Assembly (NCBI GenBank): GCA_003194525.1
Contig: NBIV01000001.1
Location: 744,001 to 808,000, forward strand
Reading direction: 5' to 3'
DNA: 64,000 bases
DNA from: Gracilariopsis chorda
Lineage: Eukaryota; Rhodophyta; Florideophyceae; Gracilariales; Gracilariaceae
How positions within the stretch are numbered: the stretch's first letter is position 1; every line of letters begins with the position of its first letter. Both the position numbers and the translations under genes were made by a program. Of the stretch, positions 1 through 64,000 are shown piece after piece. The notes below the pieces were generated by a model that had not been told where the DNA came from, searched no databases, and saw nothing but the letters and a program-made list of their open reading frames with translations.

Positions 1-2552
1 CGTCCATTGGCAGCACCAGTCATACTGGGATTTGATTACTGCGACAGATTTGTCGACGCAATCAGGCCCCACCTCAGGCGTGTAGAACTTGACGACGGAT
101 CGTCGGTTCCGATTGTTCGCCGCCCGCTAAAGCGGTCCTCTCGGAAACAAGTTCCGCTCCCTGCTGCGCAGGAACCACCGCCCGCGTCCCGCGAGTCCAC
201 CAAGCTCCGCGTCGCTGCCTCGGTTTCTATACCGGCTGAGTCCCAAGTCTGGGTGCAGGTAAATTGCCGTCAACACGTTCTTCGGGTTATACAACCCCTC
301 GCCTTGTTGTACGAGAAATCCCAGCTGGCGCTGGCTAATGGAATTGTCTCCATTTCCCCGGATGTTCCTTTCCGGATATTGGTTGCCAACCTTGGCAAAC
401 ACCCCCAGTATCTGGTAAAACACCAAGTAATTGGGAGTGTAACCCCCCATCCTATGGGAATGCTGCCAACAAAGATGACAGCCGCCGATGTACTCGGAGT
501 TACCACCTCTTCTGAGGAGTTCGCCCCGCCGTCCGAAGACGTCAAGTTTAAGGAGGGGGAGGAAACCGCTACTTCAGCGTCGAAGATACCGAGTAACTCG
601 GAATTGCGAACCAAACCTGTTCCAAAGGACAATGCTCCATCGAGCAACGACCGGATTGATCCGGAAAAGGCACTTGAAGCGCTGGACTTCAGCCACGTGC
701 CAGAGTCGCACCGCGACAAACTCCGTACCATGTTACGGGAATTCACCACAATGTGGGATGGCTCGCTTGGCGAGATTAACGCAACGGAACACCGGATCGA
801 TTTAATCCCCGGTGCGCGACCGGTTGCACAACCCCCTTACAGGGCAGGTCCGAAAGCTCAGGAAGAGGAGCAGTCCCAAGTGGACAAGATGCTCCGCGCA
901 GGTGTGATTGAGCCCGCTCAATCACCCTGGGCATCCCCAGTTGTACTGGCTTTAAAGGCCGACGGAACCTGGAGGTTCTGTGTCGACTACCGCCGGCTCA
1001 ATGCCGTGGCTGTTAGGGACACGTAACCTATCCCTCGTATGGACGAGTGTATTGACTCCCTTGGAGACGCCACCGTGTTCACGGCCCTCGATGCCAATTG
1101 GGGATATTGGCAAGTACCTGTCAGACAGGAGGATCGCGACAAAACCGCATTCACCTGCCACGCAGGAACGTACCGCTTCAAGCGGATGCCATTTGGGTTA
1201 ACCAACGCCCCCGCCACCTTTCAGCGTGCAGTAGATATTCTATTGAACCGCTTTAAGTGGCGGAGTTGTCTGGTCTACCTTGATGATATTATCATCTTCT
1301 CCAACTCGTTGGACGACCATCTCACTCACGTCCGAGACGTGCTGACCGTACTCCGCGATGCGGGAATTACCCTCAAGTTGAGGAAATGCGATTTTTTCAC
1401 AGATACTGTGAAGTATCTGGGTCACATTATCCGTCCTGGACGGTTAGCGATCGAGAAAGCTCGAGTCAAATCCCTCGTTGAGGCGAAAGAACCACGTACT
1501 CAAACGGAACTGCGCTCCTTTCTGGGGCTGGTCACCGTCTATCGACGGTTTATCCCGAACTTTTCGGATACCGCGGCGCCCCTGAACGCGTTGTTGCGAA
1601 AGGGGAGCCCCCCAAAACTGGGAACATTTACGCCCGAGCAATCGGAAGCTTTTAACTCCTTGAAGGAGGCTGTCACATCAGCACCAATCCTACATCTCCC
1701 AAAACTTGGGTTGCCATACTCCGTAGATACGGACTCGAGCGACTACCAAGTCGAGTGTGCTCTTTTTCAAACCACCCCCGAGGGGAAACGACATTCAATT
1801 GGTTATTAATCGCGCTCGCTCAATGTTCATGAGCGGAACTACTCCGTATCGGAGAAAGAGTGCCTCGCCGTCGTATGGGCGATGACCACTTTGCGCCCCT
1901 ACCTTATGGGAGTTCACTTCACTGTGTACACGGATCATTCCCCATTGAGGTGGTTAATGAATATCTCCGACCCGTCGGGACGCCTCATGCGCTGGAGACT
2001 CCGCCTCGCAGAATATGACTTCCAAGTCATTTATAAGAAGGGAGCACAGAACACCCAAGCTGACGCCCTGTCGCGTTTACGCACAAGTGGGGAAGCACTC
2101 CCAACGGAGAATGATGAAGTCCCATGTTTCATGGCCATAGACCCGGATGATCCGGAATGTGCTGTCGAGGCTGGGCCAGAAAACTGGGACGAGGATGCTG
2201 ACTTTGACGAACTACTCGCATCGCGAGATGAATCTGAGAACCCGTTACCGGGAAACTTTGTACCGGTATCACCGGAAGAAATGATCCGAGAAAAATTCGG
2301 CGACCCGTTCTGTACGAGGATTCGTGCCCGTCTTAACGGTGGTGAAGATCTCCCTTTCGGGGTAATCGACAAAGGCTACCTCGTAAGGAAGGTCGAAGCC
2401 CGCCCACAGATTGTGGTACCTCATTCCCTGCAGCCGCGGGTGTTACATCTATCACACTACGCCCCCATTGGAGGTCACCCAGGTGGGAGGAAACTCTACC
2501 TAACCCTGCGAAGAAATTTCTGTTGGCCCGCCATGGCGGTGGATTGCTATGT
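1..2552 (+). pseudogene. pol: gypsy copy A Pol: protease C-terminus, reverse transcriptase, RNase H (broken)
   Basis: One reading frame runs from base 1 to about 2550. It begins in the C-terminal part of the protease region (PVILGFDYCDRF) and continues into reverse transcriptase. The RT catalytic motif YLDDI is near 1280 and the conserved FGLTNAP block is near 1195. RNase H follows (YTDHSPLRWL near 1930, then ADALSRL near 2065), and the frame then enters the zinc-binding N-terminus of integrase. Two premature stops interrupt it. TAA at 1024 sits where copy B has tyrosine (DTYPLPRMDE), and TAA at 1807 sits where copy B has tryptophan (GYWSRSL). These are point mutations rather than recoding sites. 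The frame is lost near 2550 by an apparent one-base deletion. Confidence 0.9.
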
Positions 2553-4562
2553 ACCGTGCGGTTTTGTAGCGAATGCACGAAGAATCGCGTCAAGCTCCGC
2601 AAAAATGCGAAGAAGATGAAACTATTCCCCGCAAGGGCGCCGCTCGAGTTTATCGCGATCGATATTCTCGGACCACTACTCACCACGAAACGTGGAAACA
2701 AATTTCTACTTGTCATTACCGACCGCTTTTCTAAGCTGGTACGGACTGTCTCTCTTCGGAGGATAACCGCTCTCACGGTAGCCCAGGCTCTGGTGACGCA
2801 CCAGATTTTCGGCTACGGTCCCCCTGTGGAGGTGCTCTCCGATAACTGGAAACAGTTCGTGAGCACGTTCTTCCAGGATGTTTGTCGCATCCTAGATGTC
2901 AAGAACTTGTTCACGACTACCTACCACCCCCAGTGTAATGGGCACGTTGAACGGTTTAACCGGACGTTACTCGTGGCGTTACGTTCCTACGTCGCAGACC
3001 ACCCAAAGAACTGGGACATGTACGCTGATGCGGTAACCTACGCATACAATACGCAGGTACACCGGACTACCGGAGTTTCGCCATTCGAGTTGGTTCTATC
3101 TAGAACACCCCCGCCTGTGGCGCTGGAACCCCAAGCTACCTTGGACAATTTCCCATCAGTGGGTATCTACTGGCAGCAATGGAAGCAATGGCTTTCCAAG
3201 CTGGTCCCCGCTGCGCGGAAGTCTATGGCACGGGCCCAAGCCGCTTACAAGCGGGATTTTGATGCTCGCTTGCGAGGGAAACCGTCCCCGATTCGGGCGA
3301 ATAACTACGTCTTCATTAGGAAGGAGTACTACAACCCGGAACGGGAGAAGCGCACTAAACTCTCGCCTGTGGCGGATGGACCATTCAAGGTCATCTCTGG
3401 AAACACCGACACTGTCGTGGTAGAGATGGGCGACACGCACGAACGGATTTCCCGTGATCTTGTTGTCCTTGCCCCTCCTCCCTCGTCAGTGGTAGTCCTG
3501 GATCCAGGCAACCCCGTTTCTACGGACTCTGCAACACCGGAACCATCCGGGAGTACTAGGCCTACGGTACTACCACACCCCAGCCGGTGACTCTCAGACC
3601 TACCGACCCTGTCGGACTCACCGGCTCAGCCGGGTAGTTCGGGCCTCTCAGCGCCCGCCCCTACCACGTCTGCCACACTGGCGCACATTTATACCCGCCA
3701 GGCGGGGAATTTTATCCCTTATCCCGCCGCTCCGTCTAAGGAGGGGGAGGAGAACACTCGTTTTCGAGGAACGATATCGCCGTCGCAACGGGAAACACAC
3801 CGTAACATACGGAACACGGACCGTGGAGCACGGAGTATGTCACGCGACACTAATCCCCCGTTCCCGGGCAGTGCTGTGCAACAGGAACCAGACGCGCAGG
3901 CCCTGCAAAAGCGGCAATTACACCGTTTGTCACCGGAAAACGAGAAGCCTCCCTCCAATAACGCAGCAGCGGAAATGCAATCGCCCGATCCATCCCCGGA
4001 GGCATCGCCACAAACGCGGGAAATATACCGTGCTACACGGGAAGTTGAAGCGCAACTACCGCACACCCCTGTCAGGGGAGGATCCCCGATAAGGGAGTAT
4101 GGTGACGATTGCCCCCAATCCCCTGGGCAGAGAGATGCATCGAAGCCGCCATTGGCGGAAGCCCCGGCGGAAGCGGTTCAATTAGGTCCAGCAAACCCGC
4201 GCCCCGCGGAGAAGACGCGCCCAGATACGCCAGCCTCACAGGGAAATACCCACACCCCTCTTGGGGAAAAAGGCAGCCAAGCCGCAGTCGAAGCTTCAGA
4301 CCCTGGCTCGCAAGCGCCGGAAACGCCTCCCGTCATTGACGGAATCGAAGCCCCCGCTGCGGGGAATAATTTGGGCCAACCCCCGGAACACTGCGGCGAA
4401 GAACCGAGGAACTCGGGAATAACGGGCGCCATCGCACGCTCGAAACCGGTCGTACCGGACGCTGCTCCTCCTCATGGAGATGGTGCACCGCGCTTAGCGG
4501 GAATTCCCCTGAAAAGGGTGTCATCGGCACCTGCCCGGAACCCCCCAAAAGGGGAATTTTGA
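2550..4562 (+). pseudogene. pol: gypsy copy A Pol: integrase plus long proline/glycine-rich linker (broken)
   Basis: After the frame change near 2550, the zinc-binding motif (CSECTKNRV) leads into an rve integrase core: ATDILGPL-like start near 2655, the second acidic residue in the VEVLSDNW block near 2830, and the NGHVERFNRTL block carrying the third acidic residue near 2940. The usual C-terminal GPFKV fold is near 3380. A TGA at 3588 interrupts the frame, which then continues open to 4560. The 3590-4562 part encodes low-complexity sequence rich in P, G, E and T without a recognised fold. Its DNA is packed with short hairpins (see the repeat entry). An exit to another frame occurs in a C6-A4-G4 homopolymer run at 4541-4554, a typical indel site. 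Confidence 0.85.
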
Positions 4563-4912
4563 CCAAAATACCGGTGTACCGGAGTTAGCCCCAGGCAACC
4601 CGTCAGTAACCGGGGGCAGCACGGCGTCGCCGGAACGTATGGTGCAGAGCGCTCGTGCACCTGGCAGGGAGGCGGAACGCTTACCAATCACCGTGTCGCA
4701 CGGGACCCCGCAGGGGATGTCGCAAACGCCATTCCCGCATGCGCGGCAAAGACCCCGCAAGCTCGCGGTTCATGAAGAAGACCGCACTCGCGGAGTTCAA
4801 GTCCCCCGCCGGTTGGCGGTTCGCCCGGCCTACCGTGAAGACGGGAACAACGACACCCCTCTGGGGAATGACTTGCCGGTGCAAACCGTGACGCCAAACA
4901 CCCTCTTGAGGG
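3603..4912 (+). repeat. dense array of short GC-rich hairpins with different stems
   Basis: At least eighteen perfect inverted repeats with 4-6 bp stems and 1-4 base loops occur here, nearly all starting CC and ending GG, often followed by GA or GAA. Verified examples are at 3603-3615, 3621-3633, 3694-3706, 3800-3812, 3815-3825, 4028-4040, 4066-4078, 4146-4158, 4197-4209, 4255-4266, 4330-4342, 4352-4364, 4404-4416, 4446-4458, 4571-4582, 4706-4716, 4856-4866 and 4901-4912. Stem sequences differ (CCGAC, CCGGCT, CCCGCC, CCGTA, CCGTG, CCGTCA and so on) while both arms still pair. The pattern lies mostly in the Pol linker and recurs in the LTR. Confidence 0.75.
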
Positions 4913-5268
4913 ATATTTTCCCGCATGAGCAGCGGCCACTAGGACAGTGCACGGCAACGCCGGAGACATCGCCGACAACCCGGATAGGGGGTAATATACC
5001 GCGCAGCGGGCAACCCTCGCAAGGGAATACAACCACCACCCGGCACGGCCGGCAGGTCTACGAACGAGAGTTTGTAGTAGACCGACTTGTCGGACACACC
5101 TGGGACCAGGATGGTATTCTACAATACCCCGTCCGCTGGCACGGGTATGACCCCAGTGCGGATAAGTGGGAGCCAATTGAACACCTCCCACGATCGCAGG
5201 TCGTGCGATACCACCGTCCTACGGGAACTGCAGCCCCAGCCACGCTGGTTTATGCCCAAGTCGGGTAA
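4552..5268 (+). pseudogene. pol: gypsy copy A Pol C-terminus: chromodomain
   Basis: The frame that is open from about 4552 ends in a chromodomain encoded at about 5060-5215. The recognisable core is REFVVDRLVGHTW, then YPVRWHGYDPSADKWEP, then IEHLPRSQVVRYH. The W-x-G-Y-x3-D-x-WEP signature and the C-terminal helix are typical of chromovirus integrase tails, which bind modified histones and direct insertion to chromatin. The upstream part (4552-5040) is again a low-complexity linker. In described chromoviruses the chromodomain follows the integrase closely. Here roughly 480 codons of linker separate them. TAA ends the frame at 5266-5268. Confidence 0.85.
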
Positions 5269-5512
5269 CGTTGCCGCGCGAACGGAGGGCGATAGGAAAG
5301 GATAACAAGGCAAGGTCCGTCCAAGACGGGGAACTAAAACGAGAATCACCGTTCTAAACTGGAAAGTTCATTCAAGGGAGCAGCTAGCTCCCCACAACAC
5401 TATACTACACTAGCTGGCTATGCGAGGAAAGAAGAACCAGAAACGGCGCACGCGCTTTTAGCACCCATTTTCGTCTGGGAACCCTCCGCGTCCGCGGTCG
5501 TTTTCCCGTCTT

Positions 5513-5522
5513 AGGGGGGGGA
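5513..5522 (+). promoter_or_regulatory. polypurine tract (plus-strand primer) of gypsy copy A
   Basis: An A-G8-A purine run ends two bases before a TG dinucleotide at 5525. A polypurine tract directly 5' of a TG start is the standard junction between the internal region and the 3' LTR, where plus-strand DNA synthesis is primed. It lies about 245 bases after the chromodomain stop, as expected. Confidence 0.7.
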
Positions 5523-5524
5523 TA

Positions 5525-6235
5525 TGTAGTGCAACGCCCTCAAGGAGGGATTCTTGGTACTTGAACGCTTTCCCGATATTATCGGTTGTGTAGTGTGTAT
5601 ATGAACTACGCCCCACTCTGGTGGATATGGACACGTGGGACACGGTTTTGGGTCAATTGGCGGTTGGCCACAGTAGTGGATGTTGCCACGAAATGTGGAG
5701 TATTTTAGTTAATATTACTTATTATTTTCACACCCATTTCTGGGAAGCTAGTACTTAGTGCGACGGCGCACTGCCGTCGCACCAGTAAACCTTCCCCAAC
5801 AAGGGACCCCAACCTGGGGAATTGGCTCTAGTTGTTGCCGCTTGCGCGCGTACTCTACTCCTCCTTGGAGGGATACGCTGTAAACCACGGGACATCTAAC
5901 CCCCTTGCACATCTAAAGGGTCCCATCACTGGGAGTATAATTATTCCAATTGCATTGGTGTTTCGTCCTGTATAGGGATATTGTTACCGGCATCGCCGTT
6001 CGTCCCCGTCGCTCTCGCGATTCACTTCGTCCTCTCTTCCTCCTCTTCGCCCTTCCTTTTTCCCCTTTTTAGGGTAGCACCTCCCGCTATCCGCGGCCCT
6101 CGTGTGCGCATCCGCTCACACCCCCCCACTTACGTGGAAACATACCTCTACTGAAGATCACACCCCGCTCACTCGGATACCGATTGTTCGCCTAAACCTC
6201 CCTGCGCAAGTCGCGACAGGTGTCCCTGGTCTTAC
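5525..6235 (+). repeat. probable 3' LTR of gypsy copy A
   Basis: The LTR is inferred to start at TGTAGTGCAACG (5525), immediately after the polypurine tract. A TATA-like stretch (GTGTATATGAA) is near 5590. Internal hairpins resemble those of the linker: 5573-5585, 5807-5819, 5860-5871 and 5922-5933, plus a 10-bp perfect stem at 5758-5767 with 5773-5782. The right end is uncertain: a CA terminus could be near 6120 or near 6235. The 5' LTR needed for comparison is outside the window. Confidence 0.5.
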
Positions 6236-8880
6236 AAACCGGCTTCGCCGTGACACCTCTGGGAGGGCTCTACCCAAATGGGTTCACCTCGTGAGAGGAA
6301 GATCCCGAACGTCTTTCGGTGTTTCTCACCTTTGGGGCATTGCACCACAATTTCAGCCAGTAGGCATGGGATGTCGTCATCGATAGCGACCTGGGTTTGA
6401 CCCAGTGTTTCTAAGCGTGACAATGCGTCAGCGTGAACGTTAGCGGAGCCTTTCTTATACTTCACCTGGAAGTCGAATTCGGAAAGGTGTAGTCGCCATC
6501 GCATCAAACGCCCGGAAGGATCCGTTATTGACATCAGCCATCTGAGGCACGAATGGTCCGTGTGGACGGTGAAGGATTCTCCTTGAAGGTAAGGTCGGAG
6601 GGTCGTTAGTGCCCAAACTACTGCAAGGCATTCCTTTTCTGAGACTGAGTAGTTGCGTTCCGCTGGTTGCAGCGACCTAGACCAGTAACCGATGGGTTTC
6701 CGTTCCCCAGTGGGGTACGTCTGAAAGAGGGCACACCCTACTTGATAATCACCGGAGTCAGTGTCGACCGAGTAAGGTAGATCTTGTTTTGGGAGAGCCA
6801 GTACTGGCGCCGATGTTAGCACGTCCTTAAGCGTTTCAAAGGCGTTCGTCTCGGCTTCCCCGAACTCTTCCAACCTAACCGGTTGGCCTTTCTTCAAGAG
6901 TGCGTTGAGAGGCGCCGATATATGCGAGTATGGCGGGACGAACCGTCGATAGACGTTACAGACTCCTAGGAATGATCGCAGTTGTGTCTGCGTGGTCGGC
7001 GGGATCATTTTGCGGATTGCCGCCGTGGCCACCTCGTCCATCTCCAGGCGACCTGGTTTGATCAGGTGTCCCAAATACTTGACCTTATCCGCAAACCATT
7101 CGCACTTCTTGAGCTTCAGGGTGATTCCTGCTTCCTGTAACTTCTTCAGAACCTCTTCTACGTCCACGAAATGTTCTTCCATGTTCTTACTAAAGATAAT
7201 AATATCGTCCAGATAGACGAGGCAAGTCCTCCACTTATACATCGATAGGATGATATCGATAGTACGTTGGAACGTGGCTGGGGCGTTGGTGAGTCCAAAA
7301 GGCATGCGATTAAAACGGTATAGACCGGCATGGCATACAAACGCAGTTTTGTCGCGATCTTCTTCCGCTATTGGCCCTTGCCAGTAACCCCAATTCGCGT
7401 CGAGCGTGGTGAAAACGGTGGCCTCACCAAGACTATCGATGCACTCATCCATCCTGGGGAGCGGGTAAGTATCCCGTACGGTAACAGCGTTTAGCTTCCG
7501 GTAGTCCACGCAGAAGCGTAACGAACCATCCGCCTTCGGAGCGAGGACCACTGGGGACGCCTAAGCCGATTGGGTGGGTTCTATTACCCCTTTTTCCAGC
7601 ATGGAGTCCACATGTTCCTGTTCGATCTGTCGAGTCCGCGGTCCAGCACGGTATGGATGCTGTGCAATGGGCCGGGTGCCTGGTAGAAGGTCGATATGGT
7701 GCTCGGTAGCGGTGATCTCACCTAACGTTCCGCTCCACATAGGAGAATACTTCCGTAGTAAACTACGTAGTCGTTTCCTATACTGTTCCGGAATGTGGGC
7801 CAGATCGATGTCGTCCACCAACGGAGCGTCAACTGTGGTCAGCCTGTTCGGGTTTTGCTCCATTGTATGACTGACAACTGGTGACCCAGATTCGCCATCA
7901 TTCTCTGCTTGCAGATCCTTGGCTGGTAGCTAGACTCCAAGTACCTCCGCCAACTTAACGTGGGTCGGTATTATTACCGTGGGATGTGGCAGCGCATTCC
8001 CAATGATTTGGTTCTTAAAAAGCCTCACCGGCGAGGTGCTAAAGTTGGAGACCAACATCCGAAGGGGTACGTCTGGCGTAACTTGAGCGACGCCGTTAGC
8101 GGCTTTCACTGCGTACATTTCGTCCACCTTAGAGATTGGCTCTATCATGACCAGCCCGTGTCGCTTTGTTACGGCCGTTATCCATGTCTGTGACTGCGAA
8201 GTTAACTCCACCTGCTTCACTACCCTAATATTAGGGGATACTCTGCCCTTAGCGGCGTTGTGTTGCGACGGTGGTGCCACCTGGCCCTTGGTTAACCTCG
8301 AATATCGGATAATCGGTACCGATGTGCCATCAACCATTTCGACCTCTCGAGTCCTGGGGCGAATAGCCTCTATGAATCTATCACAGTAATCACAGCCCAG
8401 AACCACTGGTACTGCAAGGTGCTCGCACACCACGAATTTCACAAGAACGACGTGATGTCCTAACCTGACGACCATCCGTATAGTTCCACTTACTGTTAAT
8501 CTGTCCCTACTTGCGTCGCGGATATCCGGTAGTGTCTCCTGAACAATTGTAGCCGTGTCCTCCGGGGATAACTACGATTTTCTGATGAAGTTCGGCCCAG
8601 CGCCGGTGTCCAATACGGCCAGTTTGCGCCATAGGAGAGTCTTAGTTGCGCCGATATCGGCATATACCTTATAATTTCGTTTCGCCATCACCAAGATGTC
8701 GTCGCTACGCCTCCCCGGGCAGACATATCGTCGCCATGGGCGGTGCAGTTCGCAGTCAAATTGCACATTCTCGCTCGTCGTTTGCGACTTCCTTTCTGGC
8801 CGCAGAAGTATCTTTGGCCTCCATTCCCGGGAGCGGGGACTGTCGCCTCCCCCGGCCGGCGTAGCGGGATCGACCTCCAC
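6232..8880 (-). pseudogene. pol: gypsy copy B Pol: protease, reverse transcriptase, RNase H (broken)
   Basis: A single frame carries the aspartic protease motif (LDTGAGPNFI, near 8590), the C-terminal protease region (PVVLGCDYCDRF), reverse transcriptase (FGLTNAP near 7290; YLDDIIIF near 7210) and RNase H (VHTDHSCLRWL near 6555; ADALSRL near 6420). Three nonsense codons interrupt it: 8572-8574, 7930-7932, and TAG at 7561-7563, where copy A has the conserved tryptophan of SPWASPVV. The 8880 start is a GTG and has no meaning, since Pol is made by frameshift from Gag. After RNase H the frame runs into about 45 unrelated codons and ends at 6232. Confidence 0.9.
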
Positions 8881-8903
8881 CGACCCCTCGAGGGCTCCCT
8901 CGT

Positions 8904-11159
8904 CTAGTTTCCCGCATTCCTCGGGGCGGACGGACCCGCGTTGGAGGGGGTATTCCTCACCTCGTGAGAACGTCTTTGTAATGAGGGTGGGGGCCCTTGC
9001 AGGGCCCTCTGCGCGTTATCAGTGGCCTTCCACCACTTTGCGTTCCAATACGCGTTGCCGGGAACCCTGTCTCGCTTCTCTGCTGTCAGAGACTCATAGT
9101 TCGGGACAATCTTGTACAACTCTCTGGCGGTGAGAAGGCATTCGGGGGCTGTATGATGCTTCCCAGAGCAGAAGTAACAAATAAGGGCTTCCTTAGCGCT
9201 CGTTAGCGGTACCGCCGCAGGACGATACGCCAGCTGGTTATTGACCCAACCGGGCTTCTTAGATGTGAACCCACCCAGTGGGGGAACCATTCCCGCTCTG
9301 GGAGGCCCTCGACCGTTGTTCATCAGCATGAGGTCATCCTCGCCATGTGAATCCGTGTTCGGAAGGTCCGACTTCGGGACTGATTCCCCTCCTTTGCCCA
9401 GGTAGAGGACAGCTTCCAACTGGTTCTGATCAGCGTTCGGTCTTGGCAGGGTAGAAGCCCTAGATTCCGCAGGGGACTGCATCAACATGGCGGCTGCTTT
9501 GACTCCACGCTTGGGGGTTTCCTTACGGATCTCCGTGGAGCTCAGTCGACGTGTGCCATCCGAGCGAGCACGAACGGCATCGCTTTCCGCCTGTGCAAAT
9601 TGGACCAGTTCCAAATAGGTCATACCTCCGTGCCGTTCACGATAACGAATCACCAAGGACTTGGTTGCCGCAGTTAACCCATCTGCGAATAGTGACATCT
9701 TCTCGTCAGTCGAGTACACATTCCCACATCTTGTGGCTGCCTTATTCAGCCTCGAGCTGTACTCCCTCTCGTCCTCTAGGGGTTTCTGTAACACGCTTCG
9801 AAGGGCGTTGGTTGCCTCTGGAATCGCGTTGGAAGTCGCGTACCTCCTCAGTAAATACTGAACTGCCTCTGGCCAACGGCACACACCACCTTCATCCGAA
9901 GATAAGGAGCCGCTGACGGCGCGATACTGCTCCAGGGTGAACCCGACAAGGAAGTGGGGAAGAGCCACGAAAGCCTGAGATTCGCTCATCTCCAATGTAT
10001 CCGCCTCCGTCACAAAACGGGAAAGGAAGTCATACACCATAATCGGGTCCTTCCTGTCAAAACTTAAATCGTCGGCGCCGACTTTCATTCTCCGGATATG
10101 ATCCTTTACCTTGGCGGTTTCGCGACCAGGTCGCTTCGACTTCCTGATCTTCAGGCGATATAAACGATAGTTGAGGATCCTCTTATAGAGGGAGTTCGTG
10201 CAGGACAGGGGTTTGAGTCCCTTATGACGCGGGCCCATTCTCCGTCGGGCTAAGGCTGTTCCTCGGCGCCCCTTTCGCCCTCGACGATCATCGTCATCAC
10301 TCGAGCTTTCGTCAGTAGACGTTTCAGAATCGGAAGGATCCGAATCAGATTAGTCACTGTCGGAGTCCTCTGTGTCTGAGTGTCGGCGCTTCCTCCTCGA
10401 AGACTTCTTCTTCTCCTTAGAGTTCGCCTTACGCGAGTGAACCTCTCCCGCTTGGGTCTCGGCCGGGGGCTGGTCTTCAGCGACTGCCACAGCTCCGGAG
10501 GGCGGTTTGGCCGCCGACTGGTCTACAGCATTTTCCAACCGCTCCAGACGTGGGTTTACACGGGTGAGGACTTCCTCAACACTGACAGGCATAGCCGAAA
10601 TGGCAGAGGTGGCCCTCTGGGCTTCCAGGACTCCGTTCAAGTCTTCACGGAGGGTCCGTACCGACTGACACATGTGCTCCTGGTGGGCTTCGCGGGCCTT
10701 GAGGACTGCGGCCTCAGCCTGAACCAACTCGAGTGTTGAACTAACCGAAGTTAATCTTCTTTCCAATTCTTCCAGACGGAACTTCTGTGTCTCAGATTCC
10801 GTACGGAGAAGCTGCAATTCAGCGCGTAACACATCCTGACTCACAGGGGGCGTAGGCACCGGGTTGGTAACTTCCAATTGAGCCGTGGTCGGCGTAGGGA
10901 CCTCGGAGGCGACTCCGGGAGTTCCCGTAGACCGAGAACGAGCTCGAGCCTGCTCATATAAGCGGTTGCCGGCCTCTATAGAGGTGGCTAGGCGGGCTGT
11001 TGATGAAACCGGTTTGTCGGAGCCGGACTTGCTCCTAGTTGTCGTCATGGGAGTTCCCAAAATCGGGTTGTCCAAACAAAGAAGGGGATGCCAGCGAGCT
11101 GGACCAGAATTGAATAACGGGTTGCCAAAAACCGTACAACAACCCGAAATGTCGGTCAC
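8904..11159 (-). pseudogene. gag: gypsy copy B Gag (one nonsense mutation)
   Basis: About 750 codons in one frame are split by a single TAA at 10350-10352, inside a Ser/Asp-rich run that continues unchanged on both sides. The N-terminal part (11159-10350) has a predicted coiled coil (LRTESETQKFRLEELERRL) and a basic SRKANSKEKKKSSRRKRR patch. The C-terminal part (about 10238-8904) has a retrotransposon capsid-type helical domain and one CCHC zinc knuckle, CYFCSGKHHTAPEC (C-x2-C-x4-H-x4-C), which binds genomic RNA. Gag packages the element RNA in virus-like particles in the cytoplasm. The following pol frame is offset by -1, consistent with normal gag-pol frameshifting. Confidence 0.85.
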
Positions 11160-12153
11160 AAGTCACTCGATCCTAAGCTTCTAGGTCGGGAGACTACTTT
11201 GTGGTATACCCACTACGGCCAAGTGGCCACTCGGTAGCAGTGCGGGTATCCGCAGAGAACACCCCAAGTGAGGGCAGAGTGTGCGTGCCTTGCGAGCACA
11301 GTAACAGGGAGCCTTGGCGAGGTGTGGCCGTTAACGGCGAGTTGTATGTATCGGTGGTTGACACCCACGAGAGTTGTAGCTAGTCCGGCCGGCGTTGCGT
11401 TAGAGCGTGCGCACTAGAAGCTTCTTGAAAGCCACCGTGTCGTTGAACAACCCTTGCCCCTGGCTTGTGGTCTGGACCGATCACCTGAAGCTTCTAGTGG
11501 CGACACATCGCAGTTACTGCACGCTCCGCATAACCGCCTTCATCATTGGACCACGAACACAGACGGTGAACCGGAACTATTATATAAAGTCCTGAATAAG
11601 GCCTCCGCCGCTATTAACCCTTCAGGGAAGTTAGCACTTGGCTGAGCTAAGGTTCGCAAGCCGTATACCGGTTGGGAATCGACTGGGGACTTGAACTAAG
11701 CCTGCAGATAGCGCACTTGCCGTATAACTGGCTCAGCTGGGGTGAGTGTAGCTGTTCGTAAGGGGACAGGGTGTCTCGTCGTTCGGCCCGGACCTTAGTG
11801 AAGACAAGGACGTTTCAAGGAGCAAGATCGCCGCGCAAGTAGCCGTAAGGAATCAGAGGAGGCCAACTGGTGAGCACATATCACGTTGTTAGTAACCTCT
11901 CCTGGACATTCCGTAGGTTGCACGCACCCTCGTTCTGGATTGTGCAGAACTTGGGCGGGCCGCTGAAATCGCATCTCACCGAGAGAGTCTTACTCGGAGC
12001 CAGAGGTCTGACCTTTAGGGAACCGGAGATAGTATCTCCTGCCAGTGGACCCGGCTACGCAAAAGTAGTAGAAGGATCCCTCAACCGGTAGGGGACCGGT
12101 GAAGAATTCTATCTGCCAGTCTCCTTTAGTCTCGCGTTGAGTGATACTCCGCG
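11160..12153 (+). other. non-coding: LTR or leader sequence between gypsy copy B and the copia element
   Basis: No gene is seen. This stretch should hold the 5' LTR and leader of gypsy copy B (minus) and/or the 5' LTR and leader of the copia element (plus). I could not match it to the sequence after the copia element, so no LTR pair is demonstrated. A few short palindromes occur, for example GCCGTTAACGGC near 11330. Confidence 0.4.
11581..11588 (+). promoter_or_regulatory. TATA box candidate, probable copia LTR promoter
   Basis: TATATAAA lies about 570 bases upstream of the copia gag-pol start and is the only good TATA box in this gap. The position and orientation suit a 5' LTR promoter driving the copia element. 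LTR boundaries were not found, so the assignment is tentative. Confidence 0.4.
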
Positions 12154-15078
12154 ATGGACTCTGAGACTTACCAAGAAAATAAACGTATACCCCGTCTAAA
12201 AGGGGGCGCCGATTACTACACTTGGCGCATATACATTAGGGATCTCATGCACTCTCTCCAATCATTATTCGTGCTTTCGGAACCTCGTCCAAATGAAGGA
12301 TCCGCTGCAGCTCGAAAGAGATGGGACGACGCCGATCGAAAGGCAAGATCGGCCATCGTCCAAAACCTTGACACACAGCCGATCGTCGCAGTTTCGGAAC
12401 TACTCGAAAGAGAACACTGCTCTGCTTTGGAGGTATGGAATAAACTCGAGTCTACATATAAGAAGGACAACATACAATCCAAATTGAACCTCCGCCAAAA
12501 GCTAAGCACCTTGACATTCAAGGATGGCGACGACGTACAGAGACATTTACTCGAGTTGGAGACAACCTACTTAGAACTTGCTAGACTGGGTGACCCACTC
12601 ACGGAAAAGGAGCGAACTGCGACTCTGCTCCGTACCTTGCCAGACTCACTAATGGCAATCACATTATTGGCGGACGCAACCAACATGGAATACGATCAAG
12701 TCGTTTCGCTTGTGCGATCCGAAATGGACCGACGTGTTCATCGGGCATCGAAATATACCACGAAGGCTACAGAAGCCAAGAAAGATGGCATTCACCCCTA
12801 CCCCGCTGCGAAAAAGACTACAACCCGACGCAAGCAGCATGCAAAAGGGAACAAGAAGGGAGTTGTATGTTGGAATTGTGGACGCATAGGCCACATCAGG
12901 GCCGAATGTTGGCGCAAGAAAAATAAAAACCAACAACAGCCCAACAATAAAAACTCCAATAATAATAAACATAACAAAGGCGAAGGACGCAATAACAATC
13001 GAGCTTGGGACTCTAACAACTTCACCGACGCCCATAACCAAGGGCGACCAAACGCTAACCGCCACCACGGAGACAGAGAAAGGAACCACTACCGCGGATT
13101 CATAGCATTAGCTAATGCCAGTCTCCACCAGGACAACATAACCCCAACATGGCTGGACTCTGGGGCTAGTCATGTTTTCATCAAGGACAAATCGTTGTTC
13201 TGGGAATATCACCAAACACCTCCGCAAACCGTAAACACTTGCGACCACCAGTCAGAGATCGTAGGCTGTGGAAAAATAAAGCTACCCTTAGGAACCGGAC
13301 TCATGTTACCCGCCAAACATACCCCAACCTTCGACTCTAACTTGGTATCCTTATCTGTCCTGGTGAATTACGTCGAGGTGCAATACTCAAACGGATTCGT
13401 AATTAAAGACCGCACAACGGGCCAAGTCATACAACACTCCACCCCGAAGGACGGACTCTATCCCCTACCGAGCCCCGTATCACCACCACAGGTACAAGCT
13501 GCAACACATGCACCTGACAACAGAGCCAAAGATTGGCACGAGAAACTCGGACACCCTGGAAGAGAGAAACTCTTGACATGCATTGATTTATGTCAAGGGG
13601 TACCTAAACTCTCCCCATATGAAGTCGACAACGTCATATGCACTCCGTGCATTGACGCCGGCACGAAGCGTGCTCCACTTCAACGTTCAAACTCGGTAGT
13701 GCAGAGACCTTTGGAGTTAACGCACACTGACCTCACTGGACCCATAACCCCAACCTCTTTACAAGGATCGAAGTATATGCAAGTCCTCATTGACGACAAC
13801 ACAAGGGCAAGCTCAATATACTTTCTAAGTAAGAAGAAACAATTCTTTGAATCTGTCCGCTGGTACAAGGCTCGCGCGGAAACCGAACTACCTCCCAACC
13901 TAATGTACCGCGTTCGCCTTGACGGATCGGGTGAGAATAGGTCAGACGATTTCGTCTCATACGCGATGGAAAATGGTATAGTACTAGAGTTCACTCTACC
14001 GTACGCACACCAATCGAACAGTGTAGCAGAGAAAGTCATCCAAGACTTGTGGAAGATGGCTAGAACATTCCTGTTCGCCTCCAAGCTACCGCATGAGCTA
14101 TGGGAAGAAGCCATTTCACACGCAAACTACTTGAGAAATCGCCTACCAAATCATCGAGCAGGAATGAAGGTTCCTTACACCTTATGGTTCGGACGAAAAC
14201 CGGACTTCACAAACTTACGGAAGTTCGGGCAAGAAGGCCACGCGTTCATATACAGGCCTGAAACCGTCACAAATAAGAAGTTCCTACCACGCGCTATTCC
14301 TGGACACTTCGTGGGGATGCAAAGCCCGCGGACACTGTATAGGATATACATCCCATCCATGGGAAAGGTAATAAAGTGCCGCGAGGCAGATTTCAAGGTT
14401 ACCAAGGAGTCCCTCCCTTCAATCAAAGACCTTATGGACTTCTCGTCTCTCAGACGATACGAAGCCGAGAAAATTATGGGTGAAGAAGATGAAGACCATC
14501 TAGACGCTTCTCTTGCTCATTGCCTTATCGCACACTCACGCTCCAAAGACCTCGGGGATGATGGCAGAGTCCCCAAGAGCTTTGAAGAAGCCAGAGTGAT
14601 GCCAGGATGGGCAGAAGCAATCGACAGAGAGTACGATGCGTTGGTGGAAAGAGAAACTTGGAAGCTGATAGATAGAGAACCTGGCATGAAACCATTGCCA
14701 TTCTTATGGAGGTTCTTAGCAAAATTATTAAGCTCCGACCCTCCGCGTATCCTTCCAAAAGCGCGTTGCGTAGCACGGGGCGACCTGCAACGCCTGTACT
14801 TGGATTACGACCCAGACAACTTGTACGCCCCGGTTGCCCGTCTTGAAACCATTCGTCTTTTGTTGGCAAAGACCGCATCTCAGGGCCTGATACTAGAGAC
14901 TATGGATATTAGCAATGCATACCTGTACGGTGATCTAGACGAGCCTCTAATCATGGAACAACCCCAAAACGCATCTGGTTCCTCATTTAATCCTGGAAAG
15001 ACTTCAAGACAGAGATGCAGAACCTCTTTAAGGTTAAGGTCCTTGGAGAGGCGAAACGTTTCGTTGGATTTGACATAA
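12154..15078 (+). pseudogene. copia Gag-Pol: Gag, protease, integrase and N-terminal RT
   Basis: ATG at 12154 opens a 974-codon frame. It contains a UBN2/Gag region (residues about 20-200), a CCHC knuckle CWNCGRIGHIRAEC (about residue 247), the aspartic protease motif WLDSGASHVFI (about 330), and the GAG-pre-integrase zinc motif from WHEKLGHPGR (about 464). An rve integrase core (HTDLTGPIT to HQSNSVAEKVI, about 525-630) follows, then the start of reverse transcriptase (WAEAIDREYDALVERETWKL, then ETMDISNAYLYGDL). Homology stops at about codon 945. The last 30 codons are out of frame after the deletion. The missing block includes the YVDD catalytic aspartates, so this copy has no polymerase. 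Confidence 0.9.
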
Positions 15079-15929
15079 CGAGGGACAAGAACGGAATAAA
15101 GGTACAACAGAGCAGGTATATTGACAAGATACTGCTGGAAAATGGTCTGGTTAACTCCAACGTTGTTCGAACTCCATTGCCGTCACAATGCGACATCACA
15201 GCTCGTCGAGAGGACAAACGGCGTATTCCATCAGGCGTACATGACCGCTACCGGAAACTGGTAGGAAGTTTGATGTACTTAGCCGTCTCATCGAGGCCAG
15301 ACATCATGTTTGCCGCTTCAATGCTGGCAAGGCAGGTCCATGATCCATGCATGAGGCATGTTGGGCATGCAAAAAGAGTACTGAGATACTTGAAGGGTAC
15401 AAAGGGTCTTTGCTTGTTCGTTCACGCTAATAACACAGCACTAATGGAGGCATACTGTGATTCAGATTGGGCCGGTTGTCGTGAGACGAGAAAGTCTACG
15501 ACAGGATTATTAATAAAGGTGAACGAAGCACCTGTAATGTGGACGACCAAGAAGCAAACTCTTGTTGCTCTGTCGTCTGGAGAGGTGGAGTACATTGCAC
15601 TGTCATATTGTGGAAAAACAGTAATGTGGTTGCGTAGAATATTCTGGGAACTACGCAACGAATCAGTCCTGGAGGATGAACCTCAAATGTACCCTATATC
15701 CATAGCAACGGACATTTCGACTGCTTTGTCGATCGTGAAGAGTCCGAAGGTCTCGGAAAGGAACAAGCATATTGCTCTAAAACATCACTACATAAAAGAG
15801 CTGCTGGAGACCAAGATAATTGACGTGAAGTCAATAAGGACTGATGTGCAAGCTGCCGATATATTTTCTAAGCCTGTTGTCTTTGAAAAGCTCAGAAGAC
15901 TGACATTACTTTGTGGCTTGACAAAGTAG
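14991..15929 (+). pseudogene. copia RT C-terminus and RNase H, downstream of the deletion
   Basis: In a frame shifted from the upstream one, homology resumes at WKDFKTEMQNLFKVKVLGEAK, the thumb/connection region of copia RT, and runs through RNase H (YCDSDWAGCRETRKSTTG with the catalytic Asp; then LSSGEVEYIAL with the catalytic Glu; then the KHIALKHHYIKELL block). It ends at a TAG at 15927-15929. The 15015 ATG has no biological meaning. This is the remainder of the same polyprotein. Confidence 0.85.
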
Positions 15930-16543
15930 TATTGCTACTTGTAAGTATTATCTGAATATGTTGATTTATAACTAACCTTGCTTCTATACTTCCAAGTTTT
16001 GTTTTGAAAGTAGATTCTTATATTTCATGGTGATTAGTAATGGATGTAGTAAGAGTATCATACCTTTTCCTAGACTGCGTATTTTTCCTATAAGGTTTTG
16101 CTGTGGTACAGGTTTTTAATGGTGGTTACTATGCTTCATAATCATAGAGTAGATTAGTCGCAATCTGCGCCGAATGACTTGCTTGCGAGGGACGGTGTGA
16201 ATGGAGACACGCTGGCCACCAGTTGGGACGTGGTTTACAGTCCACTCGTCCCGACTGGAGGCACCAAATAAATGACCTCGCTGATCTGCCTTCACCAGCA
16301 TGATGGGAGGAGGGAGACAGTGGAGAAGACACAAAGCTAGAAACAGCTACAGCGGCCTCGGAATTAGAGGCACGAGCCCGGAAAACAAACCCACAGAAAT
16401 TAAGTCTGGAGGCTAACTCAAATGCTTCCCATACTTGCAGCAATGCAAATTCCCCATGATTGCTGTTAAGGTGATGATAAAACCTGTACCATTAGTACCG
16501 TTGGCAAACGGAGACGATAAGACGTTAAGCACCCATTTATTTA
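15930..16543. other. non-coding gap, possible degenerate copia 3' end
   Basis: AT-rich sequence following the copia stop. A 3' LTR would be expected here, but I found neither a polypurine tract next to a TG nor similarity to the sequence upstream of 12154. It also contains the 3' flank of the metacaspase gene on the minus strand. Confidence 0.5.
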
Positions 16544-17968
16544 CTAACAAATAAACACTTCTCTCGCCTTCTCATCCGAGCACTCCAAACATGGGTTCTG
16601 TGAGAAGCCACCCTTCGACAATTCTTGACGGACCTTCGAAACAAGGTCGTAGTATGATATTTCCGGGTTCCTTTCGTAGACTGTTGTAAGGGTTTTCGTC
16701 AATGCTCCGAAAGCCTCGCCACCAGGAGGGCGCACATCTGCACTAGTCTCACTGGATTGACAACCAGTAATTAGCGTGCACACATCAGTGGTCATATCTT
16801 GATGGGAGGGGTTGTATTGCGGTGCATCAGGATCCGTTGTCGACTCCAGTCCAAGGTCACCCATCAAACCGGAAAGTGCATCAACCGGATTTCCAGAACT
16901 GGAGCTCGTTTGATTCGAGCTACCACCGCCAAAGAATGACGACAGTGGATTACCACCGCCACCGCTGCCACCACCGCTGCCACCACCACCGCCACCACCA
17001 CCACCCATTAGCGATCCAATCAAGCTTCCAAGGAACTTCTGTCCCGAGTTGCCTCCTCCTCCCATCGCGGAGCCAGAGCTCGACATGCCTCCACTACCCG
17101 AGGTCTTTCCCAACAGTGCAGAGCTGAGCATACCGATGAGCGGATTATCATTTCCTCCACCGCTTTTGTTGAGCTGCTGAAGCGCAAACTTCATCATGAG
17201 CTTACCCGCAGAACCGCCAAAGACCTGCGCCATGGCGCCATTAACGCCCGAACCAGTTGGTTCCACAGATCTTCCCAGCCTCTGCCCCATGACATCGCAT
17301 ATGGTTGAGAGTGGAAGTGAACGGGGGGTTTGGTCGACCTCATAGCCTCTGCTTCCGCCGAGGATACTGAGAAGAGAAGCACTTTCTTGCTCGGGCTCTG
17401 CACTGCCAGCGTCTTTGGCACCTTCGATGGCTACTTCTGTGCCATCAAGCATAGATCCAGAGTGGCAGCAATCGGTGATGACGGTGGCCCTCACGCCCTC
17501 CGGGAGCTTTGAGAAAAACTGCTTGAGATCGTCATCGGCCATAAGGAAGAGCTCTTCCAGCACGATTGCCTCGTCAAGGTTATCGGTTTCGACGTCGTCG
17601 TCATCGGCAGGTACCTGGGTACCGTGTCCGCTAAAATGCATGAAGATGATGTCACCCTCTTCGCGATCAGAGCAAAGCCAATCTAAGGCTCGCTTGACGT
17701 TCTTGTGATTGGGAGAGTCGCAATCGTCATCGTCATCGACTAGCATCTTGATGTTCTCGTCTTCGAAGCCCTTGGACTCCAGCAGCTTGTATATAATTCG
17801 CGCATCGTTGCAGCAGCCCTTGACTAGCGTAATGAATAACGTGTTAGTGGCATCATACTTGTTATATGTCGAGTGTGATATACAGGGCAAGAGGAGGGGT
17901 CATCACTTACGTGCTGCTTCTGGATTCTTGACGTAGTTGACGCCGATGATAACTGCGTACTTGCCCAT
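16544..17968 (-). CDS. type II metacaspase
   Basis: A two-exon gene: exon 1 is 17911-17968, the intron is 17824-17910 and exon 2 is 16544-17823, giving about 445 residues. Metacaspases are Ca2+-activated cysteine peptidases that cleave after Arg/Lys and act in the cytosol or nucleus in cell death, proteostasis and wound response. The p20 domain starts at residue 1 (MGKYAVIIGVNYV) with catalytic His86 in HFSGHGTQV and Cys139 in DCCHSG. There is no N-terminal prodomain. A linker of about 200 residues, Gly/Ser-rich with a long glycine run, separates p20 from the C-terminal p10 (DVCTLITGCQSSETSADV, ending QNPCLECSDE). A long p20-p10 linker without a prodomain is the type II form of plants and algae. 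The splice reads GTAAGT...CTAG and restores PEAAL-KGCCNDA across the junction. Confidence 0.92.
17824..17910 (-). other. spliceosomal intron (87 nt) in the metacaspase gene
   Basis: On the minus strand the donor is GTAAGT at 17910 and the acceptor CTAG ends at 17824. The intron splits a leucine codon (C|TC, phase 1). Removing it joins the strand-helix of the p20 domain exactly as in other metacaspases. It is the only intron I can demonstrate in the window. Confidence 0.88.
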
Positions 17969-19138
17969 GTTCGTGTGGTGAGAGCTGATCGGTGAAAGGA
18001 ATCGGCGTTCTAGTTCACAATCTTCAACAAATGCACGACGGAGACCACACCGACAGGTACTGAAGGTATAAGTCGAACGACCAAAGAGCAGGAAGAGACG
18101 GGAACATTCTAAACCAGTGCACAATGCTGGAGGCTCTGTGAAAACCCAAGCAGATCGCTTACAATCGCATCAACGCACAGCTCGCGCTCGCCTCTCCAAC
18201 CGCAGCTCATTGGTTACTGGTATTTAGGGTTTCCCAATTCCACAAACGTGTTTGCCATTCATTGGTTACCTGAATATTATAAATGAATTCTAACGTTGAT
18301 TTTACGTCACGGTGACAAAGCTTGCTTCAGCCGAATTCTGGTCATGGTGCGGTGTATCTCTTGACATAGCGCACTCGTTGCTTGAACTTTGGCTGCTTCC
18401 GTTCAGAGTTATGCCACGAGATGAAGAGTAACCGACTTCTTCCCAGGGATAACTTACTCTTGGTAGGAGGAAAACGCTCTTACCGTTTCAACTCTGGTTT
18501 CAACTGAATATGAGTTGGAAGCCCATCTGATTTAACGTTAAACTCTCAGCTCTTTTATGCACCTACAAGGGTACGCACAACTTAACGGAACGTCATAGAC
18601 GGCACGAGGCCGATATCATACGTCACACACAGCTCATTTGATAGACCCCGCTTTATGTGCGTCGTTGACGCAATTATTGTCTACAACTGTCGTACGGAAG
18701 GGCATAACGCCTCTCTCTTTGCAAGACGGATTGTCATTCCAGTTTGTGCGTACATGGAGTCATGACAACATACTTGAACCATCCTCTATGGCAGTGCCCT
18801 GGCCGTGACTCTAAATGCAGTCTGCGGCCTAAATAGAAGCACAGTTCTGGATTTCATATTTGATCTTTGTGGTTCCAGAACGGCAGGGCTAGGCGTGTAC
18901 GGACCCAGTTCTGAAGCAGAAATCCTACTCGCTTTCGTTCGATAAGTGTGGTCGGTTGTCGCCCAACGGCGCTGTCGCTGAATTCCCAACTTTTGTTTGT
19001 TTTGCTGCAAAGCGAATGTATGATCCCATTCCAACTTCGACGAACTAGCTGTACGAGCTAGTCTTGGAAATCTCGGTCTCGAAGGGCTGATCCCAACGAC
19101 GCGGTTCCTGATCCACTTTGTCCAACTGGAATAAGGTG
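17969..19138. other. intergenic, no gene recognised
   Basis: The sequence carries the promoter region of the metacaspase gene and then about 1 kb with only short, unrelated open frames on the minus strand (for example 18786-19175). None of these shows a recognisable domain. Confidence 0.5.
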
Positions 19139-19250
19139 TTAAGATCGATAGCGACCGCTCGGCGGCTTTCTGCAAAACGGATGGTGGAGTTCGTGCTTTG
19201 AACTCCGAGGGAGAGAGAGAGGGCCGCCGAGCGGTCGCTATTGATCTTAG
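19139..19250. mobile_element. MITE-like element, short copy
   Basis: A 28-bp arm at 19139-19166 (TTAAGATCGATAGCGACCGC and on to GGCGGC) is matched by an inverted arm at 19223-19249 with one mismatch. The internal bases (TTTCTGCAAAACGGATGGTG and on) match the left arm of the longer copy at 20033. This therefore looks like a deletion derivative of the same non-autonomous family. It interrupts a gypsy remnant. Confidence 0.7.
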
Positions 19251-19256
19251 CAGTAA

Positions 19257-20030
19257 TTACTGGGTATCCTTCTTGATGTTCGGCCACCAAAAGCTCTCGA
19301 GTAGCACGCTTAGCGTTGCGTCTGCTCCTCTGTGTCCTAATGTTCCACAATGCGACACTACTAACAGCTTGATTCGTAACTCCAGAGCCGTAGAAGGGAT
19401 CCAGAGACCGGTACTCCTTCTCCACATTCCATCCTGGGCATCCCGGCACAGATTCCACTCTAGTTCTATGTCGGGTAATGCTCGTTGTGCTTCTTTGACT
19501 TCAACGAGGTTGGGCCAGTTGATGTCATCTGGGCTCGGGACCAGTTGTTACTCATCGCACAAAACCAGACTGCACAATGCAAGTCGCGGTTCCGGGTCAC
19601 GGTAGCCTCGAGTCCAGTGCGTAAGTATGTCCGCAAAAACATTGTCATCTCCTTTGATGTGTTCGATAACGTAGGCGAACTGTGGTAAGTAAAACGCCCA
19701 TCGCTGAACCTTGGTGACGACATGTCTTCCTAACGTGGGCAAAAGCGCGAGTGGTGCGAACACAAAGAGCAGATTTCTGTGATCAGTGAATACCCGGGTA
19801 TCTGGCCTACCAGCCAGAAGGTAGTCGAGTTTCTCGAATGTCTGGAAGATTGATAAAGCTTCTTTTTCGAAAGTGGTCCAGTTTAGTTCTGAGTTCTTAG
19901 ACGCAGAGCACAGAAATGTAAGTGGCTCGTGTGCCTGTTCGGCGGTGGGCAGACGCAGTTGTTCTTTTGTCGTCTGGGTGACAACGCCTGACCAGTAGTA
20001 GTCGGAAGCATCTGTGAAAACACATGTCAC
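19257..20030 (-). pseudogene. gypsy-type RNase H and integrase zinc-finger remnant
   Basis: Minus-strand frames encode a gypsy RNase H fragment at 20030-19548 (VFTDASDYYWSGVVTQ with the catalytic Asp; FEKEALSIF with the Glu; VFTDHRNLLFVF). A frame change then leads into an H2C2-type integrase N-terminus near 19390-19270 (VVSHCGTLGHRGADATL, then SFWWPNIKKD). The integrase is cut off at the short MITE-like element, and RT is missing on the other side at the long one. It differs strongly from both gypsy elements at the left of the window, so a third lineage is present. Confidence 0.8.
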
Positions 20031-20032
20031 TT

Positions 20033-20398
20033 TGGATCAATAGAGACCGCTCGGCGGCTTTCTGCAAAACGGATGGTGGAGTTCGTGCTTAGAATTCCGA
20101 GGGAGAGAGAGAGGGCACGTCTCCCTCGTGGATCTTCCTCTTCGATCCACGAGGGGGCCTTTTATTCCTCTGATCATACTGCGATCTCACTGTCTTCGCT
20201 TGGAAAGAGACAGTGACAGCGGGATCAGGAATGTGTAAGCTTCCGACGTGACGAAGAAGTCACTGTGACTACCTTATGTAGCCACAACTTCCTCCGTCTG
20301 AACAATATCTATATTGCTCTGAAGCTCTAGAGCTGGGCGTGCTTAGAACTCCACCATCCGTTTTGCAGAAAGCCGCCGAGCAGTCGCTATTGATCTTA
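20033..20398. mobile_element. MITE-like element with long terminal inverted repeats
   Basis: The left arm (about 20035-20093) and inverted right arm (about 20341-20397) share some 55-60 bp, including AGACCGCTCGGCGGCTTTCT and GCAAAACGGATGGTGGAGTT, with few mismatches. The interior holds no coding frame but has internal hairpins. It is non-autonomous and no transposase was found. It adjoins the gypsy remnant on its left. Target-site duplications could not be fixed because the outermost bases differ between the ends (TTTGGATC against TTAAGATC). Confidence 0.75.
20123..20155. repeat. perfect 12-bp hairpin inside the MITE-like element
   Basis: CCCTCGTGGATC pairs with GATCCACGAGGG around a 9-base loop and is followed by GGCCTTTTATT. 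A second, 9-bp stem (TCACTGTCT / AGACAGTGA) lies near 20187-20216. Nested hairpins are common in fold-back elements. Confidence 0.7.
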
Positions 20399-21144
20399 AC
20401 AGAAGGGAACATACTCAAAGATGGCAAGGTGTAGTTACATCTGTGGCGATGGCAGTTCGCGCTGCGTACTTTATCGCGGCTCAAGGAACGGTAGTTTAGC
20501 CTTATGACTTGCTCCAGTTGTGACGAATTGTTTCATGCTTATGGTTCATGCTCCCTCTCTTAAGGAATCGTCCGCCCATTTGTATCGCCCTAGCTTCAAC
20601 GACAAAGCAACAGGGCACGAAGGGTGAAATCTTCACCAAGCCTTTTGGCTTTGAACGGGTAAAATTCTAACCCTTCTTCCTGGCAGACTGGAAGGCTATC
20701 CTTCCCTTGGTATTGAACTAGATATGAGAACAACGGTAGATACGGAAGGGTAGCAGCAATCTAGCTTTGCGGAAGGTACAATCAAAACGTGTACAGGCAT
20801 TTCCCAAACGTTTCTTACCTTCAATTCCACTAAAGTTTATATGCTACCAAGCCCTCAGCTGTGAAACGAGATACACGAGATTTTTTTTTGCCATTACATA
20901 CATCATCAATGACATCAAACGCTGCCCACCTTGGACTTTCGCTTTAAGAATACTTCACCCCTAACCATCCCATCTCGTGTACCAACGGTAACCCTTTACC
21001 TTGTACAAGGGTTAGTATCCTTCATATACACCGCGCCACATCATCTGATAAACCTGACTCGAGTCTTGTCTTAAGGTTCGGATCGTTCACATTGAACATA
21101 CTGCCCTTTCACAACCGCAGCTCCGAACGAAGGGCTCCGATCTC
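20399..21144. other. intergenic, no gene recognised
   Basis: No credible coding frame or RNA gene is visible. The right part should contain the promoter of the NmrA/SDR-type gene. Confidence 0.5.
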
Positions 21145-21972
21145 ATGGCCTTCATATCACCATCGCCGTTGTTCAACACCTCGTGTAGACCACGGAAGAA
21201 CCGTTGTGTAACGATGAATTTAAAAGTCATACTCACCGGAGCAACAGGGCGAACTGGGCGTCTTGTCTTTCAGAAGTTAAAGGCCGATCCTTCCAACTTC
21301 TCTGTCACAGGACTAATTCGCAATGCAGACACCGCAAAAGAAGTGTTCGGGACGACGGAAGATCTGGTCGAGGGCGACATAAGAAAACCTGACACACTAG
21401 AGAAGCCGTTTGCGGGAAAGGACGCGCTAGTATTACTCACGAGTGCTGTGCCGAAACCTATATCCTCGCCAGACGGCGGACCACCTCAGTTCAGCTTTGA
21501 TCCCGAAGGAATGCCCGAAATAATTGACTGGCAGGGCGCTAAGAACCAGATAGACACCGCCATAAGACTGGGGCTGAAGCATGTCATCATGGTCGGCTCA
21601 ATGGGTAGCACTCAGGAAAACAACCCTCTGAATCGTATTGGCAACGGAAACATACTGCGATTCAAGCGGAAAGCGGAGCTTTATCTCATCGAATCGGGCA
21701 TTCCATATACAATTATCAATCCCGCAGGACTCACAAACGAGGACGAAAGTGAACGAGAGCTTCTGATAGGCCGGAACGACGAGTTGTTCTCAGTGTTTGA
21801 CCGAATGAAATGTTCGATTCCACGCGCAGATGTTGCTCGTGTTGTAGTAGCTGCTCTGACTGCGGAGAAGGCAAGAAACAAGGCAATGGACTTAGCTGCA
21901 CGACCAAAGGGTGATGGTTCTGTAACTCAAAACCCTATGACTTTATTTGATTTGGCTGGATCGCAGCTATAA
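21145..21972 (+). CDS. NAD(P)-binding Rossmann-fold protein, NmrA/atypical SDR family
   Basis: This 275-residue frame belongs to the atypical short-chain dehydrogenase group (NmrA-like, plant At5g02240-like). These bind NAD(P)H and act as sensors or reductases. The dinucleotide-binding motif TGATGRTGRLV lies at residues about 30-40, and the acidic VEGDIRKPDTL segment follows the second strand. The central HVIMVGSMG strand (about 147-155) takes the place of the catalytic Ser region, and a YxxxK motif is not evident, so catalysis is doubtful. The first ATG at 21145 adds 23 residues rich in S, P and R that could target an organelle. The ATG at 21214 gives a start right at the Rossmann fold (MNLKVILTGATG). 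I list the longer form. Confidence 0.85.
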   Translation: MAFISPSPLFNTSCRPRKNRCVTMNLKVILTGATGRTGRLVFQKLKADPSNFSVTGLIRNADTAKEVFGTTEDLVEGDIRKPDTLEKPFAGKDALVLLTSAVPKPISSPDGGPPQFSFDPEGMPEIIDWQGAKNQIDTAIRLGLKHVIMVGSMGSTQENNPLNRIGNGNILRFKRKAELYLIESGIPYTIINPAGLTNEDESERELLIGRNDELFSVFDRMKCSIPRADVARVVVAALTAEKARNKAMDLAARPKGDGSVTQNPMTLFDLAGSQL

Positions 21973-22090
21973 TTCCAAGCGAACTGCTGTTGCTTCGTCC
22001 TCTCCCAAGGCACAAGTTTTTGCCCAAGAGTTTCTTGAGGACAGTGCACGTAAATAAAGCTAGGCTTATCGAACAAGTCAAACCAAACAG

Positions 22091-25000
22091 TCACTGCTTA
22101 ACATCTGAGGCTTGGCCTTCTTTCCTTGCTTCGTTCTCCTTTCCAATTGAATCCTTACCTTGTTTCGTCTCTGGCCGTTTCAAAGAATCCTTGTGGTTCA
22201 CCTCCTCCTGGTCAACCTTTTGTTTATTATGTTCATCTTCTTGAGGTTCAGCACGACCAGGTTTTGTACTCATATGCTGCTTCTTGTCAAAGGCACGGAA
22301 ACCTGGTCCTCCGTCCTCTCCAGTACCAAAGCCTCCAATGTACCCAGAATATCCATGCCTAGCATTCTGAGTTCGCTGTGGTCCCTGCGCTGGACCAGGT
22401 CTATGTAATCCTGGTCGTTGGCGTGGCATGGAATGTATTGGTGGCTCAGACATGGCAAAGTGACCTATTGACGGTCGATGAATTGGTGGCGGACCGGAAA
22501 GACCACCTGGTGGATGATTCATGTTCGGAAATCCTGGAGGAACTTGGAAGCCCATTCGGCCTGGGTGGCTGTTACTACTCTCTTTGGACGGTTCTCTTTC
22601 ACCTCGGAGGTCACCTATTTGCATTTTCCCATCATCCGGATTCCTAGCGTTCTCTCCAGAAGACGTCATCAATCCTGCATGGTGACGAGGGATGTGACTT
22701 GCCTGTCTACCAAACGGTGGCATACGTGATGCTGTATTTGGACGATGGGGCACACCTTGTCCAGGCATACCAGGCATTCCGGGCGGCGGGGGAGGTGGCG
22801 GTGGAGGTGGTGGCGGGTGCATTTGTCGAGCGGGACCACCGTGATGTGCTGGGCCCATATGCTTCGCTTGCATGAATGATTGTGGGGGAACCATGTTTTG
22901 CGGACCAATATTCGGAAGTGCACCCAAGTGACGAGGAGGCATACGTCTCGGTGCTCCCATGTGCTGAGGCCCACCCATATGTTGTGGTGGGGGCATTGGT
23001 GGAGGCATGGGAGGCATGTGTTGCTGAGGATTCATCTTCATCTTTTGAGGGGGCATACGTTGCATAGGGTTCATCATTTGCGGATGGCCTATACGAGGGG
23101 GCATATGCTGTGAAGGTGGCAGATGCGGTGGCGGCGGCGGCGGCGGTGGCGGCGGCGGCGGTGGTGGCGGCGGTGGAGGCATGTGCGGATGGATCTGCGG
23201 AGCTATGCCCATCATCTGGCGGGCAACCATCTGTTGGGCGACCATTTGCTGCGCAACTGTCATATGTGGTGGGGGAGGCATGTGTGGAGGTGGTGCCATC
23301 GGAGGACCCATTAGCTTTGAAGCTCCCATACGTTGAGCGTTCGCAAGATGCGGAGGAGGGGCGTTGATGCGGGGGGGACTATTATAATGTGGTGGTGACG
23401 CTCGGTGCTTTGGCGAACTACGAGGCTGCTGTGAAGAACGATGTGGTGGAGATATTCTGTGAGAGGGAGAGCCTCGAGGTGGGGCGGGACCAGGCATCTG
23501 GGTACCGCTTCGGTGGTGAGCAGGATTACGCGGGTGATTGTTGACCTGGGAAGTAGAGCTTGGTGGGATCGGAGGTCTGGCATTGGTAGCAGTGCTTGAT
23601 GCAACTTTAGAATCCTGACTTTGTGGAGCGGTCTTGATACGAGATACTCTTGGTATTCGTGGTAAATCTGGTAGTTCGTCATATGGTATTTGATCGATTC
23701 TCGTCTTCTTGGAGTCTGCTCCTTCCTTCAACTCCTTTGTACGTGTGTGAACATCCTTTTTGGGTCGGGAAATAGAAATGGCAGTAGTCGGTTTCCGATC
23801 TCTACTACTTTCTGTCGAATCCCTTCTCTCTCGACCGCCGCCGATAATCATCTTTTTGTCTTTCGGCACATCTCGTCCGGTCTTTCTCATCTTCGCCTGA
23901 TCAGTTTCGTCTTTCTTCTTCGTGGTGTCCGCACTGTTCTTCTTTCTTGGCGGCTTCGGAAGGTCGTCCACAGCTTTGGTGTCTTCTGAAGGTCGCTTCA
24001 CGCCCTTTCTTTGCACCGTACACTTTTCCTTTCTTCGTGTTTCGTGAACTTCTTCATCTTCACTTTGTGCATCAGTTATCCGAGGCCTTTTCAGCCGTTT
24101 CGTATTTCTTTCTATGGCCGTCGAAGCCTCAGTGCCGTCAGGGCTCCCGCTCTCACTGGTAGAGATCGCACGTCTCTTCCGCCTCTTACGAGCAATCTTC
24201 ACTTTTGGTCGTTCTTCTGATTCTTGAGACGAGTCACTGTCTTCAGTTATCTTCTTGCGGTTCATGCTCGTGCTTCTTCTCTTTCCTTTGGAAGAACGAG
24301 GTGGTATAATTGCCTCTTCAGAGGATGAACTGCCCTTGTAATCGTCGGACTTCAGGGGAGTGAAACTGCCAGTCAGTTCTGCTACTTCGTTATGAAGAGC
24401 AGCTTTGTCATCGTCGTTGTCTTCATCTTCATCCTCATCAATAACCATGTCATCCGCCGCAGAAGGTTCAAAACTGTTTTCTCCACCTGTGCCATTCCCG
24501 TCTTCATTGTCGTCTTCCCGCATGTTGATGCCTTCAACCGGATTTACGGCCTGAGTGCCAAGCAACATATCGCTCCCTGGTGACCCCTTCAGATTCTCAG
24601 CTGAAGCCACTGTATCCGTCCCCGCCTCATCGCCAGACCCTGCATTTGATACCAAGCGCTTTTCCGCTACGGCACGGTCCTTATCATCTCCATTAACGCC
24701 GTTCTTTCTCCTTCTCTTCCGTCGGGTGGCTTTACGTATCGCATCATTTAGAGAGACTGTTTCACCGGCTTCAGAGCGTTCCATGAGCTTAATGTAGGCC
24801 CTTTCGCTAAGCTGGTCAACACCATAACTGACGTTCTCGGTTGCAGCTCTCTTCTTCTTGGGACCGTTTAGTAGTGATATATCCACTCCACCGTATGAAC
24901 CCCAGCTACCAGCGCCACTGGTCCTAGCCTTCTTCTGCAATGCTTTCGGAACTTTTGTGGACCATTCTGGAATCTCTTTGTCCACATACAGCCGTGACCG

Positions 25001-28000
25001 AGGCGCGATTTCATCCCTGCGCTCTTCATCAATCTCTGTGAATTTCTCGAACTCCTCTTCACTTCGAGCCAAAATCCTGTTTATCTCTTCCTCGGTTGGA
25101 AGGCCATCTTCTTGCTCTTCCTCGCTCCCTGCTCCTTCGACACGTAAAAGTTCTCGCAGCATGGCTTGTCTGTCCGAATCTTTACTTTGTTCGTCAAACA
25201 TACCAGCACGAATGATTTTCTTTTCGAGACCGCGCTTGAAGGAAGCTCTTTCCATAACATTTTCTTCAATGGACTTAGCGGTAATCATACGGAGAACAAG
25301 CACTTCCTTTTGCTGACCAATACGATGAGCTCGATCTTGAGCTTGTTCATCCATAGATGGATTCCAGTCGCTGTCAAATATGATAACAGTGTCAGCAGTC
25401 TGAAGATTCACACCGAGCCCACCAGCTCTTGTCGTCAATAGAAAGACATTCACTTCGGAACCCTTTCGATTGAAGTCAGTCACCATTTTCCTTCTTTCAT
25501 CATTGCTTGTTGCTCCATCCAGTCTGTAGAAAAGTATATTTCGGTACCGCAGTAGCCTTTCTTGCAGGTCAACAACTTTCGTCATTTGATTGAATATTAG
25601 AATACGATGGCCAGTTCTAAGCAACTTCATTATGATGGAATCCAACATATCAAACTTCCCGGAAGCTCTCCACAGCGCAGGACTATCAACAATCTGATTG
25701 GCGTGGTCCGAGTAGAACAGATAGGGGTGATTACAGCACTTTCGCATTTGTACGGCAGGATTTGGGAGCTTATCGTAGCGCTGCCGCCCATGCTTATCGG
25801 TAAAGAGCAGGCGTTCTGCTTTGAGTATTCTTACATACATGTATTTTTGCCAAGCAGACATTTCGCACAACACAACGTGTTCTTGCTTCGCGGGCAGCTG
25901 TTCTCCCATGCGAAGGACGTCGGCTTTCATTCTGCGCAGCAAGAATGGCCTCAAAACTTGGTGCAGTCGTCTAATAATCAACAAACTTTCTTCTTCAGTT
26001 AGTTGAGTTTCCTGTTCCATTTGAGGGTTCCTTTCTACACCCATATTCGCAAACGGCAACGCGAACCAACTCTCAAACGATTCAGCACTCTTGAATACGT
26101 TGGGCAATAAGAAGTTCAACAGAGCCCAAAGCTCTGTTAATGAGTTCTGAAGTGGGGTTCCTGTTAGAAGTAACCGGTTTCGGCTACGGTAATGGCCGTG
26201 GAGCACAGAGCTCAGCTTACTTTCGTGGTTCTTGATTCTATGACCTTCATCAATGATTATGTGCTGCCACTCGACGCGTTTCAAGAGGTTCTTCCCTCTG
26301 ACAACATACTCGTAGGTTACAAGGCATACGTTGAAGCTCTTTTTCTCAATCACATCTTCATACAAGCGCTTTCGCGTTCGTGCATCGCCTTTGAACACTA
26401 TTACCCTTATGGCTGGGGCCCACCGGGCAAACTCCATTTCCCAATTGCTTATCGTGGAAAGCGGTACGATAATCAAGTACGGACCTGGATTGTCTTTCCG
26501 CTCCATAAGATGGGCAATCAAGCCTATCGTTTGAATCGTTTTACCTAGCCCCATCTCATCTGCCAAAATCCCATGGAGGCGGTTGTTATAGAGACTTACC
26601 ATCCACTGAATTCCATGTAGCTGATACTCTTTTAGAGTTCCACCTACTAATAAAGAAGACTGGGTCTTCACCTCTTCCTTAATGGCGTGAGCAATCTCAT
26701 AATAATTGCTCCTGGTGCCGGGTTTAGCTGCAGTATTGTTTTCGTATTCTACAACCCCGCTTCGAGCTCTTTCCTCTTTCACAACAGCGCCTAATTCCCG
26801 GAGATACTTGTCAGTCTGTTCAAGCAACTCGAGGACTCGCGTGTTTTTGGTTTGCTTGACCAGTTCAAGGTAGCCCTCTTCATCGTCGTCCTTCAGTTTC
26901 TGGATCCTAGCTTTCTCCGCTTCTCGTTCCTCACGATTTGCATTCTTCGCCACATCCTCATGATAACGCAAAAGCGCCTTGTTCATGGCACGCACCCCCC
27001 TCTTTACAGTGTCTCTATGATAGCTTCTGAACTTGTTAAGGTGGTCGGCCATGGCATTTACCCAGGCCTGTCGCTTGCGACGTGCATCCTTCTCTTCGTT
27101 CTCAATCTGTCGCTGTCGCGCTCGCTCCACTCTCTCATACTCACGCTGCAGTTGTTTCAGAGTGCGAACTTTAGACCTAGACGTTCGACGACCATCAAGG
27201 GTTCCAGTTTGAAACTCGTTCCATACGGCTTGGCGCATTCGACTTTGCAAGGACAAGAGCTTGACATGGCGAATCCGGGTTTCAAGCAAGGCGGTGCTTC
27301 TTGGACTGAGAGTTCTGACGCCGCTGCTGTGTTCCGTGAGGATTCGGGTAATCTCAGCGCAAACGGCGTCAGTTCGGACTTTGAGTGACCTGTGACGTTC
27401 ATTCAAAAGTACATTCCGGTCAAGCCCCATGTAGCGTGCGTGCGGAGGGCCTTGAGGAGGAATAGGGATGCGGCGTTGCTCCCATGGAAGCAGTTCCTCA
27501 GGAGTAGGCTCTGGTGGTTGATGACCCCTGGCGGCCTCCAGACAACTAGTGCGGGACTTTTGAAAATCTGCTTGGAGCTGTTGGAGGCGTTGTCTCTCCT
27601 TCATGATTTCATCCTTCTCCTGGAATTGCTGCTTAGCTAAATGCATATTCTGGGTTTCCGGGGGGATTCGCAGGCCGGTGGAGGGGTCAAAGCCGGAAAC
27701 GAGGCCTTGTGAAATGGCGGCATTGAGCTCCTGGGGGAAAGGCTTTTGGTCTCGATAGAGCTTCTCGGCGAGGAGCTGAAGGCGGGCAGCCTGGACCTGG
27801 GAAAAAGTGACGTTTGCATTGGGCAGGGGGCATGTGTGTGCCTTCAGAACGCGCAGAATGGCATGGTATACGGGGGTTTTGGCAGCACCCTCGGGACCCA
27901 GCAGGCGTTTCAAAGTAACGAGAAGGTTGCAGAGGGCTCGAAGCTGCTCTGGTTCGAGTGGAGCTCGGTGAGGGTGTGCCTCAAGCAGACGAGCTGCTTG

Positions 28001-28012
28001 TTGGGATGCCAT
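22091..28012 (-). CDS. Brahma-type SWI2/SNF2 chromatin-remodelling ATPase
   Basis: A single exon of 1,973 residues. This is the motor of a SWI/SNF complex, which slides or ejects nucleosomes in the nucleus using ATP. Domains in order: a QLQ-like segment (about 68-105, FSQVQAARLQLLAEKLYRDQ), an HSA region (about 290-370) that binds actin-related proteins, SNF2_N with Walker A DEMGLGKT at 485-492 and the DEGH box at about 588, and Helicase_C (about 780-900) ending in QAQDRAHRIGQ. An SnAC-like region follows (about 940-1060). The rest is disordered and basic, then Pro/Met/His-rich with a run of about 20 prolines. I see no C-terminal bromodomain, which animal, fungal and most plant Brahma/Snf2 proteins carry. 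The gene is divergent from the SNW gene, with 303 bp between starts. Confidence 0.93.
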   Translation of the reverse strand: MASQQAARLLEAHPHRAPLEPEQLRALCNLLVTLKRLLGPEGAAKTPVYHAILRVLKAHTCPLPNANVTFSQVQAARLQLLAEKLYRDQKPFPQELNAAISQGLVSGFDPSTGLRIPPETQNMHLAKQQFQEKDEIMKERQRLQQLQADFQKSRTSCLEAARGHQPPEPTPEELLPWEQRRIPIPPQGPPHARYMGLDRNVLLNERHRSLKVRTDAVCAEITRILTEHSSGVRTLSPRSTALLETRIRHVKLLSLQSRMRQAVWNEFQTGTLDGRRTSRSKVRTLKQLQREYERVERARQRQIENEEKDARRKRQAWVNAMADHLNKFRSYHRDTVKRGVRAMNKALLRYHEDVAKNANREEREAEKARIQKLKDDDEEGYLELVKQTKNTRVLELLEQTDKYLRELGAVVKEERARSGVVEYENNTAAKPGTRSNYYEIAHAIKEEVKTQSSLLVGGTLKEYQLHGIQWMVSLYNNRLHGILADEMGLGKTIQTIGLIAHLMERKDNPGPYLIIVPLSTISNWEMEFARWAPAIRVIVFKGDARTRKRLYEDVIEKKSFNVCLVTYEYVVRGKNLLKRVEWQHIIIDEGHRIKNHESKLSSVLHGHYRSRNRLLLTGTPLQNSLTELWALLNFLLPNVFKSAESFESWFALPFANMGVERNPQMEQETQLTEEESLLIIRRLHQVLRPFLLRRMKADVLRMGEQLPAKQEHVVLCEMSAWQKYMYVRILKAERLLFTDKHGRQRYDKLPNPAVQMRKCCNHPYLFYSDHANQIVDSPALWRASGKFDMLDSIIMKLLRTGHRILIFNQMTKVVDLQERLLRYRNILFYRLDGATSNDERRKMVTDFNRKGSEVNVFLLTTRAGGLGVNLQTADTVIIFDSDWNPSMDEQAQDRAHRIGQQKEVLVLRMITAKSIEENVMERASFKRGLEKKIIRAGMFDEQSKDSDRQAMLRELLRVEGAGSEEEQEDGLPTEEEINRILARSEEEFEKFTEIDEERRDEIAPRSRLYVDKEIPEWSTKVPKALQKKARTSGAGSWGSYGGVDISLLNGPKKKRAATENVSYGVDQLSERAYIKLMERSEAGETVSLNDAIRKATRRKRRRKNGVNGDDKDRAVAEKRLVSNAGSGDEAGTDTVASAENLKGSPGSDMLLGTQAVNPVEGINMREDDNEDGNGTGGENSFEPSAADDMVIDEDEDEDNDDDKAALHNEVAELTGSFTPLKSDDYKGSSSSEEAIIPPRSSKGKRRSTSMNRKKITEDSDSSQESEERPKVKIARKRRKRRAISTSESGSPDGTEASTAIERNTKRLKRPRITDAQSEDEEVHETRRKEKCTVQRKGVKRPSEDTKAVDDLPKPPRKKNSADTTKKKDETDQAKMRKTGRDVPKDKKMIIGGGRERRDSTESSRDRKPTTAISISRPKKDVHTRTKELKEGADSKKTRIDQIPYDELPDLPRIPRVSRIKTAPQSQDSKVASSTATNARPPIPPSSTSQVNNHPRNPAHHRSGTQMPGPAPPRGSPSHRISPPHRSSQQPRSSPKHRASPPHYNSPPRINAPPPHLANAQRMGASKLMGPPMAPPPHMPPPPHMTVAQQMVAQQMVARQMMGIAPQIHPHMPPPPPPPPPPPPPPPPPPHLPPSQHMPPRIGHPQMMNPMQRMPPQKMKMNPQQHMPPMPPPMPPPQHMGGPQHMGAPRRMPPRHLGALPNIGPQNMVPPQSFMQAKHMGPAHHGGPARQMHPPPPPPPPPPPPGMPGMPGQGVPHRPNTASRMPPFGRQASHIPRHHAGLMTSSGENARNPDDGKMQIGDLRGEREPSKESSNSHPGRMGFQVPPGFPNMNHPPGGLSGPPPIHRPSIGHFAMSEPPIHSMPRQRPGLHRPGPAQGPQRTQNARHGYSGYIGGFGTGEDGGPGFRAFDKKQHMSTKPGRAEPQEDEHNKQKVDQEEVNHKDSLKRPETKQGKDSIGKENEARKEGQASDVKQ

Positions 28013-28315
28013 TGAGATGCTCGCACGAGCCGTTTTTGACAGCTGAGCGGATCGACACAGCGTGCGTAAGCCGTCAAGTCAAGAGCAGCGCGACAGTCCA
28101 CAAGTCGTCGCCCCAACGTTTATTCCATGACGCCCCAATTCACTCCATTTCGATTGGGCATTATTGCTACAGTATGACACCGCGCCTTTTTTCCATTTTC
28201 TAAATTTACCCAACCACCGCCTCGACGTGGAGACATGCCCGCCGCCACCGTCATACACTGCGCTCTGCGCTCTTCTTCCGCGTCCCGCCCGCACCATGAC
28301 CGCTCCCCCGTCCCC
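28013..28315. promoter_or_regulatory. bidirectional promoter region, SNF2 and SNW genes
   Basis: The 303 bp between two divergent start codons must hold both promoters and both 5' UTRs. No clear TATA box is seen. Two similar CGCCCCAA words occur at about 28100 and 28131. Confidence 0.5.
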
Positions 28316-29971
28316 ATGTCTCTCCGAGACCTTCTCCCGCCGCCCACGGACGGCCATGTTTTCAACCCCGCTGACGAGGAGCCTTCCGTCGCCCTCACAG
28401 TTCTCCCCACAAAGCAACCCAAGCATGCCGGTGTGTCGCGCCTGCTCACCCTACGCGTCAGCGCAGATGGCCCCGACTATTCCGCCGTAGTCAGACAGGG
28501 CGAGAACGCCACCAGAACCGTTCAAACATCGTACGATTCCCTAGTCGAGAAGCCGCGCGAACAGGTTCTCACGCCGCTGCCCACCAAACAGCAAATCGAT
28601 GAAACCGCCCGTCGAACACGAGCTGCCATCGAGCAAGTGGTGTCCGGAAAGCTCGCCGCCAAAGGTGGTGGAAGAGCCCATGACAAGCCGTCTTTCGTCC
28701 GTTACACGCCTGCGAACACCAACACGCAGCCCTCCGCCGCCGCTCGGCAGCGCATCATACGCCTGGTTGAAGCGCCCTCTGACCCCATGGAACCGCCAAA
28801 GTTCTCGCACAGGAAGGCCCCCGTCAATCCTCCAAGCCCTCCGGTCCCCGTTATGCATTCTCCTGACCGAAAGCTCACAAAAGCTGAGGCTGCCGAGTGG
28901 AAAATCCCCCCTGTGGTTTCCAACTGGAAGAACAACAGAGGTTACACAATTGCTCTGGACAAAAGACTCGCTGCGGACGGAAGGGCCCATGTGGACCACT
29001 CCATCAATGACAGATTCGCGGATATGGCGGAGGCACTGTACAACGCAGAGCGCGTAGCGAGAGAGCAAGTAGAGCGTCGTGCCCGATTGCAACGGCAGGT
29101 TAGCGCAAAGGCGAAGGAGGCCAAGGAACGAGAGCTTCGAGAACTTGCAGAGAAGGCACGTCGTGAAAGAAAAGGTTACCTTGGCCTTTCTGAGAAGACT
29201 GATATTCCGAGCTCCATCGCTCCTTCAGAAGTTCACGGATTTCGAGAGAGCTCCATCGCACCTTCAGCAGTTCCTGTGGAAGATGAAGCGCCTCCTCTCA
29301 TTTCTGGAAGTGCTGCCCCCTCCGAAGCGGGGTACCGACCGCGACGAAGCCGTTTCGGTGATCGCGGAGAACACACCTCTGCTTCCTACGAAGAGGAAGA
29401 TGACAGTGTGCGACGACGAGACCAAGTAAGAGACGAAAGACGTTTGCAGCGTGAGAGGGAATTGCGTGGAAGGGGGTTGGATAATGTGGACACTGATCGA
29501 CCAACCCTAAAACGTGCCAAGCTAACACGAGACCAGGACCGTGACGTTGCTGAACGTGTCGCGTTAGGACAGTCTGCTGCAACGCGGCCCTCCGGTGAAG
29601 TCATGTACGACCAACGCTTGTTCAATCAAGAAGCGGGCAGTACTAGAACTGGTGGTCTCGTATTAGCGGGTGGTTACGGAGCAGATGACGCGTACAATAT
29701 TTATGACAAACCGCTTTTCGTTGGTTCTAACTCGGCGGCTAAGTTTCAGTACCGTGCATCTGGTGCAAACGATGTGGACGAAAGAGAACGAAGGTTCCGA
29801 GCAGACCGCGGCTTTGGAGGCACTGACGACAACAACAAAGCACCAGCATCACAGGGACCACGAAACAAACCCGTGGAGTTTGAACGCGATGTTCCGTCGC
29901 GACCTGATGCCAATAATGATCCATATGGCGTCGACAAATTCTTTGAGGAAGCTCGAGATAGAGGGAAATAA
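28316..29971 (+). CDS. SNW domain protein (SKIP/SNW1/Prp45), spliceosome and transcription cofactor
   Basis: About 551 residues from the ATG at 28316; an upstream ATG at 28235 would add 27 residues without homology. SNW proteins join the activated spliceosome (Prp19-associated) and act as transcription co-regulators. The SNW core is unmistakable. FVRYTPANTNTQPSAAARQR (about 125-145) leads into RIIRLVEAPSDPMEPPKF, then EWKIPPVVSNWKNNRGYTIA and LDKRLAADGRAHVDHSINDRF, and ends near residue 290. A basic helix with R/E/K-rich coiled coil follows. The C-terminal third is variable, ending with a conserved tail (RPDANNDPYGVDKFFEEAR) typical of the family. Confidence 0.95.
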   Translation: MSLRDLLPPPTDGHVFNPADEEPSVALTVLPTKQPKHAGVSRLLTLRVSADGPDYSAVVRQGENATRTVQTSYDSLVEKPREQVLTPLPTKQQIDETARRTRAAIEQVVSGKLAAKGGGRAHDKPSFVRYTPANTNTQPSAAARQRIIRLVEAPSDPMEPPKFSHRKAPVNPPSPPVPVMHSPDRKLTKAEAAEWKIPPVVSNWKNNRGYTIALDKRLAADGRAHVDHSINDRFADMAEALYNAERVAREQVERRARLQRQVSAKAKEAKERELRELAEKARRERKGYLGLSEKTDIPSSIAPSEVHGFRESSIAPSAVPVEDEAPPLISGSAAPSEAGYRPRRSRFGDRGEHTSASYEEEDDSVRRRDQVRDERRLQRERELRGRGLDNVDTDRPTLKRAKLTRDQDRDVAERVALGQSAATRPSGEVMYDQRLFNQEAGSTRTGGLVLAGGYGADDAYNIYDKPLFVGSNSAAKFQYRASGANDVDERERRFRADRGFGGTDDNNKAPASQGPRNKPVEFERDVPSRPDANNDPYGVDKFFEEARDRGK

Positions 29972-31642
29972 AGCACAATGTCAAGGAAATTGTAAAGTTC
30001 GCGGTTTGTGAGTCTTTGTGAAGAAGTTAAAGCCTTATTTGTTCGCAGAAACAATTCATGGTTTGAAGAACCTACATATATTACCCGTGACGTCTAGCTA
30101 ATATGACTGTATTATCATTTCGGTGTAGGAATACCCCTCTTGACATATCATGGTGTGTTTTATACGGAAGCTTAAAATCATCTCGAAGGGCAAAGACCTA
30201 AGGTTAGTTTATCCTATTCCCTGACCTAGAGCAGACTGGGACGGCTGCAACACTGGGGATTTGTCACCATTTATATCTCGGAGGGAAACTATCTCTTGCA
30301 ATAGTTTAGGGGAAGGGCTTCCTCTCGCGATGCGTCGCGCAATGAAACTACTCATCACAAGAGTCAAGGTGTTTGTTACTTGTACTGCGCTATTCGCTCC
30401 TCTTTCACATGTAGGGTGAACAGAAACAATGGAGGCAGGTAGGGGAAAGTGGAGGGTTATGCCTGGGCTGTTCTCGTGTCTGACTTGTTGACTACTCTCA
30501 CCGTGTAACAAGCATGAGACGAAGATCGCTCATGATGTGTCAGCATGTATGCATATCCTCGGAATGCCTCGTCATAAGCGTGTCTCTGTCTGGCTAGGAC
30601 GGTTCAAGCTTTGAACTTCACAGACTGCGAAAGCCAAGCGTTTGTCAGAAATAGCGCTTCATCACATTTGATTGCATTTTCCCTTCCTTTCCTAGCCTAC
30701 TGTATGTTCATGGTGTTATTACCGTTATCGCAGCTGTTCTCGTCGACATGTGCATGTGCTTGATAGAGCTTTCAGGAGTAACTTCAGGCTTCGCTGGTTT
30801 CTGTGTTGAAAAGACTGACGTTCGGTACAAAAACTACGCTCTACCACAGAGTTAGGGCTTGTTGGAATATCTTGATTCGGTCTCTTGTGCGCGTTCAAGG
30901 TCCTTCATTTGTTGTTTTTTGTTTATTATGGGCCCTCGATGCTTACTTGCTGCATTATGGGCAGAAGTATCGTCTAGAAATATTTCTCTTTCCGCAGGAA
31001 ACCAAGGAACTTGTCCGGCCACTCCTTTTCTTGTATCGACGGCATTCGCGTGCAGAGCCGAAGAATCTGGTAGAGGGTAGTGGCGATGCTGTGGAGCGCG
31101 TGTAGTCGTTGAGCGCTCGGGCGCGCCGCGGCGTAATCGCAGCGGCGGGCAGGGAAAAAACGGGACGCAAGTTCCCCGTCTGCCTTCCCCTCCAGCCCTC
31201 CCGTGAGTTGGCGAGAAAGATGATTCCTAAGAGATCCGGAGTGGCTATTGCACGTGGCTTATGAAACATGAGGTGTCCACGTGTACCGTGTACAGGTGCG
31301 ACGTCTTGTCAATAGCACATGCCCGGGCCACTCAACAGTTGAGGCGTCGGCCCTAACCCTACAACTTGAAAGGTCCACATGACGTAGGAAACGCAAGTAG
31401 CCCTTTATCCCTTGCATTCCTGAAAGGCTCAAGTGTGAATCCGCGAAGTGTAGATCCAAAGCTGTCGTCGTCGATCATTGCTCCGAAGCGTCAAGAAGCA
31501 CTGGGCATCTACATCCCTGCACGTCTGAGACCCGACTGCTCGACGCTCTTGTGCGTGCGAAGCTACATGATATCCAGTTTCATCCCTTGGACATCTTCTT
31601 AACTTCTAATCAAGCGGATTGTTCTTCTCAACAGTTCAAATC
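29972..31642. other. intergenic, no gene recognised
   Basis: About 1.7 kb between the SNW and eIF3L genes. Open frames up to about 100 codons exist on both strands, but none has a domain or a plausible start. No tRNA-like B box was found by eye. Confidence 0.5.
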
Positions 31643-33286
31643 ATGGCAATGGATGGTTCTTGGCGCCGAGGCGGTACACCGCAAATGACTTTCACTGATG
31701 CCGATATTGACGCGGCCGAGGAAATGGCGACAAGCGGGTCGTATAGCGAAGTACCAGATATAGTTGGTCAATTTCTGAAATACATGCACCAAACTTTCCT
31801 AGATCGCAATATTGTCGAGCTCCATAACTTGTACGAGCAGGTGTTCCAAAGATTTACCGACCGTTATTACAGGTTAATGAGCTGGCCATCCCCGGAGCAT
31901 GTAGCAGAATACGTTGAAAACGACGCCGTTTTTCTCTTGCTATACAACGAACTGTACTACCGCCATCTTTTTTCAAAGATGATTCCGAGTCTTGCGCAAA
32001 GAGTTGATTCGTGGCAGAACTACTGCAATCTGTTCGAGGGGTTTTTGCAACATGGCATGATTGACCATGACCTGCCTCCCTCATGGCTATGGGATATGAT
32101 TGATGAGTTCATTTATCAATTCGAAAGTTGGTGCCAGTATCGCGCCAAGCTGAAGAGCAAAACCCCAGAAGAGATCCAGTATCTCCGAGAGAATGATCAG
32201 ATTTGGAATGTTCAAACTGTTCTATCGCTTTTAACTTGCTTGGTTCATAAGTCAAACATTATATCTTGGTTGCTTCGTGGCGAACCGAGTGGATCAAACG
32301 ATCCCGATAGTGCCAACTTCGACATCAGTACTCTGCCCGTATACCGGTATATTGGCTACTTCTCGATTATTGGTCTGTTGCGTGTTAACACTTTACTTGG
32401 TGATTACCGTCTTGCACTTATGGTTCTGCAACCATTGGACTTCGATGTATCGACTGCTCTTTTCACACACGTTACCGCCTGCCATGTTTCAATTTACTAT
32501 TATATGGGCTTCTGCTACATTATGCTGCGACGATACGAAGACGCCGTGCGAGTGTTTTCGTCCACAGTTATCCATATAGGACGAATCAAGCACAATCACA
32601 CACGCAGTTACCAATACGAACAGATTAACAAGCGAAACGATCAAATGATGGCGTTGTTAGCTCTGTGCCTCGCAATGCAACCGCAACAAGTAGATGAGAG
32701 CACGATGTCCCTGATGCGCGACAGATCAGGTGAAAGGCTTTCTCGCCTACGCCAGGGCGAACTGCAAGCGTTTGAAGATCTTTTCAACTACGCTTGCCCG
32801 AAATTCATCTCGCCTGCTCCGCCAGACTACGATGCTGCTGAAGATACGAACATGGAAGCTCCACGTTTGCAGACAAAGTTGTACATGCAAGTGGTTCGAT
32901 CTCAACTCCTGTTGCCAGAAGTTCGTTCGTACCTTAAGCTGTATACGACCATTGAAATTGGTAAGCTCGGTGCACTTATGGATGTTGACTCCAGTACATT
33001 CAGAAGCCATCTGCATGCATTGAAGCACAGAAGTTGGACCCTATCTGGAAGCTTTGCAGTTCCCCCTTTGGATGGAGTGTTCTCTACCTCGTCAGACGTT
33101 GGATTTTACATCGAGAGGGACGTTGTTCACATATCAGATACGAAGCAGTCCTCTCGATATGGTGAATACTTTATCGAGAATATTAAGAAACTTGACGATT
33201 TGCACAGTCAGTTAAAACGTAAGATGACTATAGAAAACAGCAAGGGGAATCCTAAGGGCGGACGAAGGACGACTCGGGTTTCATGA
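31643..33286 (+). CDS. translation initiation factor eIF3 subunit L
   Basis: About 547 residues from ATG 31643 (a second ATG follows two codons later). eIF3L is a non-core subunit of the cytoplasmic eIF3 complex, which brings mRNA and initiator tRNA to the 40S subunit. Recognition rests on VPDIVGQFLKYMHQTFLDRN (about 38-57), then YENDAVFLLLYNELYYRHLF (about 92-115), the YNCNLF-like QNYCNLFEGFLQHG, the central TPR-like block (LLRVNTLLGDYRLAL; YYMGFCYIMLRRYEDAVRVF) and the C-terminal PCI-like part (LYTTIEIGKLGALMDVD). Length matches the family (about 520-570). It is convergent with the next gene, with only 38 bp between stops. Confidence 0.95.
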   Translation: MAMDGSWRRGGTPQMTFTDADIDAAEEMATSGSYSEVPDIVGQFLKYMHQTFLDRNIVELHNLYEQVFQRFTDRYYRLMSWPSPEHVAEYVENDAVFLLLYNELYYRHLFSKMIPSLAQRVDSWQNYCNLFEGFLQHGMIDHDLPPSWLWDMIDEFIYQFESWCQYRAKLKSKTPEEIQYLRENDQIWNVQTVLSLLTCLVHKSNIISWLLRGEPSGSNDPDSANFDISTLPVYRYIGYFSIIGLLRVNTLLGDYRLALMVLQPLDFDVSTALFTHVTACHVSIYYYMGFCYIMLRRYEDAVRVFSSTVIHIGRIKHNHTRSYQYEQINKRNDQMMALLALCLAMQPQQVDESTMSLMRDRSGERLSRLRQGELQAFEDLFNYACPKFISPAPPDYDAAEDTNMEAPRLQTKLYMQVVRSQLLLPEVRSYLKLYTTIEIGKLGALMDVDSSTFRSHLHALKHRSWTLSGSFAVPPLDGVFSTSSDVGFYIERDVVHISDTKQSSRYGEYFIENIKKLDDLHSQLKRKMTIENSKGNPKGGRRTTRVS

Positions 33287-33324
33287 ACGAGCATTGAGAT
33301 TATGTCTGAAAGGTTAAATGTTTG

Positions 33325-35313
33325 TTAGTGGGTTTTAGACTTGTAAGATGAAGTCAAAGTGCTGAACCATTGTGTTGTGGTCGACACATCGAAGTTTCGG
33401 ACTGTCTGTCCGATTGATAAATCATCTAGGTATGATGGGCGGAAGCCCGACTTCTTAACAGCCTTGTGATGTAAATAAGCCCCGCACACTAACCCTGATA
33501 TGGCTGACAACACCAAATACACGGCTAGAGCAAAGCTCTTCTTCTGCGCAACGGACAATTTCTTTTCGCTGAGGTCTTCCGCTTCCGCTTTCAAGAGTAT
33601 TTCTTCTGGTAAGGGTTGTTTACACACTTCTTCATGCAGACGATCAGCCATCTCTCTTGATATCTGCGCAAGATGCAGCGTTACGGACTCCACATTCTCA
33701 AGAGACATAGATACGGAAGCTTTTTGCCATTCTGCAACAAGCCCCTTTAAGCCTTTCTCAATCTTTGCTCTGCTAACCGCCATTTGACTGCCCTTGTCAT
33801 GGGGTATCAGGCGACTGTCCAGTCCCTCAAAGTTGAGCAACTCCTTCGATTTCCACGCCGCCACAGACCGTGACCAGTCTATTTCTTGAATCACGATGTT
33901 TCGCTTTGCGATATCCCTCAATATCAAAGGAACTACACCATTCTTCGAACTAATAAATGGAAGACTCTTTTGACCTAAACCGCACAGCAATTCGAGAACT
34001 TCCTTAGTGGCTTCCGAAGTGGTGCTCACATACTCATCTTTATCGTCTCGAAGCCTGTTTTCCGTCATAATAAGAACTTCATTATCAACCACCACTGCGC
34101 GAACTCGCTCACCAGTTTCAAAATGAGTTACCCTTGAGTCGTCTGCAAATGAGAACAAATACATCGGAAAGTGCGCTACGAACGATGAATCAACAAAGTA
34201 CCTATATTGTTCTGATGCATTCCATGTGATACTGTGAACAAGGCTTTCGCTGTCTAGAATCATGTCGAGGCCTTTCATGGAAAAGGCCCGAGACACGGCC
34301 ATGGCCATATTAGCGTTCTCTGTCATATCCAGTTTTTCAATCGATACTGTTACTTCTTTATCTGGGACAGCGTGATTATGAAAGACCGTATTGAGAACTC
34401 GTATGAACTGGTCTTCTGAGAAGGTGGACCCCAACGATTTATTACCTTGGCTATCTCCTGCCACACCAGGCATTCGTCCGATTACGGCGCTGACATCAAT
34501 CAGGCTGAGCTTGAAAGCGAGTCTCGTCTCCGGTGGGAAACGGCGCATCTTCCTAGACGCTGGTGGGGTTAGAAGTTGAGACACTATTCCGTGGAGTTCA
34601 GAGGCATACTCGGGGGGTGCTCCCGACTTTGCCATGAGCAAATCGCCGGCAGTTAAGTATTCTGCTGATTGGAGAAAGAAGGGCTTTGCGCCAACGTCAA
34701 TAACCGCGAAACGGTTTTCACTTGATATCGCAATTGTACCAATAGTACTACCTTCTTCTGCTCGATAGCCGTACTGCGGAGCCACAGACATTGCATTGTA
34801 CATAAGGACGTTATATACTTCCGGATGCTTGCTTGTTTGGAAGTTCACGTTGGACTGTAGTGCTTCCCAAAATCTGTCCGCAACTGCTGTGCCATTCACG
34901 TACATGGAAGGAGTGTTGCCTTGGACTGACGTGAGAATATTATCCAACTGCGAAGCAGTCTTTGCGTCCACAAAATGAATATCATACTCATAAGAGAACT
35001 GAACTACAGAGCATGCGTTGGGATGCAATTTCCCTATCAAGAACGCACTGGTATCATCATCCACTTCGCTGGGTAGCGCTGTGTGCCTCACGAATTTCCG
35101 TAATTGCTGAAGGAAATCTTGTTTGGCGGCGGGTGTCCAGGAAGACTCACGCATGAACAACGGTGGTGCACCTGCATATGTTAGTTTGACATTGATTGGA
35201 ACCGTAACATGCTCTTCTGTTGGCACACATGCGACTTCCTCGGCCAAACACGCTGTCGCAAGAAACCTGAACATCACCAGTAGCATTGTGATTTTGAATC
35301 TACGCAGCGACAT
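33325..35313 (-). CDS. unknown secretory-pathway membrane protein
   Basis: About 662 residues from the ATG at 35313; a longer frame starts at 35409. I do not recognise the family with confidence. The N-terminus (ITMLLVMFRFLATACLAEE) looks like a signal peptide. One hydrophobic segment near the C-terminus (FALAVYLVLSAISGLVCGAY, about 587-606) would anchor the protein with a large luminal or extracellular domain and a short basic cytosolic tail. Several N-x-S/T sites (NGTA, NKSL, NASE) fit glycosylation. The middle contains ordered alpha/beta-like sequence (YNVLMYNAMSVAPQYGYRAE). The layout recalls plant single-pass membrane proteins of unknown function, but that is a guess. PIG-S was considered and not supported. 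Confidence 0.75.
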   Translation of the reverse strand: MSLRRFKITMLLVMFRFLATACLAEEVACVPTEEHVTVPINVKLTYAGAPPLFMRESSWTPAAKQDFLQQLRKFVRHTALPSEVDDDTSAFLIGKLHPNACSVVQFSYEYDIHFVDAKTASQLDNILTSVQGNTPSMYVNGTAVADRFWEALQSNVNFQTSKHPEVYNVLMYNAMSVAPQYGYRAEEGSTIGTIAISSENRFAVIDVGAKPFFLQSAEYLTAGDLLMAKSGAPPEYASELHGIVSQLLTPPASRKMRRFPPETRLAFKLSLIDVSAVIGRMPGVAGDSQGNKSLGSTFSEDQFIRVLNTVFHNHAVPDKEVTVSIEKLDMTENANMAMAVSRAFSMKGLDMILDSESLVHSITWNASEQYRYFVDSSFVAHFPMYLFSFADDSRVTHFETGERVRAVVVDNEVLIMTENRLRDDKDEYVSTTSEATKEVLELLCGLGQKSLPFISSKNGVVPLILRDIAKRNIVIQEIDWSRSVAAWKSKELLNFEGLDSRLIPHDKGSQMAVSRAKIEKGLKGLVAEWQKASVSMSLENVESVTLHLAQISREMADRLHEEVCKQPLPEEILLKAEAEDLSEKKLSVAQKKSFALAVYLVLSAISGLVCGAYLHHKAVKKSGFRPSYLDDLSIGQTVRNFDVSTTTQWFSTLTSSYKSKTH

Positions 35314-36025
35314 CGCTGTTTCCCGCGTAGTCGGGAAGAAAGCGGCCGGGCAGTAAACCAGGAAAGTATGCACTCTCAGAGTAGCGCCCAAAAATTTCTT
35401 CGAAAGCATGATGAAAGTTGTTGAGTTGGATCAAGTAAACTGGTACCGAATAAAAACTGGCTCTTAATCCCTTCAAGGTATTGCTTCTGGTATCACACTG
35501 CTCCGGTAAGTTAGCGGCGAACAAAGCAGTTTGTGGGACAGAAGCCCAATGGATCTGTTATCGTTAAACTTGCTTATCCAAGGAAGTGAGAGCCAGAAGC
35601 AGATGTAACTTGTAACGCGAAGGATATCCTTCCCATGCAGTCCGTGGTTCTGCAGAATGTATCAAAAGCGTTCCTCGCCAGAAGAGGAAAGAAGTCATGC
35701 TGACAAACGACCACCTGCACAGGAACGAGGAGCGCAGAGTGAGACAGAGCACCAAACCGGGTTCACGCAAACATTGGAAACAATTTTTTTTTTGTTTGAA
35801 ATGTATTCGTCCCGACCCTTGGACAGTGTAGTGTGTAAGGTTACCCTTCGTACGTACGGGAAGTACCGTGTACACGGGTGTATCCACAGTACCCGCGTTA
35901 GCCGTCAAGCTTTATAGCGAAGAGTTATTCATGGCACAATCCCTGATGACGGCCCAAGGTGGAGGTACCGAAGGTAAGCATGTCCATTCCAGGATGGAAG
36001 TGAAGGTGTAATACATCCTGGACAC
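35314..36025. other. intergenic, no gene recognised
   Basis: The interval holds the promoter side of the minus-strand membrane-protein gene and then sequence without recognisable coding content. An E2F-like word TTTCCCGCG occurs at 35319-35327, only a few bases from the chosen start and inside the alternative longer frame, so I do not call it regulatory. Confidence 0.45.
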
Positions 36026-36890
36026 CTTCTTCTTCTTCTTTATTTTGGGTTCAATATGTCTGATTACGGCATATTGATAGAGGGTTTTTCCTTTTTATGA
36101 GAAAAACCTCTCTCTCCTAAGAAAGGCTAACACCTTCTGTGGCCACTGGCGGACTATCTCCGCCAAAGTCTTACCTTTTCTCTCTGCTGCGGCAGGAAGC
36201 TCGCGTCTCCTAGAATCTGTCCGCTTAGGACAACGAAGCACACAGTGTTCAGCGCTGTTGGTAGCGTGCGTATTACAGTCACATTGTGATGGTTTCCCTC
36301 CTATGTAGCTTGCAACAGGGTGAAGCTTCGGCGTGTGTCCTACATAGATCTGAGAAAGTATGACTTCTGCTTTCCGCGGCGATATGATGCTTTGTAGTTC
36401 TTCTGGGACATCATTGATCAAAGGCTTGGCTCTAGAGGCAGCCATTATTCGTGTCTTGGCGTCCTCAAAGTAGACCGGTACTCTGAATTGATCTTTCAAA
36501 GGAGTGCTCAAACCTTGCTTTGCAAGGCTATCCACCCGTTCATTCTGCGGAAGGCCGCAATGCCCGGGTATCCAAACGATCTCAACGAAACAGCCTCTTT
36601 TGTCGGTGATGGAACTTAGTACTCGTGAAACAGTTTGTAACGAAGAGGGTTGCTGTCGACGCGAGCTCTGCAATCCATCTACCATACTTCTGGAGTCCGT
36701 TGCCAATCTGATTCGTCCTTTCCATCCTTCTTCACATCTTTGCAAAACCTTTTGAAGCGCGTGTTTTGCAGCGGTGACTTCTGCTGTGAACGAGGACACT
36801 TCCACTCCAGCCGGGAGCGTGGCATGTTCTTGTTCAGGACTGTTCTCGTCCCACGAGATAGTGTAGGCTGCAGCTCCTAGGACACTTTGT
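36026..36890 (-). pseudogene. 3' end of a LINE-type element: RNase H domain and simple-repeat tail
   Basis: The minus-strand frame at about 36890-36095 encodes a type I RNase H of non-LTR retrotransposon style. LGAAAYTISWDENSP leads into FTAEVTAAKHAL (catalytic Glu), LATDSRSMVDGL (Asp) and VWIPGHCGLPQNERVDSLAK (His and last Asp), with a C-terminal C/H-rich knuckle (CDCNTHATNSAEHC). The first catalytic Asp expected before LGAA is not seen. The endonuclease and reverse transcriptase that should precede it are absent, as in a 5'-truncated LINE insertion. Past the stop, a short 3' UTR ends in an AAG repeat (plus-strand CTT run at 36026-36040), like LINE simple-repeat tails. Confidence 0.8.
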
Positions 36891-37851
36891 CGAGGATAAG
36901 CAAACAGCGAAAACCTTCGTCGACCCTTGGTTGGCTATTATTGTATTATTTATCCTCCGCACATTCACTCGCATTCTACAAAACAACAGCACAACTGCAA
37001 ACTGAAGATCACCGGGGCTTCCCCTTTCATTGCGGATCATAGCATTCTATTTCTCAGTCATGATGCTTATCAGACACGACAAAAATATACCTAACGTTTG
37101 ATCAACCGGTTCAAAACAAAACAGTCACCTATTTTCAGCGAATAGAAGAATTCCCGTTGTACACACACACATTCTTCTTCTTTATTACGAGCGCTAGGTG
37201 CCTCATTACGACTTCGGTTGGACTCCGTGGATTCCTATCTGAGACCCGGGGGGGATGTTCCGAGGAGCAGGTGCCAAATTCGCTCTTCAGAGTCCTCAGT
37301 CCGATGGTGACCTTCTACCAACTCTACCCGTGGTATGTTAGATATCAGAAATTAGTACTCACATTCATAAGCTCACCAGTGCTGGAGAACGGAATCTTCC
37401 TCTCCGATATATGAGGATAACTCGTGCATAAACGCCAGGCAGCATTCCATCAGACCATGAAACGTTTTTATCTCGAGAGAATGATATGCGCAGCATTTGT
37501 CGAAACGTAGCAGCCTTGTCAAACATTTATTTGTTCTCAGATGCTCTCGTAGAGAGTATCTCTGTGCGGTATGATTGCGTGATTGCGTTACACTCGTCTT
37601 GATGGACTTGCAGTACTCGTTGGAATGCAGTGTTCTGATGTGTGTGTGTTTGTTTGTGTGTTGACCCACGTAGAAGGTGCAAAAGCGCGCACTTTTGGGC
37701 AAGCGAGAGAGCTCGAGTTTCATGTCTCGCATCATCCTTGTTAGTTTTCGGCATTCCCTTGTAGAGCCAGACAGTCTATGAAGTTCTCTAACACACCAAC
37801 TCACCGAAAAGTGACTTCTACGCCCATTTTCTGTCACTACTGATCGCTTTA
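36891..37851. other. intergenic, possible second LINE tail
   Basis: No gene is recognised. A CTT run followed by TTATTACG at 37172-37190 resembles the end of the LINE fragment at 36026-36042 and may be the tail of another short copy. The right part is the promoter and leader of the kinase gene. Confidence 0.4.
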
Positions 37852-40212
37852 ATGAAATCCGGGAATCCGGCAAAGGTTGGGAAGTATGTTATTCACGAGA
37901 AGTTGGGCGCTGGAGGGTTTGGAGTGGTTAGGAAGGCCATTGATGAAACCACAGGAGAAGCTGTGGCAATCAAGATATTGGACAAGGCAGAGCTTCAGAT
38001 GTACGAAATGACCCAACACGTGAAGAAAGAAATATCGTTGTTGACAACGCTTAACCATCCGCATATTGTGAAAGGAGTTGAAGTGCTTAACTCGAAGACA
38101 AAACTTTTTCTGGTCATGGAGTTCGTGGACGGAGGGGACGTACATTCAGCTCTCTTTCACAAGAAGAAGTTTTCTGAAAGATACACGCGAGTGCTTTTCC
38201 GTGCACTTATGGAGTGTCTGGTCTACTGCCATTCAAAGGGAGTTTATCACAGGGATCTAAAACTGGAGAATTTGCTTATGACGTCCTCGGGCCAACTTAA
38301 AGTCTGCGACTTTGGACTGGCTTCTGTTAGAGAACTTCACAGCAGCAAAGCAGAACTCTGTCAGACCAAAGTAGGTACTGAAGATTTTAGTTGCCCAGAA
38401 ATAATGCAGTCTCTGCCGTATAGTGGAGAAAAAGCCGACATGTGGAGCAGCGGTGTGATACTTTACACGCTATTGGCCGGGTTCTATCCGTTCGGAGGTC
38501 GGACTCCAGGAGAAGTAACCCAAAGAATCATTGACTGCAAACTGAGCATTCCACGTCACTTTTCGAGAGAAGTGAAGAATTTACTCAAGAACCTTCTCGT
38601 CAAGAATGGGAAACAGCGCTTTTCGGCCTTAGAAGTTCTAAATTCTGAATGGATGCAACCGAGCTACACACAACATTTGGTCCTCCCCAATCAAAGCCTT
38701 AGGAACTATTCTTCAAGCTCCCGTCACTCTTCTCCACGATCTCGGGAATCTGCTTCAACAACGTATTCTCAAAGCAGTTTTGATGAAGAGAAGAAATCAA
38801 GAGGAAAACTTCGACTACCTAGCTTTGTTCCAGTGCGAAGATCTACGATCATCGTGACTCGGCTCTTTCGCAGTGCAAACAATGGCGCTTTGAGTCCAGT
38901 ATCAGAGAAAAAGGATGAAATTCTTTCCTTCGTTCTCTACGAATCTCTGGGTCGAGCAAGAATCCCGAATTTCATTAGAATCTTGGATGCTATGAAGAAT
39001 TCAAACAACGGGATAAAAGTTCAAGATCGGAAGTGGAGATTCTCTAGCTTCCCGTCATGCTTTGTAGGATCAGAGGCTGTGCTTTGGATATGTAACTATC
39101 TCTCATGCTCTACTGAAGAAGCTATTGAGCTAGGCCAGAGCTTTCATGAAGCAGGAGCTTTTCATCATGTCTGCAGGGATCATTCGTTCAAGAACGAGCA
39201 CTTGTACTATCGGTGGCATTCGGATGACCCAGCGAATGCCTTTCTGTTGAACGGACGATACGCGCATCGCGCTTTGTATGCGCGAAACCCGGAGAAGATT
39301 GCGTACAATTTATTAACAGAGCTTCTGAATGTTTGCAGATATCACCAGCAGCTTCACGATTATAGACAGATTGACATGTTGGGAATTCAGAAGGATTTGC
39401 GATTCAGTAGTTTTGCTAACGCCGTTGTGGAGTTACAGACTGCTGAACTGCAAATGATGCAAACTGACGAACAAAAGATTTCTTTTCTTGTTAACCTTCA
39501 CAATATGTTCTGGATCCATGCTCGTATAATGATCGGGGACTTCGAAGAAATGAGCTTTGATAGACTAAGAAAAACAGCGGAGAGTCTGGAGTACATAATT
39601 GGGGGCTGCCGAGTCTCACTTGGGGACGTGAAGGGTTTCATATTTCCTAACGAGGAAAGCAAGGGACAATCGGGATCAACAAAAGGGCAGGGCCATGCTG
39701 TTTACCAGCATGGCACCATGTCTCCAACGAGAGGTATTAATCGAGCGATAACATGGATTACTGCGACACATGGCGCAAATGATGTTCGTTGTTTGCTTCC
39801 CCAGAAGGTACACCCTTTGGTGTGCTTCTTGCTTAGCGATTCTTCTCCTCAATCACCACTTATACGTCCCATTTCCGCCAATGATATAGCAGAGGAGTCA
39901 CTATTTAAAGCGGCAGGACAGTACCTGGATGAAGTGCTTGAGGTCGACGTAGATTTCTGTTCAATTCGATACCCTTCGAAAGTTGGAGAGTACCGGGCGC
40001 GAATAGGTATTGAAAACGATCAGGAGTTGGTGTGCGATTTTGCCAATCTTGCAATTGGATTTGAGGTGCAATATCCACTCCAGCAAGTCAAAGAGCTTGT
40101 ACGACTCGACGCCAGCTGCCTATCGGTTACGGAAATTAGTGACGACTCTTTGCCATTTTCTAGATCTTTGTTTGCCCCCAGTATAGCAAGTGAGTCCTCC
40201 ATCAGCAGTTGA
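37852..40212 (+). CDS. serine/threonine kinase fused to DEP and DUF547 domains
   Basis: A single 786-residue exon. The N-terminal kinase (about 11-272) is of the CAMK/SnRK3 type: glycine loop GAGGFG (19-24), Lys41 in VAIK, HRDLKLEN (133-140) and DFG (153-155), with the PE(I) and WSSGVILYTLLAG blocks. The activation segment reads GTEDFSCPE. A Ser-rich linker (about 285-345) follows. A DEP domain (about 378-462; KWRFSSFPSCFVGSEAVLWI) usually binds membranes or GPCR complexes. A DUF547 domain (about 500-735; FSSFANAVVELQTAEL, then KISFLVNLHNMFWIHARI) completes the protein. DEP plus DUF547 occurs in plants and protists; fusion to a kinase is a combination I do not know. Function is presumably membrane-linked signalling. 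Confidence 0.9.
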   Translation: MKSGNPAKVGKYVIHEKLGAGGFGVVRKAIDETTGEAVAIKILDKAELQMYEMTQHVKKEISLLTTLNHPHIVKGVEVLNSKTKLFLVMEFVDGGDVHSALFHKKKFSERYTRVLFRALMECLVYCHSKGVYHRDLKLENLLMTSSGQLKVCDFGLASVRELHSSKAELCQTKVGTEDFSCPEIMQSLPYSGEKADMWSSGVILYTLLAGFYPFGGRTPGEVTQRIIDCKLSIPRHFSREVKNLLKNLLVKNGKQRFSALEVLNSEWMQPSYTQHLVLPNQSLRNYSSSSRHSSPRSRESASTTYSQSSFDEEKKSRGKLRLPSFVPVRRSTIIVTRLFRSANNGALSPVSEKKDEILSFVLYESLGRARIPNFIRILDAMKNSNNGIKVQDRKWRFSSFPSCFVGSEAVLWICNYLSCSTEEAIELGQSFHEAGAFHHVCRDHSFKNEHLYYRWHSDDPANAFLLNGRYAHRALYARNPEKIAYNLLTELLNVCRYHQQLHDYRQIDMLGIQKDLRFSSFANAVVELQTAELQMMQTDEQKISFLVNLHNMFWIHARIMIGDFEEMSFDRLRKTAESLEYIIGGCRVSLGDVKGFIFPNEESKGQSGSTKGQGHAVYQHGTMSPTRGINRAITWITATHGANDVRCLLPQKVHPLVCFLLSDSSPQSPLIRPISANDIAEESLFKAAGQYLDEVLEVDVDFCSIRYPSKVGEYRARIGIENDQELVCDFANLAIGFEVQYPLQQVKELVRLDASCLSVTEISDDSLPFSRSLFAPSIASESSISS

Positions 40213-41098
40213 GTATATTTTGGTTCTGGAAAAAGGCAATGGAATAGGGCCAGAAGTGAGCATGGTGTACTACAGTTTGCGGTACAGTGTTCTAACTGTT
40301 TCTGGAATGCCCTAGAAGATGAATCAATTTGCAGTACGTAGGATGCCTTCACTGCATTGGTATGTACGACAGACCAGGCACTGGTGATAAAGTATGGCAA
40401 TACGCTTCCCCCTGACAACCGTGCCCCTGATAGGATATGCCATTGACATAGCTCGTTAGCGCTGATAGCTGATTTCATTACATCATTCGATAGGTCATAT
40501 AAAGGGCGTAGTGATCGCAAATTAAACTAGCGTACCCGTAAAAGAGAGAGAGAGAGAGAGTGATCGTCGCTTTTCGTTGCGAAATCGTTGTTCTCCATTA
40601 CTTTCTGGAAAGTCTGGGACTTGATTGACATACTAAATTGAAAATTACATGTCATACATCCGGGTACCGTTATGACGGTAAAGGGCTGTAAGGATGAACC
40701 TTTCCTTGCTGCAGATACGTGCTTCGATGCAAATTTCATTCCAATTGCCCCTGTTGAGGAAGGCTCCCGAAGATGTAGATATATGTTGCTGAGGGCTTGC
40801 ATAAGCACTCTTGGCACCAAAAGTGGTCTGAAAAACGGCGCTTCAATTAAAACTGATTTGTTAGAGAATATCACAGGCAAACTTATTGTTTGGTGTCGGT
40901 TCTCTAGATCTCTTCGTCGCACAAGGGTGAAGAGTTAGGCCTCTACCTGAACAAGAACCTTGACACATTCTTGTGACCCGTTTCGAACAGAATCGATTAT
41001 CCTCGTATGAATTGCTTAATCGTGACGAGTGTCTTTGATATATAGGATATTTTGCACTGACTTTCATATTGCATCATCATATCTCCACTTTGATCGGA
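40213..41098. other. intergenic, contains an (AG)n microsatellite
   Basis: No gene is seen. A perfect (AG)9 run lies at 40543-40560. The right end holds the promoter of the small secreted-protein gene. Confidence 0.5.
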
Positions 41099-41761
41099 AT
41101 GAGTGTTCTAGGAAAGCGGGGTCAGAAAAGGTGTATCTTGCTCGTCAGCATGATGCTTCTTTCCGTACACACGGCATTGGTACCAAAACCATCACCAGAC
41201 GCAAATCTAAAGCCAAGGGCCAGACCTGCCAGGATCTCCGATAAGATAGACGGTGTTTGGCGAATTACGAAAGTGCTATCTGTTTTGGGTCCAACGGTAA
41301 CGCTATACTTGTACAATAAGTTCTACAACTTATGCGAGAAGCACGGTCCAATAATGAGTGCCCGAATTCAGGCTGCAATGAGAGCATTAGAATCGGACAG
41401 CGATTCTGGAATGGCAACCGGTCGACTTCGCTCAATTTCGCAATCGAAGAGACACAAGGAAAACCCGTACGTCTTGAAAATAGCAAACGAAGTGATTCGC
41501 ATCACTAACGTGAGGCTCAGAGAAAAAGCAGTCGTTTCCAGAATTCAAATGGATGACGATCAATACGAACTGAGTCGAAGACATGCCGCTTCAGATGTGA
41601 CTAGAATAACTAGTAGGGTGTTGGAAGATGTTCTGAGCAATGGCTCTGGGACAATCCTAAACGAAAACGAGAAGGCGGCAGTACGTGCGATGATCAAAGG
41701 CTCAATAACTCAACACCACATGGACCGTTCACGGCATGGGAATTTTCTTCGTGTAGCATGA
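41099..41761 (+). CDS. unknown small protein with predicted signal peptide
   Basis: 220 residues from the ATG at 41099. I do not recognise the family. The N-terminus (GQKRCILLVSMMLLSVHTAL) has the basic-hydrophobic-small pattern of a signal peptide or organelle transit leader. The mature part is basic and helical, with an aromatic patch (VTLYLYNKFYNLCEKHG), an Asp/Ser run and a C-terminal half of alternating charged helix. No catalytic motif or transmembrane segment is visible in it. Its stop lies 124 bp from the stop of the convergent Der gene. Coding status rests on frame length and a plausible start only. Confidence 0.6.
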   Translation: MSVLGKRGQKRCILLVSMMLLSVHTALVPKPSPDANLKPRARPARISDKIDGVWRITKVLSVLGPTVTLYLYNKFYNLCEKHGPIMSARIQAAMRALESDSDSGMATGRLRSISQSKRHKENPYVLKIANEVIRITNVRLREKAVVSRIQMDDDQYELSRRHAASDVTRITSRVLEDVLSNGSGTILNENEKAAVRAMIKGSITQHHMDRSRHGNFLRVA

Positions 41762-41885
41762 GAGCTCCTTCTACAGCGATTTATCGATCAGCAGAAAATG
41801 ATGCAATCACAATCCTGCGCTGGTGAGCACGAAAAAACGATGGAAACCTGAGAAGCTAACCTGCACGACGACAACATGTGTAAGA

Positions 41886-43643
41886 CTACCGTCGCCGTCT
41901 CCGAGACGGTCTCTTGACACGAATCGGAACGCCTTCATAGCCAAACTCATGTCGGATGGCATTAGTAAGCGCACGAAGATAGTTCATAGAAACGGCAGAA
42001 GAGCCATCCAATCGAAACATAGGCGGACGAATTTTCTTCTGCGTAATGAACTTGGTAATGCCGATACGATTTCGTCGTTCCCCTTGCGTTCCGCCACCAA
42101 CGGCCATACGTTCATTAAAACCTTTAACGAAGCGATTGAGCGCAGACGTGGGAATTCTCTTTTCCCACCTGCCCCTAGCACGCTGCACAGCAGCATACAG
42201 ACGTTGCGCTTGCGACGGATCTTGATGCCAGTCTTTCGCAGACATTTCAACAACCTCAATGCCTTTCAGCTGCTCGAGTTTGTGATCAACGCTATATCGC
42301 AGCTCGGCTCTCCATTGGTCTAAGTCAGGTGGGCCGATCTTGTCCATCTTATTTACAACCAATACAGCAGCACGACCTTCCGTGACGACAACGTCCATAA
42401 GCTTGACATCCTGTCGCGTAAGCGACTCGGTGGCGTCAATGACAACAACAACAACATGACTATTGCGAAGAGCCTGCAGCGATGCGCGCACGGTAAGCCG
42501 TTCAAGCTGGTCGGCGCTAACCTTTGCCTCTGCGCGAACGCCAGGGGTGTCAACCAGCCACACGGGCGGATGATCCGAGCGTCGAAGTGGAGTATCCCAG
42601 TGGCAGAGCACAGCATCGCGCGTGATACCCGCCGCAGCCCCCACGATGGAGCGTTCCTCGCCGACGAGTCTGTTGAGCAGGGTGGACTTGCCAACGTTGG
42701 GGCGACCGACGATGGAGGTGATAAGCTGAGCAAGCGGTTGTTCGCGAAGGCGTGCCGACGTGGTGATAACGAGTTGCTCATCGAAAGACTCGCGAATAGC
42801 AGCTTCCTCAGGATGGAGCCGTTCAGACTGCGAATGGACTTGGGTTGTGGTGGCTTCTGCGGGCTGCGGGACAGGAAGCGATCTCGGCAATACGCGGATG
42901 CGCTCGTACAAGTCGGCAAAACCCAAGCCTTGCTCAGCGGAAATGAGGACTGGGTCGCCGAAGCCGAGTGCGTACGCATCGATAGCGCGATGTTCCGACT
43001 GGGCCACATCGCATTTGTTGGCCACCAGGATAAGACTCTTCTTCGGCGTGAGGCAGGAACGCAGCCACTTGGCATGGGCGTGATCCAAGGCAGTGAGAGG
43101 TGTAGAGGCGTCGACGATGAACAGAACGAGATTGGCGTGAGCTACAGCACGGATTGTGGCGTCTCTCATACTGGCGTAGACGCGACGGTAGGCCAAATCG
43201 CTGCAGTGCGCCACTGCATTGACGAGCGAGGCAGGTTCATCTTCGACAAGGGAAGGACGGTGGGATTGGTCACTCGCGTTGTGGACAGCGTCCTCCAAGC
43301 CCGGGGTATCAACGACGGTGAGAAGCAGGTCTGAGATGGCGGCCGCAGCGTGGCGCGAGTCGCGAGTGACGCCGGGCAGCGGGTGCACGACGGAGCGAAC
43401 AAAGGTAAGCGGGGGAGTGGAGCGGGAGTCGGTCTGGCGGCCGCGCACAGCGGCTGCGAGTCGGTTAAAAAGCGTGGACTTGCCGACGTTGGGACGGCCG
43501 ACGAGCGCGGCGGTGAGGTGCGTGTCGGAGTACACGGACGGGGCGGGCGCCGATCGGGCGGAGGCATCGGCGCTGACGGGCGCGCGGCGTGGGGCGGTGG
43601 AATGCGTGAGGCGGCGCGCGAAGCGAAACGCGCGCGGGCGCAT
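41886..43643 (-). CDS. der: Der/EngA double-domain GTPase, organelle-targeted
   Basis: About 585 residues from the ATG at 43643; an upstream extension of the frame is a composition artefact. Der binds the large ribosomal subunit and is needed for its maturation in bacteria, and plant homologues work in chloroplasts. Two tandem G domains are present: the first has Walker A GRPNVGKST (49-57), switch PGVTRD, DTPG and NKCD; the second has GRPNVGKST (about 311), AGITRD, DTPG and NKMD. A KH-like domain follows (about 490-580; VKGFNERMAVGGG, ITKFITQKKIRPPMFRL). The first 35-40 residues (MRPRAFRFARRLTHSTAPRR) are rich in R, A, S and lack acids, as in plastid or mitochondrial presequences. An insertion lies between Walker A and the switch in domain 1. 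It is divergent from the E2F gene. Confidence 0.95.
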   Translation of the reverse strand: MRPRAFRFARRLTHSTAPRRAPVSADASARSAPAPSVYSDTHLTAALVGRPNVGKSTLFNRLAAAVRGRQTDSRSTPPLTFVRSVVHPLPGVTRDSRHAAAAISDLLLTVVDTPGLEDAVHNASDQSHRPSLVEDEPASLVNAVAHCSDLAYRRVYASMRDATIRAVAHANLVLFIVDASTPLTALDHAHAKWLRSCLTPKKSLILVANKCDVAQSEHRAIDAYALGFGDPVLISAEQGLGFADLYERIRVLPRSLPVPQPAEATTTQVHSQSERLHPEEAAIRESFDEQLVITTSARLREQPLAQLITSIVGRPNVGKSTLLNRLVGEERSIVGAAAGITRDAVLCHWDTPLRRSDHPPVWLVDTPGVRAEAKVSADQLERLTVRASLQALRNSHVVVVVIDATESLTRQDVKLMDVVVTEGRAAVLVVNKMDKIGPPDLDQWRAELRYSVDHKLEQLKGIEVVEMSAKDWHQDPSQAQRLYAAVQRARGRWEKRIPTSALNRFVKGFNERMAVGGGTQGERRNRIGITKFITQKKIRPPMFRLDGSSAVSMNYLRALTNAIRHEFGYEGVPIRVKRPSRRRRR

Positions 43644-44450
43644 GGCGATGGCGTTTCGTTGCACGCCGCCACAGCACGGAGGCGGCGGGCGCGCGTGATG
43701 CGGGCGCCGCTGCGCGCGTCGGCGCGCAGCGAGGCGTGGCCACGTGGCGTCGCTGGCGCACGTGGCAGCGGCGCGTGCGGCGCGCGCGCGCGAAGAGCGG
43801 TGGACACGCGCACTGTCTCGAGTGGTGGCGCGCACTGACACAGCGCTGGCGCGCACAATTTGAAAAGGCCAAAGTTGGCGCCAAAACGGGCGCGCCGCGG
43901 CTGCGCGCTGAAAAACGGCCGAAAACTCAAAAAAATCACAACAGGCTCCCGCGCTTTTTCGCCTTTTTATTTTCGATTCAGCGCGCCGCATTGAGCGCGC
44001 ACACGCCCGTGGCGGACGGCAGAGCCCTTCCCGCACCCATGCATACAAAAAAACACTACAACAACCACCCCCCCCTCCCCACCACCCCCACGGCTCAACG
44101 GCCCCCGCGCCCGTCCGTCGCCTGCGCGTGTACCCGATGGGCGCTAGTACTACCAGCGCTCCGCCACCTAGCACCCCAATCTCGCAACGTTTCACACACA
44201 CTTCCAAAGTCGCCCCTTCTCCCCCGCGTTCCACCCTCACCAACCGTCATTAAACTCTTCCTCCATCACTCCATCTCAACACCATCCCCCCCACCCCCCC
44301 TTCCCCACCCCCCCGTTACATGCACGCGCTCTTATCGCTGCCCATTACGTCCCACAGACGTTCTTCATCATTACCCTCCATCCCCCCCCTCCCTCCCATC
44401 GTCCCTTCCTACACTTCCGCTCCTAGCCCTCCCCACCTTTCCCCCCTCCC
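43644..44450. promoter_or_regulatory. divergent promoter region, Der and E2F genes
   Basis: The first half is extremely GC-rich (GCGC runs) and the second half is C/T-rich with many CCCC blocks up to the E2F start. Long open frames in this area on both strands follow from base composition and are not genes. A perfect E2F-type palindrome lies at 43875. Confidence 0.55.
43875..43886. promoter_or_regulatory. E2F-type binding site
   Basis: TTGGCGCCAAAA contains the palindrome TTGGCGCCAA and, on the minus strand, TTTTGGCGC, a perfect match to the E2F consensus TTTSSCGC. It lies 232 bp upstream of the Der start and 565 bp upstream of the E2F start. Confidence 0.65.
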
Positions 44451-45605
44451 ATGGCTTCCGCCGCCGCACCTTCATCCCCCGGCCCCCCACCCCCACTCCC
44501 CCCTGCCGTCGTCACTAACAAACCGATATCCTCATCCCCCCCCCCGACCATTCCCAAATCCGAACCACTGCATCACCCCCACCCCCCCGCTGTCCAGCCC
44601 TCCGCCACAACACCACCCCTCGACCAGCGCTCCCTCAAGCGCCCGCGCAACACCAATGCCACGCGCTCCGATAAGACTGACCGCCGCGCAAAGAAGAAGG
44701 CATCCGTCGACGTCGAGGACAAGGCCTGTCGATACGACAGCAGTCTCGGACTGCTCACAACAAAGTTTATCACTCTCTTAAAGGACAGCAACGACGGAGT
44801 TCTCGATCTCAACATGGCAGCCGAACGTCTATGCGTGCAGAAGAGGAGAATCTACGACATCACCAACGTGCTCGAGGGCATTGGTATCATTGAGAAGAAA
44901 AGCAAGAATAACATCAAGTGGCGTCATCAAATCACCTCGTCCCGCGCTTCGCAGCAGGCGCTGGCCGCTCTGCGAAAGGAGTTTGACGCCCTCAGCGCCG
45001 AGGAACGTGACCTCGACCAGCAAATCGATTCCATGCAGGCCCGCTTAAAAGAGCTCGCTTCCGGCGAGCAGTGTGCGGCCTATGCTTACGTCACCCATCA
45101 TGACATAAAAGCCATCCCGGAACTGAGAGGCGACACTCTTATAGCCATCAAGGCGCCCCCTGGCACCGAGCTCGAGGTGCCCGATCCCGACGAGGGCATG
45201 CCCTACGGTGAACGTCGCTATCAGGTTTTCGTCAACAGCAACACGGGTCCTATCGACTGCTTGCTGGTCTCTCAAGGAGGCGAAGATCCACAGGAGACGT
45301 TTGAGCCTTCCCCATCCAGGCAGCTTTCCACTCCGGAGCTTACCCCCGAGTTTGGCATGCCACAGTCCCCCGTTCCTAATGTGCCTGATTATGACCACGA
45401 TGTGATGGGCATCTTGAGACTGTCCCCGGCCCATACTGAACAAGAGTTTTTCTATTCTCTGGATGGCACCGGTCTCGAAGACAATCGCGGCCTGGCTGAT
45501 TTGTACGATAACGTTATTATTAACTCGGAAAAGGAACTCCCAGACGTTGGAGATCTCAACGCCCCTCCCTTGTCAGTCGCGGATCAACTCTCAGATGTGC
45601 CATGA
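44451..45605 (+). CDS. E2F transcription factor
   Basis: 384 residues, one exon. E2F proteins pair with DP and control G1/S genes, and are held in check by retinoblastoma protein (RB). A Pro-rich N-terminus (1-60) and a basic stretch precede the winged-helix DNA-binding domain (93-158; [13 protein letters not shown], then [20 protein letters not shown]). A leucine-zipper/marked-box dimerisation region follows (about 165-260; [16 protein letters not shown], then [16 protein letters not shown]). The acidic C-terminus contains [21 protein letters not shown] (about 333-353), which resembles the RB-binding motif of animal E2Fs (aromatic, then G-L/I, then D-L-Y/F-D). This separates it from atypical E2F7/8/DEL proteins, which have two DNA-binding domains and no RB motif. 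A site it could bind lies in its own upstream region. Confidence 0.93.
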
Positions 45606-47114
45606 AACCCCCGTCTGCTCTTTGCCCATGTATAGCTGAAGAATCCCTATCAGAGCAGCAACCTCATAAGCTCTTTGAAACGATATCAATGCAGCTCGCA
45701 ACACGGCGGAAACACCAATCGACTAGACTGCAAGCTAAATACTCCGGACTCCGAGAAAGTTCCAATCTTGGTCCATGTCCGCTAACTATTGTACATATAC
45801 CTAACTGTTGAAACGCTCATCGAAAACGGGCTTGAGCACACATCTCTGTGTACAATAGACCTTCCGCTCGGGACCTGCGGTTGCCCGTTGGCAGTTTTGC
45901 GACCGGTTACAACAAAGTCAGACGTGGGGAAACCGCTGTTCATCGACTCAACTATATGACCGGACATTGCGGCAAGGGAATGTCGTTTTTCCTATCAGAC
46001 TCACAGACACTAGGTGTATTCTTTCTTTTCCGGTGGAACACTCGGTACGAGCGTAGACTAATTGTTACCTCTCTTGATTTTGCGCTTGACGTGAAGTTTA
46101 TCGTTAATACCAGCTGTTTCATGCAAACTTGTGCGACCAATGATAGGTTCTTGTATTGATGATGAAACTGAGACTGGAAGGTATGCTTAACTTATTTATA
46201 GACCATTTTACATGAACGAGATAAAACACGAACCCGTCTTTGTCAATGCTCCCCTAACTTTCTACAAATCGAGTAGCGTAGCCCGCGTCGGTGTGTTGAA
46301 GCTTGGCTCGATGTGCTGCAACCTCATTGCTGGGTTGCCGAACTTGAGATACAGTTAAGAGTGCTCACAAGAGATGTTTCTTGCGTTGAGGACAAATTGT
46401 TTGATTTACACTCCATCGCAAATCTGCCGCCCCGCGAGTACGGCCCAGCCAATCACCTGGTCTTCTTCGTTCACCTCGGAAACTGGGAATTCAAGATTGG
46501 ATGGGACTACCTTTTAAGATAACCCTTACCGTTTGGAATGTGACTCATTTGTACCTTAAGGAGCTACACACAGTTCATATAAATCCCAGCAGGGACGAAA
46601 CGAGAACGGCAGAATACTAATAATATAAAGACGGTGCCTTTGTCCTTGAGTCACGTGTTTCGAGTTTTCTTACGCAGGGTCTAATCTTTTCTTCAGTCTC
46701 GCTTTTGTATGCTTGTTCGTTTGGCTGCTCCTAGACCCTTCCCATAGGCCACCCACTCTTCGTCCATTTCGCTTCTTCTTTGGTTTCGGCCTGCTCGCTT
46801 CGTTTCTTTTGCCGACTCGCGTTCATGTAGTTGTTGGTGAAGCGTTGGTTAGCGCAGTTACCTGTACCGGTGTTGTTATTGGGCCTGAACGCCATTAGGA
46901 TAGTCTTACAATCGTATACCTGCGCCTTGTGAGAGATTTAGGGAGATCAGTGATCTCAGATCACAGAATGGAAAGCTCTCGCTTCGACTCATTTTGTAAA
47001 GATATACACACAAATACGGTACGTTTCATTACATTTCTCTCGTGCTGTACATCGGTAAATAATGGTATCAGCAATAGCAATCGATACCAAAAGGGTTGTT
47101 GTCCTCCAGAATAC

Positions 47115-47144
47115 GGGGTACAGGGGTACAAGGGTACAAGGGTA
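47115..47144 (+). repeat. short GGGTACAA tandem repeat
   Basis: About three and a half copies of an 8-9 bp unit (GGGTACAG, GGGTACAA, GGGTACAA, GGGTAG) stand in tandem. Confidence 0.75.
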
Positions 47145-47426
47145 GATCGCTACCAGTGGCAAGCTACCGAGGTAAAGGGTTATTGCTCTGCTTACCGCTG
47201 GTAGCTATTGGTGTCGCACACAACAGGGTCATGTCTCTGGAACCGGAATGGCTGGTTGTGTGTTGACTGTTTAAGTGATCGCGTTGTGTATAGGACGCGT
47301 GTCGCAATCTCCATGAAAGCTCTGAGCAAGCCAGCGGTGGTGCGGCGAGAGCCGAGAGCGGGTGCAGCAGCACATAGGGCGAAGGACAAAAGCGGTATGG
47401 TGCTGATGCCCTGTCCAGCCGCTAGT

Positions 47427-47503
47427 CCGATCAACCAAAGAACGCTCGCTGTCGCGCTACAGTCGCTGGAGTCCAGCGACAGCGAGCGTTTTTTGTTGAT
47501 CGG
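47427..47503. repeat. long near-perfect hairpin, about 28-bp stem
   Basis: The left arm (47427-47455) and inverted right arm (47476-47503) pair through CCGATCAAC, a slightly bulged A-rich step, and 15 perfect bases AACGCTCGCTGTCGC. About 20 bases (47456-47475) form the loop. It could be a MITE remnant, a small-RNA precursor or a structured transcript end. Nothing else nearby explains it. Confidence 0.75.
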
Positions 47504-48032
47504 TCATACATGCGCGTTAGGAAGGAATGGAATATTGTTGATTAGATGCGCAGAAGTAGGTGGGTTTCGCACATGCATCGAACAAGCTGATGCAGTCCTC
47601 ACATAGCATATCGCTGCTCCTAACATTTGTGCTACAAACCGGATCGTCGCGTATTCCGTGTAGGCTGTGAAACCGTTCTGACCAGTCTTCATCCTCTCGC
47701 TGTACTTGCCAAACGTCAGTGCTGCGTGCCTACCGAAAAAATGGTGAGATACTCACAATATGACGACGGTTTAAGAGATTCCCTCGCTTTCAACGTAGCC
47801 AATATAATATTCTTCTGAATACAAAGCTTTCAGATGTGCATTCACCATGCAACACGAAGCAATGACGTAAGAGCGAAAGAGCAGGCGTGCTGTACGCGAG
47901 AGCAAAAGCTACCGGTTCCTTGCAGGTCGTTCTTGTTTTTCCTGACGCACCGCACAGTAGTAGTTACTGAAATGCACCGTTCGCGCAGTTTGCCTTTGCG
48001 AGAGCGAAGCGAGTAGAGAGCATATCTTCTGA

Positions 48033-48368
48033 TCTCCCAAAATCTCTGAAAGGGGCAGCCGCAGTGCCATCAAGTACATTAGTGACGTTTCTCAACGACT
48101 TTCAGAAAAAAAATGCATTACGAACGAAAACGAGAAGAACAAGGACGTTGCGGACAAACAGTGCGAAAAAGCCTTCGGACAAAGTTCACAACAAAACGGA
48201 CAAGAAAAAAAGGCAGGCGCAAAAGTGAATAGAGAAGGCGCACGACGAGAAAGAAAAGACGCAAAACGAGAAAGAGCAGCCGCACAAGAGCAGAAACGGA
48301 GCGAAGAAGATCTTGCAGAAGCTTCATAGAAGTGCGAAGAAGATCTTGCAGAAGCTTCATGGAAGTGA
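48033..48368 (+). pseudogene. coding-like remnant: charged coiled-coil sequence without ATG
   Basis: The frame starting after a TGA at 48030 is open for about 99 codons but has no ATG. It reads as a strongly charged helix (NREGARRERKDAKRERAAA, then QEQKRSEEDLAEAS), unlike random intergenic sequence. A 33-bp unit is duplicated in frame at its end. The first copy carries TAG where the second has TGG. It may be a terminal exon, a gene relic or purine-rich sequence that merely looks coding. Confidence 0.3.
48301..48366 (+). repeat. two tandem copies of a 33-bp unit
   Basis: Units at 48301-48333 and 48334-48366 begin GCGAAGAAGATCTTGCAGAA and differ at one base (A/G). The unit length is a multiple of three. 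Confidence 0.9.
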
Positions 48369-48701
48369 CGTTGCCTTGTCTGTTTAAAGTTTACCCCGTC
48401 TCTACTAGCTAGCTTCGAGGAGGAGAGTTTACAGATTTGCTTTTCAATGTTTGGCAGTTTGGCAATTTATATCAGGGAGTTTTGATCCATATGCACTTCT
48501 CCAGATGTGGGTTGAATTGCATGCCTTGGCAAGGGATCTTAGCAGTGTCGCCGTCGGCATGCCAACGATACTGGGTGGCTGCCTTCTATCTAACTTGAAC
48601 CGTCACGTGCTTTTCATTAACAACCATCACATCGTCAAGGTCATCATTACCATCGGATACAACATTCTTCACTCGGTCTATGCATTCAACTAAGCTGCGA
48701 A

Positions 48702-51700
48702 ATGGCAGACGAAGGTAACATAAAGCAGAAGATCCGCCTGGCCGTGTCTCAAGATGCGCAGACAAGTCTGGCAGCCCTGCGTGATCTAAAGGCTTCCCTG
48801 GACAAGATTCCACCTGCAGCTATCCCACACCTTCTCACACGCGTACCTACTTCCACCTACCAACATCTTGGTCTAATCTTTGATATTCTTCAACAAACAA
48901 GGCTTGATGGCGTAAAGTCTCTGATCACCAAGAAACTAAATGCGTTTGCTGCTTCGTTTAGAAGGGCACCGCCATCGACTCGCGAAGCGCTTAATGTGTG
49001 TAAGCTTTGCTGCCGCCTACTGGAAAACGAGCACGTCAGAGCTTCAGCGCTTGAGCTCCTGATTGTGACTATCGCTGCTTTAGAAGCGTCACCTGCACCA
49101 CCTCAGGGTGCGCAGCACCGAAGCAAGACAAAAGCAATACGAATTGCGTATGAGAAAGGAACGAAGGCCGTTTCGTCAGTCCTAACCGCATGCAAGAGCA
49201 ACCTCTTTGAATTCGCAGATGGCTTCGCCAAAGCTCCTTTTGAGGCACTTGCGTCTCTTGGCCTCTTAGCGCCATCCTATTCAAACCTAAGCGCGTCAGA
49301 ACGCGAAAGATATATCAAAGCACTTGCAACTCTTTGTATGAAGGCTGCAAAAATTGCGCAAGACTTGGTACGCGTATCATCATCAGTGTTATCGCAGGCA
49401 GATCAGGACCTTGTTATTGAAAATGTGTTGCCGATAGTCGATCACGCTCTCAAAAGAGAGACAAAACTTGCACTACCCGCAGCTGTCTCTTTGTTTCGTG
49501 CAATTCAGACATTTGATATATCTAAAGGGGTATCGAAGACTATCCTCCCAACTCTGCAGCAAGCGGTGAAGAACTCTGATGAGGAGATGAGATCGAACGG
49601 GGTCCGAATGTCGCAAGCATTGGGTTTTTGTATCAAGAACGAAGAACTTCTGTTGAGCACTACTGAGACGCAAATATCAGCGCTCAAAACAGCGAGATAT
49701 GGTTATCAAAAGACAGCAACTGTAGAAGCTATTGCTGCGATGGTCTGTGCTTCCACACGATCCGAAACGGTTTATGTGAAAGTTCTTGAGGGAATATACT
49801 CATGGCTTTCAGCAAAGAAAGAAAGAAGTGCGGATGTTCGATGTGCGGGATTTCAAGCTCTGGTCAGTATTCTTCTGGAAGTTCCAAAAGACCTAGGGTC
49901 GCTCGATATAGTGCAGAAGTGTGTAGGTCTACTGACTGATGGGCTATGTGGAAAGCAGATGGAGGATGATCGGAAGGCCGTACTTGTCGCAATGAGCGCC
50001 GACATCCCGAGACGATGCATCTCTGAGTCCTTGATGACCTCTAAATCTCGTGACATCTTAGAAAAGATTGCCGCCGAGTGTAGTACTAAGTCGAAACAAG
50101 ATGAAGCTTTGCGCTCCCTTGCTGTTTTGGCGACATGGGATCTTTCAAGGGATGTCATATCATGCAACCTTCGATCGCAGGCTAATGCAGTTTTAGGTGA
50201 CAGAAAATCATCTCCTGTCTTGCAAGATCCAAGTGTTTTAACTTCGTTGAGCGAAACAAGATGTGCAATTACTTGTTGTGAATGGATGGTCGAGACTGGT
50301 CACAAGTTTGCAGATCTGGGAATTGAAGCAATCTATAAGCACAGCTTAGATCCTCGACCACAAGTATCTCGAAAGGCCGTCGACAAACTTCAAGCCTTTC
50401 AGAAGAGCACGGATCTCAATTTAATAACACAAATGCTAACTGTACTTTGGGAGACTCAGTTTAAAGGAGCACCTGGCGAGGTCCATGTTGCAAGGAGCTA
50501 CGATTTTGATGATGGGATGCGCGCTGCAGAGCGGTTGGGACAAGCCGTCCTCGCGACTGTTCTACCTAATATTCCGATGAAGAGTCTTCCGACTATTGCC
50601 CTTGCGACTAATCACCCCCGACTGTATAGCACTCCGACTGACTTTCGGCCTAGAAAATCATCTCGTTTCTGGCTAAAAGTGTCCGAGAAACTGCAAGACG
50701 TCGATTCTAACTATAATCCGGATGCTGATGAGGACTGGCTGAACAGTTGTCTTGCTTTTTTGGTTGGAACCGAGGGAATACATTCTGATAACCACGCGCA
50801 AGTTAGGGCGGCTGTAAATAGTATATGCGCGCTGGCAGATCCCATGAATTCATACTCAACGAGGGTTCTCAGGCATGTAACGAAGTGCCTACAGCCTTCT
50901 GTGGCACAAGTCAGTAATCTTACTGAAACCCATTTCGAAGCACTCAAGTTTGTGAAAGAAGTAGAGAACTCCCAAGCCAAGGTTACAAATGCTTCAGACG
51001 ATCCTGGAGTTGTGAATAAGAAGAAAACTGCGAGAAAGCATTTGACATCTGCTTCAAGGCATTCTAGACAGGCAAAACAGGCTGAAGCGGATAAAGCAAG
51101 AGCTGCAGCTGCATCGGCTAGCGCACTTGCGGATAAACTGAAGGTAGCACGTGGTCACGCGAAGGAAGCTGATCGCGCCCTTCGGAATGCCAAGAACATA
51201 CTGATTCTCGTTTCGGATCTCGCGGCAGTTGCGCCACATGGTATTCATGATTTGATGAGCACCGCCTTGTCCCTAGTTTTACCTGTCGCCAAGGTTGAAA
51301 TGCTTGAGGAACCATGTCGCCGAGCCATCAGCGCATTAACACGAACTGTTAATACTACAATCAAGAGCATTGATGAAGAGATTTCCAGTTGTCTATACAG
51401 CTTGGAGCAAGGGCAGGACGCTCATAAGGCTGTCTCCAGACTCGTCGTATTCTTTCAGGAATTGTCGGTTCCTGCGCTTGGGGCTGAAGATTTTGCATGC
51501 GTACTTCCTATCATTCGAGCTGCTCTCCTTCGGAATCCAAGCGAACCTGACCAGAATCAATTATCAAGAAGAAGCGGAGTCAAGAAGAGGCGAGAAGAAG
51601 TAGCGATTGTGAAAGCAGCCGCGCAAGTTCTTCTTAGGCATTGCAAACCGGAAGCCGTGGATGCTGCTGTAGCTGCGGCGGCATGGCGAGCTGGCACGTG

Positions 51701-54700
51701 GATCATTGAAGTTCTAGAAAGAGAAGATGGCGCATTTGCCCCTGCTGCTGATGCACTTGCTTTTCTAACCGGCACAGCTCTCAGTCCTGGAAGCGATGCT
51801 TTAAGTCAAGTCTTTGAAGGAATGGTCTCCGGAAAGTCCTCTGTGCGCGACGCAGTGCTTGCATCGCTAAGCCGACTTCCGCCCCTTTCGTCTCCGACTA
51901 TTGATTGTCCCCGAGATGCAGCCCTAGGGCGCATGTTGTTTCTGGCAACGTTTGACCCTGACAACCCGAACATGGAACTAGGGAATGAGCTTTGGGAGAA
52001 TTACAATCACCCTCTAAGCGTACACGATGACGCACCCATATTGATAGAATTGATTAGGAGCGATGAAGCTGATGTGCGTCAAATGTCAGCGAAGGCGGTC
52101 GCTACAGCTCTCTGTGGAAAGGAGAATGAAGCAACTCGGAACGAGTGCTTACGAAGATTATTTGAAATCTACGATTCAAGCTTGCCCAATAAAGGTCAAG
52201 GCATTGATCAAATGAGTACACATGTTAGAAAAGGCATTCACCCTCCCGTTAAACGAGTCCGAGATCGATCTATCCCAGACGAGTCTGAAGACGAGAAATG
52301 GATGGCACGTGAAGGAGTGGCACTCGCTCTTGAGCACATGGCATTGAAGAAAGCCCTCACTCCGATTGAAACAACAATTGCGTTCTCTTTTTTGGCTGGA
52401 AAGAGTTTGGGGGATGAAAACAAAACAGTACGAGAGGGTATGTCAAAAGCAGCCATGGCCGTTGTCGAAGCGGCTGGTGAACATGGCCCTTCCCTTCTTC
52501 TACCAATGATTGAAAAGCAATTGAACACCCCCGTGTCTTCAGGGATGACACAGGACGAGATTCTACATGCTGATAGAACAAGGGAGAACTTGGTTATGTG
52601 TCTCGGTTCTGTTGCTGGCTTTCTACCAGCAAATGATGACCGAGTCGCGAAGATCGCAAAGCAAGTCATTAAGAGTGCCATGGAGACTCCTTCAGAGGTA
52701 GTTCAAAATGCTGCAGCCCGCTGTCTAGCGCCATTGGCAAAAGCTGCAGTTTCTTGTGACGGGGACAAGACACAACAAGTCTTGATAAAAACGGTATGGA
52801 ATGAGGACTCTTCGTATGGAGAAAGACGAGGTGCCGCTTATGCTCTTGCTGGCATTGCCGGGGGTCTTGGGTTGAAGTTTCTTAAGAAGTCGAATCTTAT
52901 GACAGAGATTGAAGCCGCTGTGAAAGATAAATCGCCAAGGCGAAGGCAAGGAGCATTTATATTACTAGAGACTCATGCGATAATGCTGGAAAGGCTGTTT
53001 GAACCTTATACAGTTGCGATTGTACCGTTTCTCTTGTCTTGTATGGGAGATTCTATTGTGGAAGTTCGAAATGCATGTTGGGCAGCTGCCCAGGCGTCCA
53101 TGACAGAGATATCCTCTCAAGGCGTCAAGATGATCTTGCCCTCATTGCTTACTGGGTTGCAGGACAGGCAGTGGAGGACAAAAGCCGGAAGCGCCGAAGT
53201 ACTGGGAGCCATGGCGTTCTGTGCACCAAGGCAGCTCGCCCAATGCCTTCCACAAGTGGTTCCAAAGCTTGCAGAAGCATTAGCCGACGCTCATCCGAAG
53301 GTAGTGAATGCCGCCGAATCAGCTGTGAATCGAATCGCGGCAGTTGTTCGGAGCCCAGAAGTACGGAAGCTTTCACCATTTCTTCTTGCTGCTCTCCGAG
53401 ACCCCGCGGGCAGAACGCGCGGCGCGGTTGACGCGATGCTTGGATCAGAATTCATCCACGCCATTGATGCCGCTTCGCTTGCTCTTTTGATTCCTCCGTT
53501 GCATCGCGGCCTGCGTGATCGGAACTCTGAGTTGAAGAAACGTTCCGCAGCGATTGTGGGTTCTATGTGTAACAATGTTGCGAACCACGAAGATGTTGTC
53601 CCATATCTTGGTTTACTCTTGCCAGACTTACGAATCACTCTTCTGGATGCTATTCCGGACGTTAGAAGAACATCTGCCAAGGCTCTTGGTGCACTGGCAG
53701 CTTCGCTTGGAGAGCAAGGTCTCGGTGATATTGTATCATGGTTGGTAAGCGCAATTCTTGGTGGCTCAGGAAATACCGGGGAAAGCTCGTCAGATCGCGG
53801 TAAGAACCCCAGCGCCATAGTGTCGTCAAGTGCAGAAAGATCAGGGGCTGCGATGGGTCTCGCAGAGGTAGCAGCCTCGATGAACGACCGAAGACTTGAC
53901 GAAGTGCTTGGCAGTATACTTATGGCAGGGGAATCTTCTGCAGAAGCAAGAGAGGGAGGATTAATGGTGATTGCTTCAATGCCTAGTGCATTGGGGGAGC
54001 GGTATGAAGGTAGACTTAGTACATCTCTTACTGCCATCCTGAAAGGCTTGTCTGACGACGCAGACAGCGTTCGAGAAGCGGCGCTTGCAGCCGGAAGGAA
54101 CCTGGTTACGGCTTATGCAAAATCATCTCTTGATCATTTGCTTCCCGAGATACTTTCTGCTATGCGGGAGAAGCTTTGGCGTATCCGACAAGCTGCGACC
54201 CAGCTCTTGGGCGATATGCTTCTAGTTATTGCTGGAGCAATGCCAGAGAATCCAAGCGTTACGGGTCTGGCACCACCATCTGAGACTAAAAAGGACGATC
54301 TAGATGGGTCCAACGCGAATGGGTCTGAAGACGGTGATGATGGAAACCACGACGAAGATGAGGACTTTGAATCTCCAGAACACGCCGCGGCAGCAATGAC
54401 CACAGAAGCCACAATGAAAGCTATCGAAGAAGTACTTGGTATCGATCGTCGTAATGAAGTGCTTGCGGCTTTGTACATAATTCGGTGTGATGTTAGCGTT
54501 CGTGTTCGTCAGACTGGACTGCAGGTGTGGAAATCAGTTGTAGCAAACACACCTCGAGTTCTTCGAGAAATCATACCATGTGCAGTTCGACAAATTGTTG
54601 ATGGGCTCGGAGACGAAGACGAAGAACGACGGGCGGCGTCAGGAAGAACGTTGAGCGACCTTTCTCAGAAATTGGGAGACCGGGTTGTACCGGAAGTTTT

Positions 54701-56843
54701 ACCAGCCTTGCGAAGTGGGATTTGCAACAAGGATGCTTCTGCAAGGATTCGACGTGGTGCCTGTGAAGGCTTGGGAGAACTGGTCAGCGCTAGTCCGAAA
54801 ATTCAGCTCGAAGAACACTCGGACGCTCTAGTTGATACTGTTCATCAAGCACTGTTTGACAGTCTACCTATCGTTCGAATGGTCGCTGCGGATGTATTTG
54901 CGTTGCTTCTTAAGCCATTAGGGACTATGGTGGTGGATGCAATTGTTCCCAAGGTAATCGAACTACTATCATCGAATTCAGCCGAAGCAGAAACGGCATT
55001 GGATAGTTTGAAGCTGATTCTTAAGTCATGTGGACCAGGGTTAACTTCTATTGTTGTTCCTCGTTTGGTTTCCCAGAAACCGCTGCAAACGGCAAGTTGT
55101 CGAGCAATCACAACTGCGGCTAATGTGGCTCAAAATGGATTTGAACCTTATGTCAGCGACGTTGTTGACGCTGTCGTGGACACTCTTGAAGAGTTGGGCC
55201 CTGACGACGATAAGGAGCCAGTCGAAGAAATTCTCGGTGCAATAGGCGATGGAGGTATTGAGACAAGAAAACTGATGCTAGACACGCTTTTCACCAAATT
55301 CAACGAAGGATACCCGGAACGGCGAGTAGCTGCTAGTTGCGCGGTGCTAGGATTCTGTCGACGGTCTTCGGTGGAGTCTGTGACAAGTTGCTCCGGCTCT
55401 CTGTTGGAAATTTTAGTGAGGCAACTGGCGGATACGGATGATGGGGCTGCCAGAGCGGCTTGGGAAGCGCTGAACGTAATGTCCACAGTTGTACCGAATG
55501 AGAGCTTAATGGGACATATTCCTGTGATTAGGCAGTCACTGCGAGCTGCTTCGACGGGAATTGCAGTGACGGATACGACATCGTCTATAACGGCGTTGCA
55601 AATGCCGAAGGGTGTGGCGCCGTTCGTTCCGATGTTGACAGCGGGACTGCTGAATGGTAGCCCAGAACTGCGGGAGCAATCGGCGTTGGGTATCGGAGAG
55701 CTGGTTGAGTTTAGCAGTACTAAGAGCCTGGGGGCGTTTGCCATCAAGCTTGCTGGTGCTTTGATCAGGGTTATATCGGGACGATTTCCGTGGCAAGTTA
55801 AAGCCGCTATACTGAAAGCTTTATTGGCTCTGCAGAAGAAGGGTGGAATGATGTTGCGTTCGTTCGTGCCGCAGCTACAAAGCACGTTCGTGAAGTGTCT
55901 GTCGGATAACAGCCGTCTTGTTCGAGTAAGAGCTTGTGCGGCTCTAGGGGCGCTGGTGAGCATCCAACCGCGGTTGGAACCTTTGCTCAATGAACTGGTG
56001 AATATTGGGCTGAATGGAGTTAACGGAGGTGCTCAAACGGCTGGATTTCACTCTCTGTCTCAGGTGTTCAAACTAGCCAAAAAAGTTGCGGATAGCGCTT
56101 TTACTAGTACGGCGAGCAGCATTACGGAGGCGTTTGCGGAAGAAGACAGTGAAGTTCGCGATGCGGCTGGGAGAAGCCTCGGAGTTCTGGCTGGGAGATG
56201 TAGCGGGAGCATGGAGTATTGCCGGTTGATGGATTTGGTGGTGGAGCGATTGGTGATGGAGGGCACTGAATACACAGATAGAGTGAGCTGCGTGAAAGCG
56301 ATGGCAGGAATTTTCAAGTCTGGGAAGCATGTGGATGGGTTGCAGTGGGATGATATAGTACGGTTTATTGAGCCTGTGTACGAGCTGTTTGACAGCGGGA
56401 TCGGACAGATACGCGGTGGGGCGTGCACGGCGATGGGGAGCGTGTTGTTACTGGCTCACGAGGGCGGAAGTAAATTGGGCGCGGAGATGGACGCGAAGAG
56501 AAGGGCGATCATGAGACTGTGCGAGAGTGCAGAGTTTGATGAAGAGGCTGAGGTGAGAATGGCGGGGCTGCGGGCGCTTAGGGAGATTGTTCGGACTGAA
56601 AGGATGGTGGTGGAGCTGTGTGCAGAGAGCGTTATCGCTTGCGCTGGGGCTTCGAACACTGGGGTGCGGGAATGCGCGGAGCGAGTGTTGAAGCGAATGG
56701 TGATTGGATCAGAGGACATGAACGTGGACGAGGAACAGATGGAGGTGTTAAGGGAGTGTGTGGGGGCGGAGGACTTGAAACTGGTGGAACGGCGATTGGG
56801 CAAGCTGCGGACACTGGGCGAGTCGGAGGACGAACGGGATTAG
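48702..56843 (+). CDS. GCN1: GCN1, HEAT-repeat activator of the Gcn2 stress kinase
   Basis: 2,713 residues in one exon, close to yeast and human GCN1 (about 2,670). GCN1 sits on translating, especially collided, ribosomes in the cytosol and, with GCN20, presents uncharged tRNA to GCN2, which then phosphorylates eIF2alpha. HEAT repeats fill the protein. A coiled-coil/Ala-rich insert (about 775-830; SRHSRQAKQAEADKARAAAA) matches a similar segment in other GCN1s. The eEF3-like core (about 1340-1800) is the best conserved part: YGERRGAAYALAGIAGGLG near 1370, then SPRRRQGAFILLETHA and WRTKAGSAEVLGAMAFC. An acidic insert (about 1865-1890; DGDDGNHDEDEDFE) precedes the region that binds the GCN2 RWD domain (about 2000-2200). 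It is convergent with the next gene, with 77 bp between stops. Confidence 0.96.
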   Translation: MADEGNIKQKIRLAVSQDAQTSLAALRDLKASLDKIPPAAIPHLLTRVPTSTYQHLGLIFDILQQTRLDGVKSLITKKLNAFAASFRRAPPSTREALNVCKLCCRLLENEHVRASALELLIVTIAALEASPAPPQGAQHRSKTKAIRIAYEKGTKAVSSVLTACKSNLFEFADGFAKAPFEALASLGLLAPSYSNLSASERERYIKALATLCMKAAKIAQDLVRVSSSVLSQADQDLVIENVLPIVDHALKRETKLALPAAVSLFRAIQTFDISKGVSKTILPTLQQAVKNSDEEMRSNGVRMSQALGFCIKNEELLLSTTETQISALKTARYGYQKTATVEAIAAMVCASTRSETVYVKVLEGIYSWLSAKKERSADVRCAGFQALVSILLEVPKDLGSLDIVQKCVGLLTDGLCGKQMEDDRKAVLVAMSADIPRRCISESLMTSKSRDILEKIAAECSTKSKQDEALRSLAVLATWDLSRDVISCNLRSQANAVLGDRKSSPVLQDPSVLTSLSETRCAITCCEWMVETGHKFADLGIEAIYKHSLDPRPQVSRKAVDKLQAFQKSTDLNLITQMLTVLWETQFKGAPGEVHVARSYDFDDGMRAAERLGQAVLATVLPNIPMKSLPTIALATNHPRLYSTPTDFRPRKSSRFWLKVSEKLQDVDSNYNPDADEDWLNSCLAFLVGTEGIHSDNHAQVRAAVNSICALADPMNSYSTRVLRHVTKCLQPSVAQVSNLTETHFEALKFVKEVENSQAKVTNASDDPGVVNKKKTARKHLTSASRHSRQAKQAEADKARAAAASASALADKLKVARGHAKEADRALRNAKNILILVSDLAAVAPHGIHDLMSTALSLVLPVAKVEMLEEPCRRAISALTRTVNTTIKSIDEEISSCLYSLEQGQDAHKAVSRLVVFFQELSVPALGAEDFACVLPIIRAALLRNPSEPDQNQLSRRSGVKKRREEVAIVKAAAQVLLRHCKPEAVDAAVAAAAWRAGTWIIEVLEREDGAFAPAADALAFLTGTALSPGSDALSQVFEGMVSGKSSVRDAVLASLSRLPPLSSPTIDCPRDAALGRMLFLATFDPDNPNMELGNELWENYNHPLSVHDDAPILIELIRSDEADVRQMSAKAVATALCGKENEATRNECLRRLFEIYDSSLPNKGQGIDQMSTHVRKGIHPPVKRVRDRSIPDESEDEKWMAREGVALALEHMALKKALTPIETTIAFSFLAGKSLGDENKTVREGMSKAAMAVVEAAGEHGPSLLLPMIEKQLNTPVSSGMTQDEILHADRTRENLVMCLGSVAGFLPANDDRVAKIAKQVIKSAMETPSEVVQNAAARCLAPLAKAAVSCDGDKTQQVLIKTVWNEDSSYGERRGAAYALAGIAGGLGLKFLKKSNLMTEIEAAVKDKSPRRRQGAFILLETHAIMLERLFEPYTVAIVPFLLSCMGDSIVEVRNACWAAAQASMTEISSQGVKMILPSLLTGLQDRQWRTKAGSAEVLGAMAFCAPRQLAQCLPQVVPKLAEALADAHPKVVNAAESAVNRIAAVVRSPEVRKLSPFLLAALRDPAGRTRGAVDAMLGSEFIHAIDAASLALLIPPLHRGLRDRNSELKKRSAAIVGSMCNNVANHEDVVPYLGLLLPDLRITLLDAIPDVRRTSAKALGALAASLGEQGLGDIVSWLVSAILGGSGNTGESSSDRGKNPSAIVSSSAERSGAAMGLAEVAASMNDRRLDEVLGSILMAGESSAEAREGGLMVIASMPSALGERYEGRLSTSLTAILKGLSDDADSVREAALAAGRNLVTAYAKSSLDHLLPEILSAMREKLWRIRQAATQLLGDMLLVIAGAMPENPSVTGLAPPSETKKDDLDGSNANGSEDGDDGNHDEDEDFESPEHAAAAMTTEATMKAIEEVLGIDRRNEVLAALYIIRCDVSVRVRQTGLQVWKSVVANTPRVLREIIPCAVRQIVDGLGDEDEERRAASGRTLSDLSQKLGDRVVPEVLPALRSGICNKDASARIRRGACEGLGELVSASPKIQLEEHSDALVDTVHQALFDSLPIVRMVAADVFALLLKPLGTMVVDAIVPKVIELLSSNSAEAETALDSLKLILKSCGPGLTSIVVPRLVSQKPLQTASCRAITTAANVAQNGFEPYVSDVVDAVVDTLEELGPDDDKEPVEEILGAIGDGGIETRKLMLDTLFTKFNEGYPERRVAASCAVLGFCRRSSVESVTSCSGSLLEILVRQLADTDDGAARAAWEALNVMSTVVPNESLMGHIPVIRQSLRAASTGIAVTDTTSSITALQMPKGVAPFVPMLTAGLLNGSPELREQSALGIGELVEFSSTKSLGAFAIKLAGALIRVISGRFPWQVKAAILKALLALQKKGGMMLRSFVPQLQSTFVKCLSDNSRLVRVRACAALGALVSIQPRLEPLLNELVNIGLNGVNGGAQTAGFHSLSQVFKLAKKVADSAFTSTASSITEAFAEEDSEVRDAAGRSLGVLAGRCSGSMEYCRLMDLVVERLVMEGTEYTDRVSCVKAMAGIFKSGKHVDGLQWDDIVRFIEPVYELFDSGIGQIRGGACTAMGSVLLLAHEGGSKLGAEMDAKRRAIMRLCESAEFDEEAEVRMAGLRALREIVRTERMVVELCAESVIACAGASNTGVRECAERVLKRMVIGSEDMNVDEEQMEVLRECVGAEDLKLVERRLGKLRTLGESEDERD

Positions 56844-56920
56844 GGCGGGGGGGTTAGCAGGTTTTACACAGTTGATAAACAGATGTTGTTGTGTTGCTGA
56901 AGTAAATGGGGAATTGGATG

Positions 56921-57685
56921 CTATCTGGAGTGGTGCAGACTGTCGGCCAGAAGAAGCGGGGGTTGCATGGGGCCGAGGAAACGTGCGAGGGCGGGGGAAA
57001 ATATCTCGTGCACGTGGAGGAAGACGGCGCGGTTGTGGCGAAAGATGTAGTCGCGGGCCCACATGGGGGAGTGGGGATGGACGCCGAAGAGGGGGGCGAG
57101 GTCGGGACACAAGCCGTAGTGCACTGCGAGAATGGAACGACTGACACATAACTTGCGGTCTGCAAAGACGTCCCAGAGCAGACGGTGCGGGTCGGGGTGC
57201 ATGAGATGGGTGTAGAAGGCAGAGGACCACACTGAAGACGCGTAGAGGAGGGGGGGACTGTCGTCTGGCAAGTGGAGCGTTATGCGACGGTCGGTGAGTC
57301 CGAGCGTGGCTGCGGCGAAACGCTCGCGCGGCGGAAGGGGGGGGGGGCGGCTGGAGGGCTGCACGGAATGCAGACGGAGGTTTAACGGCGATGCAACGGC
57401 TATGGACAGCTGCTTTGCTATGTGACCGTCCGTGAGCAGCATGTAACGCCACATCGCGCTGCCGCTCACCTCGCCGCTGGCGTGCGAGAACTGCGGGCGT
57501 CGCACAGTCACAATGCGCTTGAAGTGCGTGGCGCGCGGCGCGCACCCGCTTGGCGCGGCGAACGCGCGCGGGCCGCATGACGGGCGAGCGCTCATGTCGA
57601 CGATTACGGCGCCTGTGACGACGACGGTGGGGAGGGCGCCGCTGCGCGTGCATCTCGCGCACGCCGCCGCCGTAGCCTTCCGCAT
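56921..57685 (-). CDS. chorismate-lyase-family (UbiC/DUF98-like) protein
   Basis: About 254 residues from the ATG at 57685. The C-terminal 175 residues follow the chorismate pyruvate-lyase-like fold. WRYMLLTDGHIAKQLSIAVA (LxTDGSxTrxLEaxxg in the family) comes first, then DRRITLHLPDDSPPLLYASSVW (family: R-x-V-x-L-x3-G-x-P-L-x-Y-A-x-S). LMHPDPHRLLWDVFADRKL follows (family: L-x3-D-x-P-I-G-x-L-L), and then WARDYIFRHNRAVFLHVHEIF (family: R-x-Y-x-I-x6-P-x-x-x-I-x-E-x-F). Chorismate lyase makes 4-hydroxybenzoate for quinone biosynthesis. The first 75 residues are basic and Ala-rich, consistent with organelle targeting. Recognition is by pattern from memory, and enzymatic activity is unproven. It is divergent from the MYB gene. 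Confidence 0.65.
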   Translation of the reverse strand: MRKATAAACARCTRSGALPTVVVTGAVIVDMSARPSCGPRAFAAPSGCAPRATHFKRIVTVRRPQFSHASGEVSGSAMWRYMLLTDGHIAKQLSIAVASPLNLRLHSVQPSSRPPPLPPRERFAAATLGLTDRRITLHLPDDSPPLLYASSVWSSAFYTHLMHPDPHRLLWDVFADRKLCVSRSILAVHYGLCPDLAPLFGVHPHSPMWARDYIFRHNRAVFLHVHEIFSPALARFLGPMQPPLLLADSLHHSR

Positions 57686-57773
57686 ACATACAACGCGTGT
57701 AAACTCACAAAAGCACCGTTTTATACCGCCCGCGGCCACCACACCCCTGCCCAGCTGCCCCCCATCCCGTCAA

Positions 57774-57865
57774 GGCTGCCTTCCCCTCCCCCTCTGGCCT
57801 CCTCTCTCCCCCCTTCCCTCCCCCCTCCCCCCCCCCCCTCCCTCCTTCTTCCCCCTCCCCACCAC
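57774..57865 (+). promoter_or_regulatory. pyrimidine-only leader upstream of the MYB gene
   Basis: Almost every base from 57774 to the ATG at 57866 is C or T, including a C13 run near 57828. Together with the next 90 bases it must serve both the MYB gene and the divergent lyase-like gene. C/T-rich leaders also precede the E2F gene and the coiled-coil gene at 59962. Confidence 0.5.
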
Positions 57866-58924
57866 ATGTCGTCGCCGTCCACCCCCCTGGATATTCTCTG
57901 TAACGTCGCCGCCGCCGAGCGCTCGGCTTCCGCCGAAAAGAGCACCGTCGTGGTGCCACCACAGCGAGCGCCTCCGCCTCAGCAGATGCGCGCTCCGCTG
58001 CAAGCGCTCCCCCCCATCCGAACGCCCCCCCACCCCGCCGCGCTTCCCCGTCTATCTTCTTCGGCGCCCTCACTTCCCCATCACCTGCTCTCCGCCGCGC
58101 ACCTGCCCCTACACCCGCCACTGCCGCCTCCGCCGCCGACCTCCCTCGCTCCTCCGCCTCCGTTCCCCGGTTCTTTCCCCAATTCACTGCCGTCACGGTC
58201 GCTGCTCAACCCGTACCCATCGTACCCAAACTGTCACGTGGTGCCTTCTGCCGCGCCTCCACTCCGTGCTGCCTTTGGTGCTGCACCGTCTGCACCGTCT
58301 GCACCGTGCTCGCAACCTGCTTTACAACGCAATTTGTCCGCGCCTACGCTACGTCCTCCGGCGGCTCCGGCGCCGCTGCCCATACGCGTGGAGCGCGTGC
58401 AAGCGCGTGAACAACGTACACATGACGCGCCATACCCTTCGTCATACCCTTCTGCATACGGGACACTAGCAAAGCCGCGCGCGTCTACAAGCGCTTGTTC
58501 TGTGCCGCTGTCGCAGCTGATGTCGGTGCACGGGGCGGGGGTGCCGAGAGCGCCTACCACTTCGTTACCGCCGTTGTCGCTGCCTGCTATATCGCTATCG
58601 ACGCCTGTATACGGCTCTCCGCCTACTACGATGGCGGGGCGACCTCGCGTGTCGTTCGGCTCGCCTGGAACTATGAAGGGCGTTTCTGGACGCGCTTCTA
58701 AGACGAGTGGACGACGGGATAGTTACACGCGCTTTACTGCGGAGGAGGAAGCTATGCTGCTGGATGGGGTGCGAGTGTTTGGTGTGGGCAATTGGAAGAA
58801 GATTTTGAATAGCTATCGTTTCCATTGGAAACGCACCGCTGTGGATTTGAAGGACAAGTATCGCAACATGACGCGCGCCAAGTTGAGACGCATTAATGCT
58901 GGAAACTCTGCGGCTGCTGCTGCT

Positions 58925-58955
<31 letters not shown>

Positions 58956-59191
58956 AGCACCAGCTACAACGGCATCAGCAACAGCAGCATGAACGTCAAC
59001 GACATGGCGCTTGTGGTGACGGTATAAATGGATGCAGTGTGGATGATGCGCGCATCAACTACTCGCCTTTGCGGCACTCGATGGAGGCGAAACGGTCGCA
59101 GAGCGTGGCGGTCGGGATGCAGATGAGCCCCATTTCGACGGCCAATACTACGCCTGCTGGAAGCGTGGAGGAGAAGAGTGTTCCTCCGTGA
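57866..59191 (+). CDS. single-MYB protein with telobox, telomere-repeat-binding type
   Basis: 441 residues. The first 280 are low-complexity (Pro, Ala, Ser) with no fold. One MYB/SANT domain lies at about 284-340: YTRFTAEEEAMLLDGVRVFG, then GNWKKILNSY, then TAVDLKDKYRNM. VDLKDKYRNM is the telobox motif (VDLKDKWRNM in human TRF and plant TRFL/TRB proteins), which reads TTAGGG-type repeats or plant telo-box promoters. A poly-Ala run of about 15 (GCG repeats near 58925-58955) and Gln/His-rich sequence follow. The N-terminal TRFH dimerisation domain of animal TRF is absent. A C-terminal MYB with a disordered N-terminus recalls TRF-like transcription factors. Either a telomere role or a transcriptional role is possible. 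Confidence 0.85.
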
Positions 59192-59961
59192 AGTGCGGGG
59201 CGCCGCTTTTGTTTTTTTTTTTTTTTTTTTGGTTTGATTTTGTTTTCGTGCTTGCGGGCGTTTGGTGTGTGTGTGGTACTCTTGGACCAGGGGTCATTTG
59301 TTTGTTCGTTTTGCGCTTTGCTTTGCCTTGTTTCTCGTTTTCCTTTTTGCCGTTTGTTCGCTGATGTTGTTTGTGTACCAGTAGGTGGCTGTTTGTATAT
59401 TAGAATGTACTTTGTTCGCAGAGCGTTGTTGGACGCGCCGGGCATGGCGGCAGCACGGTTTGGTGAAGCTGTTTGTACCATATCTATCATATCTGCTAGA
59501 GAAGCTACGACAAGTCGAGAAGTTGTAAACGGCGTCGTGCGCTGCTCGTGTGTGCGGAGGGCGCTTGGCGGCTGACGGCGCACGAGCGGCGCACGTGCGC
59601 GCGGCACAGCGCTTAATTTACGCCACAGCGCGCACACGTCACTATCTACACTACCTAGATACCCCTTGCCTTGGTATATTGGCGTGCTGTGTGTGTCAAT
59701 TGAAACGCCACGCGCCAGCTTGCGCTTCACTGCTGCATGCCACCCGCCCACTATCTATCTGCGCGTTCATTGCTCTTGTTGCCACCCCCCCCCCACCCCT
59801 TCTCATACCGCCCCCACCCCCCGTCCCCCCTCCCTCACACACACGCACTCTCAACCATCCACACCCCACAACACCCCACAACACCCCACCACACCCCACA
59901 CCCACCCCCCACACCCGCCCTCCTCGCCTACAACGCTGTACTGAACAGCCCGCCTAGCGCC
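59192..59961 (+). other. intergenic leader with poly-T and CA/CCCC low-complexity tracts
   Basis: A T19 run lies at 59212-59230. A C/A-rich stretch with repeated ACACCCCAC-type words occupies about 59830-59925, just before the next gene. A longer open frame from ATG 59737 reads through this stretch only because it lacks stops. Confidence 0.6.
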
Positions 59962-62900
59962 ATGTCCTCCGACACCGACCACCCTCCCCTTCACTCCGCC
60001 GCCGATCAGAAACAAGCTCTTAACCGCTTCAGCCAGGAAGCCATCTCCTTCCTCTCCCGCGCATACCCCGACGAACAGCACGACCACCTCGTCCAAATCG
60101 ACCGCAAGCGTTTGCAGCGCTTCCACAATCACGCCGTCAGCTTTCTTCAACGCGCCTACGCAGACAATGCTACAACTGCAACAGCCCCTGTACGCAACGA
60201 ACACCAACCCCGACGCGCCAATTCCGCTAATTCGCCGCACTCCCCCACCCCGCCGCCGGACGCACAGCTCTTGCAGCAATTCCATCACGAGGCTATGAGC
60301 ATTGCTGCCGCAGCTCAGGACGGTGCTCAACGTCATTCCTCGTCCCCGCCCTCCGCCAATCCGCCGGACGCCACCGTTCTTCGCATTGCGCGCGATAAGG
60401 AACGTCTCGAACAGCATTATCAGGACGCCATGTCCTTTCTCAACCGCACTGAGCGCGGTGGTGATTTGGTTGAGGAACATGAGCTGGAAGGTGCTGCCGT
60501 CGATCGATTGCAGTTGCAACTGTACGCAAAGGAGGCTATGTTGTTTTTGGATAATGCTTTTCGAGACGATGCTAGCGACATGGTGGACGAGGAAAAGATA
60601 TCTCCGCAACGGCAGCAGCAGATCTTGCACCGAATACAACAGCAGGCTGAGGAGAAGCGACGACAGGAGGAGGAACGTCAAATAGCTGAGGATCGTGCTC
60701 GTTTACAACGCTATGAATATGAATATGACCGCTTTTTGTCGCAGGCTTATCAGGATGATTCCGCTGTTATTGTGGATGACGCTGACAGTGAAACTACTAG
60801 CACCTCCGAACGCGGTCTGTATTCTCGTAGAATTGCTCCCTCTACCCCGAGCGCGGAAACCGCTTCGTATACAGAGAGCGCTGCTACGCATGACGATGAA
60901 TTTAGCGATGAAGACGCCCATACTGATGATGAGTTTCAGGACCCTTCTACCGCCGAACCTCCGCGTTTTCCGCCGCGCAATTACTCGGTGTATTCCAATG
61001 CGGAGCAGGTTTACGCCCATGATAGCGAAGCAGACTTACAGTTTGATGAGCAGGAGGACGCCGAGAATAACGTTCATGAGCAAATGGTGCGGTATGAACG
61101 TGAGGCCGCTGATTATCTTGAAGGCGCTAATGTGTCCGATGAGGAAGACGCTCGATTTGACGCACAGGTGGCAGCACTGGAAGCGCGGCAGAGAGACAGT
61201 AGTGATGCGCGACGTGACCTTCCTCAACGCACTGATAGTGTCCAGGATGATCATCATGATGATCATCATGATGATCAAGATATGTTTGGCGCTGACTGTC
61301 AAATTGAGGAGGAGAAGCAGATCAGTTTGCAGGAGTTGCCGTTGAAATCAGCGGAACGGCAAAGCTCCTCCAGTGATCTCGAAGCGCCTTCCACCAAGTT
61401 CCCGGACCGTGTGGAGGAAACCGTGCTTCGCGACACCGCTTCCAACGAACCGAGCCCTAGTCGGCCGCGCTTGGTGTCGAACAACTCCAAAGATTTACTG
61501 GTGGATGTCATTTTGGAAGATAAGGCGGGTAAGAGTCAGCAGTGGTCAGACGTCGCGTTGGATCGCACTTTTTACCGGCAAGTACCGCGAGGCTCGACCA
61601 TCAAGCTTCGTCCTCGCTTGTCTCCAGAGCTGTCACGCGCTGCCCGCTCAGGCTCTGTCCACAGCTCTGGTGGCGCTATGGTTTCGTTCAGCGAGTTGCA
61701 ACGGGTGGAGAAAGAGCGCGACACCGCTTTGGCGACCTTAGAAGAAATCGTTAACGAGAGAAGTATGCTGGCAGCGCAGGTGGGGCAGATGAAGTCCATG
61801 ATGAGCTCAACTGGTACTGACGGTAAACATCGAGACTTTTGGGAGGATGACGGTGACGCATCGCAAGAAAGCGATATCGACCTGCGAGCTGAGTTGAGAG
61901 AAGCGCATTCTACTATGGAACAGCTTACCGAAGAGATGGAGACCACGCTTTCTGTTCTTGATGCTCGGTACAGGGAGACGTTGAGTCGGGCGCACAAGGC
62001 TGAGGAACGGTGCATACGGCTGGAATCGAATGTTTCTATGCTTGAAAATGAGTTTGCATCGCAAGGGATTCGCATGTCGAGAGCAATGGCTGAGGAGCAA
62101 AGACTATCCAGTTTGTTGAAGAGGAAGGACCACGAGCTTGAGACGCTGAGACGGAAGTCAGAGAAGGATTTACAAAAAATTGATGAAGCTTATAGAGAAG
62201 AAAGTGATGCTCGTATGCAAAGAATACGAGAACTTTCGGGTGACGTGACACTGCTTCAGGACAAGCTCAAAGCGGCGACTGCGAAGAGCGATCGCCGAAT
62301 TGGTAGCTCATCTGCGTCAAGACGACTAGAATTGGAGGTTTTGTCTCTCAAGCGTCGACTGGGCGATAATGAACGAAAACTTAGCGAGGAACGTTTGAAC
62401 GGTAGACGAAAGATGGAAACAGAACTCAAACGCATGCAAAATGAGCACGATGAAGAGGTACGAAGGCTGGTGGGGAAGGTGGATCGACTAGAAAATCAGG
62501 TCGGTCAAATGGACGAATTAAAACGGGATACGGAAAACTTGAAGAGTGAGCGAGATCGACTGCAAGTCACTATCACAGCATTTGAAGGCAAGGTCTTAGA
62601 TGTGACAAAGGAGCTGAAGGAAGCTAAGAGAGAGCAAATCGCTGCGGAGGCGGAAGCCAAGCACGTTCGAGCACGGTATGAAGAATCTCTCAAGAAGAAG
62701 CTGGTAGAGATGGATCATTGCGGTGAACTTGCTGAGCTGCAACATGCGCTACAAGGACTGCGAAATGAAGCAGCTGCTAGGGAGAAGAAACTGAAGAAAC
62801 AACTGGAAGAATTCCGAGGTCGTGCGGAACAGGCTGAGGCGGCTGCGGCATCAGCAGAGAGGGACGCGAAAGAAGCTGCTGAAGCGGTTAAGACTGTGCA

Positions 62901-63183
62901 AGAAAAAGGACAGCAAGCGCTAGAGTCGGAAAGGAAGATGAGGCAAGCGATCGAGGCTGAGAAGAAGGCTGCTGAAATGGAGAGTAAGGCATGGGAAAAA
63001 CTGGCGCAACAGCAGATGGAACAAAGCGCTGTTGAAGTTGAGGTTGTGAAGAGTTCTTCTAGACGCGGTTTGCGAAAGAGTCCCTCGAAGGGAAGAGATA
63101 GTACAAAGAAGAGGGATAAAGGGGGGCGTAGCGACGAAGCAGGACGAAAGAAGAGCACACATAGACCTCGTCTATTCGGGTAG
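59962..63183 (+). CDS. large coiled-coil protein with seven N-terminal short repeats
   Basis: 1,073 residues from the ATG at 59962, chosen because the upstream in-frame extension is low-complexity. I do not recognise the family. The N-terminal 390 residues hold seven copies of a motif of about 20 residues with consensus R-L-x-R-[FY]-x-x-E-A-x-x-F-L-x-x-A-[YF]-x-D: FSQEAISFLSRAYPDE, FHNHAVSFLQRAYADN, FHHEAMSIAAAAQDG, YQDAMSFLNRTERGG, YAKEAMLFLDNAFRDD, YEYDRFLSQAYQDD, YEREAADYLEGANVSDE. An acidic region (about 300-470), a DDHHDDHHDD tract (12-bp DNA repeat at 61246-61281) and a C-terminal half of continuous coiled coil (about 570-1040) follow. A basic tail ends the protein. A cytoskeletal, nuclear-lamina-like or tethering role is possible but unproven. 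Confidence 0.8.
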   Translation: MSSDTDHPPLHSAADQKQALNRFSQEAISFLSRAYPDEQHDHLVQIDRKRLQRFHNHAVSFLQRAYADNATTATAPVRNEHQPRRANSANSPHSPTPPPDAQLLQQFHHEAMSIAAAAQDGAQRHSSSPPSANPPDATVLRIARDKERLEQHYQDAMSFLNRTERGGDLVEEHELEGAAVDRLQLQLYAKEAMLFLDNAFRDDASDMVDEEKISPQRQQQILHRIQQQAEEKRRQEEERQIAEDRARLQRYEYEYDRFLSQAYQDDSAVIVDDADSETTSTSERGLYSRRIAPSTPSAETASYTESAATHDDEFSDEDAHTDDEFQDPSTAEPPRFPPRNYSVYSNAEQVYAHDSEADLQFDEQEDAENNVHEQMVRYEREAADYLEGANVSDEEDARFDAQVAALEARQRDSSDARRDLPQRTDSVQDDHHDDHHDDQDMFGADCQIEEEKQISLQELPLKSAERQSSSSDLEAPSTKFPDRVEETVLRDTASNEPSPSRPRLVSNNSKDLLVDVILEDKAGKSQQWSDVALDRTFYRQVPRGSTIKLRPRLSPELSRAARSGSVHSSGGAMVSFSELQRVEKERDTALATLEEIVNERSMLAAQVGQMKSMMSSTGTDGKHRDFWEDDGDASQESDIDLRAELREAHSTMEQLTEEMETTLSVLDARYRETLSRAHKAEERCIRLESNVSMLENEFASQGIRMSRAMAEEQRLSSLLKRKDHELETLRRKSEKDLQKIDEAYREESDARMQRIRELSGDVTLLQDKLKAATAKSDRRIGSSSASRRLELEVLSLKRRLGDNERKLSEERLNGRRKMETELKRMQNEHDEEVRRLVGKVDRLENQVGQMDELKRDTENLKSERDRLQVTITAFEGKVLDVTKELKEAKREQIAAEAEAKHVRARYEESLKKKLVEMDHCGELAELQHALQGLRNEAAAREKKLKKQLEEFRGRAEQAEAAAASAERDAKEAAEAVKTVQEKGQQALESERKMRQAIEAEKKAAEMESKAWEKLAQQQMEQSAVEVEVVKSSSRRGLRKSPSKGRDSTKKRDKGGRSDEAGRKKSTHRPRLFG

Positions 63184-64000
63184 GGTTGTAATAGTTGTGG
63201 AGTGCCGAAGACGTGGCACGGTACCGCTGGAGCAGAGCTTTTAGCTAGTAGATTGCACCAATGGGGTATGCTGGTTTACATGTTTAATATAGATTTGTCG
63301 GCAATGAAAGGGTTTCCGTAAGTTTCTTTCGCACTTGTATCATTGGTTTAGTTATGTACAAGAGGCCTTCGTGTGTTGATACGCTGGATGTTTATACATG
63401 TGTAGAGATCGAGTGTTATGTTGTTATCTGCTCATGTGTGGAGAATGGTTGTATCCTTGTAGAATGTGTATCCAATAAGAGCAATAGGACTTGTGAGTTA
63501 GCTGCAGATGAAAGGTTTGTTTCGACTGGTTCTATCTAAACCTTTATCAGCGTCGTGCAGCACATGCTGCACGACTTCATTGTACAGCAGCGTGCGGGAT
63601 AAGCGTGGGGAAGTCTGAAGGTTTGTTGGAAAGCTCTCTACTGTAGTAGAGGTACAGTACGTTGATGGCGAAGAGAACGCTTTTTCTGGTTTATCCTGAG
63701 GTAGTGTAGCCTAATCCATGATTTCTCCGTGGCAGCTGAGGTTCAAGCGTGCGGGTTTTTCATTCATAGAAATAACATCTCATTACTGGCAGCACACGGG
63801 TAAAGCTTTGTCTGAGGTTAAAAGGATAGCCTTCTCACCATATGTTTTGGGCAATGCTGTTGTCGGACGGTAGCGGTCTCGCCCGGTTAACCCTTATCTC
63901 CCTATATCTTACAGTCATGATGATGCCGAATTGGATGGCGTATGCGATGAGACAGAGAGTTCCGTAAATCACTGTACGACGATTTGTTGAATTATCGCGC
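63184..64000. other. intergenic, no gene recognised
   Basis: This is the 3' flank of the coiled-coil gene. A 24-bp inverted repeat at 63552-63575 is listed separately. No other feature is supported. Confidence 0.5.
63552..63575. repeat. 11-bp inverted repeat
   Basis: GTCGTGCAGCA and TGCTGCACGAC are perfect inverse copies separated by two bases. This could be a protein-binding palindrome or a transcript-end hairpin for the gene ending at 63183. Confidence 0.7.

Follow-up and report, generated by a model that had tools for sequence, protein, structure and literature searches.

A hairpin unit of fixed size repeated along a chromodomain retrotransposon of the red alga Gracilariopsis chorda

Introduction

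Genome-scale ordered RNA structure exists in RNA viruses, whose dispersed packaging signals are hard to detect by statistics alone. In fungal mitochondrial DNA, the double-hairpin elements and GC clusters form arrays of small GC-rich hairpins that spread by insertion. How the particles of LTR elements choose and fold their own RNA is an open question in the field. In the excerpts of two papers considered here, MS2 and other single-stranded RNA viruses carry multiple dispersed packaging signals, with the MS2 recognition motif lying in the apical loop and a bulge (PMC6281560), and maps of yeast Ty3 RNA show a mosaic in which structured regions alternate with dynamic ones (PMC11381356).

Here we describe the mini-hairpins of F1, a Ty3/gypsy chromodomain element at the start of a 64-kb stretch of G. 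chorda DNA (hereafter the window). An earlier note, made from the letters alone, had presented them as an array in a retrotransposon linker, the one that lies here between integrase and chromodomain. This view proved too narrow, as the excess fills positions 1-6000 as well as the upstream 5' part of the element.

The F1 Element and Its Genomic Context

F1 has a total length of about 9.9 kb (9,911 bp were used for counts). The window starts inside it: the internal region and 3' LTR occupy positions 1..6349 of the plus strand, and the 5' LTR and gag lie upstream (L009:6439-10000). The two LTRs match each other with 97.9% identity over 826 bp (window 5525-6350 and L009:6439-7264), which places the 3' LTR at 5525..6349 on the plus strand and the 5' LTR at L009:6439-7263. 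They have TG...CA ends (TGTAGTG...CACCACA), and the 5-bp target duplication ATTTC is found on both sides of the element.

The order of Pfam domains along the window is RVT_1, RT_RNaseH, integrase zinc domain (a match that scores below its curated cut-off), rve and Chromo. On the plus strand, the reverse transcriptase piece of pol lies at 1039..1806 (RVT_1, 3.8e-32), where hairpins are dense in conserved codons, and is followed by the integrase piece at 2523..3590 (rve, 1.2e-9), by the linker at 3603..4912, and by the chromodomain at the C-terminal end of pol, 5071..5196 (PF00385, 1.2e-9), coordinates that derive from residues 145-186 of the frame 4639-5268. With its gypsy domain order, C-terminal chromodomain, TG..CA LTRs and short target duplication, F1 is a Ty3/gypsy chromovirus. 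No Pfam domain was found in its gag, the translation of which contains, by eye, the pattern C-x2-C-x4-H-x4-C, which we take to be a zinc-knuckle motif. The pol frame of the window copy is interrupted in several places, and long open frames are retained in many other copies.

F1 is inserted in an older, hairpin-rich gypsy element, G2, one half of which lies on the minus strand at 6350..11388 and the other at L009:1660-6438; the G2 LTRs, as read, are 98.9% identical (window 11200-11388 and L009:1660-1848). The nearest named relatives of F1 gag are red algal (Agarophyton), and those of a host kinase gene belong to Agarophyton and Gracilaria (52%) and to Chondrus (40%), in keeping with a florideophyte red alga, and not an oomycete, as the host.

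Hairpin Excess and Its Spread along the Element

The hairpins are real and far above chance. When perfect, non-overlapping hairpins with a stem of at least 5 pairs and a loop of 0-4 nt were counted, the linker (3603..4912), the densest CC/GG stretch of the element, contained 22, compared with a mean of 6.65 and a maximum of 15 in 200 dinucleotide shuffles, and 16 of the 22 open with CC (shuffle mean 1.1, maximum 5). Counting CC hairpins of outer length 11-14 in every register gave 20, whereas 1000 shuffles averaged 1.13 and reached 10 at most. The earlier note had claimed at least 18 perfect hairpins in about 1.3 kb and about one CC-initiated hairpin by chance, and had proposed the comparison with dinucleotide-shuffled sequence, in which similar counts would have spoken against it; both figures hold, with observed counts far above those of the shuffles. 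The stem sequences of the linker are diverse, with matching arms.

The excess is not a property of the linker. In consecutive 2-kb windows (1-2000, 2001-4000 and 4001-6000), 39, 26 and 29 hairpins were found where about 7 are expected in each, and the excess also covers gag and both LTRs, including the part of F1 upstream of the window. The units described below as CC 13-mers number 14 in the 2.7 kb of the gag region, 17 in the 3.6 kb of pol and 14 in the 1.3 kb of the linker; each 0.8-kb LTR has 3-4 of them (4 versus 0.08 expected in the 3' LTR), and hairpin density in the linker is about twice that of the rest of F1. A region-specific RNA element in the linker was consequently rejected. Altogether, 20.4% of F1 lies within five-pair hairpins of 11-14 nt, whatever their letters, compared with 4.6% after shuffling. 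The host DNA of the 64-kb window showed no hairpin excess, z ranging from -1.6 to 2.4 over 21 windows of 2 kb across 22001-64000.

The Repeated Unit

The unit is 5'-CC NNN (3 nt) NNN GG-3', that is, 13 nt with five Watson-Crick pairs. F1 contains 55 such CC 13-mers in its 9,911 bp, versus 1.38 in dinucleotide shuffles. An outer length of 13 nt dominates, with smaller excesses at 11, 12 and 14 (20 CC 12-mers versus 1.17 expected, 11 CC 14-mers versus 1.25), for 86 CC units of 12-14 nt in the element. The mirror clamp GG...CC is at chance, with a single 13-mer (0.9 expected). All three inner pairs are formed in 55 of the 167 CC-N9-GG frames of F1 (1.4 expected), and each class with two inner pairs has 6-11 members (3.1-3.7 expected).

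The helix is bounded. In the 51 CC 13-mers of F1 without its 3' LTR, the bases just outside the unit never form a Watson-Crick pair (0/51 versus 11.6 expected, P = 1.9e-6) and form G.U once (1/51 versus 2.2 expected), and the bases at the loop ends pair at chance (15 versus 12.9); the helix thus consists of five pairs and no more. This limit is absent from the 22 13-mers that lack CC, which have 7 flank pairs (5.5 expected). Stems have in common only the outer CC/GG and a preference for G at the third base, and the loops of CC units share nothing in sequence.

Interior mismatches over all letters are not in excess (G.U 31 versus 37.3 expected, A.C 37 versus 45.4). Inside CC...GG frames, stems with one mismatch reach two to four times expectation (G.U 7/3.9, A.C 18/4.8, others 48/18.4), an excess far smaller than that of perfect stems and in which G.U is the least enriched class. 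Two ways of assigning the strand were abandoned: the excess of A beside the hairpins shrinks against a background of GG/CC contexts, and the rarity of G.U relative to A.C at stem ends under dinucleotide shuffles comes to P = 0.12 under codon shuffles. The GA or GAA said in the earlier note to follow the hairpins is mostly a general habit of F1 after GG, A being found after 39 of 81 hairpins (48%) and after 265 of 677 GG dinucleotides (39%).

Independence from Protein Coding

Codon shuffling, which holds the protein and its codon usage fixed, left the excess unexplained. The gag and pol pieces of F1 contain 101 hairpins of 12-14 nt versus 20.9 in codon shuffles, and four host ORFs contain 36 versus 40.5. 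For lengths of 11-14, the reverse transcriptase piece (1039..1806) has 26 hairpins versus 4.7, and the integrase (2523-3587) has 17 versus 5.1. CC 13-mers begin in all codon phases. Summed over four pol pieces, amino-acid identity between F1 and the family F2 is 182/273 in stem codons and 559/855 elsewhere, and between F1 and F3 it is 150/275 and 471/829, respectively. Stem codons are as conserved in protein as other codons, and the hairpin excess has no coding origin.

Hairpins in Other LTR Families of the Same Genome

Five further copies of 4 kb each, representing four other gypsy lineages (two of the copies, L051 and L053, are 98% identical), were examined together with G2 and a copia-type element of the window. 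Hairpins of 12-14 nt exceed codon shuffles in F2 (41 versus 14.2), F3 (42 versus 12.1) and the four pieces of G2 (40 versus 15.8), and are at the shuffled level in F4 (9 versus 9.5), the one copy of which has no hairpin excess at any length under codon shuffles. The favored lengths differ: they are 11 and 13 in F2, 10, 12 and 14 in F3, 13 in one G2 piece, 15 in the copia-type element, and 16 only in F5/F6 (17 too in F6), a pair in which dinucleotide shuffles indicate that even lengths are favored. Among the families read, the strong CC clamp is found only in F1. The earlier note had suggested a structured RNA region hidden inside pol at a spot where the protein lacks structure; this idea is wrong, as hairpins occur in gag, reverse transcriptase, integrase, linker and LTR, and also, with other preferred lengths, in other LTR families.

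Few hairpins stand at homologous places. With F4 and F6 left out and hairpins across alignment gaps dropped, comparisons of F1 with other families, taken both ways, gave a full hairpin at the homologous place in 16 of 467 cases, where codon shuffles give 7.3. Comparisons of the other families with each other gave 20 of 496, where codon shuffles give 6.9. This two- to threefold excess may reflect shared codons. Compensated pairs are not in excess between families, since positions at which both letters changed are matched with a frequency of 0.356 versus 0.325 for F1 and 0.306 versus 0.338 for the others. Some homologous hairpins do have changed arms, but in several of these the hairpin simply follows from conserved peptides whose codons form palindromic strings, and between-family covariation was not retained as support. 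That positions are mostly not common to the families agrees with selection acting on how many hairpins there are and on their geometry, not on where they stand, and no other result speaks as strongly against a site-specific function of any kind.

Variation among 36 Copies of F1

Thirty-nine further F1 copies were aligned to the window copy, and four that covered at most 5,000 bases of the first 5,440 were dropped (L023, L042, L043 and L047), leaving 35 and the window copy for a comparison that spans the internal region without gag and LTRs. At 60 places, all on the plus strand, a CC hairpin is perfect in half or more of the 36 copies. In pol, 36 of them lie within 16..3550, starting at 16, 124, 160, 321, 446, 589, 616, 651, 746, 937, 1073, 1117, 1154, 1173, 1301, 1371, 1431, 1555, 1698, 1721, 1775, 1922, 1940, 1967, 2080, 2122, 2143, 2263, 2404, 2528, 2683, 3131, 3241, 3287, 3497 and 3537.

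The linker begins with mini-hairpins at 3603..3615 (perfect in 26/36 copies, with a 9-copy variant that differs in the loop only), 3621..3633 (28/36), 3694..3706 (29/36, with a loop variant in 14 copies), 3800..3812 (27/36), 3821..3833 (30/36) and 4028..4040 (30/36), followed by an 11-nt hairpin at 4067..4077 (34/36) that takes a 13-nt form, 4066-4078, in 6 copies. Further mini-hairpins lie at 4146..4158 (28/36), 4330..4342 (28/36, with loop variants), 4352..4364 (26/36), 4404..4416 (27/36), 4446..4458 (26/36) and 4691..4703 (28/36). Other lengths are represented by 14-nt hairpins at 4383..4396 (29/36, the window copy not among them) and 4806..4819 (29/36, with a 13-copy variant that differs in the loop only), and by 12-nt hairpins at 4571..4582 (30/36) and 4901..4912 (31/36). 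Five more within 5040..5248 start at 5040 (13 nt, 30/36), 5082 (12 nt, 27/36), 5099 (12 nt, 30/36), 5151 (11 nt, 30/36) and 5236 (13 nt, 29/36), and two are found at 5317..5329 (29/36) and 5349..5361 (32/36, the window copy again not among them).

Singletons, which should mostly be mutations that arose after insertion, hit stems as often as other columns (281 in 600 stem columns versus 1969 in 4424 others). Variants present in at least three copies, which were probably passed on between copies, number 25 in 600 stem columns, 19 in 163 loop columns, 13 in 240 flank columns and 404 in 4424 others. Stems thus have 0.042 variants per column, compared with 0.073 in ascertainment-matched control windows, a value as low as which was reached by only 6 random sets in 1000. 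The linker alone displays the same pattern, with 6 such variants in 170 stem columns, 12 in 49 loop columns and 160 in 1109 others, and with singletons per column at 0.547 in stems, 0.592 in loops and 0.467 in the rest. In the linker and 3' end, protection holds when only G/C columns are considered (8/200 versus 131/893, P = 1e-5), when hairpins are defined in the window copy alone (4/226 versus 132/1567, P = 8e-5), and, more generally, when a single group or a single copy serves to define them (P from 1e-6 to 8e-5). It is weak in pol alone, where everything is constrained: 0.042 versus 0.048 per column and, for old variants, 3/360 versus 71/3133 (P = 0.08; the value runs from 0.03 to 0.15 with the choice of copies used to define hairpins). 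This indicates that the structure was under selection during replication of the family, with the protection located in the linker and 3' end.

One hairpin, at 5349..5361, is compensatory. The pair in question is C-G in 16 copies, T-A in 19 and G/G in one, so that some copies have CCGTC-CGA-GACGG at this place and others CCGTT-CTA/CAA-AACGG, a change in both arms. Copies split on this pair have 17 near-fixed differences, the pair included, all in 5193-5385; the resulting groups A and B are therefore distinct in that block, and need not be separate lineages over the rest. One of these differences, at 5322, falls in the hairpin at 5317..5329, in its loop only. Cells with a double change number 7 paired and 9 unpaired in all, versus 11.5 expected by independence, and those at places other than 5349-5361 are single-copy events that carry no weight. 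The compensatory pair is a single case in the family.

The earlier note's proposal of selection on structure thus stands for the linker and 3' end, where stems are protected, loops are not, and one pair is compensated, and is weak for pol alone. Its statement that both arms change together is borne out by the diverse stems with matching arms; within the family, an arm pair that changed and remained paired in more than one copy exists at one site only. The alignment of genomic copies that it proposed as a check for compensatory changes returned that same site, stems elsewhere being mostly unchanged.

Folding Energy

The mean folding energy z is -1.37 in F1 versus -0.16 in host DNA, and sense z values in the hairpin-rich F2, F3 and G2 are only -0.28, -0.44 and -0.34. 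Folding z did not differ between sense and antisense strands. As G.U is no commoner than A.C and folding z is the same on both strands, the sense RNA is not singled out from cDNA.

Interpretation of the Hairpins

What calls for an explanation is a unit of exact length that is spread over the whole element, independent of the protein, and, in the linker and 3' end, spared by the variants that several copies share. Our preferred reading, held tentatively, is that F1 carries a dispersed signal defined by structure, in which hairpins along the whole element are weak, interchangeable sites for its own RNA-binding protein, likely Gag. Both the binding partner and the strand, RNA or cDNA, are what we infer from the following features. 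Arms that are arbitrary but complementary suggest that the structure is read single-stranded, as RNA or cDNA, because a duplex-binding protein could not sense the complementarity of half-sites. The exact length, the C-first clamp and the non-pairing flanks point to recognition rather than mere stability. The lack of excess in the host DNA of the window, the family-specific geometry and the existence of one family without hairpins argue for a reader encoded by the element, and Gag, which must gather its own RNA, is the natural candidate. Hairpins would form in the single-stranded genomic RNA of F1, would offer weak and interchangeable predicted binding sites to the element's own protein, most likely Gag, and could cooperate in packaging or in the assembly of particles. 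Hairpin length would be tuned in each family to its own protein, so that positions mostly turn over and number and geometry persist.

A rather unlikely alternative, yet the most probable of the rivals, is diffuse selection for compact or shielded RNA, in which short hairpins keep the genomic RNA folded with no specific binding protein, guarding it against nucleases or small-RNA targeting, and in which a sixth or further pair in the stem would get in the way of translation or of reverse transcription. Hairpins that are element-wide, compatible with the protein, densest where coding constraint is weak, capped in length in F1, and mostly turned over in position between families are all consistent with it. 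Nevertheless, it predicts neither the rule that CC stands outside (55 CC versus 1 GG) nor the complete lack of Watson-Crick flank pairs, and stability alone would favor G.U and longer stems.

The hairpins could instead act in single-stranded cDNA, for example during strand transfer, nuclear import or integration, which we consider improbable. Loops of 3 nt suit DNA hairpins, G.U is treated like other mismatches, and folding z is equal on both strands; against this, no hairpin is seen by eye at the single insertion site of F1 that was inspected, the one in G2.

Marginally less probable again, the main non-functional rival is templated mutation, in which the nascent strand folds back during reverse transcription, copies its own arm and perfects near-palindromes without selection. 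It explains the strict Watson-Crick pairing without G.U preference and, in the window, an excess in retroelements and not in host DNA; family-specific lengths could mirror each reverse transcriptase, and mostly unshared positions would follow as well. It is nonetheless disfavored, as it accounts for neither the forbidden flanks, nor the clamp, nor the rarity of double changes. Copying would continue into the flanks wherever these are complementary, in roughly one case in four, versus 0/51 found, and it leaves the CC rule without a reason. Conversion of arms should also produce many double changes: at the rate of 131/1544 seen elsewhere, the linker and 3' end, with 240 stem columns, should contain about 20 old variants, and 2 were found, both from the one compensated pair, which is also the only shared double change in a family that shows no excess of compensated pairs with others.

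That the hairpins descend from a mobile mini-palindrome that inserted repeatedly and whose copies later diverged is very improbable: short GC-rich hairpins are known to spread as inserts in fungal mitochondria, but many pol hairpins of F1 lie in ungapped alignment to other families (gap-spanning hairpins having been dropped from the count), which contradicts the idea in pol; the 57 CC hairpins of the window copy have 36 gap cells of 9,975 in the 35 other copies, a count that leaves out insertions private to those copies; and stems share only CC/GG and the third-base G. Repeated insertion and templated generation of palindromes, both raised in the earlier note, thus fare poorly against pol hairpins that sit in conserved codons in ungapped alignment, with almost no gaps and no flank pairs. 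Finally, chance, base composition or codon structure can be dismissed as next to impossible, being refuted by dinucleotide and codon shuffles and by the F4 copy and host genes, which show no excess when scanned alike.

Returning to a signal read by the element's own protein, we put forward, as a wider and slightly more tentative proposition, that LTR elements of this alga bear a sequence-independent structural code, in which a large share of each element takes the form of hairpins of family-specific size read by a family-specific protein. If true, this would be an address label written in shape rather than letters, lying beneath the protein code and arising anew, at different positions, in each family; in F1, the code would consist of a fifth of the element folded as hairpins, each closed at its foot by a two-pair clamp and bounded outside by a base-pair "stop". 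The F1 signal (55 versus 1.4) is strong and sharply bounded enough to be readable from one sequence, and it varies by family, the F4 copy providing a natural negative control and host DNA a background.

Comparison with Known Systems

Rfam 15 gave no match above the gathering score in window positions 1-6400, and a search of viral contigs returned 6 pattern matches, none of them a relative. F1 has arrays of small GC-rich hairpins in common with the double-hairpin elements and GC clusters of fungal mitochondria, and differs in that its hairpins lie within codons, have almost no indels at the tested sites, and have stems that differ from site to site. It resembles genome-scale ordered RNA structure in its element-wide excess of folding, and differs in having a discrete 13-nt unit of defined geometry rather than general folding. 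With the genomic RNA of yeast Ty3, Ty1 and HIV-1 it shares structured stretches, and short palindromes serve dimerization at the 5' end there; as far as the excerpted text goes, these RNAs show a mosaic and a few cis elements, and no unit of fixed size along the whole element (PMC11381356).

The closest likeness is with the packaging signals of RNA viruses, which in the excerpted account are many degenerate stem-loops distributed through genomic RNA, sharing common features rather than a whole sequence, and acting collectively (PMC6281560). Two properties of such signals are found in F1: many dispersed stem-loops above chance, and maintenance by selection, seen in the internal region without gag and LTRs as a depletion of stem variants that is significant in the linker and 3' end and weak in pol alone. 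The carrier here is an LTR retrotransposon, and the binding of its hairpins by a protein is a prediction. In the portion of the open-licence literature covered, no description of fixed-size hairpin arrays in an LTR element was found, so that the array along F1 appears to be new, the dispersed packaging signals of RNA viruses and the structured RNA of Ty3 being already known. Set beside the viral signals as excerpted (PMC6281560), F1 keeps its common letters at the base of the stem, CC/GG, leaves the loop free, holds the length exact to the base pair, and has 86 CC units of 12-14 nt in 9.9 kb.

Genomic setting and copy number of F1

F1, the Ty3/gypsy chromodomain element rich in mini-hairpins (window 1..6349, plus strand, the rest lying upstream), is inserted within pol of G2, an older gypsy element on the minus strand. 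A 5-bp duplication accompanies this insertion, and the nest spans position 1660 of the upstream stretch L009 to window 11388. Just downstream, within 12154-15929, lies a copia-type element, which has gag, integrase-type and RVT_2 matches in 12154-15078 and is overlapped at its end by a second open frame (15015-15929). The host gene at 37852-40212 codes for a protein kinase that carries DEP and DUF547 domains, and its closest named relatives are from red algae (Agarophyton, Gracilaria, Chondrus).

Genome searches scored at least 40 F1 DNA matches (91-100% identity; 619 first-look candidates) and at least 148 F1 RT matches (95-100%; 4011 candidates). By these matches, F1 looks abundant and young in this genome.

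When F1 copies were grouped by the stem pair of mini-hairpin 5349-5361, 17 near-fixed differences were found, every one inside window 5193-5385, and none outside it across the 5.4 kb compared. This block appears as if it were a segment swapped between lineages.

Hairpin lengths in other LTR families

Among the gypsy copies L049-L053 and window 11950-16000 with the copia element, hairpin excess is absent altogether from F4 (only copy read, L050), and length preference is weak in F5/F6. F2 prefers lengths 11/13, F3 favours 10/12/14 and the copia element 15. The hairpin lengths preferred in these LTR families of the Gracilariopsis chorda genome differ from the preference of F1.
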